Of a DNA stretch of 55,224 bases, positions 1-55,224 are shown piece after piece. The translations under genes and the position numbers were made by a program. The DNA comes from an uncultured Clostridia bacterium (GTDB taxonomy: Bacteria; Bacillota; Clostridia; Christensenellales; Borkfalkiaceae): NCBI GenBank assembly GCA_944342055.1, contig CALVME010000051.1, positions 1-55,224 of the forward strand, written 5' to 3'. Under the pieces are notes generated by a model. The model saw only the letters and a program-made list of their open reading frames with translations, made no database searches and had not been told where the DNA came from. Numbering within the stretch: position 1 is the stretch's first letter; the number at the start of each line of letters is the position of its first letter.

Positions 1-804
1 CTGCTCCGCTTCGAGCTCGAGCGGCTGGGGGCGCGGCTGGAGATCGGCAGAGAGGTCGTGCGCCTGGAGAGGGGATTTGTTCTGACGCTTTCGGACGGCG
101 AACGGCTGGGCGCCGATTTTGTCGTGCAGTGTACGGGCGGCAAGGCGGCGAAACAGTTCGGCACGGACGGCTCCGCCTATGCGTTGGCAAAGGGGCTCGG
201 TCACAGCCTGACGCCGCTCTTCCCCGCTTTGGTGCAGTGCAGGGCGGACGTCGGCGCGCTGCGCAGTCTGAAGGGCATCCGCTCCGATGTCGTGCTCCGC
301 TGCGGCGACGTCGCCGTGAGGGGGGATTTCATGATCGCCGATTACGGGATCACGGGGGACGCCGTCTTTCGCCTCTCTTCCTACCTTGCAGACCGCGGTG
401 AGACGACGGTGTACGTCGAATTTTTGCCCGACGTGAGCGAGGAGACGCTGCTCTCCCTCCTGAAAGGCAAGCGCGCGCCGCAGGGAGAACTGTTCTGCGG
501 CGTGCTCAACAATCAGATCGGCAGATACCTGTGCAAGGCGGGCGGCTCGATAGAGGGCGCGGTGCGGCTCTGCAAGCGCTTCCCCGTCCGCGTGCTCGGC
601 ACGCTGGATTTTTCGCATGCGCAGGTCACGCGCGGCGGCGTGCCGATGAACGAAGTGACGGAGAAACTCGAGAGCCGCAAATGCGGCGGATACTTTCTCT
701 GCGGCGAGATTCTCGACGTGGACGGAGAGTGCGGCGGGTACAACCTGCAATGGGCGTTTGCGAGCGGCGCGATCGTCGCAAAGGAGTTGTTATGCAGACG
801 ATGA
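1..804 (+). CDS. BaiN/HI0933-family FAD-dependent oxidoreductase (5' end outside window)
   Basis: The reading frame is open from base 1, so the gene starts before the window; 267 residues of the C-terminal part are present. The protein matches the BaiN/YhiN (HI0933-like) flavoprotein family: it has the VVQCTGG segment that contacts FAD early in this part, and near the C-terminus the family signature CGEILDVDGECGGYNLQWAF followed by ASG, which closes the flavin site. The N-terminal dinucleotide-binding GxGxxG is off the window. Members are cytosolic NAD(P)/FAD oxidoreductases with mostly unassigned substrates. The stop overlaps the start of the next gene by 13 bases, so the two flavoproteins are probably co-translated. 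Family assignment is firm; substrate unknown. Confidence 0.85.
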   Translation: MLRFELERLGARLEIGREVVRLERGFVLTLSDGERLGADFVVQCTGGKAAKQFGTDGSAYALAKGLGHSLTPLFPALVQCRADVGALRSLKGIRSDVVLRCGDVAVRGDFMIADYGITGDAVFRLSSYLADRGETTVYVEFLPDVSEETLLSLLKGKRAPQGELFCGVLNNQIGRYLCKAGGSIEGAVRLCKRFPVRVLGTLDFSHAQVTRGGVPMNEVTEKLESRKCGGYFLCGEILDVDGECGGYNLQWAFASGAIVAKELLCRR

Positions 805-2330
805 CAGACATCAAACTGCGCCTCGGAGAATCCGAGGAGCGGCTGTTTCAGATGGCGGAGCGCGCGCTCGGCAGGAAGCCGAAGACCTTTCGCATCTTAA
901 AAAAATCGCTGGACGCGCGCAAGAAGGAGGACATCCGCTGGGTGTATTCCATCGGGTTTTCCGCGGAGGAAGAGGAGAAAGAGCCTCCGCGCGTGCGGCT
1001 CGCTTCGCCTCCCCGCGTCGTGATCGTGGGGAGCGGGCCCGCCGGGCTCTTTTGCGCCCTGCGCCTCATCGAATACGGCGCAAAGCCGATCGTCCTGGAG
1101 CGCGGCAAGTGCGTGGAGGAGCGCGCGTCGGACAACGAACGCTTCTTTTCGGAGCATCAGCTCGAGGGAGAGAGCAACATTCAGTTCGGCGAGGGCGGGG
1201 CGGGAACGTTCTCTGACGGCAAACTCTACTCGCAGACCAATTCGCCGCAGAACAGAAACAATGCCGACGTGTTCCGCCTGTTCGTGCAATTCGGCGCGCC
1301 GGAGGAGATCGCCTACCTTTCCAAGCCGCACATCGGGAGCGACAGACTCCGCGTCGCCGTCAGGAACATGCGCGAATACATCCGCGCGCAAGGCGGCGAG
1401 GTCCGTTTTTCGGCAAAGATGACCGATCTCATGATCTCGGACGGAAGGGCGGTCGGCGTGATCGTCAACGGGCGGGAAGAGCTGCGGGCGGACGCCGTCG
1501 TGCTCGCGGTCGGGCACAGCGCGCGGGATACCTTTTCCATGCTCGAAGGGAAGCTGTTCATGGAACAGAAGGAGTTTGCCGTCGGGCTCCGCGTGGAGCA
1601 CCTGCAATCGGAGATCGGGAAGGCGCAGTACGGTGCGGCATGGACGAGGCTGCCGACGGCGGATTACAAGCTCGTCTCTCACGCGAGCGAGCGCGGCTGC
1701 GTGTCCTTCTGCATGTGCCCGGGCGGCTATGTCATACCCGCCGCTTCCGAGGAGGGCGGCGTCGTCACCAACGGCATGAGCAACTACGCGCGCGACGCGG
1801 TCAACGCAAATTCCGCGCTCGTCGTCCAGGTCAAAAAGGCGGATTTCGACGGGAGCGATCCCTTGGCGGGGGTGCGCTATCAGCGCGCGTTAGAGAGAAA
1901 GGCGTTCGAGCTCGGCGGCGGAGATTACCGCGCGCCCGTACAGCTCGTCGGGGATTTTCTGCGCGGCCGCGTGAGCGATGGCTTTGGCGCGGTGCGCCCT
2001 TCGTATGCGGCGGGGGTGCGGTTTGCGCCGCTCTCCGAACTTCTGCCCGAACCGATCGCAAATTCCCTGCTGGCGGCGATCCCCGACATGGACAGGCGGC
2101 TTAGGGGCTTCGCTTCGCCCGACGCGGTTCTCACGGGCGTGGAGAGCCGCACGAGCTCGCCCGTGCGCATCTGCCGCGGCGAAGACATGCAGAGCGTATC
2201 GTGCGCGGGCGCGTATCCCTGCGGAGAGGGGTGCGGCTATGCGGGCGGGATCACCTCTTCGGCGGCAGACGGGCTGCGCGTCGCGGACGCGATCGCGCGG
2301 CAGGCGGCGGACGGCTTTTTTGCAAAATAG
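792..2330 (+). CDS. FAD-dependent dehydrogenase, COG2509 type
   Basis: A 512-aa flavoprotein. The Rossmann FAD motif VVIVGSGPAGLFCALRL lies at about residues 76-92, followed by an ERGKCVEERASDNERF segment and the family-typical GESNIQFGEGGAGTFSDGKL; a second nucleotide-related AVGHSARDTF is mid-protein, and the C-terminal GEGCGYAGGITSSAADGLRVA closes the flavin site. This pattern is that of the uncharacterised FAD-dependent dehydrogenases (COG2509) common in Clostridia. The N-terminal ~70 residues are an extra small domain that the family usually has. I chose the ATG at 792 because the frame upstream overlaps the preceding gene; a second ATG nine bases later is possible. Substrate unknown. 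Confidence 0.85.
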   Translation: MQTMTDIKLRLGESEERLFQMAERALGRKPKTFRILKKSLDARKKEDIRWVYSIGFSAEEEEKEPPRVRLASPPRVVIVGSGPAGLFCALRLIEYGAKPIVLERGKCVEERASDNERFFSEHQLEGESNIQFGEGGAGTFSDGKLYSQTNSPQNRNNADVFRLFVQFGAPEEIAYLSKPHIGSDRLRVAVRNMREYIRAQGGEVRFSAKMTDLMISDGRAVGVIVNGREELRADAVVLAVGHSARDTFSMLEGKLFMEQKEFAVGLRVEHLQSEIGKAQYGAAWTRLPTADYKLVSHASERGCVSFCMCPGGYVIPAASEEGGVVTNGMSNYARDAVNANSALVVQVKKADFDGSDPLAGVRYQRALERKAFELGGGDYRAPVQLVGDFLRGRVSDGFGAVRPSYAAGVRFAPLSELLPEPIANSLLAAIPDMDRRLRGFASPDAVLTGVESRTSSPVRICRGEDMQSVSCAGAYPCGEGCGYAGGITSSAADGLRVADAIARQAADGFFAK

Positions 2331-2376
2331 CGGAAAGGTATCATTCGCTTTTCATATGGCTATCACTTAGCGCCGC

Positions 2377-2382
2377 TATAAT
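2377..2382 (+). promoter_or_regulatory. -10 box TATAAT for the candidate sRNA
   Basis: A perfect TATAAT seven bases before the first base of a hairpin. No convincing -35 hexamer is found 16-18 bases upstream (the sequence there is ATATGG), so this promoter is only half supported. Confidence 0.4.
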
Positions 2383-2388
2383 AAGCGC

Positions 2389-2483
2389 GTAATCAGATGA
2401 ACCTCCAACGATTGATTACACCTAAACTTTTTTCATATTCTCTCACAAGAAGAGCCGATCTGCCGAGATCGGCTTTTCTTTTT
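2389..2483 (+). ncRNA. Candidate small RNA with a CCUCC loop
   Basis: The stretch starts at the expected start site of the TATAAT at 2377. A 7-bp stem GTAATCA / TGATTAC (2389-2395 with 2413-2419) encloses a 17-base loop containing CCUCC (2402-2406), which is complementary to a Shine-Dalgarno AGGAGG. An A/U-rich single-stranded linker follows, then a terminator hairpin AGCCGATCT-gccg-AGATCGGCT (2453-2474) with a T-rich tail. A 5' hairpin presenting C-rich bases plus an intrinsic terminator is the usual build of Firmicute base-pairing sRNAs. It could instead be only the 3' UTR and terminator of the upstream gene, or an sRNA cut from it. Confidence 0.5.
2453..2483 (+). terminator. Intrinsic terminator
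   Basis: Nine-bp stem AGCCGATCT / AGATCGGCT with loop GCCG, followed by TTTCTTTTT. It ends the oxidoreductase operon and the candidate sRNA. Confidence 0.85.
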
Positions 2484-2630
2484 GCGAAAAAACGGCGAAA
2501 CGCAGGGACGCGGAAGACGACGGGACGAGAAATGCGGCGTCTGCGGGAGGAAAAAGTCAAAAAACGGAAGAATGATAAGCCGCGCTTATATCTTCCCCAA
2601 AAAGTACGAATAAAAACAGAAAATAGTATG

Positions 2631-2659
2631 TTGACGGCGGGACGGTTTTGTGCTATCAT
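2631..2659 (+). promoter_or_regulatory. Promoter of the ATP-grasp/alpha-E/transglutaminase operon
   Basis: TTGACG (2631-2636), 17-base spacer, TATCAT (2654-2659). The start site would fall near 2666, giving a leader of about 25 bases before the ATG at 2691. The bases between the previous terminator (2483) and this promoter show no gene. Confidence 0.8.
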
Positions 2660-2690
2660 AAACGATGTAAAAAAGTATGTGAGGTTGCAT

Positions 2691-4004
2691 ATGGAGCGAT
2701 TGTTTGAGCGTACGGCCTCCGTAAATCAGCTTCTTGCTCGTTACGGGGTCAAATTCGGCATCTATAAAAACGGGGTATTCAAGGAACAGCTCTTTCCCTT
2801 CGACGTCATCCCGCGCGTCATCGGCGCGAAGGAGTGGGAGACGCTCGAAAAGGGGTTGATCCAGCGCGTCACCGCGCTCAACCTCTTTCTGAGCGACGTG
2901 TACGGCGAACGCAAGATCATCAGAGACGGCGTCGTCCCCGAAGATTTTGTCTTCTCGTCGTCAGGCTTCCTGCCGCAGTGCGACGGTTTTTCTCCCGTAA
3001 AGAACATCTATTCGCACATTTCGGGCATCGATCTCGTCAAAGGCAAGGACGACGCCTGGTACATATTGGAAGACAATCTGCGCGTGCCTTCGGGCGCTTC
3101 CTATCCCATGATCGCGCGCGAGCTTTGCCGCCGCGTTTCGCCGGATACCTTCCATGCGAATCACGTCTCGGACAACCGCGACTACGCGGAGCTCCTGCGC
3201 GAGACGATGGACAACGTCAATACGGGCGGGCTCAACGTCATCCTCTCCCCGGGCAGATACAATGCGGCTTACTTCGAACATTCCTTCCTCGCCGAGCGGA
3301 CCGGTTCCGTCCTTTCCACGGGGAGAGATCTCGTGGTGCTCAACGATACGCTCTATTATGTGGGCAAGAACGGAAGAAAACAGCGCGTGGGGGCGCTCTA
3401 TCGCCGCATTTCGGACGAATATCTCGACCCGCTGCACGGCAACCCGCAGTCCCTGATCGGCATTCCCGATCTGTATGAAGTGTACCGCAAGGGAAACGTC
3501 GGACTTCTGAACGCGATGGGAAACGGCGTCGCGGACGACAAGGGCATCTATTATTTCGTGCCGAAGATGATCTCCTATTATCTTGGCGAAGAGCCGATCC
3601 TGCACAACGCGCCGACCTATCTCTGCTTTTACGAGGAGGACAGAAACTACACGCTCGCAAATTTCGACAAACTCGTCATCAAGGACGTGGCGGAGGCGGG
3701 CGGTTACGGCGTCGTGTTCGGCAGCAAACTCACCAAAGAGGAAAAGGAGGCGTTCAAGCAGAAGCTCATCGCCGAGCCGCGCCGCTTCATCTCGCAGGAA
3801 GTCATCGATTTCCAGGATATCGACATTCTGGAGGGCGGGCAGCGCCTGCCGCGCAAGGCGGACCTGCGCGCGTTCGTGCTGACGGGTGAGACCGTCAAGG
3901 TGTGGAAGAGCGGGCTGACGCGTTTCTCGCGCAATCCCGATTCGTTCATCGTCAATTCGTCGCAAGGAGGAGGGTTCAAAGACACATGGGTGTTATCACG
4001 GTAG
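2691..4004 (+). CDS. Circularly permuted ATP-grasp protein (DUF404/DUF407 type)
   Basis: A 437-aa protein of the circularly permuted ATP-grasp family, which uses ATP to activate a carboxylate and join it to an amine. Visible family landmarks in order: ILEDNLRVPSGASYPM (about 124-139, acidic/Asn metal site and Arg), VGALYRRISDEYLDP, LLNAMGNGVADDKGIYYFVP, the Lys plus glycine-rich loop VIKDVAEAGGYGVVFG, KADLRAFVLTG, and a terminal SSQGGGFKDTWVL. The family is about this long. The frame is open further upstream, but the ATG at 2691 sits just behind a consensus promoter and starts the conserved sequence. It overlaps the alpha-E gene by 19 bases; this pair, with a transglutaminase, is a widely conserved module predicted to form amide or peptide bonds. 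Product unknown. Confidence 0.88.
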   Translation: MERLFERTASVNQLLARYGVKFGIYKNGVFKEQLFPFDVIPRVIGAKEWETLEKGLIQRVTALNLFLSDVYGERKIIRDGVVPEDFVFSSSGFLPQCDGFSPVKNIYSHISGIDLVKGKDDAWYILEDNLRVPSGASYPMIARELCRRVSPDTFHANHVSDNRDYAELLRETMDNVNTGGLNVILSPGRYNAAYFEHSFLAERTGSVLSTGRDLVVLNDTLYYVGKNGRKQRVGALYRRISDEYLDPLHGNPQSLIGIPDLYEVYRKGNVGLLNAMGNGVADDKGIYYFVPKMISYYLGEEPILHNAPTYLCFYEEDRNYTLANFDKLVIKDVAEAGGYGVVFGSKLTKEEKEAFKQKLIAEPRRFISQEVIDFQDIDILEGGQRLPRKADLRAFVLTGETVKVWKSGLTRFSRNPDSFIVNSSQGGGFKDTWVLSR

Positions 4005-4663
4005 AAAAGATCGATCAGCTCTGGTGGATGGGGCGCTATACGGAGCGCGTCTATACGACCATCCGCAAGTTCATTTTAAGTTACGATTACATGATCGACG
4101 GGGACGAAAATTTTTACGCAGACGTATGCGGCAAGCTCGGCATCCCCAACACTTACAAAGACGCGGAGGACTTTCTGACGCGGTATCCCTTCGACGAGGA
4201 AGACCCGAACTCCATCGTTTCCAACCTCAACCGCGCGCTGGACAACGCGATGATCTTGCGCGAGGTGATCGGCTCGGAGACGCTCGGTTATCTGTATCTT
4301 GCAATGTACGACATGAAGAAGGCGGCTCTGGACGGCGCGCCTCTCGTCGATCTGCAGTTCGTGCTCGATCACATCCTCGCCTTCTGGGGCTGCATCGAGG
4401 AGAACGTGTACAACGAAGAGATCAGGAACATCGCCCGCGCGGGCAAGCGTCGGGAAAGTTTCGATCTTCTCCTGCGGGAGGGAAAGGCGTCCCCGCGCGA
4501 GCTGGAGGCGGCGTGGAACAGGCTGAAGGCGCGGCTCGACCGTTCGCCGATCACTTACGATGCGGACATTTTCGATACGCTGCACGAAATCATCCTGAGC
4601 GAGCCCGTCAACTACCGCAACGCGCTCGAGCTTTTGGGTAAACTTTTGGAAGAACACGTATGA
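3986..4663 (+). CDS. Alpha-E (DUF403) domain protein
   Basis: A 225-aa, almost entirely helical protein. Near the N-terminus it has QLWWMGRYTERVYTTIR (residues ~10-26), the usual W-x-GRY-x-ER signature of the alpha-E family. Alpha-E proteins occur next to, or fused with, permuted ATP-grasp ligases and are thought to be partner subunits; their exact job is not known. A strong GGAGGAGG (3966-3973) inside the end of the ATP-grasp gene precedes the ATG. Its stop overlaps the start of the transglutaminase gene (ATGA), so the three are translationally coupled. The first codons MGVITVEKIDQL fit the family start. Confidence 0.88.
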   Translation: MGVITVEKIDQLWWMGRYTERVYTTIRKFILSYDYMIDGDENFYADVCGKLGIPNTYKDAEDFLTRYPFDEEDPNSIVSNLNRALDNAMILREVIGSETLGYLYLAMYDMKKAALDGAPLVDLQFVLDHILAFWGCIEENVYNEEIRNIARAGKRRESFDLLLREGKASPRELEAAWNRLKARLDRSPITYDADIFDTLHEIILSEPVNYRNALELLGKLLEEHV

Positions 4664-5436
4664 GCGTCTATCGTTATCGCTATGAGATGCGGATCTCTTT
4701 CGGGGGTCCCGTCACAAATCACAGTTTCAAAATTAAGTGCCTGCCGCAGGACAATTGCCGTCAGAAGATATTATCCTGCCTTTGGGAAGTGGAGCCGGAC
4801 GTGCCCCTCAAGGTCTATCGCGATTGGGCGGGGAATGCGGAGGCGCACGGATTCGTCTCCGACCCGCACGAAGTTTTTTCGTTTACGGTGAGCGGCGAGG
4901 CGGAGACGGCGAACGACATTTGCGAGAGCAAGGGCGACGCCTCTCCCGTCTATCGCTACGAAACGCCGCTGACGGCGGCGGGCGAAGGGCTGAAAGCGTT
5001 TTTTGCCGCGCAGGGCGTCCGTCCGGACGCGCCATACGATGCGGCGCTTGCGCTCATGCATGCGACGCACGGCGCGCTTCGATATGAGAAGGGCGAGACG
5101 GACGTCGCCACGAGCGCGGAAGAGGCGTTTGAGCGGGGCAGCGGCGTCTGTCAGGACTATGCGCACGTCATGCTTGCGCTCTGCCGCCTGGCGGGGCTGC
5201 CTTCGAAATACGTCGTAGGCTTTATTCCGGGGGAGGGCGAGAGCCATGCGTGGGTCGAGGTGCAGTGCCGCGGCTATTGGTACGGATTCGACCCGACGAA
5301 CGATCTGCTCGTCTCGGACGGCTACATTAAAATTTCGGAAGGCAGAGATTTTTCTGACACGGAGATCAACCGCGGATGCTTCCGCGGCGCGGTCTCTCAG
5401 GAAAAGCAGATCTGCGTCCTTGTGGAAAAGAGTTGA
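4660..5436 (+). CDS. Transglutaminase-like cysteine protease/amidase
   Basis: A 258-aa transglutaminase-fold protein. The Cys-His-Asp triad is visible: Cys164 in GSGVCQDYAH, His196 in ESHAWVEV, Asp211 in YGFDPTND. The N-terminal ~110 residues form the beta-rich domain that goes with this subfamily (bacterial transglutaminase N-terminal type). No signal peptide, so it is cytosolic. In the ATP-grasp/alpha-E neighbourhood such proteins are predicted to cut or transfer amide bonds on the ligase product. ATGA overlap with the upstream stop. The catalytic residues are all present, so I expect it to be active; substrate unknown. Confidence 0.88.
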   Translation: MSVYRYRYEMRISFGGPVTNHSFKIKCLPQDNCRQKILSCLWEVEPDVPLKVYRDWAGNAEAHGFVSDPHEVFSFTVSGEAETANDICESKGDASPVYRYETPLTAAGEGLKAFFAAQGVRPDAPYDAALALMHATHGALRYEKGETDVATSAEEAFERGSGVCQDYAHVMLALCRLAGLPSKYVVGFIPGEGESHAWVEVQCRGYWYGFDPTNDLLVSDGYIKISEGRDFSDTEINRGCFRGAVSQEKQICVLVEKS

Positions 5437-5447
5437 GAGATGAAATC

Positions 5448-6383
5448 ATGAACGAAAGAATTGAAAGCATTGTCGCCATGAAACTTCCTGCGGAGGAGTC
5501 CGTACGGATTTTCAGGCACAGACTCACGGCAAATGCGCGGAAACGTCTTCCGCGCATTGCGATCGTCACGGGCATTCACGGCGACGAACTGGAGGGGCAG
5601 TTCGTCTGTTACGAAGTGATCTCCCGCATCAAGGCGCATCCGGAATGCCTCTCGGGGACGGTGGACGTCTATCCCGCCCTCAATCCGCTCGGCATCGACA
5701 CGCTCACGCGCGGCATCCCGGGTTTCGATCTCGACATGAACCGCACCTTCCCGGGCGACGTCAACGGGGCGGTGACCGAACAGATCGCGGCGAAGATCAT
5801 CGTCGATCTGACGGGGAGCGATCTCGTCGTAGACATCCACGCGAGCAACCTCTTTCTGCGGGAGATCCCGCAGATCCGCATCAGCGAGAGCACGGAACCC
5901 GCGCTCATGCCGTATGCGAAATTGCTGAACGTGGATTTCGTCTGGATACACGCCGCCGCGACGGTACTCGAGTCCACGCTCGCCCATTCGCTCAACAGCA
6001 TCGGGACGAAGACGCTCGTCGTCGAGATGGGCGTAGGCATGCGCGTGACGCAGGAATACGCGCATCAGCTGACGGATGGCATTTTCAACGCCATGAAGGC
6101 GCTCGGCATCTGGACGGGAGAGGTCGCGCCCGTGCGCTCTCCCATGATCTCCGCCGCGCACGAAGTGGAATTCCTCAACGCCCCGTGCTGCGGTCTGTTC
6201 GTTCCGGGCGTGGAGCATCTGCACCGCATGAAGGCGGGAGAGGCGGTCGGCAGCATTCTCGACCCGCTCAAGGGGACGGAAGTCGTAAAAATTCTCGCGC
6301 CCTGCGACGGGCTCCTGTTCACCCTTCGGGAATATCCGATCGTGGACGAGGGCTCCCTGATCGCGCGCATTCTGAGGGATTGA
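5448..6383 (+). CDS. Succinylglutamate desuccinylase/aspartoacylase-family (M14) hydrolase
   Basis: A 311-aa zinc hydrolase of the AstE/AspA branch of the M14 carboxypeptidase fold. Zinc ligands His44 and Glu47 are in TGIHGDELEG, the third, His131, in VVDIHASN; substrate-binding Asn98-Arg99 are in DLDMNRTFPG, and a candidate catalytic Glu is in LVVEMGVGMRV. The C-terminal ~90 residues form the beta domain typical of the family (IVDEGSLIARIL at the end). The family removes acyl groups from amino-acid amides. The gene begins 11 bases after the transglutaminase stop and ends one base before the ATG of a paralogue, so it belongs to the same operon. Substrate is unknown but is plausibly the product of the ligase. 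Confidence 0.87.
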   Translation: MNERIESIVAMKLPAEESVRIFRHRLTANARKRLPRIAIVTGIHGDELEGQFVCYEVISRIKAHPECLSGTVDVYPALNPLGIDTLTRGIPGFDLDMNRTFPGDVNGAVTEQIAAKIIVDLTGSDLVVDIHASNLFLREIPQIRISESTEPALMPYAKLLNVDFVWIHAAATVLESTLAHSLNSIGTKTLVVEMGVGMRVTQEYAHQLTDGIFNAMKALGIWTGEVAPVRSPMISAAHEVEFLNAPCCGLFVPGVEHLHRMKAGEAVGSILDPLKGTEVVKILAPCDGLLFTLREYPIVDEGSLIARILRD

Positions 6384-6384
6384 A

Positions 6385-7314
6385 ATGGAACGCATCAAGA
6401 TTTTTGAACTGAAGAGTTTGTACCGCGAGAGCATGAAGGTGTACGGCTTCCGCTTCGGCGAGGGAGAAAAGACGGTCTGTATCGTCGGAGCGATGCGCGG
6501 CAACGAAGTGCAGCAGATGTATATCTGTTCGCAGCTCGTGAAGGCGCTCGGCAAAGCGGAGCGCGCGGGCAAGATCGAAAAGGGGAAGAGCATTCTCGTC
6601 CTGCCCAACATCAACACCTATTCCATGAACATCGAAAAGCGGTTCTGGCCGACGGACAACACGGACATCAACCGCATGTTCCCCGGGTATTCCCTGGGTG
6701 AGACCACGCAGCGCGTGGCGGCGGGCGTGTTTGAAGAGATCAAAGATTATCGCTATGGCATACAGTTCGCCTCCTTTTACATTCCGGGCATGTTTGAGCC
6801 GCACGTCAAAGTCATGGAGACGGGGTACGAGGACGTCGAGACGGCGAAGCTTTTCGGGCTTCCCTATGTGGTGATACGCCATCCCCGCCCCTACGACACG
6901 GCGACCCTCAATTACAACTGGCAGATCTGGGACACCAAGGCATTTTCTCTGTATGCGAACCGCACCGACCGCGTCGACGAGACGAACGCGCGGCGCATGG
7001 TGAAGAGCGTGTTTTCCTTCCTCGGCAGCCTCGGCATCGTCAGGTGCGCGGCGAAGGGAGTGCGTTCGCGGGTGGTGCGGGACGACTCGTTCGTCGCCGT
7101 CAAGTCCGCCTGCGGGGGCGTCCTCTTGCGCCTTGCCAAGACGGAAGAGACCGTGCGGCAGGATCAGGTGCTCGCTCGGATATCCGATTCCTTTACGGGC
7201 GAAATTTTGCAGACGCTGACCGCGCCCTGCGACGGCAAAGTGTTTTTCGTACACAACGAGCCCCTCGTCCATGAGGGAACGGTGGCATATCGTATCATGC
7301 CGGGCGAAGAATGA
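6385..7314 (+). CDS. Degenerate paralogue of the M14 AstE/AspA hydrolase
   Basis: A 309-aa relative of the preceding protein. Alignment by eye: GIHGDE becomes GAMRGNE, so the zinc-binding His is Arg38 while Glu41 stays; NxDxNRxFPG is kept (DINRMFPG, Asn96-Arg97); VDIHAS becomes IQFASF, so the third zinc ligand is Phe128. Two of three metal ligands are therefore missing. The C-terminal beta domain is kept (LVHEGTVAYRIM). Either it is a non-catalytic partner of the first hydrolase, or it uses a different mechanism. One base separates the two genes. No change in codon use suggests decay into a pseudogene, and the frame is intact. Confidence 0.8.
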   Translation: MERIKIFELKSLYRESMKVYGFRFGEGEKTVCIVGAMRGNEVQQMYICSQLVKALGKAERAGKIEKGKSILVLPNINTYSMNIEKRFWPTDNTDINRMFPGYSLGETTQRVAAGVFEEIKDYRYGIQFASFYIPGMFEPHVKVMETGYEDVETAKLFGLPYVVIRHPRPYDTATLNYNWQIWDTKAFSLYANRTDRVDETNARRMVKSVFSFLGSLGIVRCAAKGVRSRVVRDDSFVAVKSACGGVLLRLAKTEETVRQDQVLARISDSFTGEILQTLTAPCDGKVFFVHNEPLVHEGTVAYRIMPGEE

Positions 7315-7380
7315 AGACGGCTTTTATCGAGATTGCGCTTTTGTCATGTAAAATAAAAAATTATGAACAGGGAGATAACT

Positions 7381-8883
7381 ATGGAGCACGGACGCACGGC
7401 GGGAATGCTGTTTCCCGTCACCGCATTGCCTTCGCCTTACGGCGTGGGAACGCTCGGCAAGGCGGCATATGATTTCATTGATTTTCTGCATCGGAGCAAG
7501 ATCGGCGTATGGCAGATCTTGCCCCTCCTTCCCACGAATTACGGCGACAGTCCCTATCAGTCCTGCTGCGCGAGCGCGCTCAACTACTATTTCATCGACT
7601 TTGAACTGCTGCGCGAAGAGGGGCTTTTGCAGAGAGAGGACTATGCGTCCATCGACTGGGGAAGCGACCCCCGCCGCGTCGATTACGGCAAGCTGTTTTT
7701 GCACAAGGCGGAGGTGCTGCGAAAGGCGTTTTCGAATTTTGACCGTCGGGACGAGACGTTTCAGACGCTGTTGAAGGAGGGGACGTACCGTGATTTTGCG
7801 ATATTCATGACGCTCAAAGGCATGCATGGCAACAGGGCGTGGCAGGAATGGCCGAAGGAATATCGCGTCTATAACGAGGAGACCGTTTCCCGATTTGAGC
7901 GGGATCATGAGGAAGACGTCCTTTTCTGGCAGTTTACGCAGTTCCTCTTTCTGCGTCAGTGGGACGCGATGAAGGCGTACGCGGCGAAAAACGGCGTCTC
8001 GATCATGGGTGACATGCCGCTATATATCGCATACGACAGCGTGGAAGTCTGGAAGTACGGAAGCAAGCTCTTCCGCCTGGACGAAGACAAAAATCCCGTC
8101 CTCGTCGCGGGCGTCCCTCCCGACGCGTTCTCGGACGAGGGGCAGCTCTGGGGCAATCCCGTCTACGACTGGGAAAAGATGAAGAGAGACGGCTATGCCT
8201 GGTGGAAGGCGCGCATTTTGTATGCGTTCCGCTTCTTCGATATCCTGCGCATCGATCATTTCAGGGGATTTGACCGCTACTACGCGATTCCCGCGGAGAG
8301 CGAGACGGCAAAAAACGGCAGGTGGGAAGACGGCCCGAAGGCGGCGCTCTTTGCGGATCTGCTCGAAAAAAACATCGTGGCGGAGGATCTCGGCGTCATC
8401 GACGAGGGCGTGGTGAAGCTCATGAAGGACGTCGGTTATCCCGGCATGAAGATCATCGAATTCGCCTTCGACGGCAATCCGAACAACGAGCACCTGCCGA
8501 GCAATTATACGAAAAACTTTGTGGCGTACACGGGAACGCACGACAACACGCCCCTTCGGCAGTACATCGACGATTTGTCTGCGGAGCGGCTGGCGGTGTT
8601 CAAGAAGAAACTGCGCGAGGAGTGCAGGAAGGCGGGCGTCCGCGCGCGCACGGACACCGTCGAGGCGATCTGCCGCAGCGTGGTGAGGCTCCTGTTTGCG
8701 AGCGTGGCGGATACCGTCATCGTGCCGATGGGCGACCTGCTCGCCCGCGGGGAGGAGGCGCGCATCAATCATCCTTCGATCGTGTCTCCCGCGAACTGGT
8801 CCTATCGCTATCTTGCGGAGGAGTTCACGCCCGCGCTCGCAAGGCGGCTGAGTAAACTGGCGGAGGAATCGAAAAGAAGTTAG
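7381..8883 (+). CDS. malQ: 4-alpha-glucanotransferase (amylomaltase)
   Basis: A 500-aa GH77 enzyme that moves alpha-1,4-glucan segments between maltodextrins in the cytosol. It starts with the family's GMLFPVTALPSPYGVGTLG, has the donor-site motif ILRIDHFRGF with the nucleophile Asp (about residue 291), the acid/base Glu in VAEDLGVI, and YTGTHDNTPL (about 383-392). Length is normal. I prefer the ATG at 7381 to the in-frame ATG at 7363 because GGGAG at 7370-7374 is spaced six bases from it and the upstream codons are not conserved. It stands alone between the ligase operon and pyk and probably serves glycogen or maltodextrin turnover. Confidence 0.95.
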   Translation: MEHGRTAGMLFPVTALPSPYGVGTLGKAAYDFIDFLHRSKIGVWQILPLLPTNYGDSPYQSCCASALNYYFIDFELLREEGLLQREDYASIDWGSDPRRVDYGKLFLHKAEVLRKAFSNFDRRDETFQTLLKEGTYRDFAIFMTLKGMHGNRAWQEWPKEYRVYNEETVSRFERDHEEDVLFWQFTQFLFLRQWDAMKAYAAKNGVSIMGDMPLYIAYDSVEVWKYGSKLFRLDEDKNPVLVAGVPPDAFSDEGQLWGNPVYDWEKMKRDGYAWWKARILYAFRFFDILRIDHFRGFDRYYAIPAESETAKNGRWEDGPKAALFADLLEKNIVAEDLGVIDEGVVKLMKDVGYPGMKIIEFAFDGNPNNEHLPSNYTKNFVAYTGTHDNTPLRQYIDDLSAERLAVFKKKLREECRKAGVRARTDTVEAICRSVVRLLFASVADTVIVPMGDLLARGEEARINHPSIVSPANWSYRYLAEEFTPALARRLSKLAEESKRS

Positions 8884-8966
8884 AGGTAATTCTTTTCCGG
8901 GAAAGGGAGAAACAACAGGGATATTTTCCGAAAACGGGCAGATTTTGTTTTCGAAATCCAGAAAAG

Positions 8967-8990
8967 GAGCGGCGTACAGCCGCTCTTTTT
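8967..8990 (+). terminator. malQ terminator
   Basis: Seven-bp stem GAGCGGC / GCCGCTC with loop GTACA, followed by TTTTT and preceded by AAAA. Confidence 0.85.
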
Positions 8991-9176
8991 CAAAGCAGAG
9001 ACAGACAAAGAAAGGCAAACAAGGGGGAAAATATAAAACAGGAGACGGGCAGAATTTTTCTGTGTGCCGCGCATAGGCGTTTTGACGAGCGCAAAAATGC
9101 CCTTGCCGCGCCGCTTTCATTCTTTCACAAAGGCAAGAAAGACGTCCAAACCGTCGCATCATTCAAAAGGACAAAC
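8991..9176. other. Intergenic space between malQ and pyk terminators
   Basis: With the malQ terminator just before it, this fills a 340-base gap between convergent genes. I see no ribosome site with a plausible frame, no strong promoter and no repeat in it. Confidence 0.6.
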
Positions 9177-9206
9177 AAAAAAACGGCGCGAATGCGCCGT
9201 TTTTTG
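9177..9206 (-). terminator. pyk terminator, symmetrical
   Basis: Seven-bp stem ACGGCGC / GCGCCGT with a GAAT loop, flanked by six or more A on one side and T on the other, so it can stop transcription in both directions. It serves pyk on the - strand and backs up the malQ terminator. Confidence 0.85.
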
Positions 9207-9223
9207 CCTTCAATGTCAATAAT

Positions 9224-10636
9224 TCAGATGCGCTCTACGTTGATGAGGGAGGAGTTGCCGCTCTTGCCGTTCGGCGTGCCGCCCGTGATGACGACCACGT
9301 CTCCGGGCTTGACGAGCCCCGATTCGATCGCCGCGCGCTTCGCAAAGTGGAACAGAACGTCGACGGAGTAGAATTCTTCGCTCATGACGGGAATGACGCC
9401 CCAGCTGAGCGCGAGTTGCTGATAGGCGCGCGGATCGGTGGTCATGCCGATGATGTCGATCATGGGGCGGAAGCGGGAGACCATGCGCGCCGTGCCGCCC
9501 GTCCGCGTGCAGACGACGATGCACTTTGCGCCGATGTCCTGCGCCATAGTGCAGGCGGAGTGCGAAAGCGCTTCGTTCAGATTTCTGATTTCATAAGCAG
9601 ACTCGTCGAGGGACTCGATGTACTGGGTGTTCTTTTCCGCCTGGACGCAGATCCTCGACATTGCCTCGACGGCTTTGACGGGGTAGAGTCCTGCCGCCGT
9701 CTCACCCGAGAGCATGACCGCGGAGGAACCGTCGTAGACGGCGTTCGCGACGTCCGAAATTTCCGCACGGGTGGGGCGGGGCTGTTTGATCATGGATTCG
9801 AGCATCTCCGTTGCGGTGATGACGCGCTTGCCTTTCTTGCGGCAGGTGGAAATGATGTATTTCTGAATGTCGGGGAGCTCTTCGAAGGGGATTTCCACGC
9901 CGAGATCGCCGCGGGCGACCATGACGCCCTGCGCCTCGTCGATGATCTCTTCGAGGTTGTTGACGCCCGAGCGGTTCTCGATCTTGGCGATGAGGTCGAT
10001 GTCTTTGCCGCCGATCGAATCGATGAAGTTTCTCACGTCGATCAGGTCCTGCGCTTTGGAGACGAACGAGCAGGCAATGAATTCGACGCCCTGCTCCACG
10101 CCGAAGGCGATGTCCTTCTTGTCCTGCTCGGAGAGGTATTCCATGTGCAGGTCTTTGTCGGGGAAGAACATGGATTTGTGGTCGGAAGTTTCGCCGCCGA
10201 TGAGCACTTTCGTGACGACGTTCGGCTTTTCGACTTTGATGACTTCGAACACGATGAGGCCGTTGTTCAGGAGGATCTTGTCGCCGACGTTCATCTCCTC
10301 GCAGATGCCCTCGTAGGAAACCGCGACCCTCGTCTCGTCACCCACGATCTGTTCCGTCGTGAAGGTGAACGTCGCGCCCTTTTTCAGCGTGACTTTCTTG
10401 TCGCGGAAGGTGCGGATGCGGAATTCAGGCCCTTTGGTGTCGAGCATGATGGGCAGGGGGATCTTGCGCGTTTCCCGAATGTGCTTGATGATCTCGATTT
10501 TCTTGGCGTGATCCTCGTGCGTGCCGTGGGAGAAATTCAGTCTCGCCACGTTCATGCCCGCGTCGTAGAGCGCGGAAATGACTTCTTCTTTCTCGCTCGC
10601 AGGTCCGAGCGTACAGATGATTTTTGTCTTTTTCAT
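9224..10636 (-). CDS. pyk: Pyruvate kinase
   Basis: A 470-aa glycolytic enzyme that makes pyruvate and ATP from phosphoenolpyruvate and ADP. Landmarks: KTKIICTLGPAS at the N-terminus, NVARLNFSHG, the active-site block DLIAKIENRSG, GVMVARGDLGVEIP and the regulatory-domain VVCTRTGGTARMVSRFRP. The length of 470 means it lacks the extra C-terminal PEP-utiliser domain that many Bacillus and some Clostridia enzymes carry. A ribosome site AAGGAAGG lies just upstream of the ATG. Single-gene unit with its own promoter and terminator. Confidence 0.96.
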   Translation of the reverse strand: MKKTKIICTLGPASEKEEVISALYDAGMNVARLNFSHGTHEDHAKKIEIIKHIRETRKIPLPIMLDTKGPEFRIRTFRDKKVTLKKGATFTFTTEQIVGDETRVAVSYEGICEEMNVGDKILLNNGLIVFEVIKVEKPNVVTKVLIGGETSDHKSMFFPDKDLHMEYLSEQDKKDIAFGVEQGVEFIACSFVSKAQDLIDVRNFIDSIGGKDIDLIAKIENRSGVNNLEEIIDEAQGVMVARGDLGVEIPFEELPDIQKYIISTCRKKGKRVITATEMLESMIKQPRPTRAEISDVANAVYDGSSAVMLSGETAAGLYPVKAVEAMSRICVQAEKNTQYIESLDESAYEIRNLNEALSHSACTMAQDIGAKCIVVCTRTGGTARMVSRFRPMIDIIGMTTDPRAYQQLALSWGVIPVMSEEFYSVDVLFHFAKRAAIESGLVKPGDVVVITGGTPNGKSGNSSLINVERI

Positions 10637-10671
10637 GATCGACCTTCCTTATCATAGATTGTATTGCACTT

Positions 10672-10700
10672 ATTGTACCTTTTTTTCATAAAATAATCAA
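10672..10700 (-). promoter_or_regulatory. pyk promoter
   Basis: Read on the - strand: TTGATT (10700-10695), 17-base spacer, TACAAT (10677-10672). The start lies about 30 bases before the pyk ATG. Confidence 0.8.
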
Positions 10701-10771
10701 GATGTTTTTGAAAAATAATTGAAAAACTTATGAGAGAGCCGCCGTTCTTTTTCCGCGCGGCGAGAAATCGT

Positions 10772-10800
10772 TTGACGGGCGGGCGGGGTTGTGGTATAAT
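10772..10800 (+). promoter_or_regulatory. rnpB promoter
   Basis: TTGACG (10772-10777), 17-base spacer, perfect TATAAT (10795-10800). The predicted start at 10807-10808 coincides with the first base of the closing helix of RNase P RNA. Confidence 0.9.
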
Positions 10801-10807
10801 GCGTGAG

Positions 10808-11150
10808 GTTGAGATAATCATACGGTCGCGGCACCTTTACGGGTGATGAGGAAAGTCCGAGCACCATAGGGCAGGATGCCTGCTAACGGCAGGTGGAGGC
10901 GACTTTAAGGAAAGTGCAACAGAAATAAACCGCATTCTTTTGAATGCAAGGGTGGAAAGGCGAGGCAAGAGCTCACCGACGCCCCGGAGACGGGGCGTGC
11001 CATGTAAACCCCATCCGGTGCAAGATTGGGAATTTGCCATACGGGTTGCCCGCCCGGCAAATTCCGTGAATATCGCTGGAGCCTGCCGGTGACGGCAGGC
11101 GTAGATAAATGACCGTACACGACAGAACTCGGCTTACAGATTATCTCAAC
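10808..11150 (+). ncRNA. rnpB: RNase P RNA, bacterial A type
   Basis: About 343 nt. The 5' and 3' ends pair as helix P1 (GTTGAGATAATC with GATTATCTCAAC). The universally conserved CR I is GAGGAAAGTCCGA at 10848-10860 and CR V is ACAGAACTCGGCTTACAGA at 11122-11140. The P12-like hairpin GACGCCCC / GGGGCGT is near 10980-11000. This is the catalytic RNA that trims the 5' leader of tRNA precursors. No protein gene (rnpA) is in the window. Confidence 0.97.
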
Positions 11151-11165
11151 TTTCCGGCACACCCC

Positions 11166-11196
11166 GCCGCGCGGCTCTCCGCGCGGCGTCTTTTTT
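11166..11196 (+). terminator. rnpB terminator
   Basis: Nine-bp stem GCCGCGCGG / CCGCGCGGC with loop CTCT, then GTC and six T. Confidence 0.88.
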
Positions 11197-11349
11197 CGTC
11201 CGAAGGGGAAGGGAGCCGCTTTTTTTCTCGGCCGCGGGGCGGGAAAGGTTTTTTCGCATCGGGGCAGCCCGAAAGAAAAAGCCTGCGCCGAAGCGGTTGT
11301 CAAAACGCGGCGGTGCGCGCAAATTCGCGAAAATTTTACAAAAAAAACC

Positions 11350-11378
11350 TTTCAATTTCGACAGGAATGTGCTATAAT
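11350..11378 (+). promoter_or_regulatory. lgt operon promoter, extended -10
   Basis: TGCTATAAT (11370-11378) is a perfect extended -10; the -35 seventeen bases upstream (TTTCAA) is weak. AAGGAG at 11390-11395 is the ribosome site for lgt. Confidence 0.75.
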
Positions 11379-11401
11379 ACAAAAAGTATAAGGAGATATC
11401 T

Positions 11402-12394
11402 ATGAATCTGCTCAACCCGCATTTTACGATCTTCGGATTTGAAATATATTACTATGGCGTCATCATCGTGACGGGCATGATTTTGGCGACCGTGCTCTCC
11501 GCCGTCCTGATGCGCCGCAGGAACATCTCTTCCGATCTGATCTATACGTTCTTCATCGTCTGCATTCCGACGGCGCTCGTCTGCGCCCGCATCTATTATT
11601 GCGTGTTCTACTACGACGGCTGGGAGAAGATCACGCGGCTCCTTGAATTCCGCGACGGCGGGCTCGCCGTGTACGGCGGACTCATCGGCGGCATCGGGAG
11701 CGGCATCATCGTCTGCCTCGTCAAGAAGATCCCGCTCTCCCGCCCCGCGGATTGCGTGTTCCCGAACATCTGCCTCGCGCAGGCGATCGGCAGGTGGGGC
11801 AATTTCGTCAATCAGGAGGCTTACGGCAATCTCGTCGAGAATCCTTCCTGGCAGTGGTTTCCCTACGCCGTGCACATCGACGGCAAGTGGTATCAGGCGA
11901 CCTTCTTCTATGAGAGCTCGCTGAATTTCATCTGCTGGGTGGGGCTCTTTATCCTGGCGTGGAAATTCGTCAAAAAGCCGAACGGGATCGTCGCGTTCGC
12001 CTGGCTCGCGTGCTGCGGGCTGGTGCGCGTGTTCGTGGAGGGGCTGCGCTCGGACAGCCTGTACTGGGGTCCCTTCCGCGTTTCACAGCTTCTGGCGGGC
12101 ATCATTCTCGTCGTCGGCGTCGGCATGATCGCGTTCCTGCTCCTTCGCAACAGGAAGAAGGAGGGCTGCCTCGTCGGCTCGCTTCGGGGAGATCCTTACG
12201 GCATCACCGAATTCATCAGGAACGACAAGGACGACGTGCCGGACAAAAAGATCAACGCGATGCGCCATCTCTACGAAAAAGAGGGGACGCAGGGCGATAC
12301 AAAAGCGGCGCAAGGGCAAGGAGGGAAAACTGAGCTGCCTTGCGGGCAGCCGGACGAAAACGACAAGCCGCATGGCGGAGAGAAGGACGATTAA
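11402..12394 (+). CDS. lgt: Prolipoprotein diacylglyceryl transferase
   Basis: A 330-aa multi-pass membrane enzyme that attaches diacylglycerol to the lipobox Cys of prelipoproteins, the step before signal peptidase II. The Lgt signature GRWGNFVNQEAYG is at about 137-149, with RDGGLAVYGGLIGG earlier and VEGLRSDSLYWGPFRVSQ later. About seven membrane segments. The C-terminal ~70 residues after the last helix (from RNRKKEGC) are hydrophilic and charged, longer than in most Lgt proteins, and are probably a cytosolic tail. First gene of a run with lspA two genes on, so both steps of lipoprotein maturation are co-transcribed. A lipoprotein substrate is encoded at 31437. Confidence 0.95.
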   Translation: MNLLNPHFTIFGFEIYYYGVIIVTGMILATVLSAVLMRRRNISSDLIYTFFIVCIPTALVCARIYYCVFYYDGWEKITRLLEFRDGGLAVYGGLIGGIGSGIIVCLVKKIPLSRPADCVFPNICLAQAIGRWGNFVNQEAYGNLVENPSWQWFPYAVHIDGKWYQATFFYESSLNFICWVGLFILAWKFVKKPNGIVAFAWLACCGLVRVFVEGLRSDSLYWGPFRVSQLLAGIILVVGVGMIAFLLLRNRKKEGCLVGSLRGDPYGITEFIRNDKDDVPDKKINAMRHLYEKEGTQGDTKAAQGQGGKTELPCGQPDENDKPHGGEKDD

Positions 12395-12404
12395 GGAGGC
12401 TTAC

Positions 12405-12866
12405 ATGTTCAAGGCAAAGAAGGAGCTTGCGGCTTGCAAGGCGGAATATGAAGCGCAGCTCGCCAAACAGCGCGAGGCGATCGAGTCTTTGACGGAGCGC
12501 AACCGCGCCGTGGAGGCGGAACTGAGCGCGTACCGCGCGAAGGAGAAGGCGATCGCCGATTCCCTGATCGCGGCGAGCGCACAGCGGGAGGCGATGGCGA
12601 TCCGCGAGGCGGAGATCGAGAACGCGTCGGAGCGGAGCAACGCCCTTCTGGCGCAGAAGTGCCGCGCCCTTTTGGATTCTCTTTTGCAAAAATATCCCGA
12701 AGAGGGGGACGTAAAGCAGTTCGAGGCGTTTGTCTCCGAACTGGAAGCCACGCTCTCCGAGGACTGCCTTTCCGAGCCCGAGGAGGGGAACATCTCTTCC
12801 GATGAGCTCGCAAATCCCAAAAAAGATCTCGCATCGCTCTGCAAAGAGCTTGGAGTAATGGAATAA
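12405..12866 (+). CDS. Coiled-coil protein of unknown function
   Basis: A 153-aa soluble protein I do not recognise. Residues ~1-95 are rich in Ala, Glu, Lys and Arg with heptad spacing (KKELAACKAEYEAQLAKQ and on), i.e. one long coiled coil; the last 45 residues are acidic with Pro and Ser. No signal peptide or membrane segment. An AAGGAGG (12393-12399) is ideally spaced to the ATG at 12405. The stop shares one base with the lspA start (TAATG), so it is coupled to lspA. Its place between lgt and lspA hints at an envelope-related scaffold role, which is only inference. Confidence 0.75.
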   Translation: MFKAKKELAACKAEYEAQLAKQREAIESLTERNRAVEAELSAYRAKEKAIADSLIAASAQREAMAIREAEIENASERSNALLAQKCRALLDSLLQKYPEEGDVKQFEAFVSELEATLSEDCLSEPEEGNISSDELANPKKDLASLCKELGVME

Positions 12867-13333
12867 TGGTGTATTGCTTTCTGATTTTCGGCTTGCTCGC
12901 CTTCGATCTTCTGACCAAGGCGCTCGCCGACGCATTCTCTGTTCACGTCGCGCTCATCCCGCGATTTCTGGAGCTGAACATCACTTACAACAGGGGCGCG
13001 GCGTTTTCCTGGCTTTCGGACAAGTCGTGGTCGCAGGCGTTCTTCATCGGACTGAGCGCGGTGATCTGCATCGCGTTTGTGATCGCGCTCGTCAAACTTC
13101 CCAAGACAAAGCGGGTGGCGAAGCTGAGTTTTTCCTTCCTGCTCGCAGGGGCGCTCGGGAACATGGTCGACCGCATCGCGTTCAATTACGTCAGAGACTT
13201 CGTCGATTTCCCATGGTTCGCCAATTGCAATTTTGCGGACTTTTTCATCACGGCGGGGTGCATTCTCCTGTTTGTACACATCTTGTTTTTGGATGAAGAC
13301 GCATTGTTCCGCAAGAAGAAAGAGGACGCATGA
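12866..13333 (+). CDS. lspA: Lipoprotein signal peptidase (signal peptidase II)
   Basis: A 155-aa membrane aspartyl protease that cuts the signal peptide from diacylglyceryl-prolipoproteins. Four membrane segments; conserved NRGAAFSW (42-49), GALGNMVDRI (95-104), and Asp111 and Asp125 (in VRDFVDF and CNFADFF) align with the catalytic pair. The loop between the two Asp residues is short. It starts inside the stop of the coiled-coil gene and its own end overlaps the next start by four bases. Confidence 0.95.
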   Translation: MVYCFLIFGLLAFDLLTKALADAFSVHVALIPRFLELNITYNRGAAFSWLSDKSWSQAFFIGLSAVICIAFVIALVKLPKTKRVAKLSFSFLLAGALGNMVDRIAFNYVRDFVDFPWFANCNFADFFITAGCILLFVHILFLDEDALFRKKKEDA

Positions 13334-14238
13334 CCGATCGCTGTTTTGTTGCGGAGGAACCGCATAAGCGCGTGGACGTCTTTCTCTGCGGCGAGACGGA
13401 ACTCACGCGTTCCGCCGTCAAAAAACTCATCGACGAGGGAAACGTGACGGTGAACGGCGAGACGGTCAAGGCGGGAAGGGAGATCAGAGCGGGGGACGTG
13501 ATCAGTCTCTCTCTGCCCGAACCGAAGGAGCTTTCCGTCCGCCCCGAAAACATTCCTCTCGACATCGTCTGGCAGGATGAGGACATCGCGGTGGTGAACA
13601 AACCGCAGGGCATGACGGTGCACATGGGGAACGGCAATACGGACGGCACCCTCGTCAACGCGCTTCTGTATCACCTCGATTCGCTTTCGGGCATCAACGG
13701 CGTCATCCGCCCGGGGATCGTGCATCGGATCGACAAGGACACTTCCGGGCTTTTGGTGGTCGCAAAGAACGACAAGGCGCACGTCTCGCTCTCCCGACAG
13801 ATCGCGGAAAAGACTTGCCGCAGGACGTATTACGCCCTATTGGAGGGACGCGTCAGGGAGGATAGCGGCAGGATCGAGACCTTCATCGGCAGGAGCCCGT
13901 CGGACAGGACGAAGATGGCGGTCGTGCCGGAGGGAAAGGGCAAGCGTGCGGTGACCGATTTTTGCGTGGTGAAGAGGTATCGCGGCTACACCCTCATGCG
14001 CTTCGATCTGCAGACGGGGCGCACCCATCAGATACGCGTCCACGCGAAGCATATGGGGCATCCCGTGGTGGGGGATCCCGTCTACGGATACAAAAATCAG
14101 AAATTCGATCTGAAGGGGCAGCTGTTGCATGCCGCCGCACTCACGCTGCGGCACCCGACGACGGGGGAGACGCTGACCTTCGAGGCGCCGCTCCCCGATT
14201 ATTTCGAAAAAGTGTTGGCAGGTTTGGAAGATGAATGA
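13330..14238 (+). CDS. RluA/RluD-family pseudouridine synthase
   Basis: A 302-aa RNA-modifying enzyme. An S4-like RNA-binding domain occupies residues ~1-70 (KRVDVFLCGETELTRSAVKKLIDEGNV region), followed by the synthase domain with HRIDKDTSGLLVVAKND (about 136-152), which carries the catalytic Asp, and LQTGRTHQIRVHAKHMGHPVVGDPVYG. The lspA - pseudouridine synthase - pyrR order is common in Firmicutes. The exact rRNA position modified cannot be told from sequence alone, so I give no symbol. ATGA overlap with lspA; eight-base overlap with pyrR. Confidence 0.92.
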   Translation: MTDRCFVAEEPHKRVDVFLCGETELTRSAVKKLIDEGNVTVNGETVKAGREIRAGDVISLSLPEPKELSVRPENIPLDIVWQDEDIAVVNKPQGMTVHMGNGNTDGTLVNALLYHLDSLSGINGVIRPGIVHRIDKDTSGLLVVAKNDKAHVSLSRQIAEKTCRRTYYALLEGRVREDSGRIETFIGRSPSDRTKMAVVPEGKGKRAVTDFCVVKRYRGYTLMRFDLQTGRTHQIRVHAKHMGHPVVGDPVYGYKNQKFDLKGQLLHAAALTLRHPTTGETLTFEAPLPDYFEKVLAGLEDE

Positions 14239-14758
14239 ATTGGTTTTGATGGACGCAAACGCCATGGACCGCACGCTCACGCGGCTGGTGCATGAGATCG
14301 TGGAGCGCAACCGCGGTACGGAAAACGTGGCTCTGCTCGGCATCCGCACGCGCGGCGTCTATCTCGCGCGCCGCGTGGCAAAGAAACTTTGCGAGCTGGA
14401 AGGGCGTGAAGTGCCGCTCGGCGAATTGGACATCACGCTGTATCGCGACGATCTGTTCGACGGTTGCGACGCGGTGTATCGCGGCTCGCGCGTGGAATTT
14501 CCCGTGGACGGGAAGGACGTGGTGCTGTGCGACGACGTGCTCTACACGGGCAGGACGGCGCGCAGCGCGATCGCGGCGGTGCTCGCGCTCGGGCGGCCGA
14601 AGAGCATTCAGCTGCTCATCCTCGTCGACCGAGGGCACAGGGAGCTTCCCTTTCAGTCCGACTATACGGGCAAGAACGTGCCGACTTCGCGCGCGGAGCG
14701 CGTCGTGGTGCATTGCGCGGAGTGCGACGGGGAGGACAGCGTGCGGCTCATCCGCTAA
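14231..14758 (+). CDS. pyrR: PyrR: pyrimidine operon attenuator / uracil phosphoribosyltransferase
   Basis: A 175-aa phosphoribosyltransferase-fold protein. The PRPP loop is VVLCDDVLYTGRTARSA (about 97-113), and GIRTRGVYLARR (38-49) is the PyrR-type N-terminal loop. In Firmicutes PyrR binds UMP/UTP and pyr leader RNA to cause attenuation. No pyr biosynthesis gene and no PyrR-type leader is visible in this window, so it acts in trans here. It ends the lgt operon, with a terminator nine bases further on. Confidence 0.93.
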   Translation: MNELVLMDANAMDRTLTRLVHEIVERNRGTENVALLGIRTRGVYLARRVAKKLCELEGREVPLGELDITLYRDDLFDGCDAVYRGSRVEFPVDGKDVVLCDDVLYTGRTARSAIAAVLALGRPKSIQLLILVDRGHRELPFQSDYTGKNVPTSRAERVVVHCAECDGEDSVRLIR

Positions 14759-14766
14759 ATTTTTGC

Positions 14767-14796
14767 AAAGGCTTTCAAAGAGAGAGCCTTTTTTCT
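14767..14796 (+). terminator. Terminator of the lgt-pyrR operon
   Basis: Ten-bp stem AAAGGCTTTC / GAGAGCCTTT (one G-T pair) with a 5-base loop, followed by a run of T. Confidence 0.85.
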
Positions 14797-14824
14797 TTAC
14801 AATTTCCGCAAAAAACCTTATAAT
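14796..14824 (+). promoter_or_regulatory. Promoter that starts at the ATG of the radical SAM/PDZ gene
   Basis: TTTACA (14796-14801), 17-base spacer, perfect TATAAT (14819-14824). Only six bases (GCAGGT) separate the -10 from the ATG at 14831, so the predicted start is at or within a base or two of the A of the start codon. Confidence 0.85.
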
Positions 14825-14830
14825 GCAGGT

Positions 14831-16117
14831 ATGTTGAAAATTTGCGCCGTGGAGCGCGGCGGCGTCGGAGCAAAATTGCATCTGAAGAAGGGAGACGAGG
14901 TCGTCTCCTTCGACGGTTATCCCGCGTTGGACGAGATGGACTATCTCTACGCGGACAGCCGCCCCTCCTTTGCGATGGAAGTGCGCAGAGGGGAAGAGAC
15001 CTTCCGCCTCGACGTGGAAAAGGACGAAGAGGATTCGCTCCGCCTCCGCTTCGAGGGGAACGACGCCATCCGCACCTGTCACAATCATTGTATCTTCTGC
15101 TTTGTCGATCAGATGCCGAAGGGCATGCGCGAGAGTCTGTACGTCAAGGACGACGACTACACGATGAGCTTTGCCTGCGGCAATTTCGTCACGCTGACCA
15201 ACCTGTCCGAGGAAGATCTGGCGCGCATCATACGACTCAGACTGTCGCCGCTGTATGTCTCCGTTCACACCATGACGCCCGAGCTTCGCTGTGAGCTTCT
15301 GCGCAATCGGTTCGCGGGCAAGATCGTCGGACAGATCGACGCGCTCGCAAAGGCGGGCATCGTCATCCACGCGCAGGCGGTCGTCGTGCCCGGCAAGAAC
15401 GATTTCGAAGACCTGGGGGCGACGGCGCGCAAGCTGTTTTCCTACTATCCGCAGGTCAAGGATTTTGCGGTGGTGCCGACGGGACTGACGAAGTATCGGG
15501 AGGGGCTGACGGAGATCCCCGACGTGGACGGCGATTATGCGGCGAGGTTTCTGGACTATACGGACGCGCTCAATGAAGAGTTCGGCGCCAACTTCGTGCT
15601 CGCCGCCGACGAGTATTACATCAAAGCGGGAAGAAAGATGAAGCCCGCCTCCTTTTACGGAGATTTTGAACAGATCGAAAACGGAATCGGCATGACCGCG
15701 AAATTCACCTCGGAATTTTTTGAGGCGCTCTCCGACGCGAAACTGCCTAGGCGCAAGCGCACGCTCTGTATCTGCGGGACGAGTGCGGGGCCGATCGTGC
15801 AGGAACTCTGCGATGCGGCGAATGCGCGCGTCGAGGGGCTGGAGGCGCGCGCCCTCGTCGTAAAAAACGATTTCTTCGGGGAGACGGTGACCTGTACGGG
15901 ACTTTTGACGGGCAGAGACATTCTGTGTGCACTGCAGGAAGCGAAGGGCAGTTACGACGAAGTGTTGCTCCCCGCCAACACCATGCGCGAATTTGAAGAA
16001 GTATTTCTCTGCGGCATGACGCTCAAAGAGCTCAGGCGGCAGCTCGGTTTTAAGAACATACGCGTCAATCGGGAGGGAGGCGAAGGATTTTACCGCCTGC
16101 TCTCCACCTTAAAGTGA
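14831..16117 (+). CDS. DUF512-family radical SAM protein with N-terminal PDZ-like domain
   Basis: A 428-aa protein of the family of putative FeS enzymes with a PDZ-like N-terminus (residues ~1-60), a radical SAM core with Cys83, Cys87 and Cys90 (CHNHCIFC, then FVDQMPKGMR), and a C-terminal DUF512 region (from ~200). It is found beside der in many Clostridia, as here, ten bases upstream of der. Reaction unknown. The ATG at 14831 has no Shine-Dalgarno site and lies six bases after a perfect -10, so translation is probably from a leaderless mRNA. No alternative start downstream precedes the conserved sequence with a better ribosome site. Confidence 0.9.
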   Translation: MLKICAVERGGVGAKLHLKKGDEVVSFDGYPALDEMDYLYADSRPSFAMEVRRGEETFRLDVEKDEEDSLRLRFEGNDAIRTCHNHCIFCFVDQMPKGMRESLYVKDDDYTMSFACGNFVTLTNLSEEDLARIIRLRLSPLYVSVHTMTPELRCELLRNRFAGKIVGQIDALAKAGIVIHAQAVVVPGKNDFEDLGATARKLFSYYPQVKDFAVVPTGLTKYREGLTEIPDVDGDYAARFLDYTDALNEEFGANFVLAADEYYIKAGRKMKPASFYGDFEQIENGIGMTAKFTSEFFEALSDAKLPRRKRTLCICGTSAGPIVQELCDAANARVEGLEARALVVKNDFFGETVTCTGLLTGRDILCALQEAKGSYDEVLLPANTMREFEEVFLCGMTLKELRRQLGFKNIRVNREGGEGFYRLLSTLK

Positions 16118-16126
16118 GGATTATCT

Positions 16127-17437
16127 ATGGCAAACCCTTTGATAGCGATCGTCGGCCGCCCGAACGTGGGCAAGAGCACTTTTTTCAATAAAGTCGCCGG
16201 CAAGAAACTTTCGATCACCGAAGACAAACCGGGCGTGACGCGCGACCGCCTGTACGCGGATGCGGAATGGGCGGGCAAGCGCTTTACCATCGTGGACACG
16301 GGCGGGATCGAACTCAAATCGGAAGATACGATGTGGCGGGAGATCTATCGCCAGGCGGAAGTCGCCATCGAGACGGCGGACGTCATCCTGTTCATGACGG
16401 ACGGCAAGGAGGGCGTGACGAGCAACGACTACGACGTCGCCGACATGCTCCGTCGCAGCCGCAAGCCCGTCCTTCTCGTGGTGAATAAGATCGACAACTA
16501 TGCGCCCGACAAGATATTCGAGTATTATGCGCTCGGCCTGGGCGAGCCGTATGCGGTCTCCGCGGAACATTCGCAGGGCATCGGCGACGTGCTCGACGCC
16601 GCAGTCGCACGCTTCCCCGAGGGACAGGAAGAGGATACCGATTCCCTCAAGATCGCCGTGGTCGGCAAACCGAATGCGGGCAAATCCAGCCTCGTCAACC
16701 GACTGCTCGGCTTCGAACGCTCGATCGTCACCGACATCGCGGGGACGACGCGCGACGCCGTCGATACGACGTTTGAGGCGAACGGCAAAAAATATACGAT
16801 CATCGATACGGCGGGCATCCGCAGGAAGCGCTCCGTCGAGGAGGGCGTCGAGTACTATTCCGTCATGCGCGCCTTCGACGCGGTGCGCCGCGCGGACGTC
16901 TGTCTGCTCGTGGTGGACAGCAGCGAAGGGCTGACCGAGCAGGACGTGCGCATCATCGGCTACGTCCACGAACAGGGCAAGCCTTCTGTCGTCGTCATGA
17001 ATAAGTGGGACGTCATCGAAAAGGACACCTACACCGTCAACACCTTCGAAAAGAAGCTCAAGCAAGACCTGAAATTCATGGATTACTACCGCTCCGTTTA
17101 CGTCTCCGCCAAGACGGGACTGCGCGCGGACAAGATCCTGACGGCGGCGGAGGAAGTGTATCGCAACGCCTCCTTCCGCATCCCCACGGGCGCGCTCAAC
17201 GATCTTCTGATGGACGCGTTCCGCCAGGCGGAGCCGCCTTCGTTCAACGGCAAGCGATTGAAACTTTACTACGCCTCGCAAGTCTCGGTGCGCCCGCCCT
17301 TCTTCGTGCTCTTCGTCAACGACGAAAAACTCCTGCACTTCTCTTACGAGCGCTACCTTGAAAACGTCATTCGCGACGCATACGATTTTTCGGGTACGCC
17401 CATACGCATCTCCGTGCGCAACAAGAAGGAGGACTGA
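16127..17437 (+). CDS. der: Ribosome assembly GTPase Der (EngA)
   Basis: A 436-aa protein with two GTPase domains in tandem and a C-terminal KH-like domain. Walker A motifs are GRPNVGKS (10-17) and GKPNAGKS (about 180-187); G3 motifs DTGGIE and DTAGIRRK; G4 motifs NKID and NKWD. It is needed for 50S ribosome maturation. The next gene, plsY, starts at the base after its stop, a very common der-plsY pairing in Firmicutes. Confidence 0.97.
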   Translation: MANPLIAIVGRPNVGKSTFFNKVAGKKLSITEDKPGVTRDRLYADAEWAGKRFTIVDTGGIELKSEDTMWREIYRQAEVAIETADVILFMTDGKEGVTSNDYDVADMLRRSRKPVLLVVNKIDNYAPDKIFEYYALGLGEPYAVSAEHSQGIGDVLDAAVARFPEGQEEDTDSLKIAVVGKPNAGKSSLVNRLLGFERSIVTDIAGTTRDAVDTTFEANGKKYTIIDTAGIRRKRSVEEGVEYYSVMRAFDAVRRADVCLLVVDSSEGLTEQDVRIIGYVHEQGKPSVVVMNKWDVIEKDTYTVNTFEKKLKQDLKFMDYYRSVYVSAKTGLRADKILTAAEEVYRNASFRIPTGALNDLLMDAFRQAEPPSFNGKRLKLYYASQVSVRPPFFVLFVNDEKLLHFSYERYLENVIRDAYDFSGTPIRISVRNKKED

Positions 17438-18160
17438 ATGGAATATTCTTTTTCCGATCTGTGGTATTGGCTGATCTTGATCGCCGTCTGCTCATATTTC
17501 ATCGGCTGTTTCAATTTCGCGGTGCTCATTTCCAAGTGCAAGCACAAGGACGTGCGCAAGATGGGAAGCGGCAACCCGGGGACCATGAACATGACGCGGG
17601 AATTCGGGCTCGGAATCGGCGCGCTTACCCTCCTCTGCGACGCGCTCAAGGGCGGGGTTCCGCTTCTGATCTGTCACTTTGTGTTCCGCGGTTCGGTGTT
17701 TGCGGGCACGCAGATCGCCGTCTCCGACTTCATGCGCTACTATGCGGGCTTCTTCGTCATCATCGGGCATATCTATCCCGTCACCATGCATTTCAAGGGC
17801 GGCAAGGGGATCGCTTCCACGATCGGCATCATCGTGTTCGGGCTTTCCGTGGAAGTCTGGTGGGCGATTTTTCCCATATTGTTCGTGTACGGCATTTCGA
17901 TCATCGCCTACATCGCGCTCACGGAGTGGGGCTCTATGGGTTCTCTCTACGCCGTCTCCGTCGGCATGGTCGTGCAGGGCATCGTCTATTGGGTGCGCTA
18001 TCAGGATTGCCTGAGCAACGGCTGGGTGATCGGCATGCTGCTGTTGCTGTTTGCCTTCTGCGCGGTGACCTGGTTCGCGCACCGCGCGAACATTGCGCGG
18101 CTGCTCTCGGGCGAGGAACACCATACCACCGTCATCAAAAAGAAGAAAAAGGACGCCTGA
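17438..18160 (+). CDS. plsY: Acyl-phosphate:glycerol-3-phosphate acyltransferase
   Basis: A 240-aa membrane enzyme that makes lysophosphatidic acid, the first step of phospholipid synthesis. Family motifs: MGSGNPGTMNMTREFG (about 46-61) and HIYPVTMHFKGGKGIAS (about 110-126). Several membrane segments, with a basic C-terminal tail (KKKKKD). It abuts der; the ribosome site AAGGAGGA lies in the end of der. The terminator stem begins inside its last codons. Confidence 0.95.
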   Translation: MEYSFSDLWYWLILIAVCSYFIGCFNFAVLISKCKHKDVRKMGSGNPGTMNMTREFGLGIGALTLLCDALKGGVPLLICHFVFRGSVFAGTQIAVSDFMRYYAGFFVIIGHIYPVTMHFKGGKGIASTIGIIVFGLSVEVWWAIFPILFVYGISIIAYIALTEWGSMGSLYAVSVGMVVQGIVYWVRYQDCLSNGWVIGMLLLLFAFCAVTWFAHRANIARLLSGEEHHTTVIKKKKKDA

Positions 18161-18171
18161 GCGTCCTTTTT
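18146..18171 (+). terminator. Terminator overlapping the plsY stop codon
   Basis: Stem of AAAAAGGACGC with GCGTCCTTTTT around a CTGA loop that contains the stop codon itself. Confidence 0.85.
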
Positions 18172-18205
18172 GCATAGACGGAGGGAAACGCGGCAAACTT
18201 GTGAT

Positions 18206-18784
18206 ATGACAAATGACGGGACAAAGCCGCGCCTTTCGACGTTGGGGCTCATGTTTTGGACGGTCTCCTTTTTCGGGTGGGCGTACGAAAAACTGTATTT
18301 CTTTTTCTTTGTGGACGGGACTTCCGATCGCGGATTTCTGACGCTTCCGTTTTGTACGATCTACGGCACGACCGTTTTGCTTGCATATTTTTTGTTGGGA
18401 ACGCCGCGCCGCCCTCGCCTTTTTCCGCATCGGAGTGTTGTCCTGCGCGTCGGGGGATATTTTGTCGCCGCGTCACTCTGTGCGGCGGCCGCGGAGCTTG
18501 TGTTCGGTGCGCTGTTCGATCTGTTGGGCGCGCCGCTCTGGTCTTACGCCGCGCACCCCGCGAACTTCGGAGGATACGTCGCCCTCGCGCCGTCTCTGCT
18601 TTGGGGAGCGCTCATCACCCTCGCTATGGGTACGGCGTTCGAACCGCTCGCGCGGGTGTACGGAGCGATCCCGCGCTTTGTCTCCTCGCTCTTCTTATGG
18701 ACGGTCACGCTCTGCGCGGCGGCGGACGCTGTATGGAATTTCTGGTATTTCTTCTCCTTTGGGGCGCATTTTGCGCTTTTCTGA
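18206..18784 (+). CDS. CmpB-type (PF06541-like) membrane protein
   Basis: A 192-aa polytopic membrane protein, five to six hydrophobic segments. The segment FFGWAYEKLYFFFFVDG, then FLTLPFCTIYGTTVL, matches the putative ABC-transporter type IV (CmpB-like) family, in which a GW-x-YE motif and an LPF-x-x-IYG motif are typical. No ATPase partner is nearby and the function of these proteins is unproven. The ATG at 18206 has only a distant GGAGGG (18180-18185), and a TTG at 18170 is possible but sits in the terminator. Confidence 0.7.
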   Translation: MTNDGTKPRLSTLGLMFWTVSFFGWAYEKLYFFFFVDGTSDRGFLTLPFCTIYGTTVLLAYFLLGTPRRPRLFPHRSVVLRVGGYFVAASLCAAAAELVFGALFDLLGAPLWSYAAHPANFGGYVALAPSLLWGALITLAMGTAFEPLARVYGAIPRFVSSLFLWTVTLCAAADAVWNFWYFFSFGAHFALF

Positions 18785-18853
18785 GCGCGTCGCGCTTGAC
18801 GATCTGTTCGCTGCTTTCAATTTCGTTTCGGGCAGAAAAATGGCGCGAAACGG

Positions 18854-18882
18854 TTGACTTTTTCCTCGGATTTTTGTAAAAT
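18854..18882 (+). promoter_or_regulatory. mntP promoter
   Basis: TTGACT (18854-18859), 17-base spacer, TAAAAT (18877-18882). Transcription would start at about 18889, at the 5' edge of the riboswitch. Confidence 0.8.
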
Positions 18883-18889
18883 AATGGCA

Positions 18890-18980
18890 AACCCATGGGG
18901 GAGTAGCGGGCGCGATATGCGTAGCAAGTCAACATGCTGACCGATCGGTCTGGATTGCTTTCATCTGCGAGACTCATGTA
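18890..18980 (+). promoter_or_regulatory. yybP-ykoY manganese riboswitch aptamer
   Basis: The conserved blocks of this aptamer class are present: GGGGAGTAGC (18898-18907), then TCAACATGCTGA (18929-18940), then GCGAGAC (18967-18973). ATG-proximal CATG (18894-18897) can pair with CATG (18975-18978) as part of the closing helix. This class binds Mn2+ and, in front of mntP-type exporters, switches the gene on. Position directly upstream of mntP supports the call. Confidence 0.88.
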
Positions 18981-19013
18981 TGGTGGCTTTTTGCCGTACA
19001 TGGAGTCTTTTTT
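18971..19013 (+). terminator. Riboswitch-controlled terminator
   Basis: 18971-18987 pairs with 18993-19007 (GACT with AGTC, then CATGTA with TACATG, then GGC with GCC) around TTTTT, followed by six T. The 5' arm contains the CATG that closes the aptamer, so Mn2+ binding should block this hairpin and allow read-through. The 80 bases from here to mntP hold no other feature I can see. Confidence 0.8.
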
Positions 19014-19094
19014 ATTTGGTACGGCATCGCCGTATTTTTTTATGTTTGCGGCAAGAAGGGCAAGACTCCGACATAAGTACAAGTAGGTGGTTTT

Positions 19095-19676
19095 ATGGAT
19101 TTCTGGTTTTTCTTCAACAGTGTTCTGCTCGGCGTCGGGCTCGCCATGGACGCATTTTCCGTCTCGCTTGCGAACGGATTGCACGAACCGCACATGAAAA
19201 AGCGGAGAATGTTTCTGATCTCCGGTACGTTTGCCTTCTTTCAGGCGCTCATGCCCATGGCGGGCTGGATATGTGTACATACCGTCCTTGAAAAGTTTGA
19301 AGCGTTCGAAAAGTTCATTCCCTGGATCGCGCTCGCCCTGCTCGCGTGGATCGGCGGAAAAATGCTCTTTGAAGGCATCCGCGATCGCGAAGAGGAGCAA
19401 AAACCGGAACAGACGCTCGGGCTCTGGGCACTCTTCGTGCAGGGCGTGGCGACTTCCATCGACGCGCTTTCGGTCGGATTCACGATTGCGGATTACGGGG
19501 CGGAGCGCGCGCTCGTGTGCGCGCTCATCATCGCCGCGGTGACGCTCGGCATCTGCTTCGGCGGACTCGCCATCGGCAAAAAATTCGGCACGAAACTGTC
19601 GAACAAAGCGTCCATCCTCGGCGGCGTCATTCTGATCGCGATCGGGCTTGAAATATTTTTCAGCGGTCTTTTGTAA
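19095..19676 (+). CDS. mntP: Manganese efflux pump MntP
   Basis: A 193-aa six-helix membrane protein. The two halves carry matching acidic motifs, GLAMDAFSVSLANG (about 20-33) and SIDALSVGFTIADYG (about 128-142), which form the Mn2+ path in the MntP/YebN family. It exports Mn2+ under excess. The riboswitch just upstream gives an independent match to the assignment. Ribosome site AGGTGG before the ATG. Confidence 0.93.
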   Translation: MDFWFFFNSVLLGVGLAMDAFSVSLANGLHEPHMKKRRMFLISGTFAFFQALMPMAGWICVHTVLEKFEAFEKFIPWIALALLAWIGGKMLFEGIRDREEEQKPEQTLGLWALFVQGVATSIDALSVGFTIADYGAERALVCALIIAAVTLGICFGGLAIGKKFGTKLSNKASILGGVILIAIGLEIFFSGLL

Positions 19677-19683
19677 AAAGGTC

Positions 19684-19712
19684 TTGAAAGGCGGGACAAT
19701 TTGTGTTACAAT
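19684..19712 (+). promoter_or_regulatory. Promoter of the RNHCP gene
   Basis: TTGAAA (19684-19689), 17-base spacer, TACAAT (19707-19712), followed by a strong AAGGAGAAGG ribosome site. Confidence 0.8.
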
Positions 19713-19733
19713 GCCGACAAGGAGAAGGAAACG

Positions 19734-20117
19734 ATGATCACACATTCGGAAGGATTTGTATGCAAAGTCTGCGGCAAGAAGATCGGCGCGGAGGGCGGCG
19801 GCACGCAAAACCGCAACCATTGTCCGAACTGCCTTTCCAGCCTGCACCTCGACAACGAGCCCGGCGACAGGGCGGCGGATTGCGGCGGCGTGATGGAGGC
19901 GGTCGCCGTCTGGGTGAGAAAGGGCGGAGAATGGGCGTTGCTCCATCGCTGCAAGCGCTGCGGCGCGTTTTCGTCCAACCGCATCGCGGCGGACGACAAC
20001 CCAATCGAACTGATTTCGCTTGCGGTGCGGCCGCTCGCCAACCCTCCCTTCCCTCTGGGCAGACTGGAGGACGAGCTGAAGGCGTTTCGCCGTTCGGTCG
20101 GGGAGGAAGAAGAGTAA
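19734..20117 (+). CDS. RNHCP domain protein
   Basis: A 127-aa small zinc-ribbon-like protein. It carries the name-giving motif NRNHCPNCLSSLHLD (about 27-41) plus CKVCGKK near the N-terminus and RCKRCGAF at about 74-81, so two CxxC pairs and an extra HCPxC. It is a widespread family in Clostridia with no established function; metal binding by the Cys residues is likely. It has its own promoter, and the next gene follows after 65 bases without a clear terminator, so the two may be co-transcribed. Confidence 0.85.
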   Translation: MITHSEGFVCKVCGKKIGAEGGGTQNRNHCPNCLSSLHLDNEPGDRAADCGGVMEAVAVWVRKGGEWALLHRCKRCGAFSSNRIAADDNPIELISLAVRPLANPPFPLGRLEDELKAFRRSVGEEEE

Positions 20118-20182
20118 TCTTGCGGTGCTGAGCGCCGCTTCGGTTTTAGTTGCATCAAACACGAAGGGACAGAGGGGGAAAG

Positions 20183-21790
20183 ATGAGAATACAGTTTATC
20201 GGCGCGACGCACGAAGTCACGGGGAGCTGCACGCTGCTGGAGGTCAATCAGAGATACTTTATGGTGGACTGCGGCATGGAACAGGGCAGAGACGTGTTTC
20301 AGAACATCGATCTGCCCGTCGAGGCGAGCCGCATCGATGCGGTGTTTCTGACGCACGCACACATAGATCACTCGGGTATGCTGCCCAAACTTTACAAAGA
20401 CGGGTTCCGCGGCAGGATCTATGCGACGGACGTTACCTGCGATCTTTGCGACATCATGCTGCGCGATTCCGCGCACATTCAGGAGTCGGAAGCGCAGTGG
20501 CGCTCCAGGAAGGCGGAGCGCGCGGGCGTAGAGGGACCGAAGCCCGTCTATGACATGCAGGACGCGATCGGCGCCATTTCGCTCTTCCGCAGATGCAATT
20601 ACGGAGAGATCGTCTATCCCGCCGAGGGGATCGACCTCAGATTCACGGATATCGGGCATCTGCTCGGCTCCGCCTGCATCGAGCTTTGGCTGACGGAGGG
20701 GGAGGTGCGCAGAAAGATCGTCTTCAGCGGCGACGTCGGCAACACCAACCAGCGCATCATCCGCAACCCGCAGCAGGTCGAAGAGACGGACTATCTCGTC
20801 ATCGAATCGACGTACGGAGACAGATTGCACGACGCGGATCGGAGCAACGTCGTGCCGGAGCTCGCGGGCTGCATTCAAAGGGCGATGGACCGCGGCGGCA
20901 ATGTGGTCATTCCCTCGTTTGCCGTCGGGCGCACGCAGGAAATGCTCTATGCCATTCGGGAGATCAAGCAAAAGGGGCTGGTCAAGGGACACGACGGATT
21001 CCCCGTCTATGTGGACAGTCCGCTCGCCTCGGAGGCGACAGCGATCTTCATGCAGTGCAACCCCGTCTGCTTCGACGACGAGACGCTTGCGCTCATCAGA
21101 CAGGGCATCAATCCGATCTGGTTTGACGACATCCGCATGACGCAGACGGCGGACGAGTCGAAACTCATCAACTTCACCGAGGAGCCGAAGGTCATCATTT
21201 CGGCGAGCGGCATGTGCGAAGCGGGGCGCATCCGCCATCATCTGAAGCACAATCTCTGGAAGGAAAAGAACATCATCCTCTTTGTGGGATATCAGACGGA
21301 AGGTTCGCTCGGAAGGCGGCTTTTGGACGGAGAAAAAAAGGTTACGCTCTTCGGCGAAGAGATATCCGTGCATGCGGAGATCTGTTCTCTGCACGGCACG
21401 AGCGGTCATGCGGACAGAGACGGACTGTTGCGCTGGGTCGAGGGTTATAAGACGAAGCCAAAGCAGATTTTTGTGAATCACGGCGACGACGCCGCCTGCG
21501 AGGCGTTTCAGAATTTGCTTGCGGAACACGGCTATCGAGCCGACGCGCCTTACAGCGGGACGGAGTATGATCTCGCCACGGGCAGGATGACCGTCTATAC
21601 GGAGGGGAAGGAAGTCGATCGCGTCCGCACTTACAAGGGCAACTCACGCGCGGAAATGATCTTCAACGAACTTGTCGACGAGGCGGAGCGGCTGTTGAAG
21701 CTCGTGAAGGAGCGCAGGGGACGGACGAACAAGGACAATGCGAAGCTCACGTCTCAGATTCGCGAACTTTGCGAAAAGTGGCGGGATTGA
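20183..21790 (+). CDS. MBL-fold beta-CASP hydrolase with RNA-specificity domain
   Basis: A 535-aa metallo-beta-lactamase-fold protein. The metal motif HAHIDHSG (about 54-61) is followed by GSACIELWL, a beta-CASP insert (VVIPSFAVGRTQEMLYAI, about 237-254) and the RNA-specificity block IISASGMCEAGRIRHHL and HGTSGHADRDGLLRW. This is the layout of YSH1/CPSF-73-like bacterial RNA-processing nucleases. In bacteria without RNase J-type partners the target is unclear. GAGGGGG just upstream of the ATG at 20183 fixes the start. Confidence 0.9.
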   Translation: MRIQFIGATHEVTGSCTLLEVNQRYFMVDCGMEQGRDVFQNIDLPVEASRIDAVFLTHAHIDHSGMLPKLYKDGFRGRIYATDVTCDLCDIMLRDSAHIQESEAQWRSRKAERAGVEGPKPVYDMQDAIGAISLFRRCNYGEIVYPAEGIDLRFTDIGHLLGSACIELWLTEGEVRRKIVFSGDVGNTNQRIIRNPQQVEETDYLVIESTYGDRLHDADRSNVVPELAGCIQRAMDRGGNVVIPSFAVGRTQEMLYAIREIKQKGLVKGHDGFPVYVDSPLASEATAIFMQCNPVCFDDETLALIRQGINPIWFDDIRMTQTADESKLINFTEEPKVIISASGMCEAGRIRHHLKHNLWKEKNIILFVGYQTEGSLGRRLLDGEKKVTLFGEEISVHAEICSLHGTSGHADRDGLLRWVEGYKTKPKQIFVNHGDDAACEAFQNLLAEHGYRADAPYSGTEYDLATGRMTVYTEGKEVDRVRTYKGNSRAEMIFNELVDEAERLLKLVKERRGRTNKDNAKLTSQIRELCEKWRD

Positions 21791-21821
21791 AAAAGAAACG
21801 GCAGATTGCCGTTTCTTTTTT
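21790..21821 (+). terminator. Bidirectional terminator
   Basis: Fourteen-bp stem AAAAAGAAACGGCA / TGCCGTTTCTTTTT with loop GAT, T-tailed on both strands. It ends the MBL gene and the convergent membrane-protein gene at 21876. Confidence 0.88.
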
Positions 21822-21875
21822 GCGATTGTCTGAAGAAGGATGGCGTCTCGTCCGATGCTCAGAAGAGAGTGCGCG

Positions 21876-22142
21876 TCAGGAGAAGTTTGCCACGATTGCG
21901 GAGAGACCGCCCAATGCGATCACGATGGCGACGATGACGATCACAAGAATGTAGATGCAGAAGTAGGAGCGGGCAAAACTCCTGCGCACGACCTGTCCTC
22001 CGTCCAAAGCAAATATGATCAGAAAGATGATGCCGATCACAGGGATGGAAAACAAGATCGTGTAGAGAAAATACGACCAGGCGCCGAGCGGTCTGTATTT
22101 ATAGGGGAGTTGTTCGATTTCATTTTTTTCGTTTTTCGTCAT
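21876..22142 (-). CDS. Small two-helix membrane protein
   Basis: An 88-aa protein with a charged N-terminus (TKNEKNEIEQLPYKYRPLGAWSYF) and two long hydrophobic helices (about 28-50 and 62-84). It resembles the small YPLGAW-x-YF-type membrane proteins that are common in Clostridia; no function is established. I start at the ATG at 22142, seven bases after AAGGAG and behind a near-perfect promoter, rather than at an upstream in-frame ATG that would lie within the promoter. Confidence 0.82.
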   Translation of the reverse strand: MTKNEKNEIEQLPYKYRPLGAWSYFLYTILFSIPVIGIIFLIIFALDGGQVVRRSFARSYFCIYILVIVIVAIVIALGGLSAIVANFS

Positions 22143-22167
22143 GACATATTTCTCCTTTTTGTTTTCT

Positions 22168-22196
22168 ATTATGCCATATTTTGCAGGGAATGTCAA
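22168..22196 (-). promoter_or_regulatory. Promoter of the 88-aa membrane protein gene
   Basis: On the - strand: TTGACA (22196-22191), 17-base spacer, CATAAT (22173-22168). Confidence 0.82.
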
Positions 22197-22203
22197 GAAT
22201 GTC

Positions 22204-22349
22204 TCCCGAAAAGGTCTCCGATCCTTTTCGGGAGCCCTCAGATTTTAGCGCGCAGCGTTGCGGGACGCAAAAAAAAGAAAGAGCGAAGTTTTTCGCTCTT
22301 TCCTGGTCGAGGCGACGAGATTCGAACTCACGACTTCAGCGTCCCGAAC
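22204..22349. repeat. Direct repeat copy A of the tRNA-Pro 3' region
   Basis: 146 bases that recur 218 bases downstream (22422-22567) with only about two differences. The unit holds, in + order: a 10-12 bp hairpin (CCCGAAAAGG / CCTTTTCGGG), a 23-base segment resembling the tRNA-Pro D/anticodon arm in the opposite orientation (22246-22268), a terminator hairpin for the - strand (22269-22302), and the 3' half of tRNA-Pro including CCA. Confidence 0.9.
22277..22302 (-). terminator. Terminator hairpin in repeat copy A
   Basis: Same 11-bp stem and T-run (on the - strand) as the functional copy at 22487-22520. Confidence 0.8.
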
Positions 22350-22395
22350 TCGTCGGGACAAATCCCGCTTTTGCCAAGCCGCGCTTTGCGCCTTG
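22304..22395 (-). pseudogene. Broken tRNA-Pro copy
   Basis: The 3' half (22304-22349) is identical to tRNA-Pro(CGG) from the anticodon loop through T arm, acceptor and CCA. The 5' half is not: it keeps an acceptor-like CAAGGCG (one mismatch) and a D-arm-like GCGCGGCTTGG, but has about 16 extra bases with a CGGGA / TCCCG hairpin where the 5' side of the anticodon stem should be, so CAGCG/CGCTG cannot form. It should not make a working tRNA. Confidence 0.7.
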
Positions 22396-22421
22396 ACGCA
22401 TTGCGCGATTGTCCCTCCTCT

Positions 22422-22567
22422 TCCCGAAAAGGTCTCCGATCCTTTTCGGGAGCCCTTAGGTTTTAGCGCGCAGCGTTGCGGGACGCAAAAAAAAGAAAGA
22501 GCGAAGTTTTTCGCTCTTTCCTGGTCGAGGCGACGAGATTCGAACTCACGACTTCAGCGTCCCGAAC
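22422..22567. repeat. Direct repeat copy B (overlaps the intact tRNA-Pro)
   Basis: Second copy of the 146-base unit at 22204-22349. Here the tRNA part continues into an intact tRNA-Pro(CGG). Confidence 0.9.
22487..22520 (-). terminator. tRNA-Pro operon terminator
   Basis: On the - strand: 11-bp stem GAAAGAGCGAA / TTCGCTCTTTC with a 4-base loop, followed by eight T. It lies one base after the tRNA CCA end. Confidence 0.9.
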
Positions 22568-22597
22568 GCTGCGCGCTACCAGCTGCGCTACGCCTCG
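22522..22597 (-). tRNA. tRNA-Pro, anticodon CGG
   Basis: 76 nt with a complete cloverleaf: acceptor CGAGGCG / CGCCTCG, D stem GCGC, anticodon stem CAGCG / CGCTG with loop TTCGGGA (anticodon CGG, reads CCG), T stem GTGAG / CTCGT (with one non-canonical pair) around TTCGAAT, discriminator A and encoded CCA. Confidence 0.95.
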
Positions 22598-22632
22598 AAG
22601 CGGAAACAGCCTGCATCGTTGCAGGCTGCCTT

Positions 22633-22709
22633 TGGTTGAGGTGACGGGACTTGAACCCACGACCTTTTGGTCCCTAACCAAACGCGCTACCAAGCTGCGC
22701 TACACCTCA
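22633..22709 (-). tRNA. tRNA-Pro, anticodon AGG
   Basis: 77 nt: acceptor TGAGGTG / CACCTCA, anticodon stem TTTGG / CCAAA with loop TTAGGGA (anticodon AGG), T loop TTCAAGT, discriminator A and encoded CCA. A34 tRNAs for Pro are unusual in bacteria outside some Firmicutes. Between it and the CGG tRNA is a 9-bp hairpin (CAGCCTGCA / TGCAGGCTG), probably a processing spacer. Confidence 0.93.
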
Positions 22710-22735
22710 TTGCTCGCTCAAAATGAGCATATCCT

Positions 22736-22763
22736 ATTATAATAAAATATTTCCCTCTGTCAA
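22736..22763 (-). promoter_or_regulatory. tRNA-Pro operon promoter
   Basis: On the - strand: perfect TTGACA (22763-22758), 16-base spacer, perfect TATAAT (22741-22736). From here to the araB promoter (about 175 bases) I see A-rich sequence without features. Confidence 0.88.
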
Positions 22764-22938
22764 GCGTTTTGCGGAGTTTTTTGAAAAAAAGACAAAATTT
22801 TTTCGGGGAGATTTTTTTGGCGCTCGCTCAGCACGCAAAAACGGGAAAAGAAAAGACCGCTTTGCAAAAAACGGACGGAAAAAGGGACGTTCTCTGCAAA
22901 AATCCATAATTTTTTTGCAATTATTTTTTACTTTCCTA

Positions 22939-22967
22939 TTGCAATCTCGGCAAATTTTCTTTATAAT
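22939..22967 (+). promoter_or_regulatory. Arabinose operon promoter
   Basis: TTGCAA (22939-22944), 17-base spacer, perfect TATAAT (22962-22967). Confidence 0.82.
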
Positions 22968-22985
22968 GATAATAGCTCAATTTAA

Positions 22986-23003
22986 GAGTGCAAGTGTGCA
23001 CTC
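22986..23003 (+). promoter_or_regulatory. Candidate operator of the arabinose operon
   Basis: Perfect inverted repeat GAGTGCA-AGTG-TGCACTC centred about 27 bases downstream of the -10, so a bound repressor would block the start of transcription. It does not match the classical AraR operator (with central GTACGTAC), and no regulator gene is in the window. Confidence 0.6.
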
Positions 23004-23028
23004 GTGAAAAAAATAGTGAGGGGTTTTT

Positions 23029-24627
23029 ATGGCTAGTAACGTGAAAGAGCTTTTGGAAAGCGGAAAGACCGCGCTCGGCATCGAGTTCGGCTCGACGAGG
23101 ATCAAGGCGATTCTCGTGGATGAAAACAACCAGCCCATCGCCTCGGGCGGACACGATTGGGAAAACCGTTACGACGGCGGCATCTGGACGTATACGCTGG
23201 AGGATATTTGGGAAGGCGTGCAGGATTGCTATCGGAAGATGGCGCAGGACGTCAAGACGAAGTACGGCGTGACGCTGACCACCATCGGTGCGATCGGTTT
23301 CTCCGCCATGATGCACGGCTATATGGTATTCGACAAAGAGGACAAGCTCCTCGTGCCGTTCCGCACCTGGAGAAACAACAATGCGGCGCCCGCCGCCGAC
23401 GAGCTGACCGCGCTCTTTAATTATCACATTGCCGCGCGTTGGTCCGTCGCGCATCTGTATCAGGCAGTGCTCAACGGCGAACCGCACGTCAAAGATATCG
23501 TCTTCCAGACCACGCTCGAAGGTTATGTGCACTGGATGCTGACGGGCGAAAAGGTCATCGGCATCGGCGAGGCTTCCGGCATGTTCCCGATCGACATTGC
23601 GACGAAGCAGTATCATCCCAGAATGCTCAAACAGTTTGACGAGCTCCTCGCGCAGAAAGGCGTTTCCTTCAAAGTCGAGGACATTCTGCCCAAGATCTTG
23701 CTCGCGGGCGAAGACGCGGGGCATCTGACCGAGGCGGGCGCAAAATTGCTCGATCCTTCCGGCAACCTCAAACCCGGTATCCCGTTCTGCCCGCCCGAAG
23801 GCGACGCAGGTACGGGCATGGTCGCGACCAACGCCGTCAAACAGCGCACGGGCAACGTGTCGGCGGGCACGTCCGTCTTTGCGATGATCGTCCTTGAGAA
23901 AGAGCTTTCCAAAGCTTATCCCGAGATCGATCTCGTCACCACGCCCGTGGGCGATCTCGTCGGCATGGTGCATTGCAACAACTGCACTTCGGACATCAAC
24001 GGCTGGGTCGGGCTTTTCGGCGAGTTCGCAAAGCTCGCCGGCGTGGAGATCAGCAAGCCCGCGCTCTACGATATGCTCTATTTCGAATCCGAAAAGGGCG
24101 ACAAGGATTGCGGCGGACTGCTCTCCTATAACTATGTATCCAATGAGCACATTACGAAAGTGGACGCGGGCAGACCGATGTTTGTCCGTACGCCCGAAAG
24201 CAAGTTCACGCTCGCGAACTTCATGCGCGCGCACCTGTTCGCTTCGCTCGGCGTGCTGAAAGTGGGCTGCGACATTATGCTGAAGGAGGAGGGCGTCAAG
24301 CTCGACAAGATCACGGGACACGGCGGTCTCTTCAAGACGGAGCGCGTCGGACAGAGCTACCTCGCCGCAGCGATCAACGCGCCCGTCACCGTTATGAAGA
24401 CGGCGGGAGAGGGCGGCGCCTGGGGTATGGCGATCCTCGCGAATTATCTCGTCACCAAGGAAGAGGGGGAGACGCTGGAAGCGTACCTCGACAATAAGGT
24501 CTTCAAAGATCAGGAGGGCGTCACGCTGGCTCCGAATCCCGAAGACGTCGCGGGCTTCGATGCGTTCGGCAAGCGCTATGTGGACGGCCTTCCGATCGTA
24601 CGCGAAGCGGTCATAAGCATGAAATAA
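23029..24627 (+). CDS. araB: FGGY-family sugar kinase, probable L-ribulokinase
   Basis: A 532-aa FGGY carbohydrate kinase. Visible: the N-terminal ATPase loop [15 protein letters not shown] (about 17-31), [27 protein letters not shown] with the catalytic-type Asp, [13 protein letters not shown], and the C-terminal [15 protein letters not shown] and [11 protein letters not shown]. It differs from the classical E. coli-type AraB and belongs to the FGGY subgroup found next to araD and araA in Clostridia and Bifidobacteria; ribulokinase is inferred from that context. First gene of the arabinose operon; GTGAGGGG upstream is the ribosome site. Confidence 0.85.
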
Positions 24628-24642
24628 ATCTCGGAGGCAGAT

Positions 24643-25344
24643 ATGTTAGAAGAACTCAAAAAGAAAGTACTGAAGGATAACCTCGATCTGGTGAAGAACA
24701 AGCTTGTCCTTTTCACCTGGGGCAACGTGTCCCAGATCGACAGGGAGAGCGGGCTGATCGTCATCAAACCTTCCGGCGTCGAGTATGACGAAATGACGGC
24801 GGACGACATGGTCGTCGTCGATCTCGAGGGCAAAGTGGTCGAGGGGCATTACCGTCCTTCGAGCGATACCCCCACGCACATCGAGTTTTACAAGGCGTTT
24901 CCCGAAGTGGGCGGCGTAACGCATACGCATTCCACCTTCGCGACGGCTTGGGCGCAGGCGGGCAGGAGCATTCCCTTCTACGGCACGACGCACGCCGATT
25001 ACTTCTACGGCGACATTCCCTGCGCACGCGCCCTCACGGAAGAGGAAATTCTCGGCGAATACGAGAAGAATACCGGACTTGCGATCATCGAGAAGTTCCG
25101 CACGAACAACATCGACCCGACTGCCGTTCCCGGCGTGCTCATCAAGAGCCACGGCGTATTCGCGTTCGGCAAAGACGGCGCAAATTCCGTCTACAACGCG
25201 ACGGTCATCGAGGAAGTTGCCAAAATGGCGACCATCACCGAGGCGGTCAATCCTTCCGTCGTCCGCGCGGATCAGTTCATGATGGATAAGCACTACAACC
25301 GCAAGCACGGCAAGAATGCTTACTACGGACAGTCCAAACACTGA
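24643..25344 (+). CDS. araD: L-ribulose-5-phosphate 4-epimerase
   Basis: A 233-aa class II aldolase-fold enzyme that converts L-ribulose 5-phosphate to D-xylulose 5-phosphate, which enters the pentose phosphate pathway. Zinc ligands lie in [15 protein letters not shown] (about 93-107) and a further His in [21 protein letters not shown] and [11 protein letters not shown] are family landmarks. Ribosome site CGGAGGCAG before the ATG. Middle gene of the operon. Confidence 0.95.
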
Positions 25345-25382
25345 AATATAAAAAAATCAAATTCATTTGAGGTATGATAGAG

Positions 25383-26843
25383 ATGAAAGAAAAAGTAATT
25401 TATTGGCTTACCGGTTCCCAGACTCTGTACGGCGCGGACGTGCTCGAGCACGTTGCGCAGCACTCTCAGGAGATGGCGGATTACATCAATGAGAGAATGC
25501 CCGTCACCGTAAAGTATCTGACGACTTGCAAGAGCTCCGACGAAGTCGTCGAGGCGATCAAGAAAGTAAATGCGGATGACGATTGCATCGGCATCATCAC
25601 ATGGTGCCATACGTTCTCCCCCGCAAAGATGTGGATCAAGGGTCTGCACATGCTGCAAAAGCCCATGTGCCACCTCGCTACGCAGTACAACGAGAAGCTG
25701 CCTTATGACACCATCGACATGGATTTCATGAACGAAAACCAGGCGGCGCACGGCGACAGAGAGTTCGGTTACATCGTCGCTCGTCTCAGAATGGACAACA
25801 AGGTGATCGCAGGATATTACAAGGATGAGGCGACCATCGCCTGTCTCGCTTCCTGGTGCAAAGTCGCGGCTGGCGTGGCGTTCTCCAAGACCGTCAAGGT
25901 ATGCCGTTTCTCCGACAACATGAGAGACGTCGCCGTCACCGAAGGCGACAAGATCGATACGCACATCAACCTCGGCTGGCAGGTGGATTACTATCCCGTA
26001 GGCGACCTTGTAGAGTACATCAATAAGGTCACCGATGCGGAAGTAGACGCTATGATGGCGGAGTATGCCGAGAAATACACCATGGGAACGGACAGGATCG
26101 ACGTCGTCCGCGAGCAGGCGAAATACGAAGTTGCGATCGATAAGTTCTGCAAAGACAAGGGCGGTTACATCGGCATCGTCGATCACTTCGGCGCGCTGCA
26201 CGGCATGAATCAGCTTCCCGGCCTTGCGATCCAGGATCTGCAGAGCAAGGGCTACGGCTTCGGCGCGGAGGGCGACTGGAAGGTCGCTGCGCTCGGCGCG
26301 GTTATGCAGTATATGGCAGGTCAGAAGGCGACCGGTCTCATGGAGGACTATACCTATGACATGGTAGACGGGCTGTGCCTCGGCGCGCACATGCTCGAGG
26401 TCTCTCCTCAGTTCGCAGGATCCAAGCCCGAGATCCAGGTACACCCGCTCGGCATCGGCGGCAAGTCCGATCCCGCTCGTCTCGTATTCGAAGGCATCGA
26501 GGCTCCCGAAGCGATCGCCGTCTCCATGATCGACATGGGCGACAGAATGAGAATGATCATCCAAAAGATCGAACTCGTCAAGTATCCTCATAAGATGCCC
26601 AACCTTCCCGTCGCTGGTCTGATGTGGAAGTATAAGCCCGACTTCAAGACGGGCATCGAAGCGTGGATCTATGCGGGCGGCGCGCATCACACCGTCGTAT
26701 CTGCTGCCGTCACCTTCCAGGAGATGGTAGACCTTGCAAACGCTTGGGGCATGGAGACCGTCGTCATCGATGAGAACACGGAGATCAACGAGTTCAAGAA
26801 GCAGCTCACCTATTCCGATATCATCTACAAATCCAGATTCTAA
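25383..26843 (+). CDS. araA: L-arabinose isomerase
   Basis: A 486-aa isomerase of L-arabinose to L-ribulose, the first intracellular step. The N-terminus VIYWLTGSQTLYG and GIITWCHTFSPAKMWI are typical; metal-binding Glu and His residues are expected in GAEGDWKVAALG and GAHHTVVS (the latter near 439-446). I choose the ATG at 25383 over 25374 because GAGG (25369-25372) is spaced ten bases from the former and only one from the latter. Last gene of the operon. Confidence 0.96.
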   Translation: MKEKVIYWLTGSQTLYGADVLEHVAQHSQEMADYINERMPVTVKYLTTCKSSDEVVEAIKKVNADDDCIGIITWCHTFSPAKMWIKGLHMLQKPMCHLATQYNEKLPYDTIDMDFMNENQAAHGDREFGYIVARLRMDNKVIAGYYKDEATIACLASWCKVAAGVAFSKTVKVCRFSDNMRDVAVTEGDKIDTHINLGWQVDYYPVGDLVEYINKVTDAEVDAMMAEYAEKYTMGTDRIDVVREQAKYEVAIDKFCKDKGGYIGIVDHFGALHGMNQLPGLAIQDLQSKGYGFGAEGDWKVAALGAVMQYMAGQKATGLMEDYTYDMVDGLCLGAHMLEVSPQFAGSKPEIQVHPLGIGGKSDPARLVFEGIEAPEAIAVSMIDMGDRMRMIIQKIELVKYPHKMPNLPVAGLMWKYKPDFKTGIEAWIYAGGAHHTVVSAAVTFQEMVDLANAWGMETVVIDENTEINEFKKQLTYSDIIYKSRF

Positions 26844-26859
26844 TGTCTGCTTCAGACAG

Positions 26860-26890
26860 GGGAGAGAGGTTCGCCTCTCTCCCTTTTTTT
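26860..26890 (+). terminator. Arabinose operon terminator
   Basis: Ten-bp stem GGGAGAGAGG / CCTCTCTCCC with a UUCG tetraloop and seven T. Confidence 0.93.
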
Positions 26891-26931
26891 ATGCGAAGCG
26901 GGGGGAAGAGGCAGTTTCTTTCTCGAGCCGA

Positions 26932-26960
26932 TTGACAAAAAAGCGGCGTTATGGTATGAT
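26932..26960 (+). promoter_or_regulatory. Promoter of the PAP2 / alpha-galactosidase operon
   Basis: Perfect TTGACA (26932-26937), 17-base spacer, TATGAT (26955-26960). Confidence 0.88.
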
Positions 26961-26997
26961 ACGGATAGGGTTAACCGACAGAAAAAAAGGAGCTACT

Positions 26998-27483
26998 TTG
27001 ACAGCAGAACAGTATGAAAAATGGAGCAGGCCGTTTCGCCGCCCCGCTTGGATAGTTTGCCTGAAGGCGATCAACCAGGGCGTCACGCTTCTGATGTTTT
27101 TCGCTTACTGCGGGCTCGTCATTTGGCTCGCCTGGGCAGGTCGGAGGGAAGTTTACCCGATCGTCTGCGTGCCTGCGTTGTTTTTTGCCGCGCTGAGCCT
27201 GCTCAGACGCTGGATCAACGCGCCTCGCCCATATGAAGTGCTGAAGATCGAGCCGCTCATCGTGAAGAACAAGAAGGGCAACTCCATGCCGAGCCGCCAC
27301 GTCGCGTCCGCCTGCATCATCTCCATGGCGTTCGCTTCGCTGTTCGGCGCATGGAGCATTCCGTTCTTTGTGCTGTCGGCGTTGCTCGCATTCGTGCGCG
27401 TGATCGGCGGGATTCATTTCCCCGCAGACGCGGTCGTCGGAGCGGTTCTGGGCATCCTGTTCGGGTTTATTTTGTTTTTGTAA
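26998..27483 (+). CDS. PAP2-family membrane phosphatase
   Basis: A 161-aa protein with four to five membrane segments. The three PAP2 motifs are present: RRWINAPRP (C1), SMPSRH (C2, the family's PSGH with R in place of G) and RVIGGIHFPADAVVG (C3, catalytic His and Asp). Such enzymes dephosphorylate lipid phosphates such as undecaprenyl or phosphatidylglycerol phosphate. The start is a TTG at 26998, five bases after AGGAG; the nearest in-frame ATG upstream lies inside the -10 box and cannot be used. The alpha-galactosidase gene follows after 11 bases. Confidence 0.87.
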   Translation: MTAEQYEKWSRPFRRPAWIVCLKAINQGVTLLMFFAYCGLVIWLAWAGRREVYPIVCVPALFFAALSLLRRWINAPRPYEVLKIEPLIVKNKKGNSMPSRHVASACIISMAFASLFGAWSIPFFVLSALLAFVRVIGGIHFPADAVVGAVLGILFGFILFL

Positions 27484-27494
27484 CGGAGGAAGAC

Positions 27495-29549
27495 ATGATC
27501 ATAAAGCGCTATGTGTACGGCGATACCGCCGTATATTATACAAAAGAAGAGATCGAGGGGCACGACCTGGAGACGGTGGGGCTCGCCCTGTATCCCGCCT
27601 CGGCAACCGTTCCCGAGACGCTGCACACCGATTCCCTGGTGCAGGTCGCGTTCACGGGGGACAGAAACCTCATCGACTATACGCAGGGGCTCTCCATGCG
27701 AAACCGTTTTTCGACGGTGCTCTCCATCGTCTCGCAGACGGCGGGGGAGGAGGGTGTCGTCACCGTCCTGTCCGACGGCAACGGCAACGAGTATGAACAT
27801 ACGCTCTCGTTCGACGGAGCGACGAACGTGTTCTCTCTCTCCGTGCGGTACACGAACCGCTCGCAGGAGATCCGCACGCTCGAGGCGCTCGATTCCTTCT
27901 CGGTGAGCGGCATCCTTTCGCCTTCGCGCAACTATGCCTCTACCTGCGGTTTTACGCTGCATCGCATGACGGCGGCGTGGTCGAGGGAGTGTCGGCTCAA
28001 GAGCGACTCGTTTTCGCATCTCGGGCTTGACATGAGCTGGGGACGCTACGGCGTGAAGGTGGAAAAATTCGGTGAGCGCGGCTCCATGCCCGTTCGGGAT
28101 TACTTCCCGTTCGCGGCGATCGAGGACGAGAGCGGCTTCATCCTTGCGGCGATGGCGGAGGCGCCTTATTCCTGGCAGATGGAGGTCTATCAGGAGAAGG
28201 AGAGCTGTTCCCTTTCGGGCGGGCTCGGAGATTACGAGTTCGCACACTGGAGAAAAGACATTCTGCCCGGCGAAAGCTTCGAAACCGATCGCGCTTTCCT
28301 GCGCGTCAAAGAAGGCGGGGGCGTCAACGGCGTTTGCAACGATTTTCTGCATTTCATGGACGCAAGGCTCTCCGTCCCCGCGAGCGAAGAGGAGCTTCCC
28401 GTCCTCTTCAACGAATATTGCACGACGTGGGGAACCCCGTCGGAGGAAAACATCCGTGCCATTCTGCGCGCGATCGAGCCGTTGCATCTCGATTATTTCG
28501 TCATCGACTGCGGGTGGTATCTCCCCGAAAATTGCGGCTGGTGCAATTCTCCGGGGGATTGGAACGAGAGCAAGAAGCTCTTTCCGAGCGGCATCCGCTC
28601 CGTCGTGGAGGCGATCGAGGACGCGGGGCTGCTGCCCGGGATATGGTTCGAATTCGAAGTCGCGGGCATCGATTCCAAACTCTATTATGAGACGGATTAT
28701 CTTCTGACGCGGGACGGCGTGCCGCTCAGCAGCAAGAACCGCCGCTTCGTCGATCTGCGCAAGGAGAACGCGCAGGCGTACCTCAAGACGAAGATGCTCG
28801 ATTTTCTGAAAGACAACGGCTTCCGCTACATCAAGATCGACTACAACGACAACATTGGCATCGGCTGCGACGGGGCGGAGAGCCTCGGCGAGGGCGGAAG
28901 ACAGGTGCAGGAGGAGAGCCTTGCGTATCTCGAACGGCTCAAGGAGACGATCCCCGACATCGTCATCGAGAACTGCTCGTCGGGCGGCAGCCGCATCGAG
29001 CCCAAGCGCATGAGCATGGTCTCCATGTGTTCGTACTCGGACGCGCACGAGTGCCGCGAGATTCCCATCGTCGCGGCGAACGTCTCCCGCGTGGTGCCCG
29101 CGCGGCAGGAGCAGATCTGGGCGGTCATCCGCAAGACGGACACCGAAAGCCGTATCATCTATTCCATGACGGCGGCGATGATCGGGCGCATCTGCATTTC
29201 GGGCGACATCTGGCTGGTTTCCGAGGAGAAGATCGATCTGATCGCGGAGGGCATCCGCTTCTACCGCGGCGTGAGGGACATCGTGCGGCACGGCGACATC
29301 GAAAAGATCGTCTGCACGACGGAATATTACCGCGAGCTGAAAGGGCATCAGATCTATCAAAAGCGCCTCGGAAGCCGCGCGCTGCTGATCGTGCACAGCT
29401 TCGACGGCGAAGCGTTCGAGGCGGACATCGAAGGGTATGCGATCGCCTCTGCCTATACGGATTTCGCGTATTCGGCGGAGAATGGCAAACTGAAAATCCA
29501 GGAGGGACAGCCCGACAAGGGCGGCGCGTTCCTTCTGCAAAGGATATAG
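27495..29549 (+). CDS. GH36 alpha-galactosidase
   Basis: A 684-aa cytosolic glycoside hydrolase with an N-terminal beta-supersandwich domain (~1-300) and a TIM barrel. Barrel motifs: YFVIDCGWY, GIWFEFEVAG, YIKIDYNDN with the predicted nucleophile Asp449, NCSSGGSRIEP, and YSDAHECREIP with the predicted acid/base Asp516. It releases galactose from raffinose-type oligosaccharides or melibiose. No signal peptide, so the substrate must be imported; no transporter is in the window. GGAGGA upstream of the ATG. The next gene starts seven bases after the stop. Confidence 0.93.
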   Translation: MIIKRYVYGDTAVYYTKEEIEGHDLETVGLALYPASATVPETLHTDSLVQVAFTGDRNLIDYTQGLSMRNRFSTVLSIVSQTAGEEGVVTVLSDGNGNEYEHTLSFDGATNVFSLSVRYTNRSQEIRTLEALDSFSVSGILSPSRNYASTCGFTLHRMTAAWSRECRLKSDSFSHLGLDMSWGRYGVKVEKFGERGSMPVRDYFPFAAIEDESGFILAAMAEAPYSWQMEVYQEKESCSLSGGLGDYEFAHWRKDILPGESFETDRAFLRVKEGGGVNGVCNDFLHFMDARLSVPASEEELPVLFNEYCTTWGTPSEENIRAILRAIEPLHLDYFVIDCGWYLPENCGWCNSPGDWNESKKLFPSGIRSVVEAIEDAGLLPGIWFEFEVAGIDSKLYYETDYLLTRDGVPLSSKNRRFVDLRKENAQAYLKTKMLDFLKDNGFRYIKIDYNDNIGIGCDGAESLGEGGRQVQEESLAYLERLKETIPDIVIENCSSGGSRIEPKRMSMVSMCSYSDAHECREIPIVAANVSRVVPARQEQIWAVIRKTDTESRIIYSMTAAMIGRICISGDIWLVSEEKIDLIAEGIRFYRGVRDIVRHGDIEKIVCTTEYYRELKGHQIYQKRLGSRALLIVHSFDGEAFEADIEGYAIASAYTDFAYSAENGKLKIQEGQPDKGGAFLLQRI

Positions 29550-29556
29550 GTGGAAT

Positions 29557-30783
29557 ATGAATTATCTTCAGGCAAAATCTCTGCTCGAATCGGTCGGACA
29601 GGCGCATCTTCTGCGCTATTACGACGAGCTCAAAGAGGAAGAGCGGCAGGAACTGCTGCGCCAGATCGAAGAGACGGACTGGAGCATCATCGACAACTTT
29701 TATCATCCCGAAGATCTGAGCGGCAAGGGCGAGATCGTCCCCATTGAGGGGCTGAGCCTCGAGGAGATCGACAGGCGCAAGGAGGAGTTCACCGCCGTCG
29801 GACAGGATATGCTGCGGCGCGGCAAGGTCGCGGCGATCCTGCTCGCAGGCGGACAGGGCACCCGCCTCGGCTCCGATCATCCCAAGGGCATGTACGACAT
29901 CGGGCTGACGCGCAAGCTGTATATTTTTGAATGCCTCATTCACAATTTGCAGGACGTCGTGAAAGAGTGCGGCGTCAGCGTGCCTCTCTACGTCATGACC
30001 AGCAAGAAAAACCATGCCGAGACGGTCGCCTTCTTTGAGGAGCACGACTATTTCGGATACGATCGGAGCGCAGTCCGCTTTTTTACGCAGGACATGGCTC
30101 CCGCCGTCGATCTGAACGGCAAGGTCTTTTTGGAAGAGAAGGGAAAGATATCCCTTTCGCCCAACGGGAACGGCGGGTGGTTCTCATCCCTTCTGCGCTC
30201 GGGGCTCATGGAGGACGTGCGCAGGCGCGGCGTCGAGTGGTTCAACGTGTTTGCGGTGGACAACGTGTGCCAGAGGATCGCCGATCCCGCCTTTGTCGGC
30301 GCGACGGTGCTTTCGGGGTGTGACTGCGGCGCGAAGGCGGTGTCCAAAGCGGAACCGCATGAGCGTGTGGGGGCGCTCTGCCTGGAAAACGGGCATCCGT
30401 CCATCATCGAATACTATGAACTCACCGAAGAGATGGCGCAGGCGCGGAATGCGGACGGCACGCTCAAGTATCGCTACGGCGTGATCCTGAATTATCTGTT
30501 CGCGCTCTCCCGTCTCGAGGAGATCGCAAGCGAAAAAATTCCCGTCCACGTCGTACACAAAAAGGTGCCGTACCTGGACGAAAACGGCGTGCTGTGCAAA
30601 CCCGAGACGGAGAACGGCTGCAAGTTCGAGACGCTGGTGCTCGACATGATCAAACTGATGCAGAGATGCCTTCCCTATGAGGTCAGGCGCGAGTATGAGT
30701 TTGCGCCCGTCAAAAACAAGACGGGCGTCGACAGCGTCGAGAGCGCGAGGGAACTTTTGAAGAGGAACGGAGTGGAACTGTGA
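29557..30783 (+). CDS. UDPGP-family UTP-sugar-1-phosphate uridylyltransferase
   Basis: A 408-aa nucleotidyltransferase of the eukaryote-like UDPGP family (UDP-GlcNAc / UDP-glucose / UDP-galactose pyrophosphorylases). The nucleotide loop LLAGGQGTRLGSDHPKGMYDIGL is at about 95-117 (key residues G-G-x-G-T-R-L-G and P-K-G); later NGNGGWFSSLL and VDNVCQRIADP match the uridine and sugar sites. Placed directly after an alpha-galactosidase, a role in turning galactose 1-phosphate into UDP-galactose is attractive, as in bifidobacterial galactose metabolism, but UDP-GlcNAc synthesis is equally compatible with sequence. Confidence 0.85.
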   Translation: MNYLQAKSLLESVGQAHLLRYYDELKEEERQELLRQIEETDWSIIDNFYHPEDLSGKGEIVPIEGLSLEEIDRRKEEFTAVGQDMLRRGKVAAILLAGGQGTRLGSDHPKGMYDIGLTRKLYIFECLIHNLQDVVKECGVSVPLYVMTSKKNHAETVAFFEEHDYFGYDRSAVRFFTQDMAPAVDLNGKVFLEEKGKISLSPNGNGGWFSSLLRSGLMEDVRRRGVEWFNVFAVDNVCQRIADPAFVGATVLSGCDCGAKAVSKAEPHERVGALCLENGHPSIIEYYELTEEMAQARNADGTLKYRYGVILNYLFALSRLEEIASEKIPVHVVHKKVPYLDENGVLCKPETENGCKFETLVLDMIKLMQRCLPYEVRREYEFAPVKNKTGVDSVESARELLKRNGVEL

Positions 30784-31115
30784 TGGAAGATACGGAAGAG
30801 TTTGTCAAAAAGCTGTTGCTGCTCAACAAGCAGCTCGTCGGCATCTTCAAGACGGGGAATGCCGAGATCCTGAAGGACATGAACAAGACGGTGCAGGAGC
30901 TCTGCGACATTCAGAAGCGCTCGTCCGAATTGCTCTTGCAGTCGGTGGCGCCCGAGTGTCTCATCATCGGCGAGAACTTCAATCACATCGTGACTGTCAT
31001 GCGCACCAACGAAGGCGAGACGATGGAGGATTCCACGCAGAAGGCGGTCAACCACTTTTTGCACGTCATCAACGACGCTTCCGTCCTGATCGCCAAGAAG
31101 TTTCAGCTCGTATGA
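30783..31115 (+). CDS. Small helical protein of unknown function
   Basis: A 110-aa soluble protein that I do not recognise. It is predicted all-helical (EEFVKKLLLLNKQLVGIF, ILKDMNKTVQELCDIQK) with no membrane segment or Cys motif. It starts inside the stop codon of the uridylyltransferase gene (TGATG) and its own stop overlaps the next start (ATGA), so it is a genuine member of the operon. No ribosome site of its own. Confidence 0.7.
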   Translation: MEDTEEFVKKLLLLNKQLVGIFKTGNAEILKDMNKTVQELCDIQKRSSELLLQSVAPECLIIGENFNHIVTVMRTNEGETMEDSTQKAVNHFLHVINDASVLIAKKFQLV

Positions 31116-31429
31116 TCGTCTATTGGCAGGAGGGGGGAGCACATTCGCTCGCGATAGCGGATAAAAATTACGAAGCCAAAATGTCTGCCCGCGTGTCGGG
31201 CAGGGAGGCGGCGCACGCAAAGTATCACATCTTGAGCGAAGCCGTCATACGTCACAAGCGGATCCTGCGCAGAGATCTGAAGAAGCTGTACCGCGCGCTT
31301 CGTCATTTCGACGAGGTCGGCATATCGAACGAGCTCGCCGAATTCGTCGAATCGCATCTGACTGCGGACTGGATCGCGTTCGGCTCTGCGGAGGGAGAGG
31401 AGGCGGATTTTTCCGCCATGGAGGTCTGA
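31112..31429 (+). CDS. Small basic-then-acidic protein of unknown function
   Basis: A 105-aa soluble protein without recognised domain. The middle (about 40-70) is rich in Arg, Lys and His (HAKYHILSEAVIRHKRILRR), and the C-terminus is acidic. Start codon overlaps the previous stop (ATGA). Seven bases separate it from the lipoprotein gene downstream. Codon use is like its neighbours. Its only clue is the conserved-looking operon position. Confidence 0.65.
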   Translation: MIVYWQEGGAHSLAIADKNYEAKMSARVSGREAAHAKYHILSEAVIRHKRILRRDLKKLYRALRHFDEVGISNELAEFVESHLTADWIAFGSAEGEEADFSAMEV

Positions 31430-31436
31430 TCTGGCT

Positions 31437-32606
31437 ATGAAGAAGAAAAAACGCATATTAGGCGTTCTCATTGCAATTTTATTTTCGCTTGTATTTACAA
31501 CAGGCTGTCAATTTTTGGTTTTCATTGACATCTTCAACGATAAAACGACGGAACCGCCTGTCGTGACGACAGAGCCGCCGATTGTGACGACAGAGCCGCC
31601 GATTGTGACGACAGAACCGCCGACCACGACGACGGAACCTCCCGTAAGTGTGGACACGGACGAGCTTTCCATTCATTTTCTGGAGCTCGGCAACCGCTAC
31701 ACGGGCGATTCCGTCTACATCAAGATCGGCGACGTCGATATTCTGGTGGATGCGGGCTCGCGGAAGAATTCCGCGGACGACATCGCAAACTATGTCGATC
31801 GCTACTGCACGGACGGCACGCTCGAATACGTCATCGTGACGCACGCGCATCAGGATCACATCGCCGGCTTCGTTGGTTCGAGTTCGGTCGAGGGCATCTT
31901 CGATCGCTACGTCTGCGAGACGATCATCGATTTCCCCAGGACGAACGCCGATTCCGTCATTTATGAAGACTATATTGAGAAGCGCGACGCCGAAGTCGCG
32001 GCGGGCGCAAAACACTACACGGCGCTCGAATGCTACGACAATGAGAACGGGGCGCAGCGCGTCTATGAGCTCGCGGAGAACGTCACGCTCGAAATCTTGT
32101 ATAATTATTATTACGAGAACAAGTCGAGCAACGAGAACGAATATTCCGTCTGCTTCCTCATCAACCAGGGCAACAACCATTACCTGTTCACGGGCGACCT
32201 CGAGTCGGACGGAGAGAAGAAGCTCATTGAACTGAACAACCTGCCGCACTGCGTGTTGTTCAAGGCGGGGCATCACGGCTCTTACACGGCGACGTCGTAC
32301 GCGCTTTTGGACGAGATCACGCCCGAGATCGTGTGCGTGACCTGCGTCTGCGGCAGCGACGAATATACGGACGACGTTGACAACATGTTCCCCTCGCAGG
32401 CGTTCTGCTCGCGCGTCTCGGCGTACACCGACCGCGTGTATGTCACCTCGATCGCGACGGACGACGACAAAGGGTACGCTTCGCTCAACGGCACGATCGT
32501 CGTAAGCTCGAAGGGCGGCGAGGTATCTGTGTCCTGTTCGGCGAGCGACGGGCTCTTCAAAGACTCTCAGTGGTGCCTTCAGCACCGCGACTGGGGCGAA
32601 TCGTAA
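31437..32606 (+). CDS. MBL-fold (ComEC/Rec2-like) lipoprotein
   Basis: A 389-aa exported protein: a basic N-terminus, a hydrophobic core and a lipobox-like FTTGC with Cys24 (Thr rather than Leu at -3). Residues ~37-68 are a TTEPPIV tandem repeat that spaces the domain from the membrane. The catalytic part (about 75-385) is a metallo-beta-lactamase fold of the type that ends ComEC: LVDAGSRKNSADDI, then THAHQDHIAGF, YLFTGDLESDGEKKL and FKAGHHGSYTAT. Such domains hydrolyse phosphodiesters; an extracellular nuclease or phosphodiesterase is plausible. It would be matured by Lgt and LspA encoded at 11402 and 12866. Confidence 0.83.
   Translation: MKKKKRILGVLIAILFSLVFTTGCQFLVFIDIFNDKTTEPPVVTTEPPIVTTEPPIVTTEPPTTTTEPPVSVDTDELSIHFLELGNRYTGDSVYIKIGDVDILVDAGSRKNSADDIANYVDRYCTDGTLEYVIVTHAHQDHIAGFVGSSSVEGIFDRYVCETIIDFPRTNADSVIYEDYIEKRDAEVAAGAKHYTALECYDNENGAQRVYELAENVTLEILYNYYYENKSSNENEYSVCFLINQGNNHYLFTGDLESDGEKKLIELNNLPHCVLFKAGHHGSYTATSYALLDEITPEIVCVTCVCGSDEYTDDVDNMFPSQAFCSRVSAYTDRVYVTSIATDDDKGYASLNGTIVVSSKGGEVSVSCSASDGLFKDSQWCLQHRDWGES
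31546..31642 (+). repeat. 21-base coding tandem repeat
   Basis: About four units of a 21-base repeat (core ACGACAGAGCCGCCGATTGT) encoding TTEPPIV/TTEPPVV. The middle units are nearly identical at DNA level, the outer ones diverged. Confidence 0.88.
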
Positions 32607-32629
32607 GCTTTTTAGAGCAAAATTTATTT

Positions 32630-32661
32630 CTGCCTTTCAATATTTGAAAGGCAGTTTTTTT
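32630..32661 (+). terminator. Terminator of the alpha-galactosidase operon
   Basis: Eleven-bp stem CTGCCTTTCAA / TTGAAAGGCAG and seven T. Confidence 0.9.
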
Positions 32662-32754
32662 GCAGAACGGGTTTTTTGCGTTTTTTTCGACTTTTTCTCT
32701 GTTTTTCCTTTTATTTCTTCTTTCGGTTTCTGTTGTAGTATTTGATATTTTTAT

Positions 32755-32770
32755 ATACAATATATAGTGA
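32755..32770 (+). promoter_or_regulatory. NrdR box 1
   Basis: ATACAATATATAGTGA: 13 of 16 bases match the NrdR consensus ACACTATATATAGTGT. Lies just upstream of the -35. Confidence 0.8.
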
Positions 32771-32777
32771 TTTATTA

Positions 32778-32806
32778 TTGACAAACCACTATATATATGG
32801 TATACT
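32778..32806 (+). promoter_or_regulatory. nrdD promoter
   Basis: Perfect TTGACA (32778-32783), 17-base spacer, TATACT (32801-32806). The second NrdR box fills the spacer. Confidence 0.88.
32786..32801 (+). promoter_or_regulatory. NrdR box 2
   Basis: CCACTATATATATGGT: 13 of 16 bases match the NrdR consensus. Its centre is 31 bases from the centre of box 1, three helical turns, which is the spacing known for functional NrdR box pairs. Confidence 0.82.
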
Positions 32807-32844
32807 CATAGAGTACCGAACAAAGAGGGAAAGGAGTTAGAAAA

Positions 32845-34971
32845 ATGAAGGTTATCAAGAGAGACGGGACGACCGTAGAATTCGACCGCAGCAAGATCGC
32901 CAACGCCATCCGGAAAGCGAACGGTGCCGTGGACGAAGAGGATCGCATCGAAGAACAATATATCGAGGAGATCGTATCCCAGATCGAGCAGAAGCATAAG
33001 GTGCGCTTTTTGGTAGAGGACATTCAGGATATGGTGGAGGAGAAGCTGATGAGCTACGGTAAATTCCACCTGGCGAAGGCATACGTCCTGTATCGCTATG
33101 AGCGCGCGCTCGTCCGCAAGGCGAATACGACGGACGAATCCATTCTCTCGCTCATCCGCAACGACAACAAGGACGTCATGGAGGAGAACTCCAACAAAAA
33201 CGCGCACATCGCTTCGACGCAGCGCGATCTGATCGCGGGCGAAGTCTCCAAGGACCTCACGCGCAGAATTCTGTTGCCCGAGCACATTTCGAAGGCGCAC
33301 GACGAGGGCGTCCTGCACTTCCACGACGCGGACTATTTCCTTCAGCCCATCTTCAACTGCTGTCTGGTCAACATCGGCGACATGCTCGACAACGGCACCG
33401 TGATGAACGGCAAGCTCATTGAGACGCCGAAGTCCTTCCAGGTCGCGTGCACGATCGTCACGCAGATCATCGCGTCCGTCGCGTCCAGCCAGTACGGCGG
33501 GCAGTCCGTCAACATCGCGCATCTCGGCAAGTATCTTCGCGTCAGCAAGGAAAAGTTCCAAAGAGCGTGCGACGAAGAGTTCGGCGACCTTCTGAGCGCG
33601 GAAGACAAAGAGAAGATTGTGGAAATGCGCTTAAAGGACGAACTCAAAGCGGGCGTACAGACCATTCAGTATCAGATCAACACGCTCATGACGACGAACG
33701 GACAGTCTCCCTTTGTCACGCTCTTCCTCTATTTGAAGGACGACGACCCTTACATCGAGGAGAATGCGCGCATCATCGAGGAGATCCTGCGCCAGCGTTA
33801 TCAGGGCATCAAGAACGAAGTCGGCGTGTATGTCACGCCCGCGTTCCCCAAGCTCGTATATGTGCTTGACGAGAACAACTGCCTCAAGGGAGGCAAGTAC
33901 GATTATCTGACCCGCCTTGCGATCAAGTGTTCCTCCAAACGCATGTATCCCGACTATATCTCCGCGAAGAAGATGCGCGAGAACTATGAAGGCAACGTAT
34001 TCTCTCCGATGGGCTGCAGATCGTTCCTCTCACCCTGGAAGGATGAAAACGGCAATTATCAGTTTGAGGGCAGATTCAACCAGGGCGTCGTATCCATCAA
34101 CCTGCCGCAGATCGGCATCATCGCGAAGGGAGACGAGGAAGCGTTCTGGAAGCTGCTGGACGAGAGATTGCAGCTTTGCTTCGAAGCTCTGATGTGTCGC
34201 CACAACGCCCTGATGGGTACGACTTCCGACACGAGTCCCGTGCATTGGCAGTACGGCGCGATCGCGCGTCTGAAGAAGGGCGAGAAGATCGACAAGCTCC
34301 TGACGAGCACGTATTCCACCATTTCCCTCGGCTACATCGGATTGTATGAGCTGACGAAGCTCATGAAGGGCGTTTCCCATACCGATCCGGTCGGCGAAGA
34401 ATTTGCGCTCCGCGTCATGAAATACCTGCGCGCGGCTTGCGACCGCTGGAAGAAGGAGACGGGACTCGGCTTCGCTCTGTACGGAACGCCCGCAGAGTCT
34501 CTCTGCTATCGCTTTGCCCGCATCGACAAGGCGCGCTTCGGCAGCATTCCCGACGTGACCGACAAGGGGTATTATACGAACTCCTACCACGTCGACGTGC
34601 GCGAGCCCATCGATGCGTTTGCAAAATTCCGCTTCGAGAGCCAGTTCCAGACCATCTCTTCGGGCGGAGCGATCTCTTATGTTGAGATCCCGAACCTTCG
34701 CAACAACCTCACTGCGATTGAGGACGTCGTCAAATTCATTTACGACAACATCCAGTACGCGGAATTCAACACGAAGTCCGACTATTGCCAGGTGTGCGGC
34801 TACGACGGCGAGATCATCATCAACGACGACAACGAGTGGGAGTGCCCCGTCTGCCACAACAAAGATCAGCGCAAGATGAACGTCACGCGCAGAACGTGCG
34901 GCTATCTCGGCGAGAACTTCTGGAACGTAGGCAAGACCAAAGAGATCAAAGCGAGAGTTTTGCACCTTTAA
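32845..34971 (+). CDS. nrdD: Anaerobic (class III) ribonucleoside-triphosphate reductase
   Basis: A 708-aa glycyl-radical enzyme that makes deoxyribonucleotides without oxygen. An ATP-cone regulatory domain occupies residues ~1-90 (MKVIKRDGTTVEFDRSKI). The C-terminus has the zinc site Cys648/651/667/670 and the radical loop RRTCGYLG with the glycyl radical at Gly686. Strong AAAGGAG ribosome site. It leads an operon with its activase and dUTPase, with NrdR boxes on the promoter. Indicates anaerobic growth. Confidence 0.97.
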   Translation: MKVIKRDGTTVEFDRSKIANAIRKANGAVDEEDRIEEQYIEEIVSQIEQKHKVRFLVEDIQDMVEEKLMSYGKFHLAKAYVLYRYERALVRKANTTDESILSLIRNDNKDVMEENSNKNAHIASTQRDLIAGEVSKDLTRRILLPEHISKAHDEGVLHFHDADYFLQPIFNCCLVNIGDMLDNGTVMNGKLIETPKSFQVACTIVTQIIASVASSQYGGQSVNIAHLGKYLRVSKEKFQRACDEEFGDLLSAEDKEKIVEMRLKDELKAGVQTIQYQINTLMTTNGQSPFVTLFLYLKDDDPYIEENARIIEEILRQRYQGIKNEVGVYVTPAFPKLVYVLDENNCLKGGKYDYLTRLAIKCSSKRMYPDYISAKKMRENYEGNVFSPMGCRSFLSPWKDENGNYQFEGRFNQGVVSINLPQIGIIAKGDEEAFWKLLDERLQLCFEALMCRHNALMGTTSDTSPVHWQYGAIARLKKGEKIDKLLTSTYSTISLGYIGLYELTKLMKGVSHTDPVGEEFALRVMKYLRAACDRWKKETGLGFALYGTPAESLCYRFARIDKARFGSIPDVTDKGYYTNSYHVDVREPIDAFAKFRFESQFQTISSGGAISYVEIPNLRNNLTAIEDVVKFIYDNIQYAEFNTKSDYCQVCGYDGEIIINDDNEWECPVCHNKDQRKMNVTRRTCGYLGENFWNVGKTKEIKARVLHL

Positions 34972-34977
34972 GATCAT

Positions 34978-35511
34978 ATGAATTACGCCACCATCAAACC
35001 TTGTGACGTGGCGAACGGACCCGGCGTGCGCTGTTCTCTGTTCGTCAGCGGTTGCAGGAATCATTGCAAAAATTGTTTCAACAAAGAGACCTGGGATTTT
35101 AACTACGGTCAGCCGTTTACGGCAGAGACGGAGCGTTACATTTTAGACAAACTCGCTCCCGATTATATCCGCGGGTTTTCGTTGCTCGGCGGCGAGCCTT
35201 TCGAACCGGAGAATCAGCTCGCGCTCGTGTCTTTCGTCGAGCGGGTACGCGCGGCATATCCGACCAAGGACATCTGGTGCTATACGGGCTACGACTTCGA
35301 ACAAGATCTTCTGACGGGCAAGAAGGGGGACAGCGCGATCACCATGCGCATTCTTTCCTGTCTCGACGTACTCGTGGACGGGAAGTTTGTCGAAGAGCTG
35401 AAAGATCTGAACCTGCGTTTCCGCGGTTCTTCGAATCAGCGCATCATCGACGTCAAGAAGTCGCTCGAAAAGGACGAAGTCATACTTTGGGACGGGTCGC
35501 AGGCATGGTAA
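34978..35511 (+). CDS. nrdG: Anaerobic ribonucleotide reductase activating protein
   Basis: A 177-aa radical SAM activase that installs the glycyl radical on NrdD. Cys26, Cys30 and Cys33 (GCRNHCKNCF) bind the 4Fe-4S cluster; SLLGGEPFEPEN is the SAM-binding GGE motif. It starts six bases after nrdD with no clear ribosome site, so it relies on coupling. Its end overlaps dut by seven bases. Confidence 0.96.
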   Translation: MNYATIKPCDVANGPGVRCSLFVSGCRNHCKNCFNKETWDFNYGQPFTAETERYILDKLAPDYIRGFSLLGGEPFEPENQLALVSFVERVRAAYPTKDIWCYTGYDFEQDLLTGKKGDSAITMRILSCLDVLVDGKFVEELKDLNLRFRGSSNQRIIDVKKSLEKDEVILWDGSQAW

Positions 35512-35945
35512 AAGTTAAATTTGAAAAATGCAGGGACGGCGCTTTGGTGCCGACATACGGCTCCGCTTCGGCGGCGGGCGCAGACCTTTACGCGTGCCTC
35601 TCGGAGGCGGAAGTCATCCTCCCGCACGAGACGAAGCTCATCCCGACGGGCTTGAAGATGGAGCTCCCCGCGGGGTATGCTGGGCTCATCTACGCCCGCA
35701 GCGGACTTGCGCTCAAGCGAAACCTCGCCCCCGCAAATAAAGTCGGGGTGGTGGACAGCGATTATCGCGGCGAAGTGATGGTCGCCCTCCACAATCACGG
35801 GCAGACGGCGCAGACGGTGGAGCACGGAGAGCGCATTGCGCAGCTCGTCGTGACGCCCTATTTGACAGTTTCCTTCGAGGAGGCGGAGGCGCTTTCCGAT
35901 ACGGAGCGCGGCGCGGGCGGCTTCGGCAGCACGGGCACAAAGTGA
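35505..35945 (+). CDS. dut: dUTP diphosphatase
   Basis: A 146-aa trimeric dUTPase with all five motifs: SAAGADLYA (I), ARSGLALK (II), NKVGVVDSDYRGEVMVAL (III), GERIAQLVV (IV) and the C-terminal GAGGFGSTG (V). It removes dUTP and yields dUMP for thymidylate synthesis. The ATG at 35505 lies within the end of nrdG, so it is coupled and comes under the same NrdR control. Confidence 0.96.
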   Translation: MVKVKFEKCRDGALVPTYGSASAAGADLYACLSEAEVILPHETKLIPTGLKMELPAGYAGLIYARSGLALKRNLAPANKVGVVDSDYRGEVMVALHNHGQTAQTVEHGERIAQLVVTPYLTVSFEEAEALSDTERGAGGFGSTGTK

Positions 35946-35956
35946 AACACAACGGC

Positions 35957-35988
35957 AAAAAACAGGGGAAACGGCGCCCCTGTTTTTT
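35957..35988 (+). terminator. nrdD-nrdG-dut terminator
   Basis: Twelve-bp stem AAAAAACAGGGG / CCCCTGTTTTTT with an 8-base loop and a T-rich tail. Confidence 0.9.
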
Positions 35989-36044
35989 CTTTTTTCCAGA
36001 TGAAAAATAGTTTGTGAAATTATAAAAAACGAGGCGTCAAACAC

Positions 36045-36072
36045 TTGACTTCGCAAGAGATTTTTCTATAAT
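36045..36072 (+). promoter_or_regulatory. MATE exporter promoter
   Basis: TTGACT (36045-36050), 16-base spacer, perfect TATAAT (36067-36072). Confidence 0.82.
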
Positions 36073-36104
36073 GTGTATCTGAAAATTTTCTTGTCGGGTG
36101 AAGT

Positions 36105-37514
36105 ATGAACGCAAACGCAAAGCGGTACGATCTGACGAAGGGGCCCATTTTGAGGACGATCGCCCTGTACGGCATTCCCATCCTGATCGCGCAGCTCATT
36201 CAGAATCTCTATAATTTTGCAGATACCCTGATCATCGGCAACCGCCTCGGCGAACTGTATATGGGCGCCGTGAACGCGTCGGGAACGACTTCGTCCCTGC
36301 TCTTTTCCCTGATGTTCGGCATGGCGTCGGGATTCGGCGTCACCATCGGCATCGCGTACGGCTCCAAGGACGAAGAGAGGACGCGCCGCGCGATCGTCTC
36401 CAGCGTCGTCCTCTGCACGCTGTTCGGGCTTCTGATCAGCGTGTGCGGCATTTCTCTCACAGACGTGCTCGTCCGCGCGACCAATGTCCCTGCTGACAAG
36501 GTGGAGATCGCGAGCCGATATCTCATCGTCATCTTTGCAGGCGGCATCATTTCGGCGTACAACAACATGTTCACCGCCGTTTTGCGCAGCCTCGGCAACA
36601 GCAGGGCGCCCGTCATTATCCTTTCGATGTCCGCGGTCATCAACGTCGTGCTCAATCTGGTGTTTCTGGAGTTCACCGATCTCAACGAAGTGGGCGTCGC
36701 CCTTGCGACAGTCATTTCGCAGCTTTGTTCGGTGTGCGTTTCGCTCACACTCTTATTTCGGACTTTCCCGCAGTTCAACTTCTTCAAAAACCGCGTTGTG
36801 CTTCGGCGCGGGATCTGGGGAACGCAGATCAAGATGGGCGTGCCGATGGCGTTCCAGAATTCGATGATCACGATCGGTGCAGTCATCGTGCAGACGGCGG
36901 TCAATAATCTGGAGACGACGGGCATGGTGCCGAACGCGCTCGCTTCGTACGCGGTCTCCAACTCCATCAACAACATTTCGGGGACGCTCATCAATACGTT
37001 CGGTATGGTGATCGCGGGGTTTGTGTCGCAGAACTACGGCGCAAAGGACTATGTGCGCATCAAGCAGGGCGTCATCTCCTGTCTCGCGCTCTCCTGGGTG
37101 CTGAGCCTGCTGCTCGGTGCCTGCCTGCTTCTCTTCGATCGCCCGATCGCGGGATTGTTCATGGAGACGTGGAGCGAGGAGCTCTATGCGAACGTCCACA
37201 CATTCCTGCTCATCAACGTGCCGTTCTATGTGATCTGGGTACCCGTACCCATCTTGCGGCTCGCCATTCAGGGCATGAACAACGCGATCTTGCCCTTCCT
37301 GTCCTGTCTCGTCGAATTGTCCATGCGCTGTATCACCGCATGGCTGTTCGGAAGCTGGTGGGGGTATGCGGGGATTTCGCTCGCGACGCCTTCCGCGCTT
37401 GTCGCGGCGATCGTGTTCCTGCTCTTTGCGTTCTTTATCACGATTTCCAAAAAAAAGAAGGAGATGCTTTCGGAAAAAATGGGCAATGCCCTTGAAAAAC
37501 AGGGCGAAATATAG
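36105..37514 (+). CDS. MATE-family multidrug/metabolite exporter
   Basis: A 469-aa protein with twelve predicted membrane helices in two similar halves, the usual MATE build. Landmarks: LYNFADTLIIGNRLGELYMGAV in helix 1-2, SKDEERTRRAI in the first loop and VSQNYGAKDYVRIKQG in the second half, the repeat of that loop. It probably exports cationic compounds by Na+ or H+ antiport; substrate cannot be told. Weak ribosome site (GGGTGA). The glpK promoter overlaps its last codons. Confidence 0.92.
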   Translation: MNANAKRYDLTKGPILRTIALYGIPILIAQLIQNLYNFADTLIIGNRLGELYMGAVNASGTTSSLLFSLMFGMASGFGVTIGIAYGSKDEERTRRAIVSSVVLCTLFGLLISVCGISLTDVLVRATNVPADKVEIASRYLIVIFAGGIISAYNNMFTAVLRSLGNSRAPVIILSMSAVINVVLNLVFLEFTDLNEVGVALATVISQLCSVCVSLTLLFRTFPQFNFFKNRVVLRRGIWGTQIKMGVPMAFQNSMITIGAVIVQTAVNNLETTGMVPNALASYAVSNSINNISGTLINTFGMVIAGFVSQNYGAKDYVRIKQGVISCLALSWVLSLLLGACLLLFDRPIAGLFMETWSEELYANVHTFLLINVPFYVIWVPVPILRLAIQGMNNAILPFLSCLVELSMRCITAWLFGSWWGYAGISLATPSALVAAIVFLLFAFFITISKKKKEMLSEKMGNALEKQGEI

Positions 37515-37520
37515 TATAAT
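37492..37520 (+). promoter_or_regulatory. glpK promoter
   Basis: TTGAAA (37492-37497, within the MATE gene), 17-base spacer, perfect TATAAT (37515-37520), starting at the base after the MATE stop codon. Confidence 0.83.
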
Positions 37521-37564
37521 TGCTGCAACGTCGCGAGTTTACGGCGCGATAAGGGGTAGCAAGG

Positions 37565-39025
37565 ATGAAATATTTGATAGCGGTAGACGAAGGGACGACG
37601 AGCGCGAGAGCCATGCTCTATTCGTTGGAAGAGGAACGCTTTGTGTACAGCGTGTCTCGGGAAATCGAACAGTATTTCCCGCAGCCGGGCTGGGTGGAGC
37701 AGGACGCCAACGAAATATACGCGAAAGTCGTCTCTTTGCTTGTGCAGTGCATCGAAGCGGCGGACGGCCCCGTGCTCGGGATCGGATTGACCAACCAGCG
37801 CGAGACGGTCGTCATGTGGAACCGCCTGACGGGCAAACCGCTGCACCGCGCGATCGTGTGGCAGTGCCGCCGCACAGAGGCGTTCTGCGACGCGGTGCCC
37901 GCCGAAGAGCGGGAGCGGATCCGCAAAAAGACGGGTCTGCCCATGGACGCTTATTTCTCGGCGTCGAAGATGCGCTGGCTGTTCGAACATGTGAACGGAG
38001 CGCGGGAGCTCGCCGAACAGGGGGAGCTCTGCGTGGGGACGATGGACTCCTATCTCCTCTACAAATTGACGGACGGGCGGGAGTTCTTCACCGACGTGAC
38101 GAACGCGTCTCGGACGATGCTGTTCAATCTGGAGACGCTCGACTGGGACGAAGAGCTGCTCGACTATTTTCGGATTCCGAGACAGGTGTTGCCGCGCGTC
38201 GGCAGTTCGACTTCCCGCGTGGGCGAGTTTGTCTATCACGACGCGAGCTATCCGCTCGCGGGCATCGCGGGCGATCAGCATGCCGCGCTCTTCGGGCAGA
38301 CTTGTTTTTGCGAGGGGCAGGCAAAGATCACATACGGCACAGGTCTGTTTTTGTTGTTTACCACGGGGAAACGCAAGCCATCGCACAGCGGACTCATCGA
38401 GACGGTCGGCTACATGGTGGGCGACAGGGCGACGTATGCGCTCGAAGGGAGCGTCTTTCATGCGGGCAGTTCGGTGCAATGGCTTCGGGACGAGCTCGGA
38501 TTTTTCCGCACGGCGGCGGAATCGGAAGCGCTGGCGCTCTCCGTCGAGGATGCGGGCGGGGTCTATCTCGTTCCCGCGTTTACGGGCATGGGCGCACCCT
38601 ACTGGAACGGCAGGGCGAGGGCGATGCTCTGCGGCATGAGCCGCGGCACCGACAAGCGTCACATCACGCGTGCGGTGCTCGAAAGCATCGCTTACAGCGC
38701 GCGGACGGTGACGGAGTGCATGGAGGCGGACAGCGGCATCCCGCTTAAGGGACTGCGCGTGGACGGCGGCGCCTCCGCAAACAATTTTCTGATGCAGTTT
38801 CAGTCGGACGTTCTGCACGTCTCCATCGATCGTCCCGTGGAGCGCGAGAGCACGGCGCTCGGCGCAGTCTATCTCTCCGCGATCGCGCTCGGCTTGCGTA
38901 CGCAGGAGGAGATCGAGAAGCTCAGGCGGACGGACCGCGTATTTGTCCCCGCGCCGGACAGAGAAAAGTACGACGCCCTGTATCGGGGCTATGTGCGGGC
39001 GGTAAAAAAGTGTCTGGAGGATTGA
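37565..39025 (+). CDS. glpK: Glycerol kinase
   Basis: A 486-aa FGGY kinase that makes glycerol 3-phosphate. N-terminal ATP loop AVDEGTTSARAMLY (about 6-19), glycerol-site residues in NQRETVVMW and WQCRRTEAFC, GIAGDQHAALFGQ with the catalytic-type Asp, YGTGLFLL, and C-terminal VDGGASANNFLMQFQSD. Compared with other FGGY kinases the EGDAG motif is GDQHA, as usual in GlpK. No glpF or glpD nearby; followed after two bases by an alpha/beta hydrolase that could supply glycerol. Confidence 0.94.
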   Translation: MKYLIAVDEGTTSARAMLYSLEEERFVYSVSREIEQYFPQPGWVEQDANEIYAKVVSLLVQCIEAADGPVLGIGLTNQRETVVMWNRLTGKPLHRAIVWQCRRTEAFCDAVPAEERERIRKKTGLPMDAYFSASKMRWLFEHVNGARELAEQGELCVGTMDSYLLYKLTDGREFFTDVTNASRTMLFNLETLDWDEELLDYFRIPRQVLPRVGSSTSRVGEFVYHDASYPLAGIAGDQHAALFGQTCFCEGQAKITYGTGLFLLFTTGKRKPSHSGLIETVGYMVGDRATYALEGSVFHAGSSVQWLRDELGFFRTAAESEALALSVEDAGGVYLVPAFTGMGAPYWNGRARAMLCGMSRGTDKRHITRAVLESIAYSARTVTECMEADSGIPLKGLRVDGGASANNFLMQFQSDVLHVSIDRPVERESTALGAVYLSAIALGLRTQEEIEKLRRTDRVFVPAPDREKYDALYRGYVRAVKKCLED

Positions 39026-39027
39026 AG

Positions 39028-39942
39028 ATGCGCCGATATTTCGAGAATGCCGAGGATGGCAAGCAAATTTATGTCACGGAGTGGGAGATCGCGTCGCCGA
39101 AGGGGCTCGTGCAGATCTCTCACGGCATGGCGGAGCACATGATGCGCTACGATCGCATCGCCCGAAGGCTCAACGAGGCGGGGTATCTCGTTTTCGGGGA
39201 CGATCATCGCTGTTTCGGCGGCACCGATCGGCAGAATTTGGGATACACGGAAGGGGATAACTGGGAAGGGACGCTCTCTGATATGGCGCTTCTCACGGAA
39301 CTATATCAAAAGCGCTATCCTTCTCTCCCGCTCGTTTTGTTCGGGCACAGCTACGGTTCCTTTTTGTCGCAGGCGTATCTGGAGCGGCATGCGGATAAGC
39401 TTTCGGGCGCGATCCTGTGCGGGAGCTGCATGATGAAAAATCCCGCCGTGTCCTTCGGGTATGTCGTCGCAAAGCTCGGCTGCGCCTTTCGCGGAGAGCA
39501 AGCGGAGGCGCGCCTCATCAGAAAGCTGACTTTCGGCATGTACGACAGACAGGCGGGCGGGAATTTTATCTCCTCGATCGCGGAAGAGTGCGAAAAATAT
39601 CAGACCGATGAGCTGTGCGGTTGCACTTGTTCCAATGCTTTCTATCTGCACTTCTTTGCGGGGCTCAAAAAGATATACAAAAAAGAGGCGCTCCGCGGCG
39701 TCGAGCCGAACCTTCCCCTCCTTCTCATCGCGGGAGAGAACGATCCCGTCGGCGAAATGGGGAAGGGCATGAAAAAGCTGGAAAAGATGTATCTCGGCCT
39801 CGGCTGCAAGGACGTGACGCTCAGGCTGTTTTCAGGTTGCAGACATGAGATTCTCAACGATACCTGCCGCGCCGAGGCGGACGAGGCGATCTTGGAATTT
39901 CTGGAAAAGATACAGGGCAGGCAGAACCCTGCCGTGCAATAA
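39028..39942 (+). CDS. Alpha/beta hydrolase, monoacylglycerol-lipase-like (S33 type)
   Basis: A 304-aa cytosolic alpha/beta hydrolase. The oxyanion motif HGMAEHMMRYD follows the N-terminal strands, the nucleophile is Ser108 in GHSYGS, and the acid and His are in GENDPVGEMG and GCRHEILND. This arrangement is that of the bacterial monoacylglycerol lipase / lysophospholipase group. The start at 39028 is seven bases after GGAGG, inside the last codons of glpK. Being in one operon with glycerol kinase, release of glycerol from glycerides is a reasonable but unproven role. Confidence 0.85.
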   Translation: MRRYFENAEDGKQIYVTEWEIASPKGLVQISHGMAEHMMRYDRIARRLNEAGYLVFGDDHRCFGGTDRQNLGYTEGDNWEGTLSDMALLTELYQKRYPSLPLVLFGHSYGSFLSQAYLERHADKLSGAILCGSCMMKNPAVSFGYVVAKLGCAFRGEQAEARLIRKLTFGMYDRQAGGNFISSIAEECEKYQTDELCGCTCSNAFYLHFFAGLKKIYKKEALRGVEPNLPLLLIAGENDPVGEMGKGMKKLEKMYLGLGCKDVTLRLFSGCRHEILNDTCRAEADEAILEFLEKIQGRQNPAVQ

Positions 39943-39947
39943 AACGG

Positions 39948-39973
39948 AAAAAGCTCCCTTGCTGAAGGGGAGC
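39948..39973 (-). terminator. Terminator of the ABC-F gene
   Basis: On the - strand: stem GCTCCCCTT / AAGGGAGC (one bulged base) with loop CAGC, followed by TTTTT. Confidence 0.75.
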
Positions 39974-39981
39974 AAAAGGGA

Positions 39982-40046
39982 GAGGGGAGGCGCCCGCGAC
40001 AGAGACAGTCGCGGGCGCCTCCCCTCAAACGATCATCGTTTTGAGG
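39982..40046. repeat. 19-bp perfect palindrome plus overlapping second hairpin between convergent genes
   Basis: GAGGGGAGGCGCCCGCGAC at 39982-40000 pairs perfectly with 40008-40026 around a 7-base loop. A second hairpin, CCTCAAACGAT (40023-40033) with ATCGTTTTGAGG (40035-40046), shares four bases with the first and is followed by TGTTTT. It could act as the + strand terminator of the hydrolase gene, but there is no proper T-run after the large stem. Confidence 0.8.
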
Positions 40047-40059
40047 TGTTTTGCCGCTT

Positions 40060-41934
40060 TTATGCGAGGGTGTCGTACTCCTCATAGAGGGTTTCTGCCT
40101 CCGCCTTGACGGATTCGAGCTCGCTGCAGACGTCCGTCAGTTTTTTGTAATCGCCCGAGATCGCGGGATCGGCGAGCAGGGCGTTGAGTTCGCCTTCGCG
40201 CTCTTCCAGCGCGGCGATGCGCTTTTCGAGCTCCTTGATGCGGAGCTTTTTCTGTGTTTCCGCCTGTTTTTCCGCGCGCGTCATGCCTGCGGGGTGTTTT
40301 TCTGCCTTCGGTTTTTCGGCGGGAGCGGGGGACGCCTGCTTTGCGGCGCTCTCCGCCGCGCAGTAGGCGGCATAGTCGCCTTCGAACAGCGTAAGCTTTT
40401 GGTTTTCGATGACGGCGATCTCGTCGGCGATCGCGGAGATCAGGTAGCGGTCGTGCGAGACGAATAAGAGGGTGCCGTCGAACGCTTTGAGCGCCGATTC
40501 CAGGCTCTCGCGCGCGAGCAGATCGAGGTGGTTGGTCGGCTCGTCCAAGATGAGAAAGTTGCCTTCCTGTGCCTCCAGCACGGCGAGGGCGAGCTTTGCG
40601 CGCTCTCCGCCCGAGAGCGCCGAGACTTTTTTGTCGATGTCTTCCTCGCTGAGCTTGACCCGCGCCAGGCGCTTGCGGATCTCCGTCTGCGATTGCAGGG
40701 CGAAGCGCTCCCAAAGTTCGGCGAGCACGGTGTTGTCGGGGTTCAGGTTTGCGTTTTCCTGGTCGTAATAGGCGATCTTCGTAAATCTCGAGGTGGTGAT
40801 CGCAGGATTGCCCTTGACGATCTCGCGGATGAGGGTGCTCTTGCCCGTGCCGTTGTCGCCCATGAGCGCGACTTTGTGCCCGCGCGTGATGAGGAGGGAG
40901 GCGTCCTTGAGCAGTTTCTTTCCGCCCGCCGTCAGGTTGAGACCGCTGATCTCCAACACCCGCTCGTAGGGACGGTCGCGGTAGACGAAGCGGAAGCGGG
41001 GCGGCGTTTCGGGCAGCTTGGGTTTTTCGATGCGCTCCATGGCGTCCAGCTTTTTCACGCGGGACTGCGCGGACTTCGCCGTCGTCGCGCGGACGAGGTT
41101 GCGGTCGATGTAATCCTGCATGTGCGCGATCTCCGCCTGTTGTTTTTCGTATTCTTTCTGCTGCAGGGCGATTTTTTCCGCCTTGAGCACTTTGTATTTG
41201 GAATAGTTGCCCTTGAATTCCGACAGCGCGCAGTCTTCGAGCTCTGCGATCTTCGATACCAGCTTGTCGAGAAAGTATCGGTCGTGCGATACGGTGAGAA
41301 TGGCGCCGCGGTAGGAAGCGAGGTAGTCCTCCAGCCAGAAGAGCGTTTTCAGGTCGAGGTGGTTGGTCGGCTCGTCGAGGATGAGAAGCTCGGGCGCTTC
41401 CAGGAGGAGTCGGCAGAGTTTGAGGCGCGTCTTTTCGCCGCCGGACATGGTGGAAATTTTCTGCTCATACCGATCTGCAAATCCCATGCCGTTGAGCACC
41501 GTCTTGATCTTGACGTCCGTGTTGTAGGCGTCGTGCGCGGCGATCAGGCGGCCGAGCGCTTCGTAACGCGCCGAAAGGCGGTTGTATTCCGATGACTTCG
41601 GGTCGGTGCAGGCGATCTGCTCCTCGAGCGTGCGGAGCGAGGCGATGGCTTTCAGGTCTTCCGAAAAGATGGCGCGCATCTCCGCGTAGACGGTATTTTC
41701 CGAGTCATATCCGCCGTTTTGCGCGAGGTAGCCGAGCCTGAGACCGCTTTTTCGAAAGACGTTGCCGCGGTCGGGCTCGAGTTGCCCGAGCAAGAGGCGG
41801 ATGAGCGTGGTCTTGCCTGCTCCGTTGCTCCCGATGAAGCCGATCCGCTCGTTTTCGGAGACGGAAAAGGAGACGTTCGATAAAATGGGAACGTCTTCGT
41901 AACCGAACGATATGTTTTCGCACGCGATCAGCAT
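40060..41934 (-). CDS. ABC-F family ATPase
   Basis: A 624-aa soluble protein with two ABC ATPase domains and no membrane segment. Walker A GSNGAGKTT (about 35-43) and GDNGTGKST (about 355-363), signature motifs TMSGGEKTRLKL and ALSGGERAKLAL, Walker B LLILDEPTNHLDL twice. The interdomain linker (about 235-300, with KAEKIALQQKEYEKQQ) is the P-site tRNA-interaction motif region; a coiled coil ends the protein (about 555-620). ABC-F proteins act on ribosomes, some give antibiotic resistance, others are housekeeping; the C-terminal coiled coil resembles Uup/EttA-like housekeeping types. Confidence 0.92.
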   Translation of the reverse strand: MLIACENISFGYEDVPILSNVSFSVSENERIGFIGSNGAGKTTLIRLLLGQLEPDRGNVFRKSGLRLGYLAQNGGYDSENTVYAEMRAIFSEDLKAIASLRTLEEQIACTDPKSSEYNRLSARYEALGRLIAAHDAYNTDVKIKTVLNGMGFADRYEQKISTMSGGEKTRLKLCRLLLEAPELLILDEPTNHLDLKTLFWLEDYLASYRGAILTVSHDRYFLDKLVSKIAELEDCALSEFKGNYSKYKVLKAEKIALQQKEYEKQQAEIAHMQDYIDRNLVRATTAKSAQSRVKKLDAMERIEKPKLPETPPRFRFVYRDRPYERVLEISGLNLTAGGKKLLKDASLLITRGHKVALMGDNGTGKSTLIREIVKGNPAITTSRFTKIAYYDQENANLNPDNTVLAELWERFALQSQTEIRKRLARVKLSEEDIDKKVSALSGGERAKLALAVLEAQEGNFLILDEPTNHLDLLARESLESALKAFDGTLLFVSHDRYLISAIADEIAVIENQKLTLFEGDYAAYCAAESAAKQASPAPAEKPKAEKHPAGMTRAEKQAETQKKLRIKELEKRIAALEEREGELNALLADPAISGDYKKLTDVCSELESVKAEAETLYEEYDTLA

Positions 41935-41972
41935 AAGGATACCTCTTTTGTCTCTTCTTCAAAGTCCGTTTC

Positions 41973-42001
41973 AGTATAGCACAGCCCGTGTCAAAAGGCA
42001 A
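41973..42001 (-). promoter_or_regulatory. ABC-F gene promoter, extended -10
   Basis: On the - strand: TTGCCT (42001-41996), 17-base spacer, TGCTATACT with -10 at 41978-41973. Confidence 0.75.
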
Positions 42002-42042
42002 ACGCTCTGCCTCGGAACAAAAAAATATTTTTGATTTTTCGT

Positions 42043-42073
42043 TTGTTTTCGCGCAAAACGCGGTATATATATA
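42043..42073 (+). promoter_or_regulatory. hsp20 promoter region
   Basis: TTGTTT (42043-42048) and TATATATATA (42064-42073), spacer 17 to the best register. No CIRCE inverted repeat or CtsR heptad repeat is visible, so the heat control of the gene is not explained by sequence. Confidence 0.5.
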
Positions 42074-42136
42074 GTGTAAGAAGAAGCAGGCGAAAGGACC
42101 TGCCCCAAAAAACGATAAAAAAGGAGATAAAAAATT

Positions 42137-42568
42137 ATGAAAGCATATCTGCAGAGAAAAAACAGCGATAACGACGGCATTCTGGACGTATTTGACAACT
42201 TCTTCAAGCCCATGTTCTACGATGAGCACCTCGACAGCATGAGGACGGACATCAAAGAGACGGATACGGCATATGAGCTGGAGATCGAGATGCCCGGGTT
42301 TGGCAAGAATGAGATCAAAGTCTCTCTCGAGAACGGTTATCTGACCGTTTCCGCCGAGAAGAGCCGCAAGGAGCCCGCAGAGGGCGAGCAGAACACGGCG
42401 CGCTACATCCGCAAGGAGTGCAGCGTTTCCTGCCAGAGAAGTTATTATGTCGGCGACGATGTCGAGCAGGAGAACGTCCGCGCGAAGTATGAAAACGGCA
42501 TTCTGACCTTGGTTGTTCCCAAGGTGCAGCCCAAGAAGATCGCGCCTCACACCATCGAGATCGAGTAA
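42137..42568 (+). CDS. Hsp20/alpha-crystallin small heat-shock protein
   Basis: A 143-aa chaperone that holds unfolding proteins. The alpha-crystallin domain spans about 36-128 (TDIKETDTAYELEIEMPGF to YENGILTLVVPK, with the A-x-x-x-NGILTLVVPK strand near the end), and a C-terminal PHTIEIE tail follows the I-x-I-type motif used in oligomer assembly. Strong AAGGAG (42120-42125) ribosome site. Single-gene unit. Confidence 0.94.
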   Translation: MKAYLQRKNSDNDGILDVFDNFFKPMFYDEHLDSMRTDIKETDTAYELEIEMPGFGKNEIKVSLENGYLTVSAEKSRKEPAEGEQNTARYIRKECSVSCQRSYYVGDDVEQENVRAKYENGILTLVVPKVQPKKIAPHTIEIE

Positions 42569-42585
42569 ACCAAAGGGAAGGTTTG

Positions 42586-42612
42586 GCCGCCCGCGTCAGC
42601 GGGCGGCTTTTT
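42586..42612 (+). terminator. hsp20 terminator
   Basis: Nine-bp stem GCCGCCCGC / GCGGGCGGC with loop GTCA and five T. From here to about 42890 (280 bases) I see no convincing feature. Confidence 0.9.
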
Positions 42613-42891
42613 GTATGGAAAAATCCGCGGGGAGAATGCGGCTCGCGGAGCCGAGGCGGTCGGTCCCGCGGGTCCTTCCCTGAAAAAAACGCCTCGAAAA
42701 ATGCCGCCGTCCGTTCAGGCGGCGGCACGTCGTTGATCGACTGCGCGTTTTTGCTGATTTTGAAATGTCGCGCTTCTCTCCCTTGCCGCGCAACAAAAGC
42801 AGTTTGCAAAGGCGCGGACAGTGTGCGCGATTTTTCAGACGCGGCTGGAATCGTCGGTATAAGCGGAGCGAGAGCGGGGCATACTGTGCGT

Positions 42892-43038
42892 ATGAAACAT
42901 ACGGAGATCCTTTTGGAAATAGCGGAGACGGAGCGGCGGCTCGCGGGGGCGAGACCGGAAGAGGTCGCGGAATTGACCGAGAAACTCCTGCGTCTTAGAA
43001 AAAAACAGTTCCGTCAATCATCCCATACGGGAATGTAA
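42892..43038 (+). CDS. Possible 48-aa helical protein
   Basis: MKHTEILLEIAETERRLAG and the rest read as one amphipathic, charged helix (EEVAELTEKLLRLRKKQ), which is unlike a random frame. It has no Shine-Dalgarno site; CATACT lies six bases before the ATG, the same geometry as the leaderless genes in this window, but no -35 is seen. The 3' end overlaps the end of the convergent radical SAM gene by 25 bases. Longer in-frame upstream sequence is not protein-like. Confidence 0.4.
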   Translation: MKHTEILLEIAETERRLAGARPEEVAELTEKLLRLRKKQFRQSSHTGM

Positions 43039-43865
43039 GAGGTGTCCGCACTCTCCTTGTCCTGCAAAAACAGGTGGGGAAATTCCAGCGCAAGCGTATG
43101 CTGCAATACTTTTTTGTATTCTCGCGCCGTGATCTTCCGTTGCAATTCGGGCAGATCGGCAATGTCTCCGAAGGGCGTGTACTGGCGCATCAGAGAGAGG
43201 TAGATATTGTCTTTGATGGGTGCGAGGCGGTCGACGATCGCAATGCTGTCGTCCGTGCAGAGGGGAAGTATGAGGTGCCTTACGACGGTTCCTGAGAGCA
43301 TCTTTCCGCGTTCGTCGAAGAGGAGCGGCTTCTTTGCCATGAATTCGACGGCTTTGATCGCATAGGGGAAGTAGTCCTCTCTTCCCGTATAGCGCGCGGA
43401 AATTTTCGGTGAAAAAAACTTCAAATCGGGCAACCAGATGTCGACAAAGGGCGCGATCGATTCGAGAGCGTCCGTTTTTTCGTATCCGTGAGAATTATAG
43501 ACGACGGGAATGCGGGGGCGATAGAGCCCGAACGCCTCCTTGATCAAGGGCAGGAGGTGCGAGGGGTTGACGAGGTTGACATTCTCTGCGCCCATGTCTT
43601 CCAGAGCGCGGAAGATGTCCGCAAGTTCGGCGGGAGTGATCTCTCTGCCGCGCAAGTTGCGGGAAAGTTCGAAATTTTGACAAAATCTGCACCGAAGCGC
43701 GCACCCGCAGAAGAATATCGCGCCGGAACCCTTTTCAAAGGAAATGCAGGGCTCTTCGTAAAAATGCAGTCCGAATTTTGCGATCCTGAGTCCCTTTGTT
43801 CCGCATCTTCCTGAAATTTGTTCGCGGTCTGCGTTGCAACCGACGGGGCATAATATACAATTCAT
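43014..43865 (-). CDS. PflX-like radical SAM protein (COG1313)
   Basis: A 283-aa protein related to pyruvate-formate-lyase-activating enzymes. An N-terminal Cys group, CILCPVGC and RCG (residues 3-22), precedes the radical SAM motif Cys55-x3-Cys59-x2-Cys62 (CALRCRFCQNFELS). Later VYNSHGYEKTDAL and DIWLPDLKFFSPKIS are typical. These COG1313 proteins are orphan relatives of activases; no glycyl-radical enzyme is adjacent. Start at 43865: it begins the conserved Cys block and lies six bases after a -10, so the mRNA should be leaderless; an in-frame ATG at 43952 would lie upstream of the promoter. Confidence 0.85.
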   Translation of the reverse strand: MNCILCPVGCNADREQISGRCGTKGLRIAKFGLHFYEEPCISFEKGSGAIFFCGCALRCRFCQNFELSRNLRGREITPAELADIFRALEDMGAENVNLVNPSHLLPLIKEAFGLYRPRIPVVYNSHGYEKTDALESIAPFVDIWLPDLKFFSPKISARYTGREDYFPYAIKAVEFMAKKPLLFDERGKMLSGTVVRHLILPLCTDDSIAIVDRLAPIKDNIYLSLMRQYTPFGDIADLPELQRKITAREYKKVLQHTLALEFPHLFLQDKESADTSYIPVWDD

Positions 43866-43871
43866 GCCTTC

Positions 43872-43899
43872 AGTATAGCATTTTTTTTGAAAAAAGCAA
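43872..43899 (-). promoter_or_regulatory. Leaderless-type promoter of the PflX-like gene
   Basis: On the - strand: TTGCTT (43899-43894), 16-base spacer, TGCTATACT with -10 at 43877-43872, then GAAGGC and the ATG. Confidence 0.75.
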
Positions 43900-43958
43900 A
43901 CTGCTTTTCGTGTGATAAAAATTTTCGCAAATGCGACACATATTTTTTTCAAGAGTAC

Positions 43959-43987
43959 TTGACAAAATAAGAATTATGGTTTAATAT
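43959..43987 (+). promoter_or_regulatory. degV-family gene promoter
   Basis: Perfect TTGACA (43959-43964), 17-base spacer, TAATAT (43982-43987). Confidence 0.65.
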
Positions 43988-44029
43988 GGTATTGAAAACG
44001 AGATGATACAAACGGAGAGGTGATGCATT

Positions 44030-44902
44030 ATGTCTTTTCGGATAATGGTGGATTCCGGTTGCAATCTGACGGACGATCTTCTGGAGAAATATGATATTCT
44101 GGCGATATCGTATGTGGCGAGGCTGGACGGAGAGGAGTTCCTTTGCTATGAAATGGGACGGGATTACGAGGCGGCGGCAAAGCGCTATTACGATGCCATG
44201 CGCGAAGGGCATGAAGTGGCGACTTCGCTCATCAACGAAGCGATGTTTACCGAAGCGGTGGAGCCCTATCTCGCCAAAGGGGAGGATGTGCTCGTGATCA
44301 CCATTTCTTCGGGGGTCAGCGGTACCAACCGTCAGGCATGCCTTGCGGCGGAGTCCCTGAAGGACAAATACAAGGCGAAACTGTACGTTGCGGACCCTTT
44401 GGGCGCTTCGCTCGGCGCAGGCATGATGGCGATCCGCGCGTCCGAGCTGCGCGCGAAAGGCATGAGCGTTCAGGACGTCTGCAAGGATCTGGAACAGATG
44501 CGCGAACGGCTCTATCAGGTCTTTACCGTGGAAGATCTTTCCTATCTCAAAGCGGGAGGCAGGATATCCGCGCTCACTGCGGCGATCGGGTCCATTCTCA
44601 AGGTGAAGCCCATTCTGAAGGGAAACGAAGAGGGCAAGATCGTTGCGGCGGGAAAGGTGCTCGGCAGACGCAAGGCGTTGCACGCGCTCGCGGACGCTTA
44701 TTGCGAGCGGGCGGTCGATCCCAAAGAGCAGACGCTCTACATCGCGCACGCCGACTGCGAGGCGGAGGCGATGGCGATCGCAAACGAAATTCAGGAGCGT
44801 GCGGGCTATCGCGAGCTCGTCCTGCGTCAGTACGATCTCTGTACGGGCACGCATGTGGGGCCGGGAACGATCGCGATCTTCTTCTTTGCGGAGCACAGAT
44901 AA
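44030..44902 (+). CDS. DegV-family fatty-acid-binding protein
   Basis: A 290-aa DegV/FakB-like protein. FRIMVDSGCNLTDD at the N-terminus, ATSLINEAMF, TISSGVSGTNRQAC (about 90-103) and the family's FTVEDLSYLKAGGRIS (about 164-179) and ILKVKPIL are all present. FakB proteins hand a bound fatty acid to the kinase FakA for phospholipid synthesis; fakA is not in the window, and the window's plsY uses the acyl-phosphate that FakA makes. GGAGAGGTGAT ribosome site. No clear terminator before the metK promoter. Confidence 0.92.
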   Translation: MSFRIMVDSGCNLTDDLLEKYDILAISYVARLDGEEFLCYEMGRDYEAAAKRYYDAMREGHEVATSLINEAMFTEAVEPYLAKGEDVLVITISSGVSGTNRQACLAAESLKDKYKAKLYVADPLGASLGAGMMAIRASELRAKGMSVQDVCKDLEQMRERLYQVFTVEDLSYLKAGGRISALTAAIGSILKVKPILKGNEEGKIVAAGKVLGRRKALHALADAYCERAVDPKEQTLYIAHADCEAEAMAIANEIQERAGYRELVLRQYDLCTGTHVGPGTIAIFFFAEHR

Positions 44903-44936
44903 GAGATAAAAAATGCGGCGGGGTGCGGCGAATGAG

Positions 44937-44965
44937 TTGACAGCTTGTCAAGAATGCTCTATAAT
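44937..44965 (+). promoter_or_regulatory. metK promoter, fully consensus
   Basis: TTGACA (44937-44942), 17-base spacer, TATAAT (44960-44965): both hexamers perfect. The start site at about 44972 gives a leader of about 127 bases. Confidence 0.92.
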
Positions 44966-44971
44966 GGGCAT

Positions 44972-45098
44972 CAAAGCAACCCCGCAAGAGAGAGGGTGGA
45001 ATTGCTTCGGCGTCTTCGTCAAAAATGCGGCGAAAACGATGGCAAGTCCGCCTTTCTGCGTTTATGCGGGAAAAGACAAAACATGCAGGGTAAACGAT
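44972..45098 (+). promoter_or_regulatory. Structured metK leader, candidate regulatory RNA
   Basis: The leader begins with AAGCAACCC (44974-44982) that can pair with GGG (44994-44996) and TTGCTT (45002-45007) as a hairpin with internal loop. A second stem GCGG / CCGC (45028-45031 with 45048-45051) follows. Near the end CTGCGTTT (45056-45063) can pair with AAACATGCAG, which covers the CAGGG that would serve as ribosome site, so translation could be switched. It matches none of the SAM riboswitch consensus forms I know (no S-box core, no SMK or SAM-II pattern). Confidence 0.5.
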
Positions 45099-46259
45099 AT
45101 GAGAAAGTTTTTTACGAGCGAAACCGTGACCGAAGGTCATCCCGATAAGGTGTGCGACAGCATTTCGGACGGCATATTGGATGCGATCCTGGAACAGGAT
45201 CCCGCCGCCCGCACGGCGATCGAGTGCTGCGCGGCGTACAATCTCCTTTTGATCATGGGGGAAGTCACGACGACGGCGCAAATCGATTACGAGGCGAAAG
45301 CGCGGGAGATCATCAAGAAGATCGGCTACGATTTCGGCTCGTTTGCGTACGATAAGTGCAGGGTTCTGGTGGAGATCCACAAACAGTCCCCCGATATCGC
45401 TCTGGGTGTGGACGCTTCCATGGAGAAAAAGGCGGGCGGCGATGAGGCAGATCTGTTCGGCGCGGGAGATCAGGGCATGATGTTCGGCTACGCCTGCCGC
45501 GAGACGGAAGAGCTGATGCCTCTGCCGATCATGCTTTCGCATCGCCTTGCGAAGCGGCTGACGGAGCTGCGGCGCGAGGGGAAAGCGGATTACCTTCGCC
45601 CCGACGGCAAGACGCAGGTCACCGTCGAATATGAAGGCAAGACGCCCGTGCGCGTGGATACCGTCGTCGTATCGACGCAGCACGACGCGGAGGTCTCGCA
45701 GGAGCAGATCGCGAAGGACATCAAAAAATACGTCATCGACGAGGTCATCCCCGCGGAACTTCTCGACGGGAACACCAAATATTTCATCAATCCGACCGGG
45801 AGATTTGAGATCGGAGGACCAGAGGGCGACAGCGGACTTACGGGAAGAAAGATCATCGTGGATACCTACGGCGGCAGATGCGCGCACGGCGGCGGCGCAT
45901 TCTCCGGGAAAGACCCCACGAAGGTGGACAGGAGCGCGACGTATATGGCGCGCTACATCTGTAAAAACGTCGTGGCGGCAGGGCTCGCCGACGAGATCGA
46001 ACTGCAGGTCGCCTATGCGATCGGCGTGGCGAATCCCGTCTCCGTGTTCGTGGATACCTTCGGCACGGGCAAATTGCCCGACGACCGCATCGCGGAGATC
46101 GTGCGCAGGGAATTCGATCTGCGTCCCTATTCCATCATCCGCACGCTCGGACTTCGCGCACCCATCTATGCGAAGACGTGCGCCTACGGGCATTTCGGCA
46201 AAGAGGAACTCCCCTGGGAGCGTACCGATAAGGTCGACGATCTGAAACGATATCTGTAA
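45099..46259 (+). CDS. metK: S-adenosylmethionine synthetase
   Basis: A 386-aa enzyme that makes SAM from methionine and ATP. Family motifs: [15 protein letters not shown] (about 6-20), [16 protein letters not shown] (about 122-137), [16 protein letters not shown], and [19 protein letters not shown]-like sequence with T in place of the second A. The frame stays open about 190 bases upstream, but the ATG at 45099 starts exactly at the conserved N-terminus. SAM demand is high here, with three or more radical SAM enzymes in the window. Confidence 0.97.
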
Positions 46260-46267
46260 TCGCAGCG

Positions 46268-46295
46268 CGGAGCGCCTTTGAGGCGCTCCGTTTTT
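46268..46295 (+). terminator. metK terminator
   Basis: Nine-bp stem CGGAGCGCC / GGCGCTCCG with loop TTTGA and five T. Confidence 0.9.
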
Positions 46296-46329
46296 CTTTG
46301 CGCGCTTGCGCGCATCCGCGCCGAAACGA

Positions 46330-46358
46330 TTTACAAGCGTAGGAAAATCTGTTACAAT
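46330..46358 (+). promoter_or_regulatory. Leaderless-type bioY promoter
   Basis: TTTACA (46330-46335), 17-base spacer, TACAAT (46353-46358), then GGCGGC and the ATG at 46365. No BirA operator palindrome is evident. Confidence 0.82.
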
Positions 46359-46364
46359 GGCGGC

Positions 46365-46904
46365 ATGAAAGCGTTGCGTGAACACAAGAGAACGGCACAC
46401 GACGTCAGCCGCATTGCGATCTCCGTCGCACTCATTTCCGTTTGCTCCTGGATCTCCATCCCCGTCGGCGCGTCCGTCAAATACACGTTGCAGCTGTTGG
46501 CGGTCTTTGTCTGTTGCGCGTCGCTCGGCGCGAAGCGCGGATTTGCGGCGGTCGCCGTTTACGCCGTCATCGGGCTCGTCGGTTTGCCGGTCTTTGCAGG
46601 GTTTTCCGCGGGACCTTCCGCGACGACGGGCTTTGTGCTCGGGTTCCTTCCCGCTGCGGTTTTGGTCGGGTGCGGACGGCGCCTTGCGGATAAAGAAATC
46701 CGTTTTCGGTTCGATTTGCGGATCGCCATGATGCTGGGCGGATTGCTCCTGTGCTATGCCGTCGGGACCGTTTGGTTCATGATCTGGACGGATTGCAGAT
46801 TGGTTGCCGCGCTCGCATTTACGGTTTTGCCTTACTTCGTTTTCGATCTGGTCAAGACGGCGCTCGCTGCCTACCTTTCGGAACGGATCGGACGCATTCA
46901 ATGA
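46365..46904 (+). CDS. bioY: Biotin transporter subunit BioY
   Basis: A 179-aa S component of the energy-coupling-factor class. Six membrane helices; family landmarks ISVCSWISIPVGASVKYTLQLLAVF (here split between helices 1-2), the AKRGFAAVAVYAVIGLVGLPVFAG block and GFVLGFLPAAVLVG. It captures biotin; the ECF module genes are not in the window. The start at 46365 has no ribosome site and sits six bases after a -10, so the mRNA should be leaderless. Scavenging of biotin fits the absence of bio genes in this window. Confidence 0.92.
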   Translation: MKALREHKRTAHDVSRIAISVALISVCSWISIPVGASVKYTLQLLAVFVCCASLGAKRGFAAVAVYAVIGLVGLPVFAGFSAGPSATTGFVLGFLPAAVLVGCGRRLADKEIRFRFDLRIAMMLGGLLLCYAVGTVWFMIWTDCRLVAALAFTVLPYFVFDLVKTALAAYLSERIGRIQ

Positions 46905-46939
46905 AAAGAACCGCTCTCCTTCGGGAAAGCGGTTCTTTT
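46904..46939 (+). terminator. Bidirectional terminator between bioY and the DUF308-like gene
   Basis: Twelve-bp stem AAAAGAACCGCT / AGCGGTTCTTTT with TCC/GGA inner pairs around TTCG; T-run on both strands. Its first base is the last base of the bioY stop codon. Confidence 0.88.
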
Positions 46940-46981
46940 GTCGTGCCGTTTGATTTGCGGGCGGGAGCGCAGTGCCTGCGC

Positions 46982-47533
46982 TCATTCGTCGCCGATGTTC
47001 TTTTTTTCGGAGCGGATGGCTTTGGATTTCTTTCGGGGAAGGCGAAAGATCAGGAAGTAGAGGCAATAGAGCAGGGCGAGCGCGATGATGAGATAACCTC
47101 CGACGTCGAAAAGCACTTCTGCGGACTTGGCAGGGCCGACGATGAGCAGGGCGACGCCGAGGGCGATGACGGGAAGCTGCGTGCGCAGCATGGCTGTCTT
47201 TGCGTTGGAGCAGAGAATCTTAAGGCAGGGGATCGCGAGCATGAGCGCGCCGATTGCGATCATGACGATCGCTTCGTGCCAGAAAATGAGCGCAAACCCG
47301 AACGCCATGATCAGGCAGGTGAGCAAAAATTCATAGAACGGCTCTTCTCCGAAATAACGGATCTGATGGATGAATTCGGGCAGGGAAGAGACGATGATGC
47401 ACACGCCGAGCAGGACAAAGGCGAGCCAGGCAAGGAGGGACGGGGAAATCAGGATCATCGCGACACCGATGCCGCAGGCAAACAGCGTTCCGACAAAAAG
47501 GCGGATCAAAGATTCTTTTACTTCGCGCAACAT
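46982..47533 (-). CDS. Six-helix membrane protein, DUF308/HdeD-like
   Basis: A 183-aa integral membrane protein with about six closely spaced helices and short loops, in three similar hairpins (for example ALMLAIPCLKIL and ALGVALLIVGPAKS), a build like the HdeD/DUF308 family. The match is by pattern only, with modest confidence. The C-terminus is basic then acidic (LPRKKSKAIRSEKKNIGDE). I start at the ATG at 47533, preceded by GAGG and a consensus promoter; upstream in-frame sequence crosses the promoter. Divergent from secA. Confidence 0.75.
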   Translation of the reverse strand: MLREVKESLIRLFVGTLFACGIGVAMILISPSLLAWLAFVLLGVCIIVSSLPEFIHQIRYFGEEPFYEFLLTCLIMAFGFALIFWHEAIVMIAIGALMLAIPCLKILCSNAKTAMLRTQLPVIALGVALLIVGPAKSAEVLFDVGGYLIIALALLYCLYFLIFRLPRKKSKAIRSEKKNIGDE

Positions 47534-47566
47534 GGGAAAACCTCGTAACAGCAAATTTCTGATACT

Positions 47567-47595
47567 ATTATATATTTGTTTTGTCCAAAAGTCAA
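47567..47595 (-). promoter_or_regulatory. Promoter of the DUF308-like gene
   Basis: On the - strand: TTGACT (47595-47590), 17-base spacer, perfect TATAAT (47572-47567). Confidence 0.87.
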
Positions 47596-47644
47596 CTCTA
47601 AAATGTTTTTGGTGAAAATTTGTCAAAAAGCACGCCAAAACACT

Positions 47645-47672
47645 TTGATTTTTGCCCCAAATATAGTAAAAT
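47645..47672 (+). promoter_or_regulatory. secA promoter
   Basis: TTGATT (47645-47650), 16-base spacer, TAAAAT (47667-47672). The leader of about 70 bases contains a 7-bp hairpin CCGATTT / AAATCGG at 47710-47727 with no T-run; no secM-like open frame is seen. Confidence 0.7.
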
Positions 47673-47750
47673 AATATGCTGTAGCAGAAGTGCAATTTTT
47701 GCATGTTCTCCGATTTTTGGAAATCGGCAATAAAGCATATTGGAGCGATT

Positions 47751-50700
47751 ATGGGGTTAATCAGTTATTTTTTAGGTAGCGACGGGAGAAAAGCGCTGAA
47801 AAAGTTGGACAAAATGGCGAGGCAGGTAGAGGAGCTCGAGCCGAAGTATCAGGCGATGAGCGACAAGGAGCTTCGCGCTCAGACGGACGTTCTGAAGGGC
47901 CGCCTTGCGGCGGGCGAGACGACGGACGACATTCTGTTCGATGCGTTTGCGGCGTTCCGCGAGGCAAGCTGGCGCGTCATCGGCATGAAGCACTTCCATG
48001 TGCAGATCATCGGCGGTATCTGCCTGCATCAGGGCAGAATCGCAGAGATGCGCACGGGTGAAGGCAAGACGCTCGTTTCCACGTTGCCTGCCTATCTGAA
48101 CGCGCTGACGGGGAAGAGCGTGCATATCGTCACGGTCAACGATTACCTCGTTCGCAGAGACGCAGAGTGGATGGGAAAGGTCCACAAGTTCATGGGGCTC
48201 ACCGTCGGCGTCATCGTGCCCGGCCAGACGGACGACGAAAAGAGGGCGGCATACGCCTGCGACGTCGTCTATGCGACGAACAACGAATTGGGCTTTGACT
48301 ATCTGCGCGACAATCTCAAGACGGAGCTCTCCAAAATGGTACAGCGCGATCTGTCGTTTGCGATCGTGGACGAGGTGGACTCCATCCTCATCGACGAGGC
48401 GAGGACGCCGCTCATCATTTCGGGGCCGGGAGAAAAGTCCTCCGAGCTTTACCGCAGCGTAGATCGTTTTGTCCGCACGCTTTCGGGCGGATTTGACGAC
48501 GAGCTCAAAGCGGAAGAGGAGGCTGCCGCAAAGAAGCCCAAGACAAAGGACGAGGCAGGCAAGCGCAAGCTCGCTGCGGCGGAGGCGCATGACTGGGATT
48601 ACGTCATCGAGCGCAAGGAAAAGAGCGTGCAGCTGACCGAGAGCGGCGCGAAAAAAGCGGAGGCGTTCTTCAATCTGGAGAACATTGCAGACATTGAAAA
48701 CGCCGCGATGAACCACCACATTCAGCAGGCGCTCAAGGCGCATAAGATTTTCAAGCGAGACGAAGATTACATCGTCAAGGACAACGAGATCATCATCGTC
48801 GACGAGTTCACGGGCAGACTGATGATCGGCCGCCGCTATTCGGACGGCTTGCATCAGGCGATCGAGGCGAAGGAAGGCGTAGAAGTGCGCAACGAGAACA
48901 AGACGGTCGCGACGATCACCTTCCAGAACTATTTCCGTATTTACAAAAAACTCTCGGGCATGACGGGTACGGCGAAGACGGAGGAGGCGGAGTTCAGGAC
49001 GATCTATTCTCTCGACGTCGTCGAGATCCCGACCAACCGCCCCATTCAGAGAATTGACAGCCCCGACCGCATTTATTCGACGATCGACGGCAAGAAGCGC
49101 GCCATCGTGCGCGAGATCGTCGATCGGCACGAAAAGGGTCAGCCGATTCTGATCGGTACGTCTTCCGTCGACAAATCGGAGGAGATCTCCCGTCTGTTGC
49201 GCAGAAACGGCGTCAAACACAACATTTTGAACGCAAAGAACCACGAGCGCGAAGCGGAGATCGTCGCGCAGGCAGGGCGGTTCGGCGCCGTCACCATCGC
49301 CACGAACATGGCGGGACGCGGTACCGATATTCTGCTCGGCGGCAACCCCGAATACCTTGCGAAAAAGCGTCTGCGCGAGGAGCAGGTCGAGAGAGAGCTC
49401 ATCGAACAGGCGACTTCGTACGCGGAACTTCCCCCCGAGGCGGAGGCGGTGCGCGTGCGCTATCAGGAACTTTATAAGCAGTACAAAGCGCAGACGGATG
49501 CGGAAAAAGAGAAGGTCATCTCCGTCGGAGGCCTCTGCATCATCGGCACCGAGCGCCACGAGTCCCGCCGCATCGACAATCAGCTGCGCGGACGTTCGGG
49601 ACGTCAGGGCGACCCCGGTTATTCGGTGTTCTTCCTCTCCCTGGAGGACGATCTCGTCAAACGCTTCGGCGGCGACAGCATGAAGCGCGTCTATGATATG
49701 TTCAAGATGGACGAGGACCAGTGCCTTGAATCCAAAATGCTCTCGCGCGGCATCGAGAACGCGCAGCGCGGCATCGAGGGCAGGAACTTCGGCATCCGCA
49801 AAAACGTCCTGCAGTACGACGACGTCATGAATAAGCAGAGAGAGATCATCTATGCGGAGCGTCTTAAAGTATTGAAGGGCGAGGATTGCCACCAGCAGGT
49901 GCTCAAATACATTCCCGATTTTGTCGAGACGGTGGTGCGCCGCGCGGTCAACGTGGACGACATGCCCGAGCTTTGGAATGCGGACGATCTGAATACGGCG
50001 ATCGAGCGCAGCCTGATCGCGGAAGGTTCGAGCTTCGTCACGCAGGAAAAGCTCATGCGCTGGGACTACGAGACGGCGATCAAGAAGATTGCCGCGGAGA
50101 CAGAGAAACAGTATGAGCAGAAGATCGTTTCCGTACGCGAGGAGTTCGGCGTCAACTTCGGCGACTTCGAGCGCGCGGTGCTTTTGAGCACGGTAGACAG
50201 AAACTGGATGGACCACATCGACGCGATGGATCAGCTCAGAAAGGGCATCGGGCTCCGCGCCTATGCGCAGACCGATCCCGTCATCGCCTATAAGCAGGAA
50301 GGGTTTGAAATGTTCGACGAGATGATCGAACGCATTCAGACGAGCACGATCGCGCTTCTGTTGAAGGCGTCCGTGCGCGCGCGCCCCGTGCGCCGTGCGC
50401 CCGTGATCCAGAAGGTCAGCGCGCAGGAGGCGGGCATTCCCGTACGTCCGCGCCGTCCCCTCATCCAGACGGTCAGCGCGGCAGAGGCGGGGCTCTCCGT
50501 CGTCAGGAAGGAACAGGCGCAGCCGGAAGGAGGACAAGAGGAAGGGGCACCCGCCGCTCAGGCGCAGCCCAAGGCGGAGCAAGCGGAGGATGCGGCAAAG
50601 GCGGAGAACGAGCCCGTTCCCGTTCTCGACCCTGTTTCCATGCCTTCGCCTGTCGTTCCGCTCGAAAGCCTGAAGACGAACATGGACGGAACGGTCAATC

Positions 50701-50795
50701 CCGCCATGCTTTCCAGGAAAAAGAAGGTGGGGCCGAACGACCCTTGCCCTTGCGGAAGCGGCAAAAAATATAAGAATTGTTGCGGTAAAGTATAA
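47751..50795 (+). CDS. secA: Preprotein translocase ATPase SecA
   Basis: A 1014-aa motor that pushes presecretory proteins through SecYEG. DEAD-motor motifs MRTGEGKTLVSTLP (about 101-114), VDEVDSILIDEARTPLI, the helicase block NMAGRGTDILLGGNPE and RRIDNQLRGRSGRQGDPG, and a C-terminal zinc motif CPCGSGKKYKNCC. An extra 25-30-residue Lys/Ala-rich insert follows SGPGEKSS. Before the zinc tail a Pro/Ala/Glu-rich linker carries a repeated segment (IQKVSAQEAG and IQTVSAAEAG). Start at 47751 fits GGAG (47742-47745); an ATG at 47703 is in frame but unconserved. Confidence 0.96.
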   Translation: MGLISYFLGSDGRKALKKLDKMARQVEELEPKYQAMSDKELRAQTDVLKGRLAAGETTDDILFDAFAAFREASWRVIGMKHFHVQIIGGICLHQGRIAEMRTGEGKTLVSTLPAYLNALTGKSVHIVTVNDYLVRRDAEWMGKVHKFMGLTVGVIVPGQTDDEKRAAYACDVVYATNNELGFDYLRDNLKTELSKMVQRDLSFAIVDEVDSILIDEARTPLIISGPGEKSSELYRSVDRFVRTLSGGFDDELKAEEEAAAKKPKTKDEAGKRKLAAAEAHDWDYVIERKEKSVQLTESGAKKAEAFFNLENIADIENAAMNHHIQQALKAHKIFKRDEDYIVKDNEIIIVDEFTGRLMIGRRYSDGLHQAIEAKEGVEVRNENKTVATITFQNYFRIYKKLSGMTGTAKTEEAEFRTIYSLDVVEIPTNRPIQRIDSPDRIYSTIDGKKRAIVREIVDRHEKGQPILIGTSSVDKSEEISRLLRRNGVKHNILNAKNHEREAEIVAQAGRFGAVTIATNMAGRGTDILLGGNPEYLAKKRLREEQVERELIEQATSYAELPPEAEAVRVRYQELYKQYKAQTDAEKEKVISVGGLCIIGTERHESRRIDNQLRGRSGRQGDPGYSVFFLSLEDDLVKRFGGDSMKRVYDMFKMDEDQCLESKMLSRGIENAQRGIEGRNFGIRKNVLQYDDVMNKQREIIYAERLKVLKGEDCHQQVLKYIPDFVETVVRRAVNVDDMPELWNADDLNTAIERSLIAEGSSFVTQEKLMRWDYETAIKKIAAETEKQYEQKIVSVREEFGVNFGDFERAVLLSTVDRNWMDHIDAMDQLRKGIGLRAYAQTDPVIAYKQEGFEMFDEMIERIQTSTIALLLKASVRARPVRRAPVIQKVSAQEAGIPVRPRRPLIQTVSAAEAGLSVVRKEQAQPEGGQEEGAPAAQAQPKAEQAEDAAKAENEPVPVLDPVSMPSPVVPLESLKTNMDGTVNPAMLSRKKKVGPNDPCPCGSGKKYKNCCGKV

Positions 50796-50798
50796 GGT

Positions 50799-51896
<1,098 letters not shown>

Positions 51897-51900
51897 TTTT

Positions 51901-52953
51901 ATGGAATATTGCAAACATCACACAATCAAGGAAAACCCGCTCATCCTCGGCATCGAAAGTTCGTGCGACGAGACCGCCGCGGCGATCATCCGCGGCAGGG
52001 AGATCCTTTCGGACGAGATCCTCTCGTCGGCGCCCACGCAGGCATTGTACGGCGGCGTCGTGCCGGAGATCGCCTCGCGCGAGCATACGATCGCGATCGA
52101 CGAGGTGGTGCAACGCGCTTTGAAGAGCGCAGGGGTGGGGAAATCCGAGCTGGACGCCGTCGCCGTGACGTACGGGGCGGGGCTGCTCGGTTCCCTTCTG
52201 GTCGGGCTCTCCTTCGCCAAGTCGTTCGCCTATACGCTCGGCATCCCGCTCATTGCGGTCAACCACATCCGCGGACATCTCGCGGCGGCATATCTCGTCG
52301 ATCGCGCGCTCAGACCGCCCTTTGTCTCCCTGCTTGCGAGCGGAGGGCACACTGCGGTTCTGTTTACGCCGACGGAGACGGAGTTCGAGCTCATCGGCTC
52401 GACGCTCGACGACGCGGCGGGCGAGGCGTTCGACAAGTGCGCGCGCGTGCTTTCCCTCCCGTATCCCGGCGGGCCGAACATCGAAAAACTGGCGAGAGAG
52501 GGAGAAGCGAACATCGCCTTCCCCAAAATGTGCCACGGCGGCGAAAATTTCCGCTTTTCGTACAGCGGTTTGAAGACCGCCGTCATCAACTATTGTCACA
52601 CGAAGGAACAAAAGGGCGAACCTTATAATAAGGCGGACGTCGCGGCTTCCTTCCAGAAGGCGGCGATCGACGTCCTCGTCGAAAAGACGGTAGAGGCGGC
52701 GCTTCGGAAAGGAGTCGATACCGTGACGGCGGGCGGCGGCGTGATCGCCAACGGCTACCTGCGCGACACGCTCTCTGCGGCTTGTCGCCGTGCGGGGCTG
52801 AAACTCGTCTTGCCCGAAAAGCGCTATTGCACGGACAACGCGGCGATGATCGCTTCGGAGGGCTTCATTCAATACAAGGTCCGCAACTTTGCGCCGCTCT
52901 CGGTCAATGCGAGGGCAGCCATTCCCCTTGCGGAAAGGAGGCAGACAGAATGA
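51901..52953 (+). CDS. tsaD: tRNA N6-threonylcarbamoyladenosine transferase TsaD
   Basis: A 350-aa ASKHA-fold enzyme that, with TsaB and TsaE, adds threonylcarbamoyl to A37 of tRNAs reading ANN codons. GIESSCDETAAAI (about 17-29) begins the fold; the metal ligands His122 and His126 are in NHIRGH; SLLASGGHTAVL and GGGVIANGYLRD are the nucleotide loops, with the metal Asp in CTDNAAMIA. Starts four bases after prfB and overlaps the next gene by four bases. Confidence 0.96.
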   Translation: MEYCKHHTIKENPLILGIESSCDETAAAIIRGREILSDEILSSAPTQALYGGVVPEIASREHTIAIDEVVQRALKSAGVGKSELDAVAVTYGAGLLGSLLVGLSFAKSFAYTLGIPLIAVNHIRGHLAAAYLVDRALRPPFVSLLASGGHTAVLFTPTETEFELIGSTLDDAAGEAFDKCARVLSLPYPGGPNIEKLAREGEANIAFPKMCHGGENFRFSYSGLKTAVINYCHTKEQKGEPYNKADVAASFQKAAIDVLVEKTVEAALRKGVDTVTAGGGVIANGYLRDTLSAACRRAGLKLVLPEKRYCTDNAAMIASEGFIQYKVRNFAPLSVNARAAIPLAERRQTE

Positions 52954-55094
52954 AAGGAAAAGGATTGCTTTGCGGATTGCTCGCGCTCGGGCTCATTTGC
53001 GGCGTCTCGGCGCATCCCGCTTATGCGGATGCGTCCGGCTATCAGACGGTGAACGTCTCATATCAGGACGTCGTGTCGGGCAACACGCTTACCTATACTT
53101 CCTGGTACAACGACGATTTCTTCGAGACGAATGCGGAGAACGGCAAACTTGCCAAACTTTCCGTCGCGCTCGCCGCACAGACGTACGTCAGTGCGGAATC
53201 GATCGCCGAAGCGGTGACGTCGATGGGGTTTACCGTTTGCCTGCAAAAAAACTATGACCGCATCCCGACGAGTGCGGACTGCGATTTCGTCGCTTATACG
53301 ATCGCAAGCCGTCAGATCGGGGACGCGACGCTGTACGGCGTGTTCCTCCGCGGCACGACTTCGGATGCGCAGTGGTATTCCAACTTCAACATCGGTCAGT
53401 CCACGGTGCATCGCGGTTTCGACACGGCTTCGCAGGACGTCTACAACGCTCTCTCCGAGCTGATCACGGACAATTTCGATACCAATAAGATCTGGATTGC
53501 GGGACATTCGCGCGGCGGCGCGGTGGGCAATCTCCTCGCGGAACGCATCGACTCGACGGACGATTTTGCCGAGACGGAAAACGTATGCGCCTATAATTTC
53601 GGCGTGCCCATGACGACGACGAATCCCATGCCGTACGAAAATATTTTCAACTACAATGGGGCGGGAGACATCATTTCGGCTATGCCGCTCGAGGCGTGGG
53701 GGTTCGGGCTGCACGGCGTGACCCGCGTATATAGCTCCGAGCTGGACGAAACGGCGCGCGCCGTCTTCCGCGATTGGACGGGCGTGGAATATGCCGGCGG
53801 CTCGAGCACGGAAGATTTTGCTTCCGCTCTTCTGAAGTGGTGCCCGACCAGGGACGATTATTACCGCGTGGACGCAGGGTTTGCGCCCGTGGACATCATC
53901 ACGACGTATGTGGTCCCCGCTCTGGCGGGAGAGGCGACATATTCTCCCGAGGAGATCTTGCTGCAACCGCAGATCTGGAGCTACTTCCTGCGCCATACTT
54001 CCATGATCGAAGTCATCGCCTATTTCCTCGATCATTCCGAGGAGATCGTGCACGCGCACGCTCCTGTGACGTATATCGCGTACACGGACGCAATGTATCC
54101 GCATGAACACGAATTCAACGAATACATTTCCAACGAGGATGCGACCTGCACGGAGAACGGGACGGAAACGGCGACGTGTTATTGCGGGGAGAAAGATACC
54201 AGAACGGACGAAAATTCTCTGCTTGGCCACGATTATGAGAAGGTCTCCATCGCGGAGGACGGAACGGTGCTTTTCCGTTGCCATCGGTGCGGCAAGGAGA
54301 TGACGAAGATCGACATCGCATACACGCAGACGTCCGACGTCGCAGACGACGAATATCTGGGCGAGCCCATCGTCCCCGCAATTACCGTATCGTTCGGGGA
54401 CAAGGTGTTGACGGAGGGCGTCGATTACGCGATATCGTATGCGGACAACGATGCCGTTGGAACGGCAAAGATCGTCCTCGAGGGGCTCGGCGCCTATACG
54501 GGAGAAAAGGTGATCACCTTCCGCATCCATGCCCACGTCCACGTCTTTGAGGAATATGAATATTGCAACGATGCGACCTGCACGCAGGACGGCACGGAGA
54601 AGGCGACCTGCTATTGCGGCGCGACGGACGTCAGAACGAAGCCGAATACCGCGCGCGGACACAACTTCTATTTGTCCGATGTCACGGATAAGGAGGAGAT
54701 CTACGCCTGCTCCCGCTGTGACGAGAAGAGGACGTATCGGCTCATTTCCGCCGCCGTGATCTCCATCGACGAAGACAAATTTTACGAATACGCCGAATCG
54801 GAGAGGGGGAACGCCGTCTGGATCTGTTTCGATGCAGACGTGCTGACGGAAACCGACTATCGAATTGTGTCCTGGAACGTCGCTGAAGACAAAAAGGGAT
54901 ACGTCGTTTCTCTGACCGTCGAAGGCAAAGGCAATTACCACGGCATGCAGTCGCAGGAGATCTTCGTACCTTATCCGCCCGATCCGCACGCCTGGGTGAT
55001 CTGGGTGAGCGCCGCGGGCGCTGCGGCGGTCGGTGTCGGATTGATTGCGCTCGGCGTCGTAACGGGCATTCGCAAGAGAAGGCTCGGAGATTGA
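52950..55094 (+). CDS. Secreted, membrane-anchored lipase-like protein with Cys/His-rich repeats
   Basis: A 714-aa exported protein. A signal peptide (about 1-27, ending AYADA) is followed by a lipase class-3-like alpha/beta hydrolase domain (about 60-360) with nucleophile Ser187 in GHSRGG. Then two modules of about 55 residues (about 388-455 and 530-595): HxH, DATCT-x-x-GTE-x-ATCYCG, GH and a C-x-x-C pair, separated by a beta-rich Ig-like segment. A membrane helix near 690-708 (IWVSAAGAAAVGVGLIALGVV) and an RKRR tail anchor it; there is no LPxTG. AAGGAGG ribosome site, ATGA overlap with tsaD. Substrate unknown. Confidence 0.85.
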   Translation: MKGKGLLCGLLALGLICGVSAHPAYADASGYQTVNVSYQDVVSGNTLTYTSWYNDDFFETNAENGKLAKLSVALAAQTYVSAESIAEAVTSMGFTVCLQKNYDRIPTSADCDFVAYTIASRQIGDATLYGVFLRGTTSDAQWYSNFNIGQSTVHRGFDTASQDVYNALSELITDNFDTNKIWIAGHSRGGAVGNLLAERIDSTDDFAETENVCAYNFGVPMTTTNPMPYENIFNYNGAGDIISAMPLEAWGFGLHGVTRVYSSELDETARAVFRDWTGVEYAGGSSTEDFASALLKWCPTRDDYYRVDAGFAPVDIITTYVVPALAGEATYSPEEILLQPQIWSYFLRHTSMIEVIAYFLDHSEEIVHAHAPVTYIAYTDAMYPHEHEFNEYISNEDATCTENGTETATCYCGEKDTRTDENSLLGHDYEKVSIAEDGTVLFRCHRCGKEMTKIDIAYTQTSDVADDEYLGEPIVPAITVSFGDKVLTEGVDYAISYADNDAVGTAKIVLEGLGAYTGEKVITFRIHAHVHVFEEYEYCNDATCTQDGTEKATCYCGATDVRTKPNTARGHNFYLSDVTDKEEIYACSRCDEKRTYRLISAAVISIDEDKFYEYAESERGNAVWICFDADVLTETDYRIVSWNVAEDKKGYVVSLTVEGKGNYHGMQSQEIFVPYPPDPHAWVIWVSAAGAAAVGVGLIALGVVTGIRKRRLGD

Positions 55095-55107
55095 GCCAAA
55101 GAATGAG

Positions 55108-55138
55108 AAAAAGGCACACGCATGGCGTGTGCCTTTTT
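55108..55138 (+). terminator. Terminator of the secA-prfB-tsaD-lipase operon
   Basis: Stem AAAAAGGCACACGC / GCGTGTGCCTTTTT with loop ATG. After it an ATG at 55153 opens a frame to the window edge, but with no clear ribosome site, so it is not called. Confidence 0.9.
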
Positions 55139-55224
55139 GCGCAAAAAGAAGCATGAACGGGGACAAGGAAATCGCTGCACGAGGCACGGGGCGAAGAGGC
55201 TTTTTTGGGACGAGGCGGGCGCGT

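Follow-up and report, generated by a model that had tools for sequence, protein, structure and literature searches.

The closest described system that we find is that of the Streptococcus csRNAs (RF02379). Transcription of these small RNAs depends on the response regulator CiaR, acting at NTTAAG-N5-TTTAAG repeats, and they carry an unpaired stretch that is both anti-Shine-Dalgarno and anti-AUG, together with the nonamer [A/C]UCCUAAA[A/C]; some of them have a terminator hairpin only (PMC3091779). They repress comC by pairing between the Shine-Dalgarno sequence and the AUG, as supported by compensatory mutations (PMC4507080).

The DNA analysed here, which we will refer to as the window, is a stretch of 55,224 nucleotides from an uncultured Clostridia bacterium. 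The csRNA model is the best Rfam match to a candidate small RNA gene in it and aligns at full length with 36.7 bits (E 8e-4), against a gathering score of 57. On the copy in a sister species (L009) the model gives 25.0 bits, also under the 57-bit gathering score, and on 12 other loci of the same family no match is reported. An Rfam scan of the segment finds no family at its gathering score. Our literature searches turned up no publication about Borkfalkia small RNAs and nothing matching on two-component small RNAs in Clostridia; the small RNA is previously undescribed.

Anatomy of the small RNA gene

The features discussed below are the following (window positions unless a contig is given).

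792-2330, plus strand: FAD-dependent oxidoreductase gene, PF21688 (Pfam), the constant upstream neighbour of the small RNA
2341-2366, plus strand: operator, with TCAT at 2341-2344, TCAT within TTTTCAT at 2352-2355 and TCAC at 2363-2366
2377-2382, plus strand: -10 box TATAAT, from the sequence and its fixed spacing to the operator in aligned members
2389-2419, plus strand: 5' hairpin of the RNA, GUAAUCA (2389-2395) with UGAUUAC (2413-2419); predicted transcription start at 2389
2402-2406, plus strand: CCUCC (anti-Shine-Dalgarno) in the hairpin loop, from the sequence; aligns with the ACCUCC loop of the csRNA model
2425-2444, plus strand: single-stranded core AACUUUUUUCAUAUUCUCUC, complementary to the start region GAGAGAAU-AUG-AAA-AAA-G
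2447-2483, plus strand: intrinsic terminator, a 15-bp stem (2447-2480) and U tract
G000:C100:3048-3713, minus strand: gene of an OmpR-family response regulator, whose promoter carries the box of the small RNA promoter

The predicted start, G2389, is seven bases downstream of the -10 box. Folded alone, the 5' hairpin has a predicted energy of -6.5 kcal/mol (z -3.5) and the terminator hairpin with its U tract one of -23.4 kcal/mol (z -8.4). The entire segment folds with a z of -5.4, none of 200 shuffles being equally stable, and the core is unpaired in this fold. The earlier note had described a TATAAT box, a hairpin with CCUCC in its loop, a single-stranded linker and an intrinsic terminator, and sequence and folds bear out each of these, the terminator being a strong one. 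The segment is also AT-richer than its surroundings, as had been claimed, its GC content being 40%, compared with 65% for the gene upstream and 57% for both the downstream gene and the window. A mechanically called ORF (2397-4004) begins within the 5' hairpin; we reject its start as evidence of coding, because there is no ATG at this place in the sister copy L009 and the ATP-grasp domain begins much further along (its Pfam match starts at residue 139 of that ORF), which agrees with the non-coding character assigned to the segment previously. The conserved promoter, linker and terminator lend good support to the proposal of a base-pairing small RNA of about 95 nt. Judging from the sequence, we conclude that 2389-2483 is a real small RNA gene of this length, shared by uncultured gut Clostridia across one family. 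Elsewhere in the window we see an RNase P RNA (class A) gene and two tRNA genes (10810-11152 and 22525-22709).

Distribution and neighbourhood of the locus

A DNA search of relatives matches the entire element in one genome of the same genus, at 77% identity, and the linker only in other genera. Of 398 genomes from the family containing Candidatus Borkfalkia, 257 have the 20-nt core AACTTTTTTCATATTCTCTC at up to 2 mismatches, mostly exact and in single copy, whereas the reversed control pattern matches about 17 genomes (counted from the scan table). Candidatus Borkfalkia faecavium and faecipullorum are among the matching records, and we take the host family of the small RNA to be that of Borkfalkia. 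There are 84 distinct loci that combine the -10, the core and a stable downstream hairpin, 77 of them with the operator as well; as the core and TATAAT served as keys in gathering these members, invariance within the set is partly built in, an effect to which the 2-mismatch core scan is less subject. An order-wide scan finds the exact element in the Borkfalkia family only. A sequence model running from promoter to terminator, which scores 67 bits on the window copy, finds no convincing member in the other families sampled, and pattern matches in other phyla, being without a terminator hairpin, were rejected as chance.

Among members the core and promoter are constant, while terminator sequences and leaders (20-49 nt) vary freely. 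The core sits right before the terminator, whose sequence is different in the other members. Many of these have a terminator hairpin only, and the core is only moderately open in their predicted folds (mean unpaired 0.73). The 5' stem is kept in the sister copy L009 (fold -4.8) and is absent in other genera. These comparisons bear on the CCUCC loop, to which the earlier note had assigned the function of the RNA and whose conservation in relatives it took as a test. The loop is exposed, matches the ACCUCC loop of csRNA and is indeed kept in the sister species (L009/G001), with the flanks GAA-CCUCC-AA. However, CCUCC occurs in the leader of just 2 of the 77 members, these being the window genome and the sister species; the remaining 75 have leaders without it. 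The conserved element is instead the single-stranded linker, and we see little chance that the RNA acts mainly through the 5' CCUCC loop as an anti-Shine-Dalgarno effector.

At 74 of 77 loci the small RNA shares its strand with the FAD-oxidoreductase gene and lies directly behind it, no more than 400 nt away, with a median of 66 nt from the aligned end of that gene to the -10. It had been suggested that relatives be searched upstream of the ATP-grasp operon, but this search would have missed the RNA, since the ATP-grasp gene adjoins it only in the window genome and its constant neighbour is the FAD gene. We conclude from this synteny, which we establish computationally along with the gene structure and its conservation, that the small RNA of the Borkfalkia family is a single ancestral locus, placed behind the FAD-oxidoreductase gene. 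Genera and families that lack the core have neither box nor core in the region following the FAD gene, apart from a diverged copy in one genome (G028), which is also the only copy that the sequence model picks out where the exact core is missing. This copy (L299) lies about 50-220 nt behind the FAD gene and has a box and a terminator; it is without the anti-AUG core, TTTTTTCCTTCTT replacing TTTTTTCATATTCTC.

So close a position on the same strand would also be compatible with a small RNA released from the 3' UTR of the FAD-oxidoreductase mRNA, in which case the linker would act alike and its supply would be tied to that gene. However, the stretch from the stop codon to the RNA holds a conserved -10 and spaced operator, whereas the leader is free in both length and sequence, and we consider this origin quite unlikely. 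The operon downstream in the window (2692-5436) encodes a circularly permuted ATP-grasp protein, a further ORF and a transglutaminase-like protein. The small RNA is upstream of it on the same strand and might be read as its cis-acting leader or attenuator. This is barely conceivable in our judgement, as the adjacency is confined to the window genome and the ATP-grasp ORF has its own start 200 nt past a very stable terminator.

The promoter operator and its putative regulator

In the consensus of the small RNA promoters (n = 84), the half-sites TCAT, TTTTCAT and WCAC follow each other with an 11-bp period, the last one ending 10 bp before TATAAT, and both the period and the distance to the -10 are constant across members. 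Such half-site geometry is that of promoters activated by OmpR-family regulators. A missing -35 had been regarded as the weak point of this gene. The -35 is absent, but in its stead there are three repeats, beginning at 2341, 2352 and 2363 in the window, and on this pattern we conclude that the apparently missing element is an activator site.

With up to two mismatches allowed, the box pattern is found at two places only in the genome of the window, namely at the small RNA (zero mismatches) and at the promoter of the response regulator (L200). The same search across 14 genomes, at 2 mismatches, returns essentially the small RNA alone, in addition to this one regulator promoter. The regulator has orthologs, 76-85% identical, in 16 of 20 tested genomes, and TTTCAY-N5-TTTCAY is present with at least 11 of 12 matches in 13 of 14 orthologous regulator promoters, whereas 14 paralogous regulator promoters reach at most 10 of 12 matches and none of them carries the box. 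Because the box of the small RNA is common to these regulator promoters and is not shared by the paralogues, we propose that the small RNA is probably under two-component control, and it is probably directed against translation initiation. A HAMP-HisKA-HATPase kinase and luxS are encoded behind the response regulator, luxS (L201 829-1287, minus strand, G000:C100) directly behind the regulator/histidine kinase pair.

The exact box and -10 pattern has 9 matches in 15 genomes, and the reversed control has 0. Besides the small RNA and regulator promoters, these matches lie before EcfA-type ABC ATPase genes, a SpoIIID-like gene and a Kef-type antiporter, and one match, in G026, has no clear gene behind it. 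The SpoIIID-like gene is in the window's own genome (L320, G000:C40:42447-42481), with an exact TTTCAY-type repeat box before TATAAT. The EcfA-type ABC transporter ATPase genes, with both box and -10, are in two genera (L321 in G004, L322 in G011), and the box before them suggests a wider regulon.

In G009, G130 and G132, three genomes from a single genus, the small RNA and the regulator are 11-12 kb apart. The sister genome G001 has the small RNA and its box, with no regulator ortholog above 41% identity, and G010 and G361 have the regulator, with no detectable small RNA. Identification of the regulator as PhoB was rejected, as it scores 202 bits against a PhoB cut-off of 296 and a separate regulator gene (C102:14298) is located near pstS. 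We also rejected control of the small RNA by the Pho regulon, since a pstS promoter of G000 has different repeats, TTTTTACA, and a likely partner regulator had been found.

The core, its candidate targets and comparison with known small RNAs

The complement of the core reads as a Shine-Dalgarno tail, a spacer, the start codon and two Lys codons. In 12 genomes it has 123 non-self matches at up to 3 mismatches versus 46 for the reversed pattern (about 2.7x, summed from the scan table), an excess of complementary starts that is at least partly expected from ATGAAAAAA gene starts. Those inspected include real start regions with a Shine-Dalgarno sequence, many of them of lipoprotein or substrate-binding protein genes (L378, L381, L387, L400, L409, L411 and others), in part a consequence of MKK-type signal peptides and no independent proof. 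At the inspected start sites the predicted duplex energy ranges from about -12 to -22 kcal/mol. Two patterns were used to look for a near-perfect target that is conserved, and no single one recurs across all genera. One junction is recurrent, in two genera, where an ORF of 26-42 aa overlaps the rubrerythrin stop (ATGA) and has the start region AAGGAGAAAATATGA[A/G]AAAG. Coding constraint on the end of rubrerythrin (PFEKEKI*) accounts for part of this match, and for that reason the junction remains a candidate only. The leading target candidates are lipoprotein and ABC-binding-protein genes that start M-K-K, and the tiny ORF overlapping rubrerythrin.

The tiny ORF itself (L354-L360, L344, L346, L347, L353 and others; G163, G118, G123, G154 and further genomes) is rich in Lys, Asn, Ser and Cys and ends TKNCK. 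Right after it there is a conserved short reading stretch, DPxGSYTGxxxDGGKPVQDADDL*, apparently in another frame. These stretches are candidates for one or more undescribed small proteins or for a frameshift arrangement.

As it stands in the sequence, the core is best read as blocking translation initiation. Alternatively, its main role might be to bind protein rather than to pair, either as a platform or sponge for an RNA chaperone or by acting as a second DNA operator. Its near-invariance over 17-20 nt exceeds that of the usual multi-target pairing regions, its sequence TTTTCAT-N3-CTCTCAC resembles the promoter repeats, and a protein site has been suggested by Marx et al. for the csRNA nonamer (PMC3091779). 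However, the repeat in the core has a period of 10 bp and not 11 bp, the core keeps a constant place before the terminator, and its complement reads as a start region; we consider the platform unlikely.

Our proposal is that an autoregulated OmpR-family regulator, with its histidine kinase encoded behind it, would bind the 11-bp-spaced TTTCAY repeats and switch on the -35-less promoter of a trans-acting small RNA of about 95 nt. The open conserved core, CUUUUUUCAUAUUCUCUC, would then pair with mRNAs around the spacer, the AUG and the first Lys codons and block ribosome entry, the best-fit targets being AUG AAA AAA genes, many of them for lipoproteins and substrate-binding proteins. In the window genus the CCUCC hairpin loop may add a second contact, directed at the Shine-Dalgarno sequence. 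The operator shared by the small RNA and regulator promoters is established by computation; direct binding of the regulator, expression, antisense blocking and the targets we infer, and we think it reasonably likely that the circuit as a whole, a response-regulator-switched RNA blocking start regions through its core, is correct. As regulator, operator, RNA and pairing core are all legible from sequence across hundreds of genomes, the circuit is testable.

Two further known families invite comparison. RoxS/RsaE (RF01820), which is under ResDE in B. subtilis, is likewise a Gram-positive small RNA under a two-component system with C-rich pairing regions, but its model gives 15.3 bits for the sister copy against a gathering score of 79, and the motifs differ. 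The Atu_C9/AbcR-like RNAs of Rhizobiales (RF02503) have a similar layout of linker and terminator, and AbcR-type RNAs act on transporter-protein mRNAs; here the score is 21.4 bits against a gathering score of 40 and mostly generic, and the host class, Alphaproteobacteria, is different.

The likeness to csRNA goes further. The RNA has about the same length (95 nt), and the window copy consists of two stem-loops, a 5' hairpin with an ACCUCC loop and the terminator, joined by an unpaired linker with CCUAAACUUUUUUCAUA. The linker is again anti-Shine-Dalgarno/anti-AUG, CAU in the core being the anti-AUG, and the -35 is again replaced by a direct repeat of 11-bp period, here the putative site of a two-component response regulator. 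Where csRNA has its nonamer, after the first stem-loop, the window has CACCUAAAC (8 of 9 positions), and other members have mostly CACACAAAC-like sequences. On the other hand, the operator is TCAT-N7-TCAT-N7-WCAC rather than NTTAAG-N5-TTTAAG, equal in geometry and different in sequence; the gene is present once, at a fixed locus, where csRNAs have several sibling copies; and the host belongs to a different class of Bacillota. By this analogy the RNA probably works like csRNA, although we do not file it as a member, since the score is too low, the operator differs and most of its own family gives no match to the model. The resemblance may reflect distant homology or convergence, both being possible. 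That this family-wide, single-locus RNA evolved the csRNA design independently, with an OmpR-type two-component system under its own control, a small RNA promoter devoid of a -35 and a generic core against start codons, and that it serves as a broad brake on translation of Met-Lys-Lys envelope and secreted proteins, is a tentative extension that we hold to be somewhat doubtful. The circuit would show the csRNA design outside Streptococcus, whether by distant descent or by convergence, and would be a clean setting in which to ask how a single near-invariant antisense core of 17-20 nt can serve many targets.
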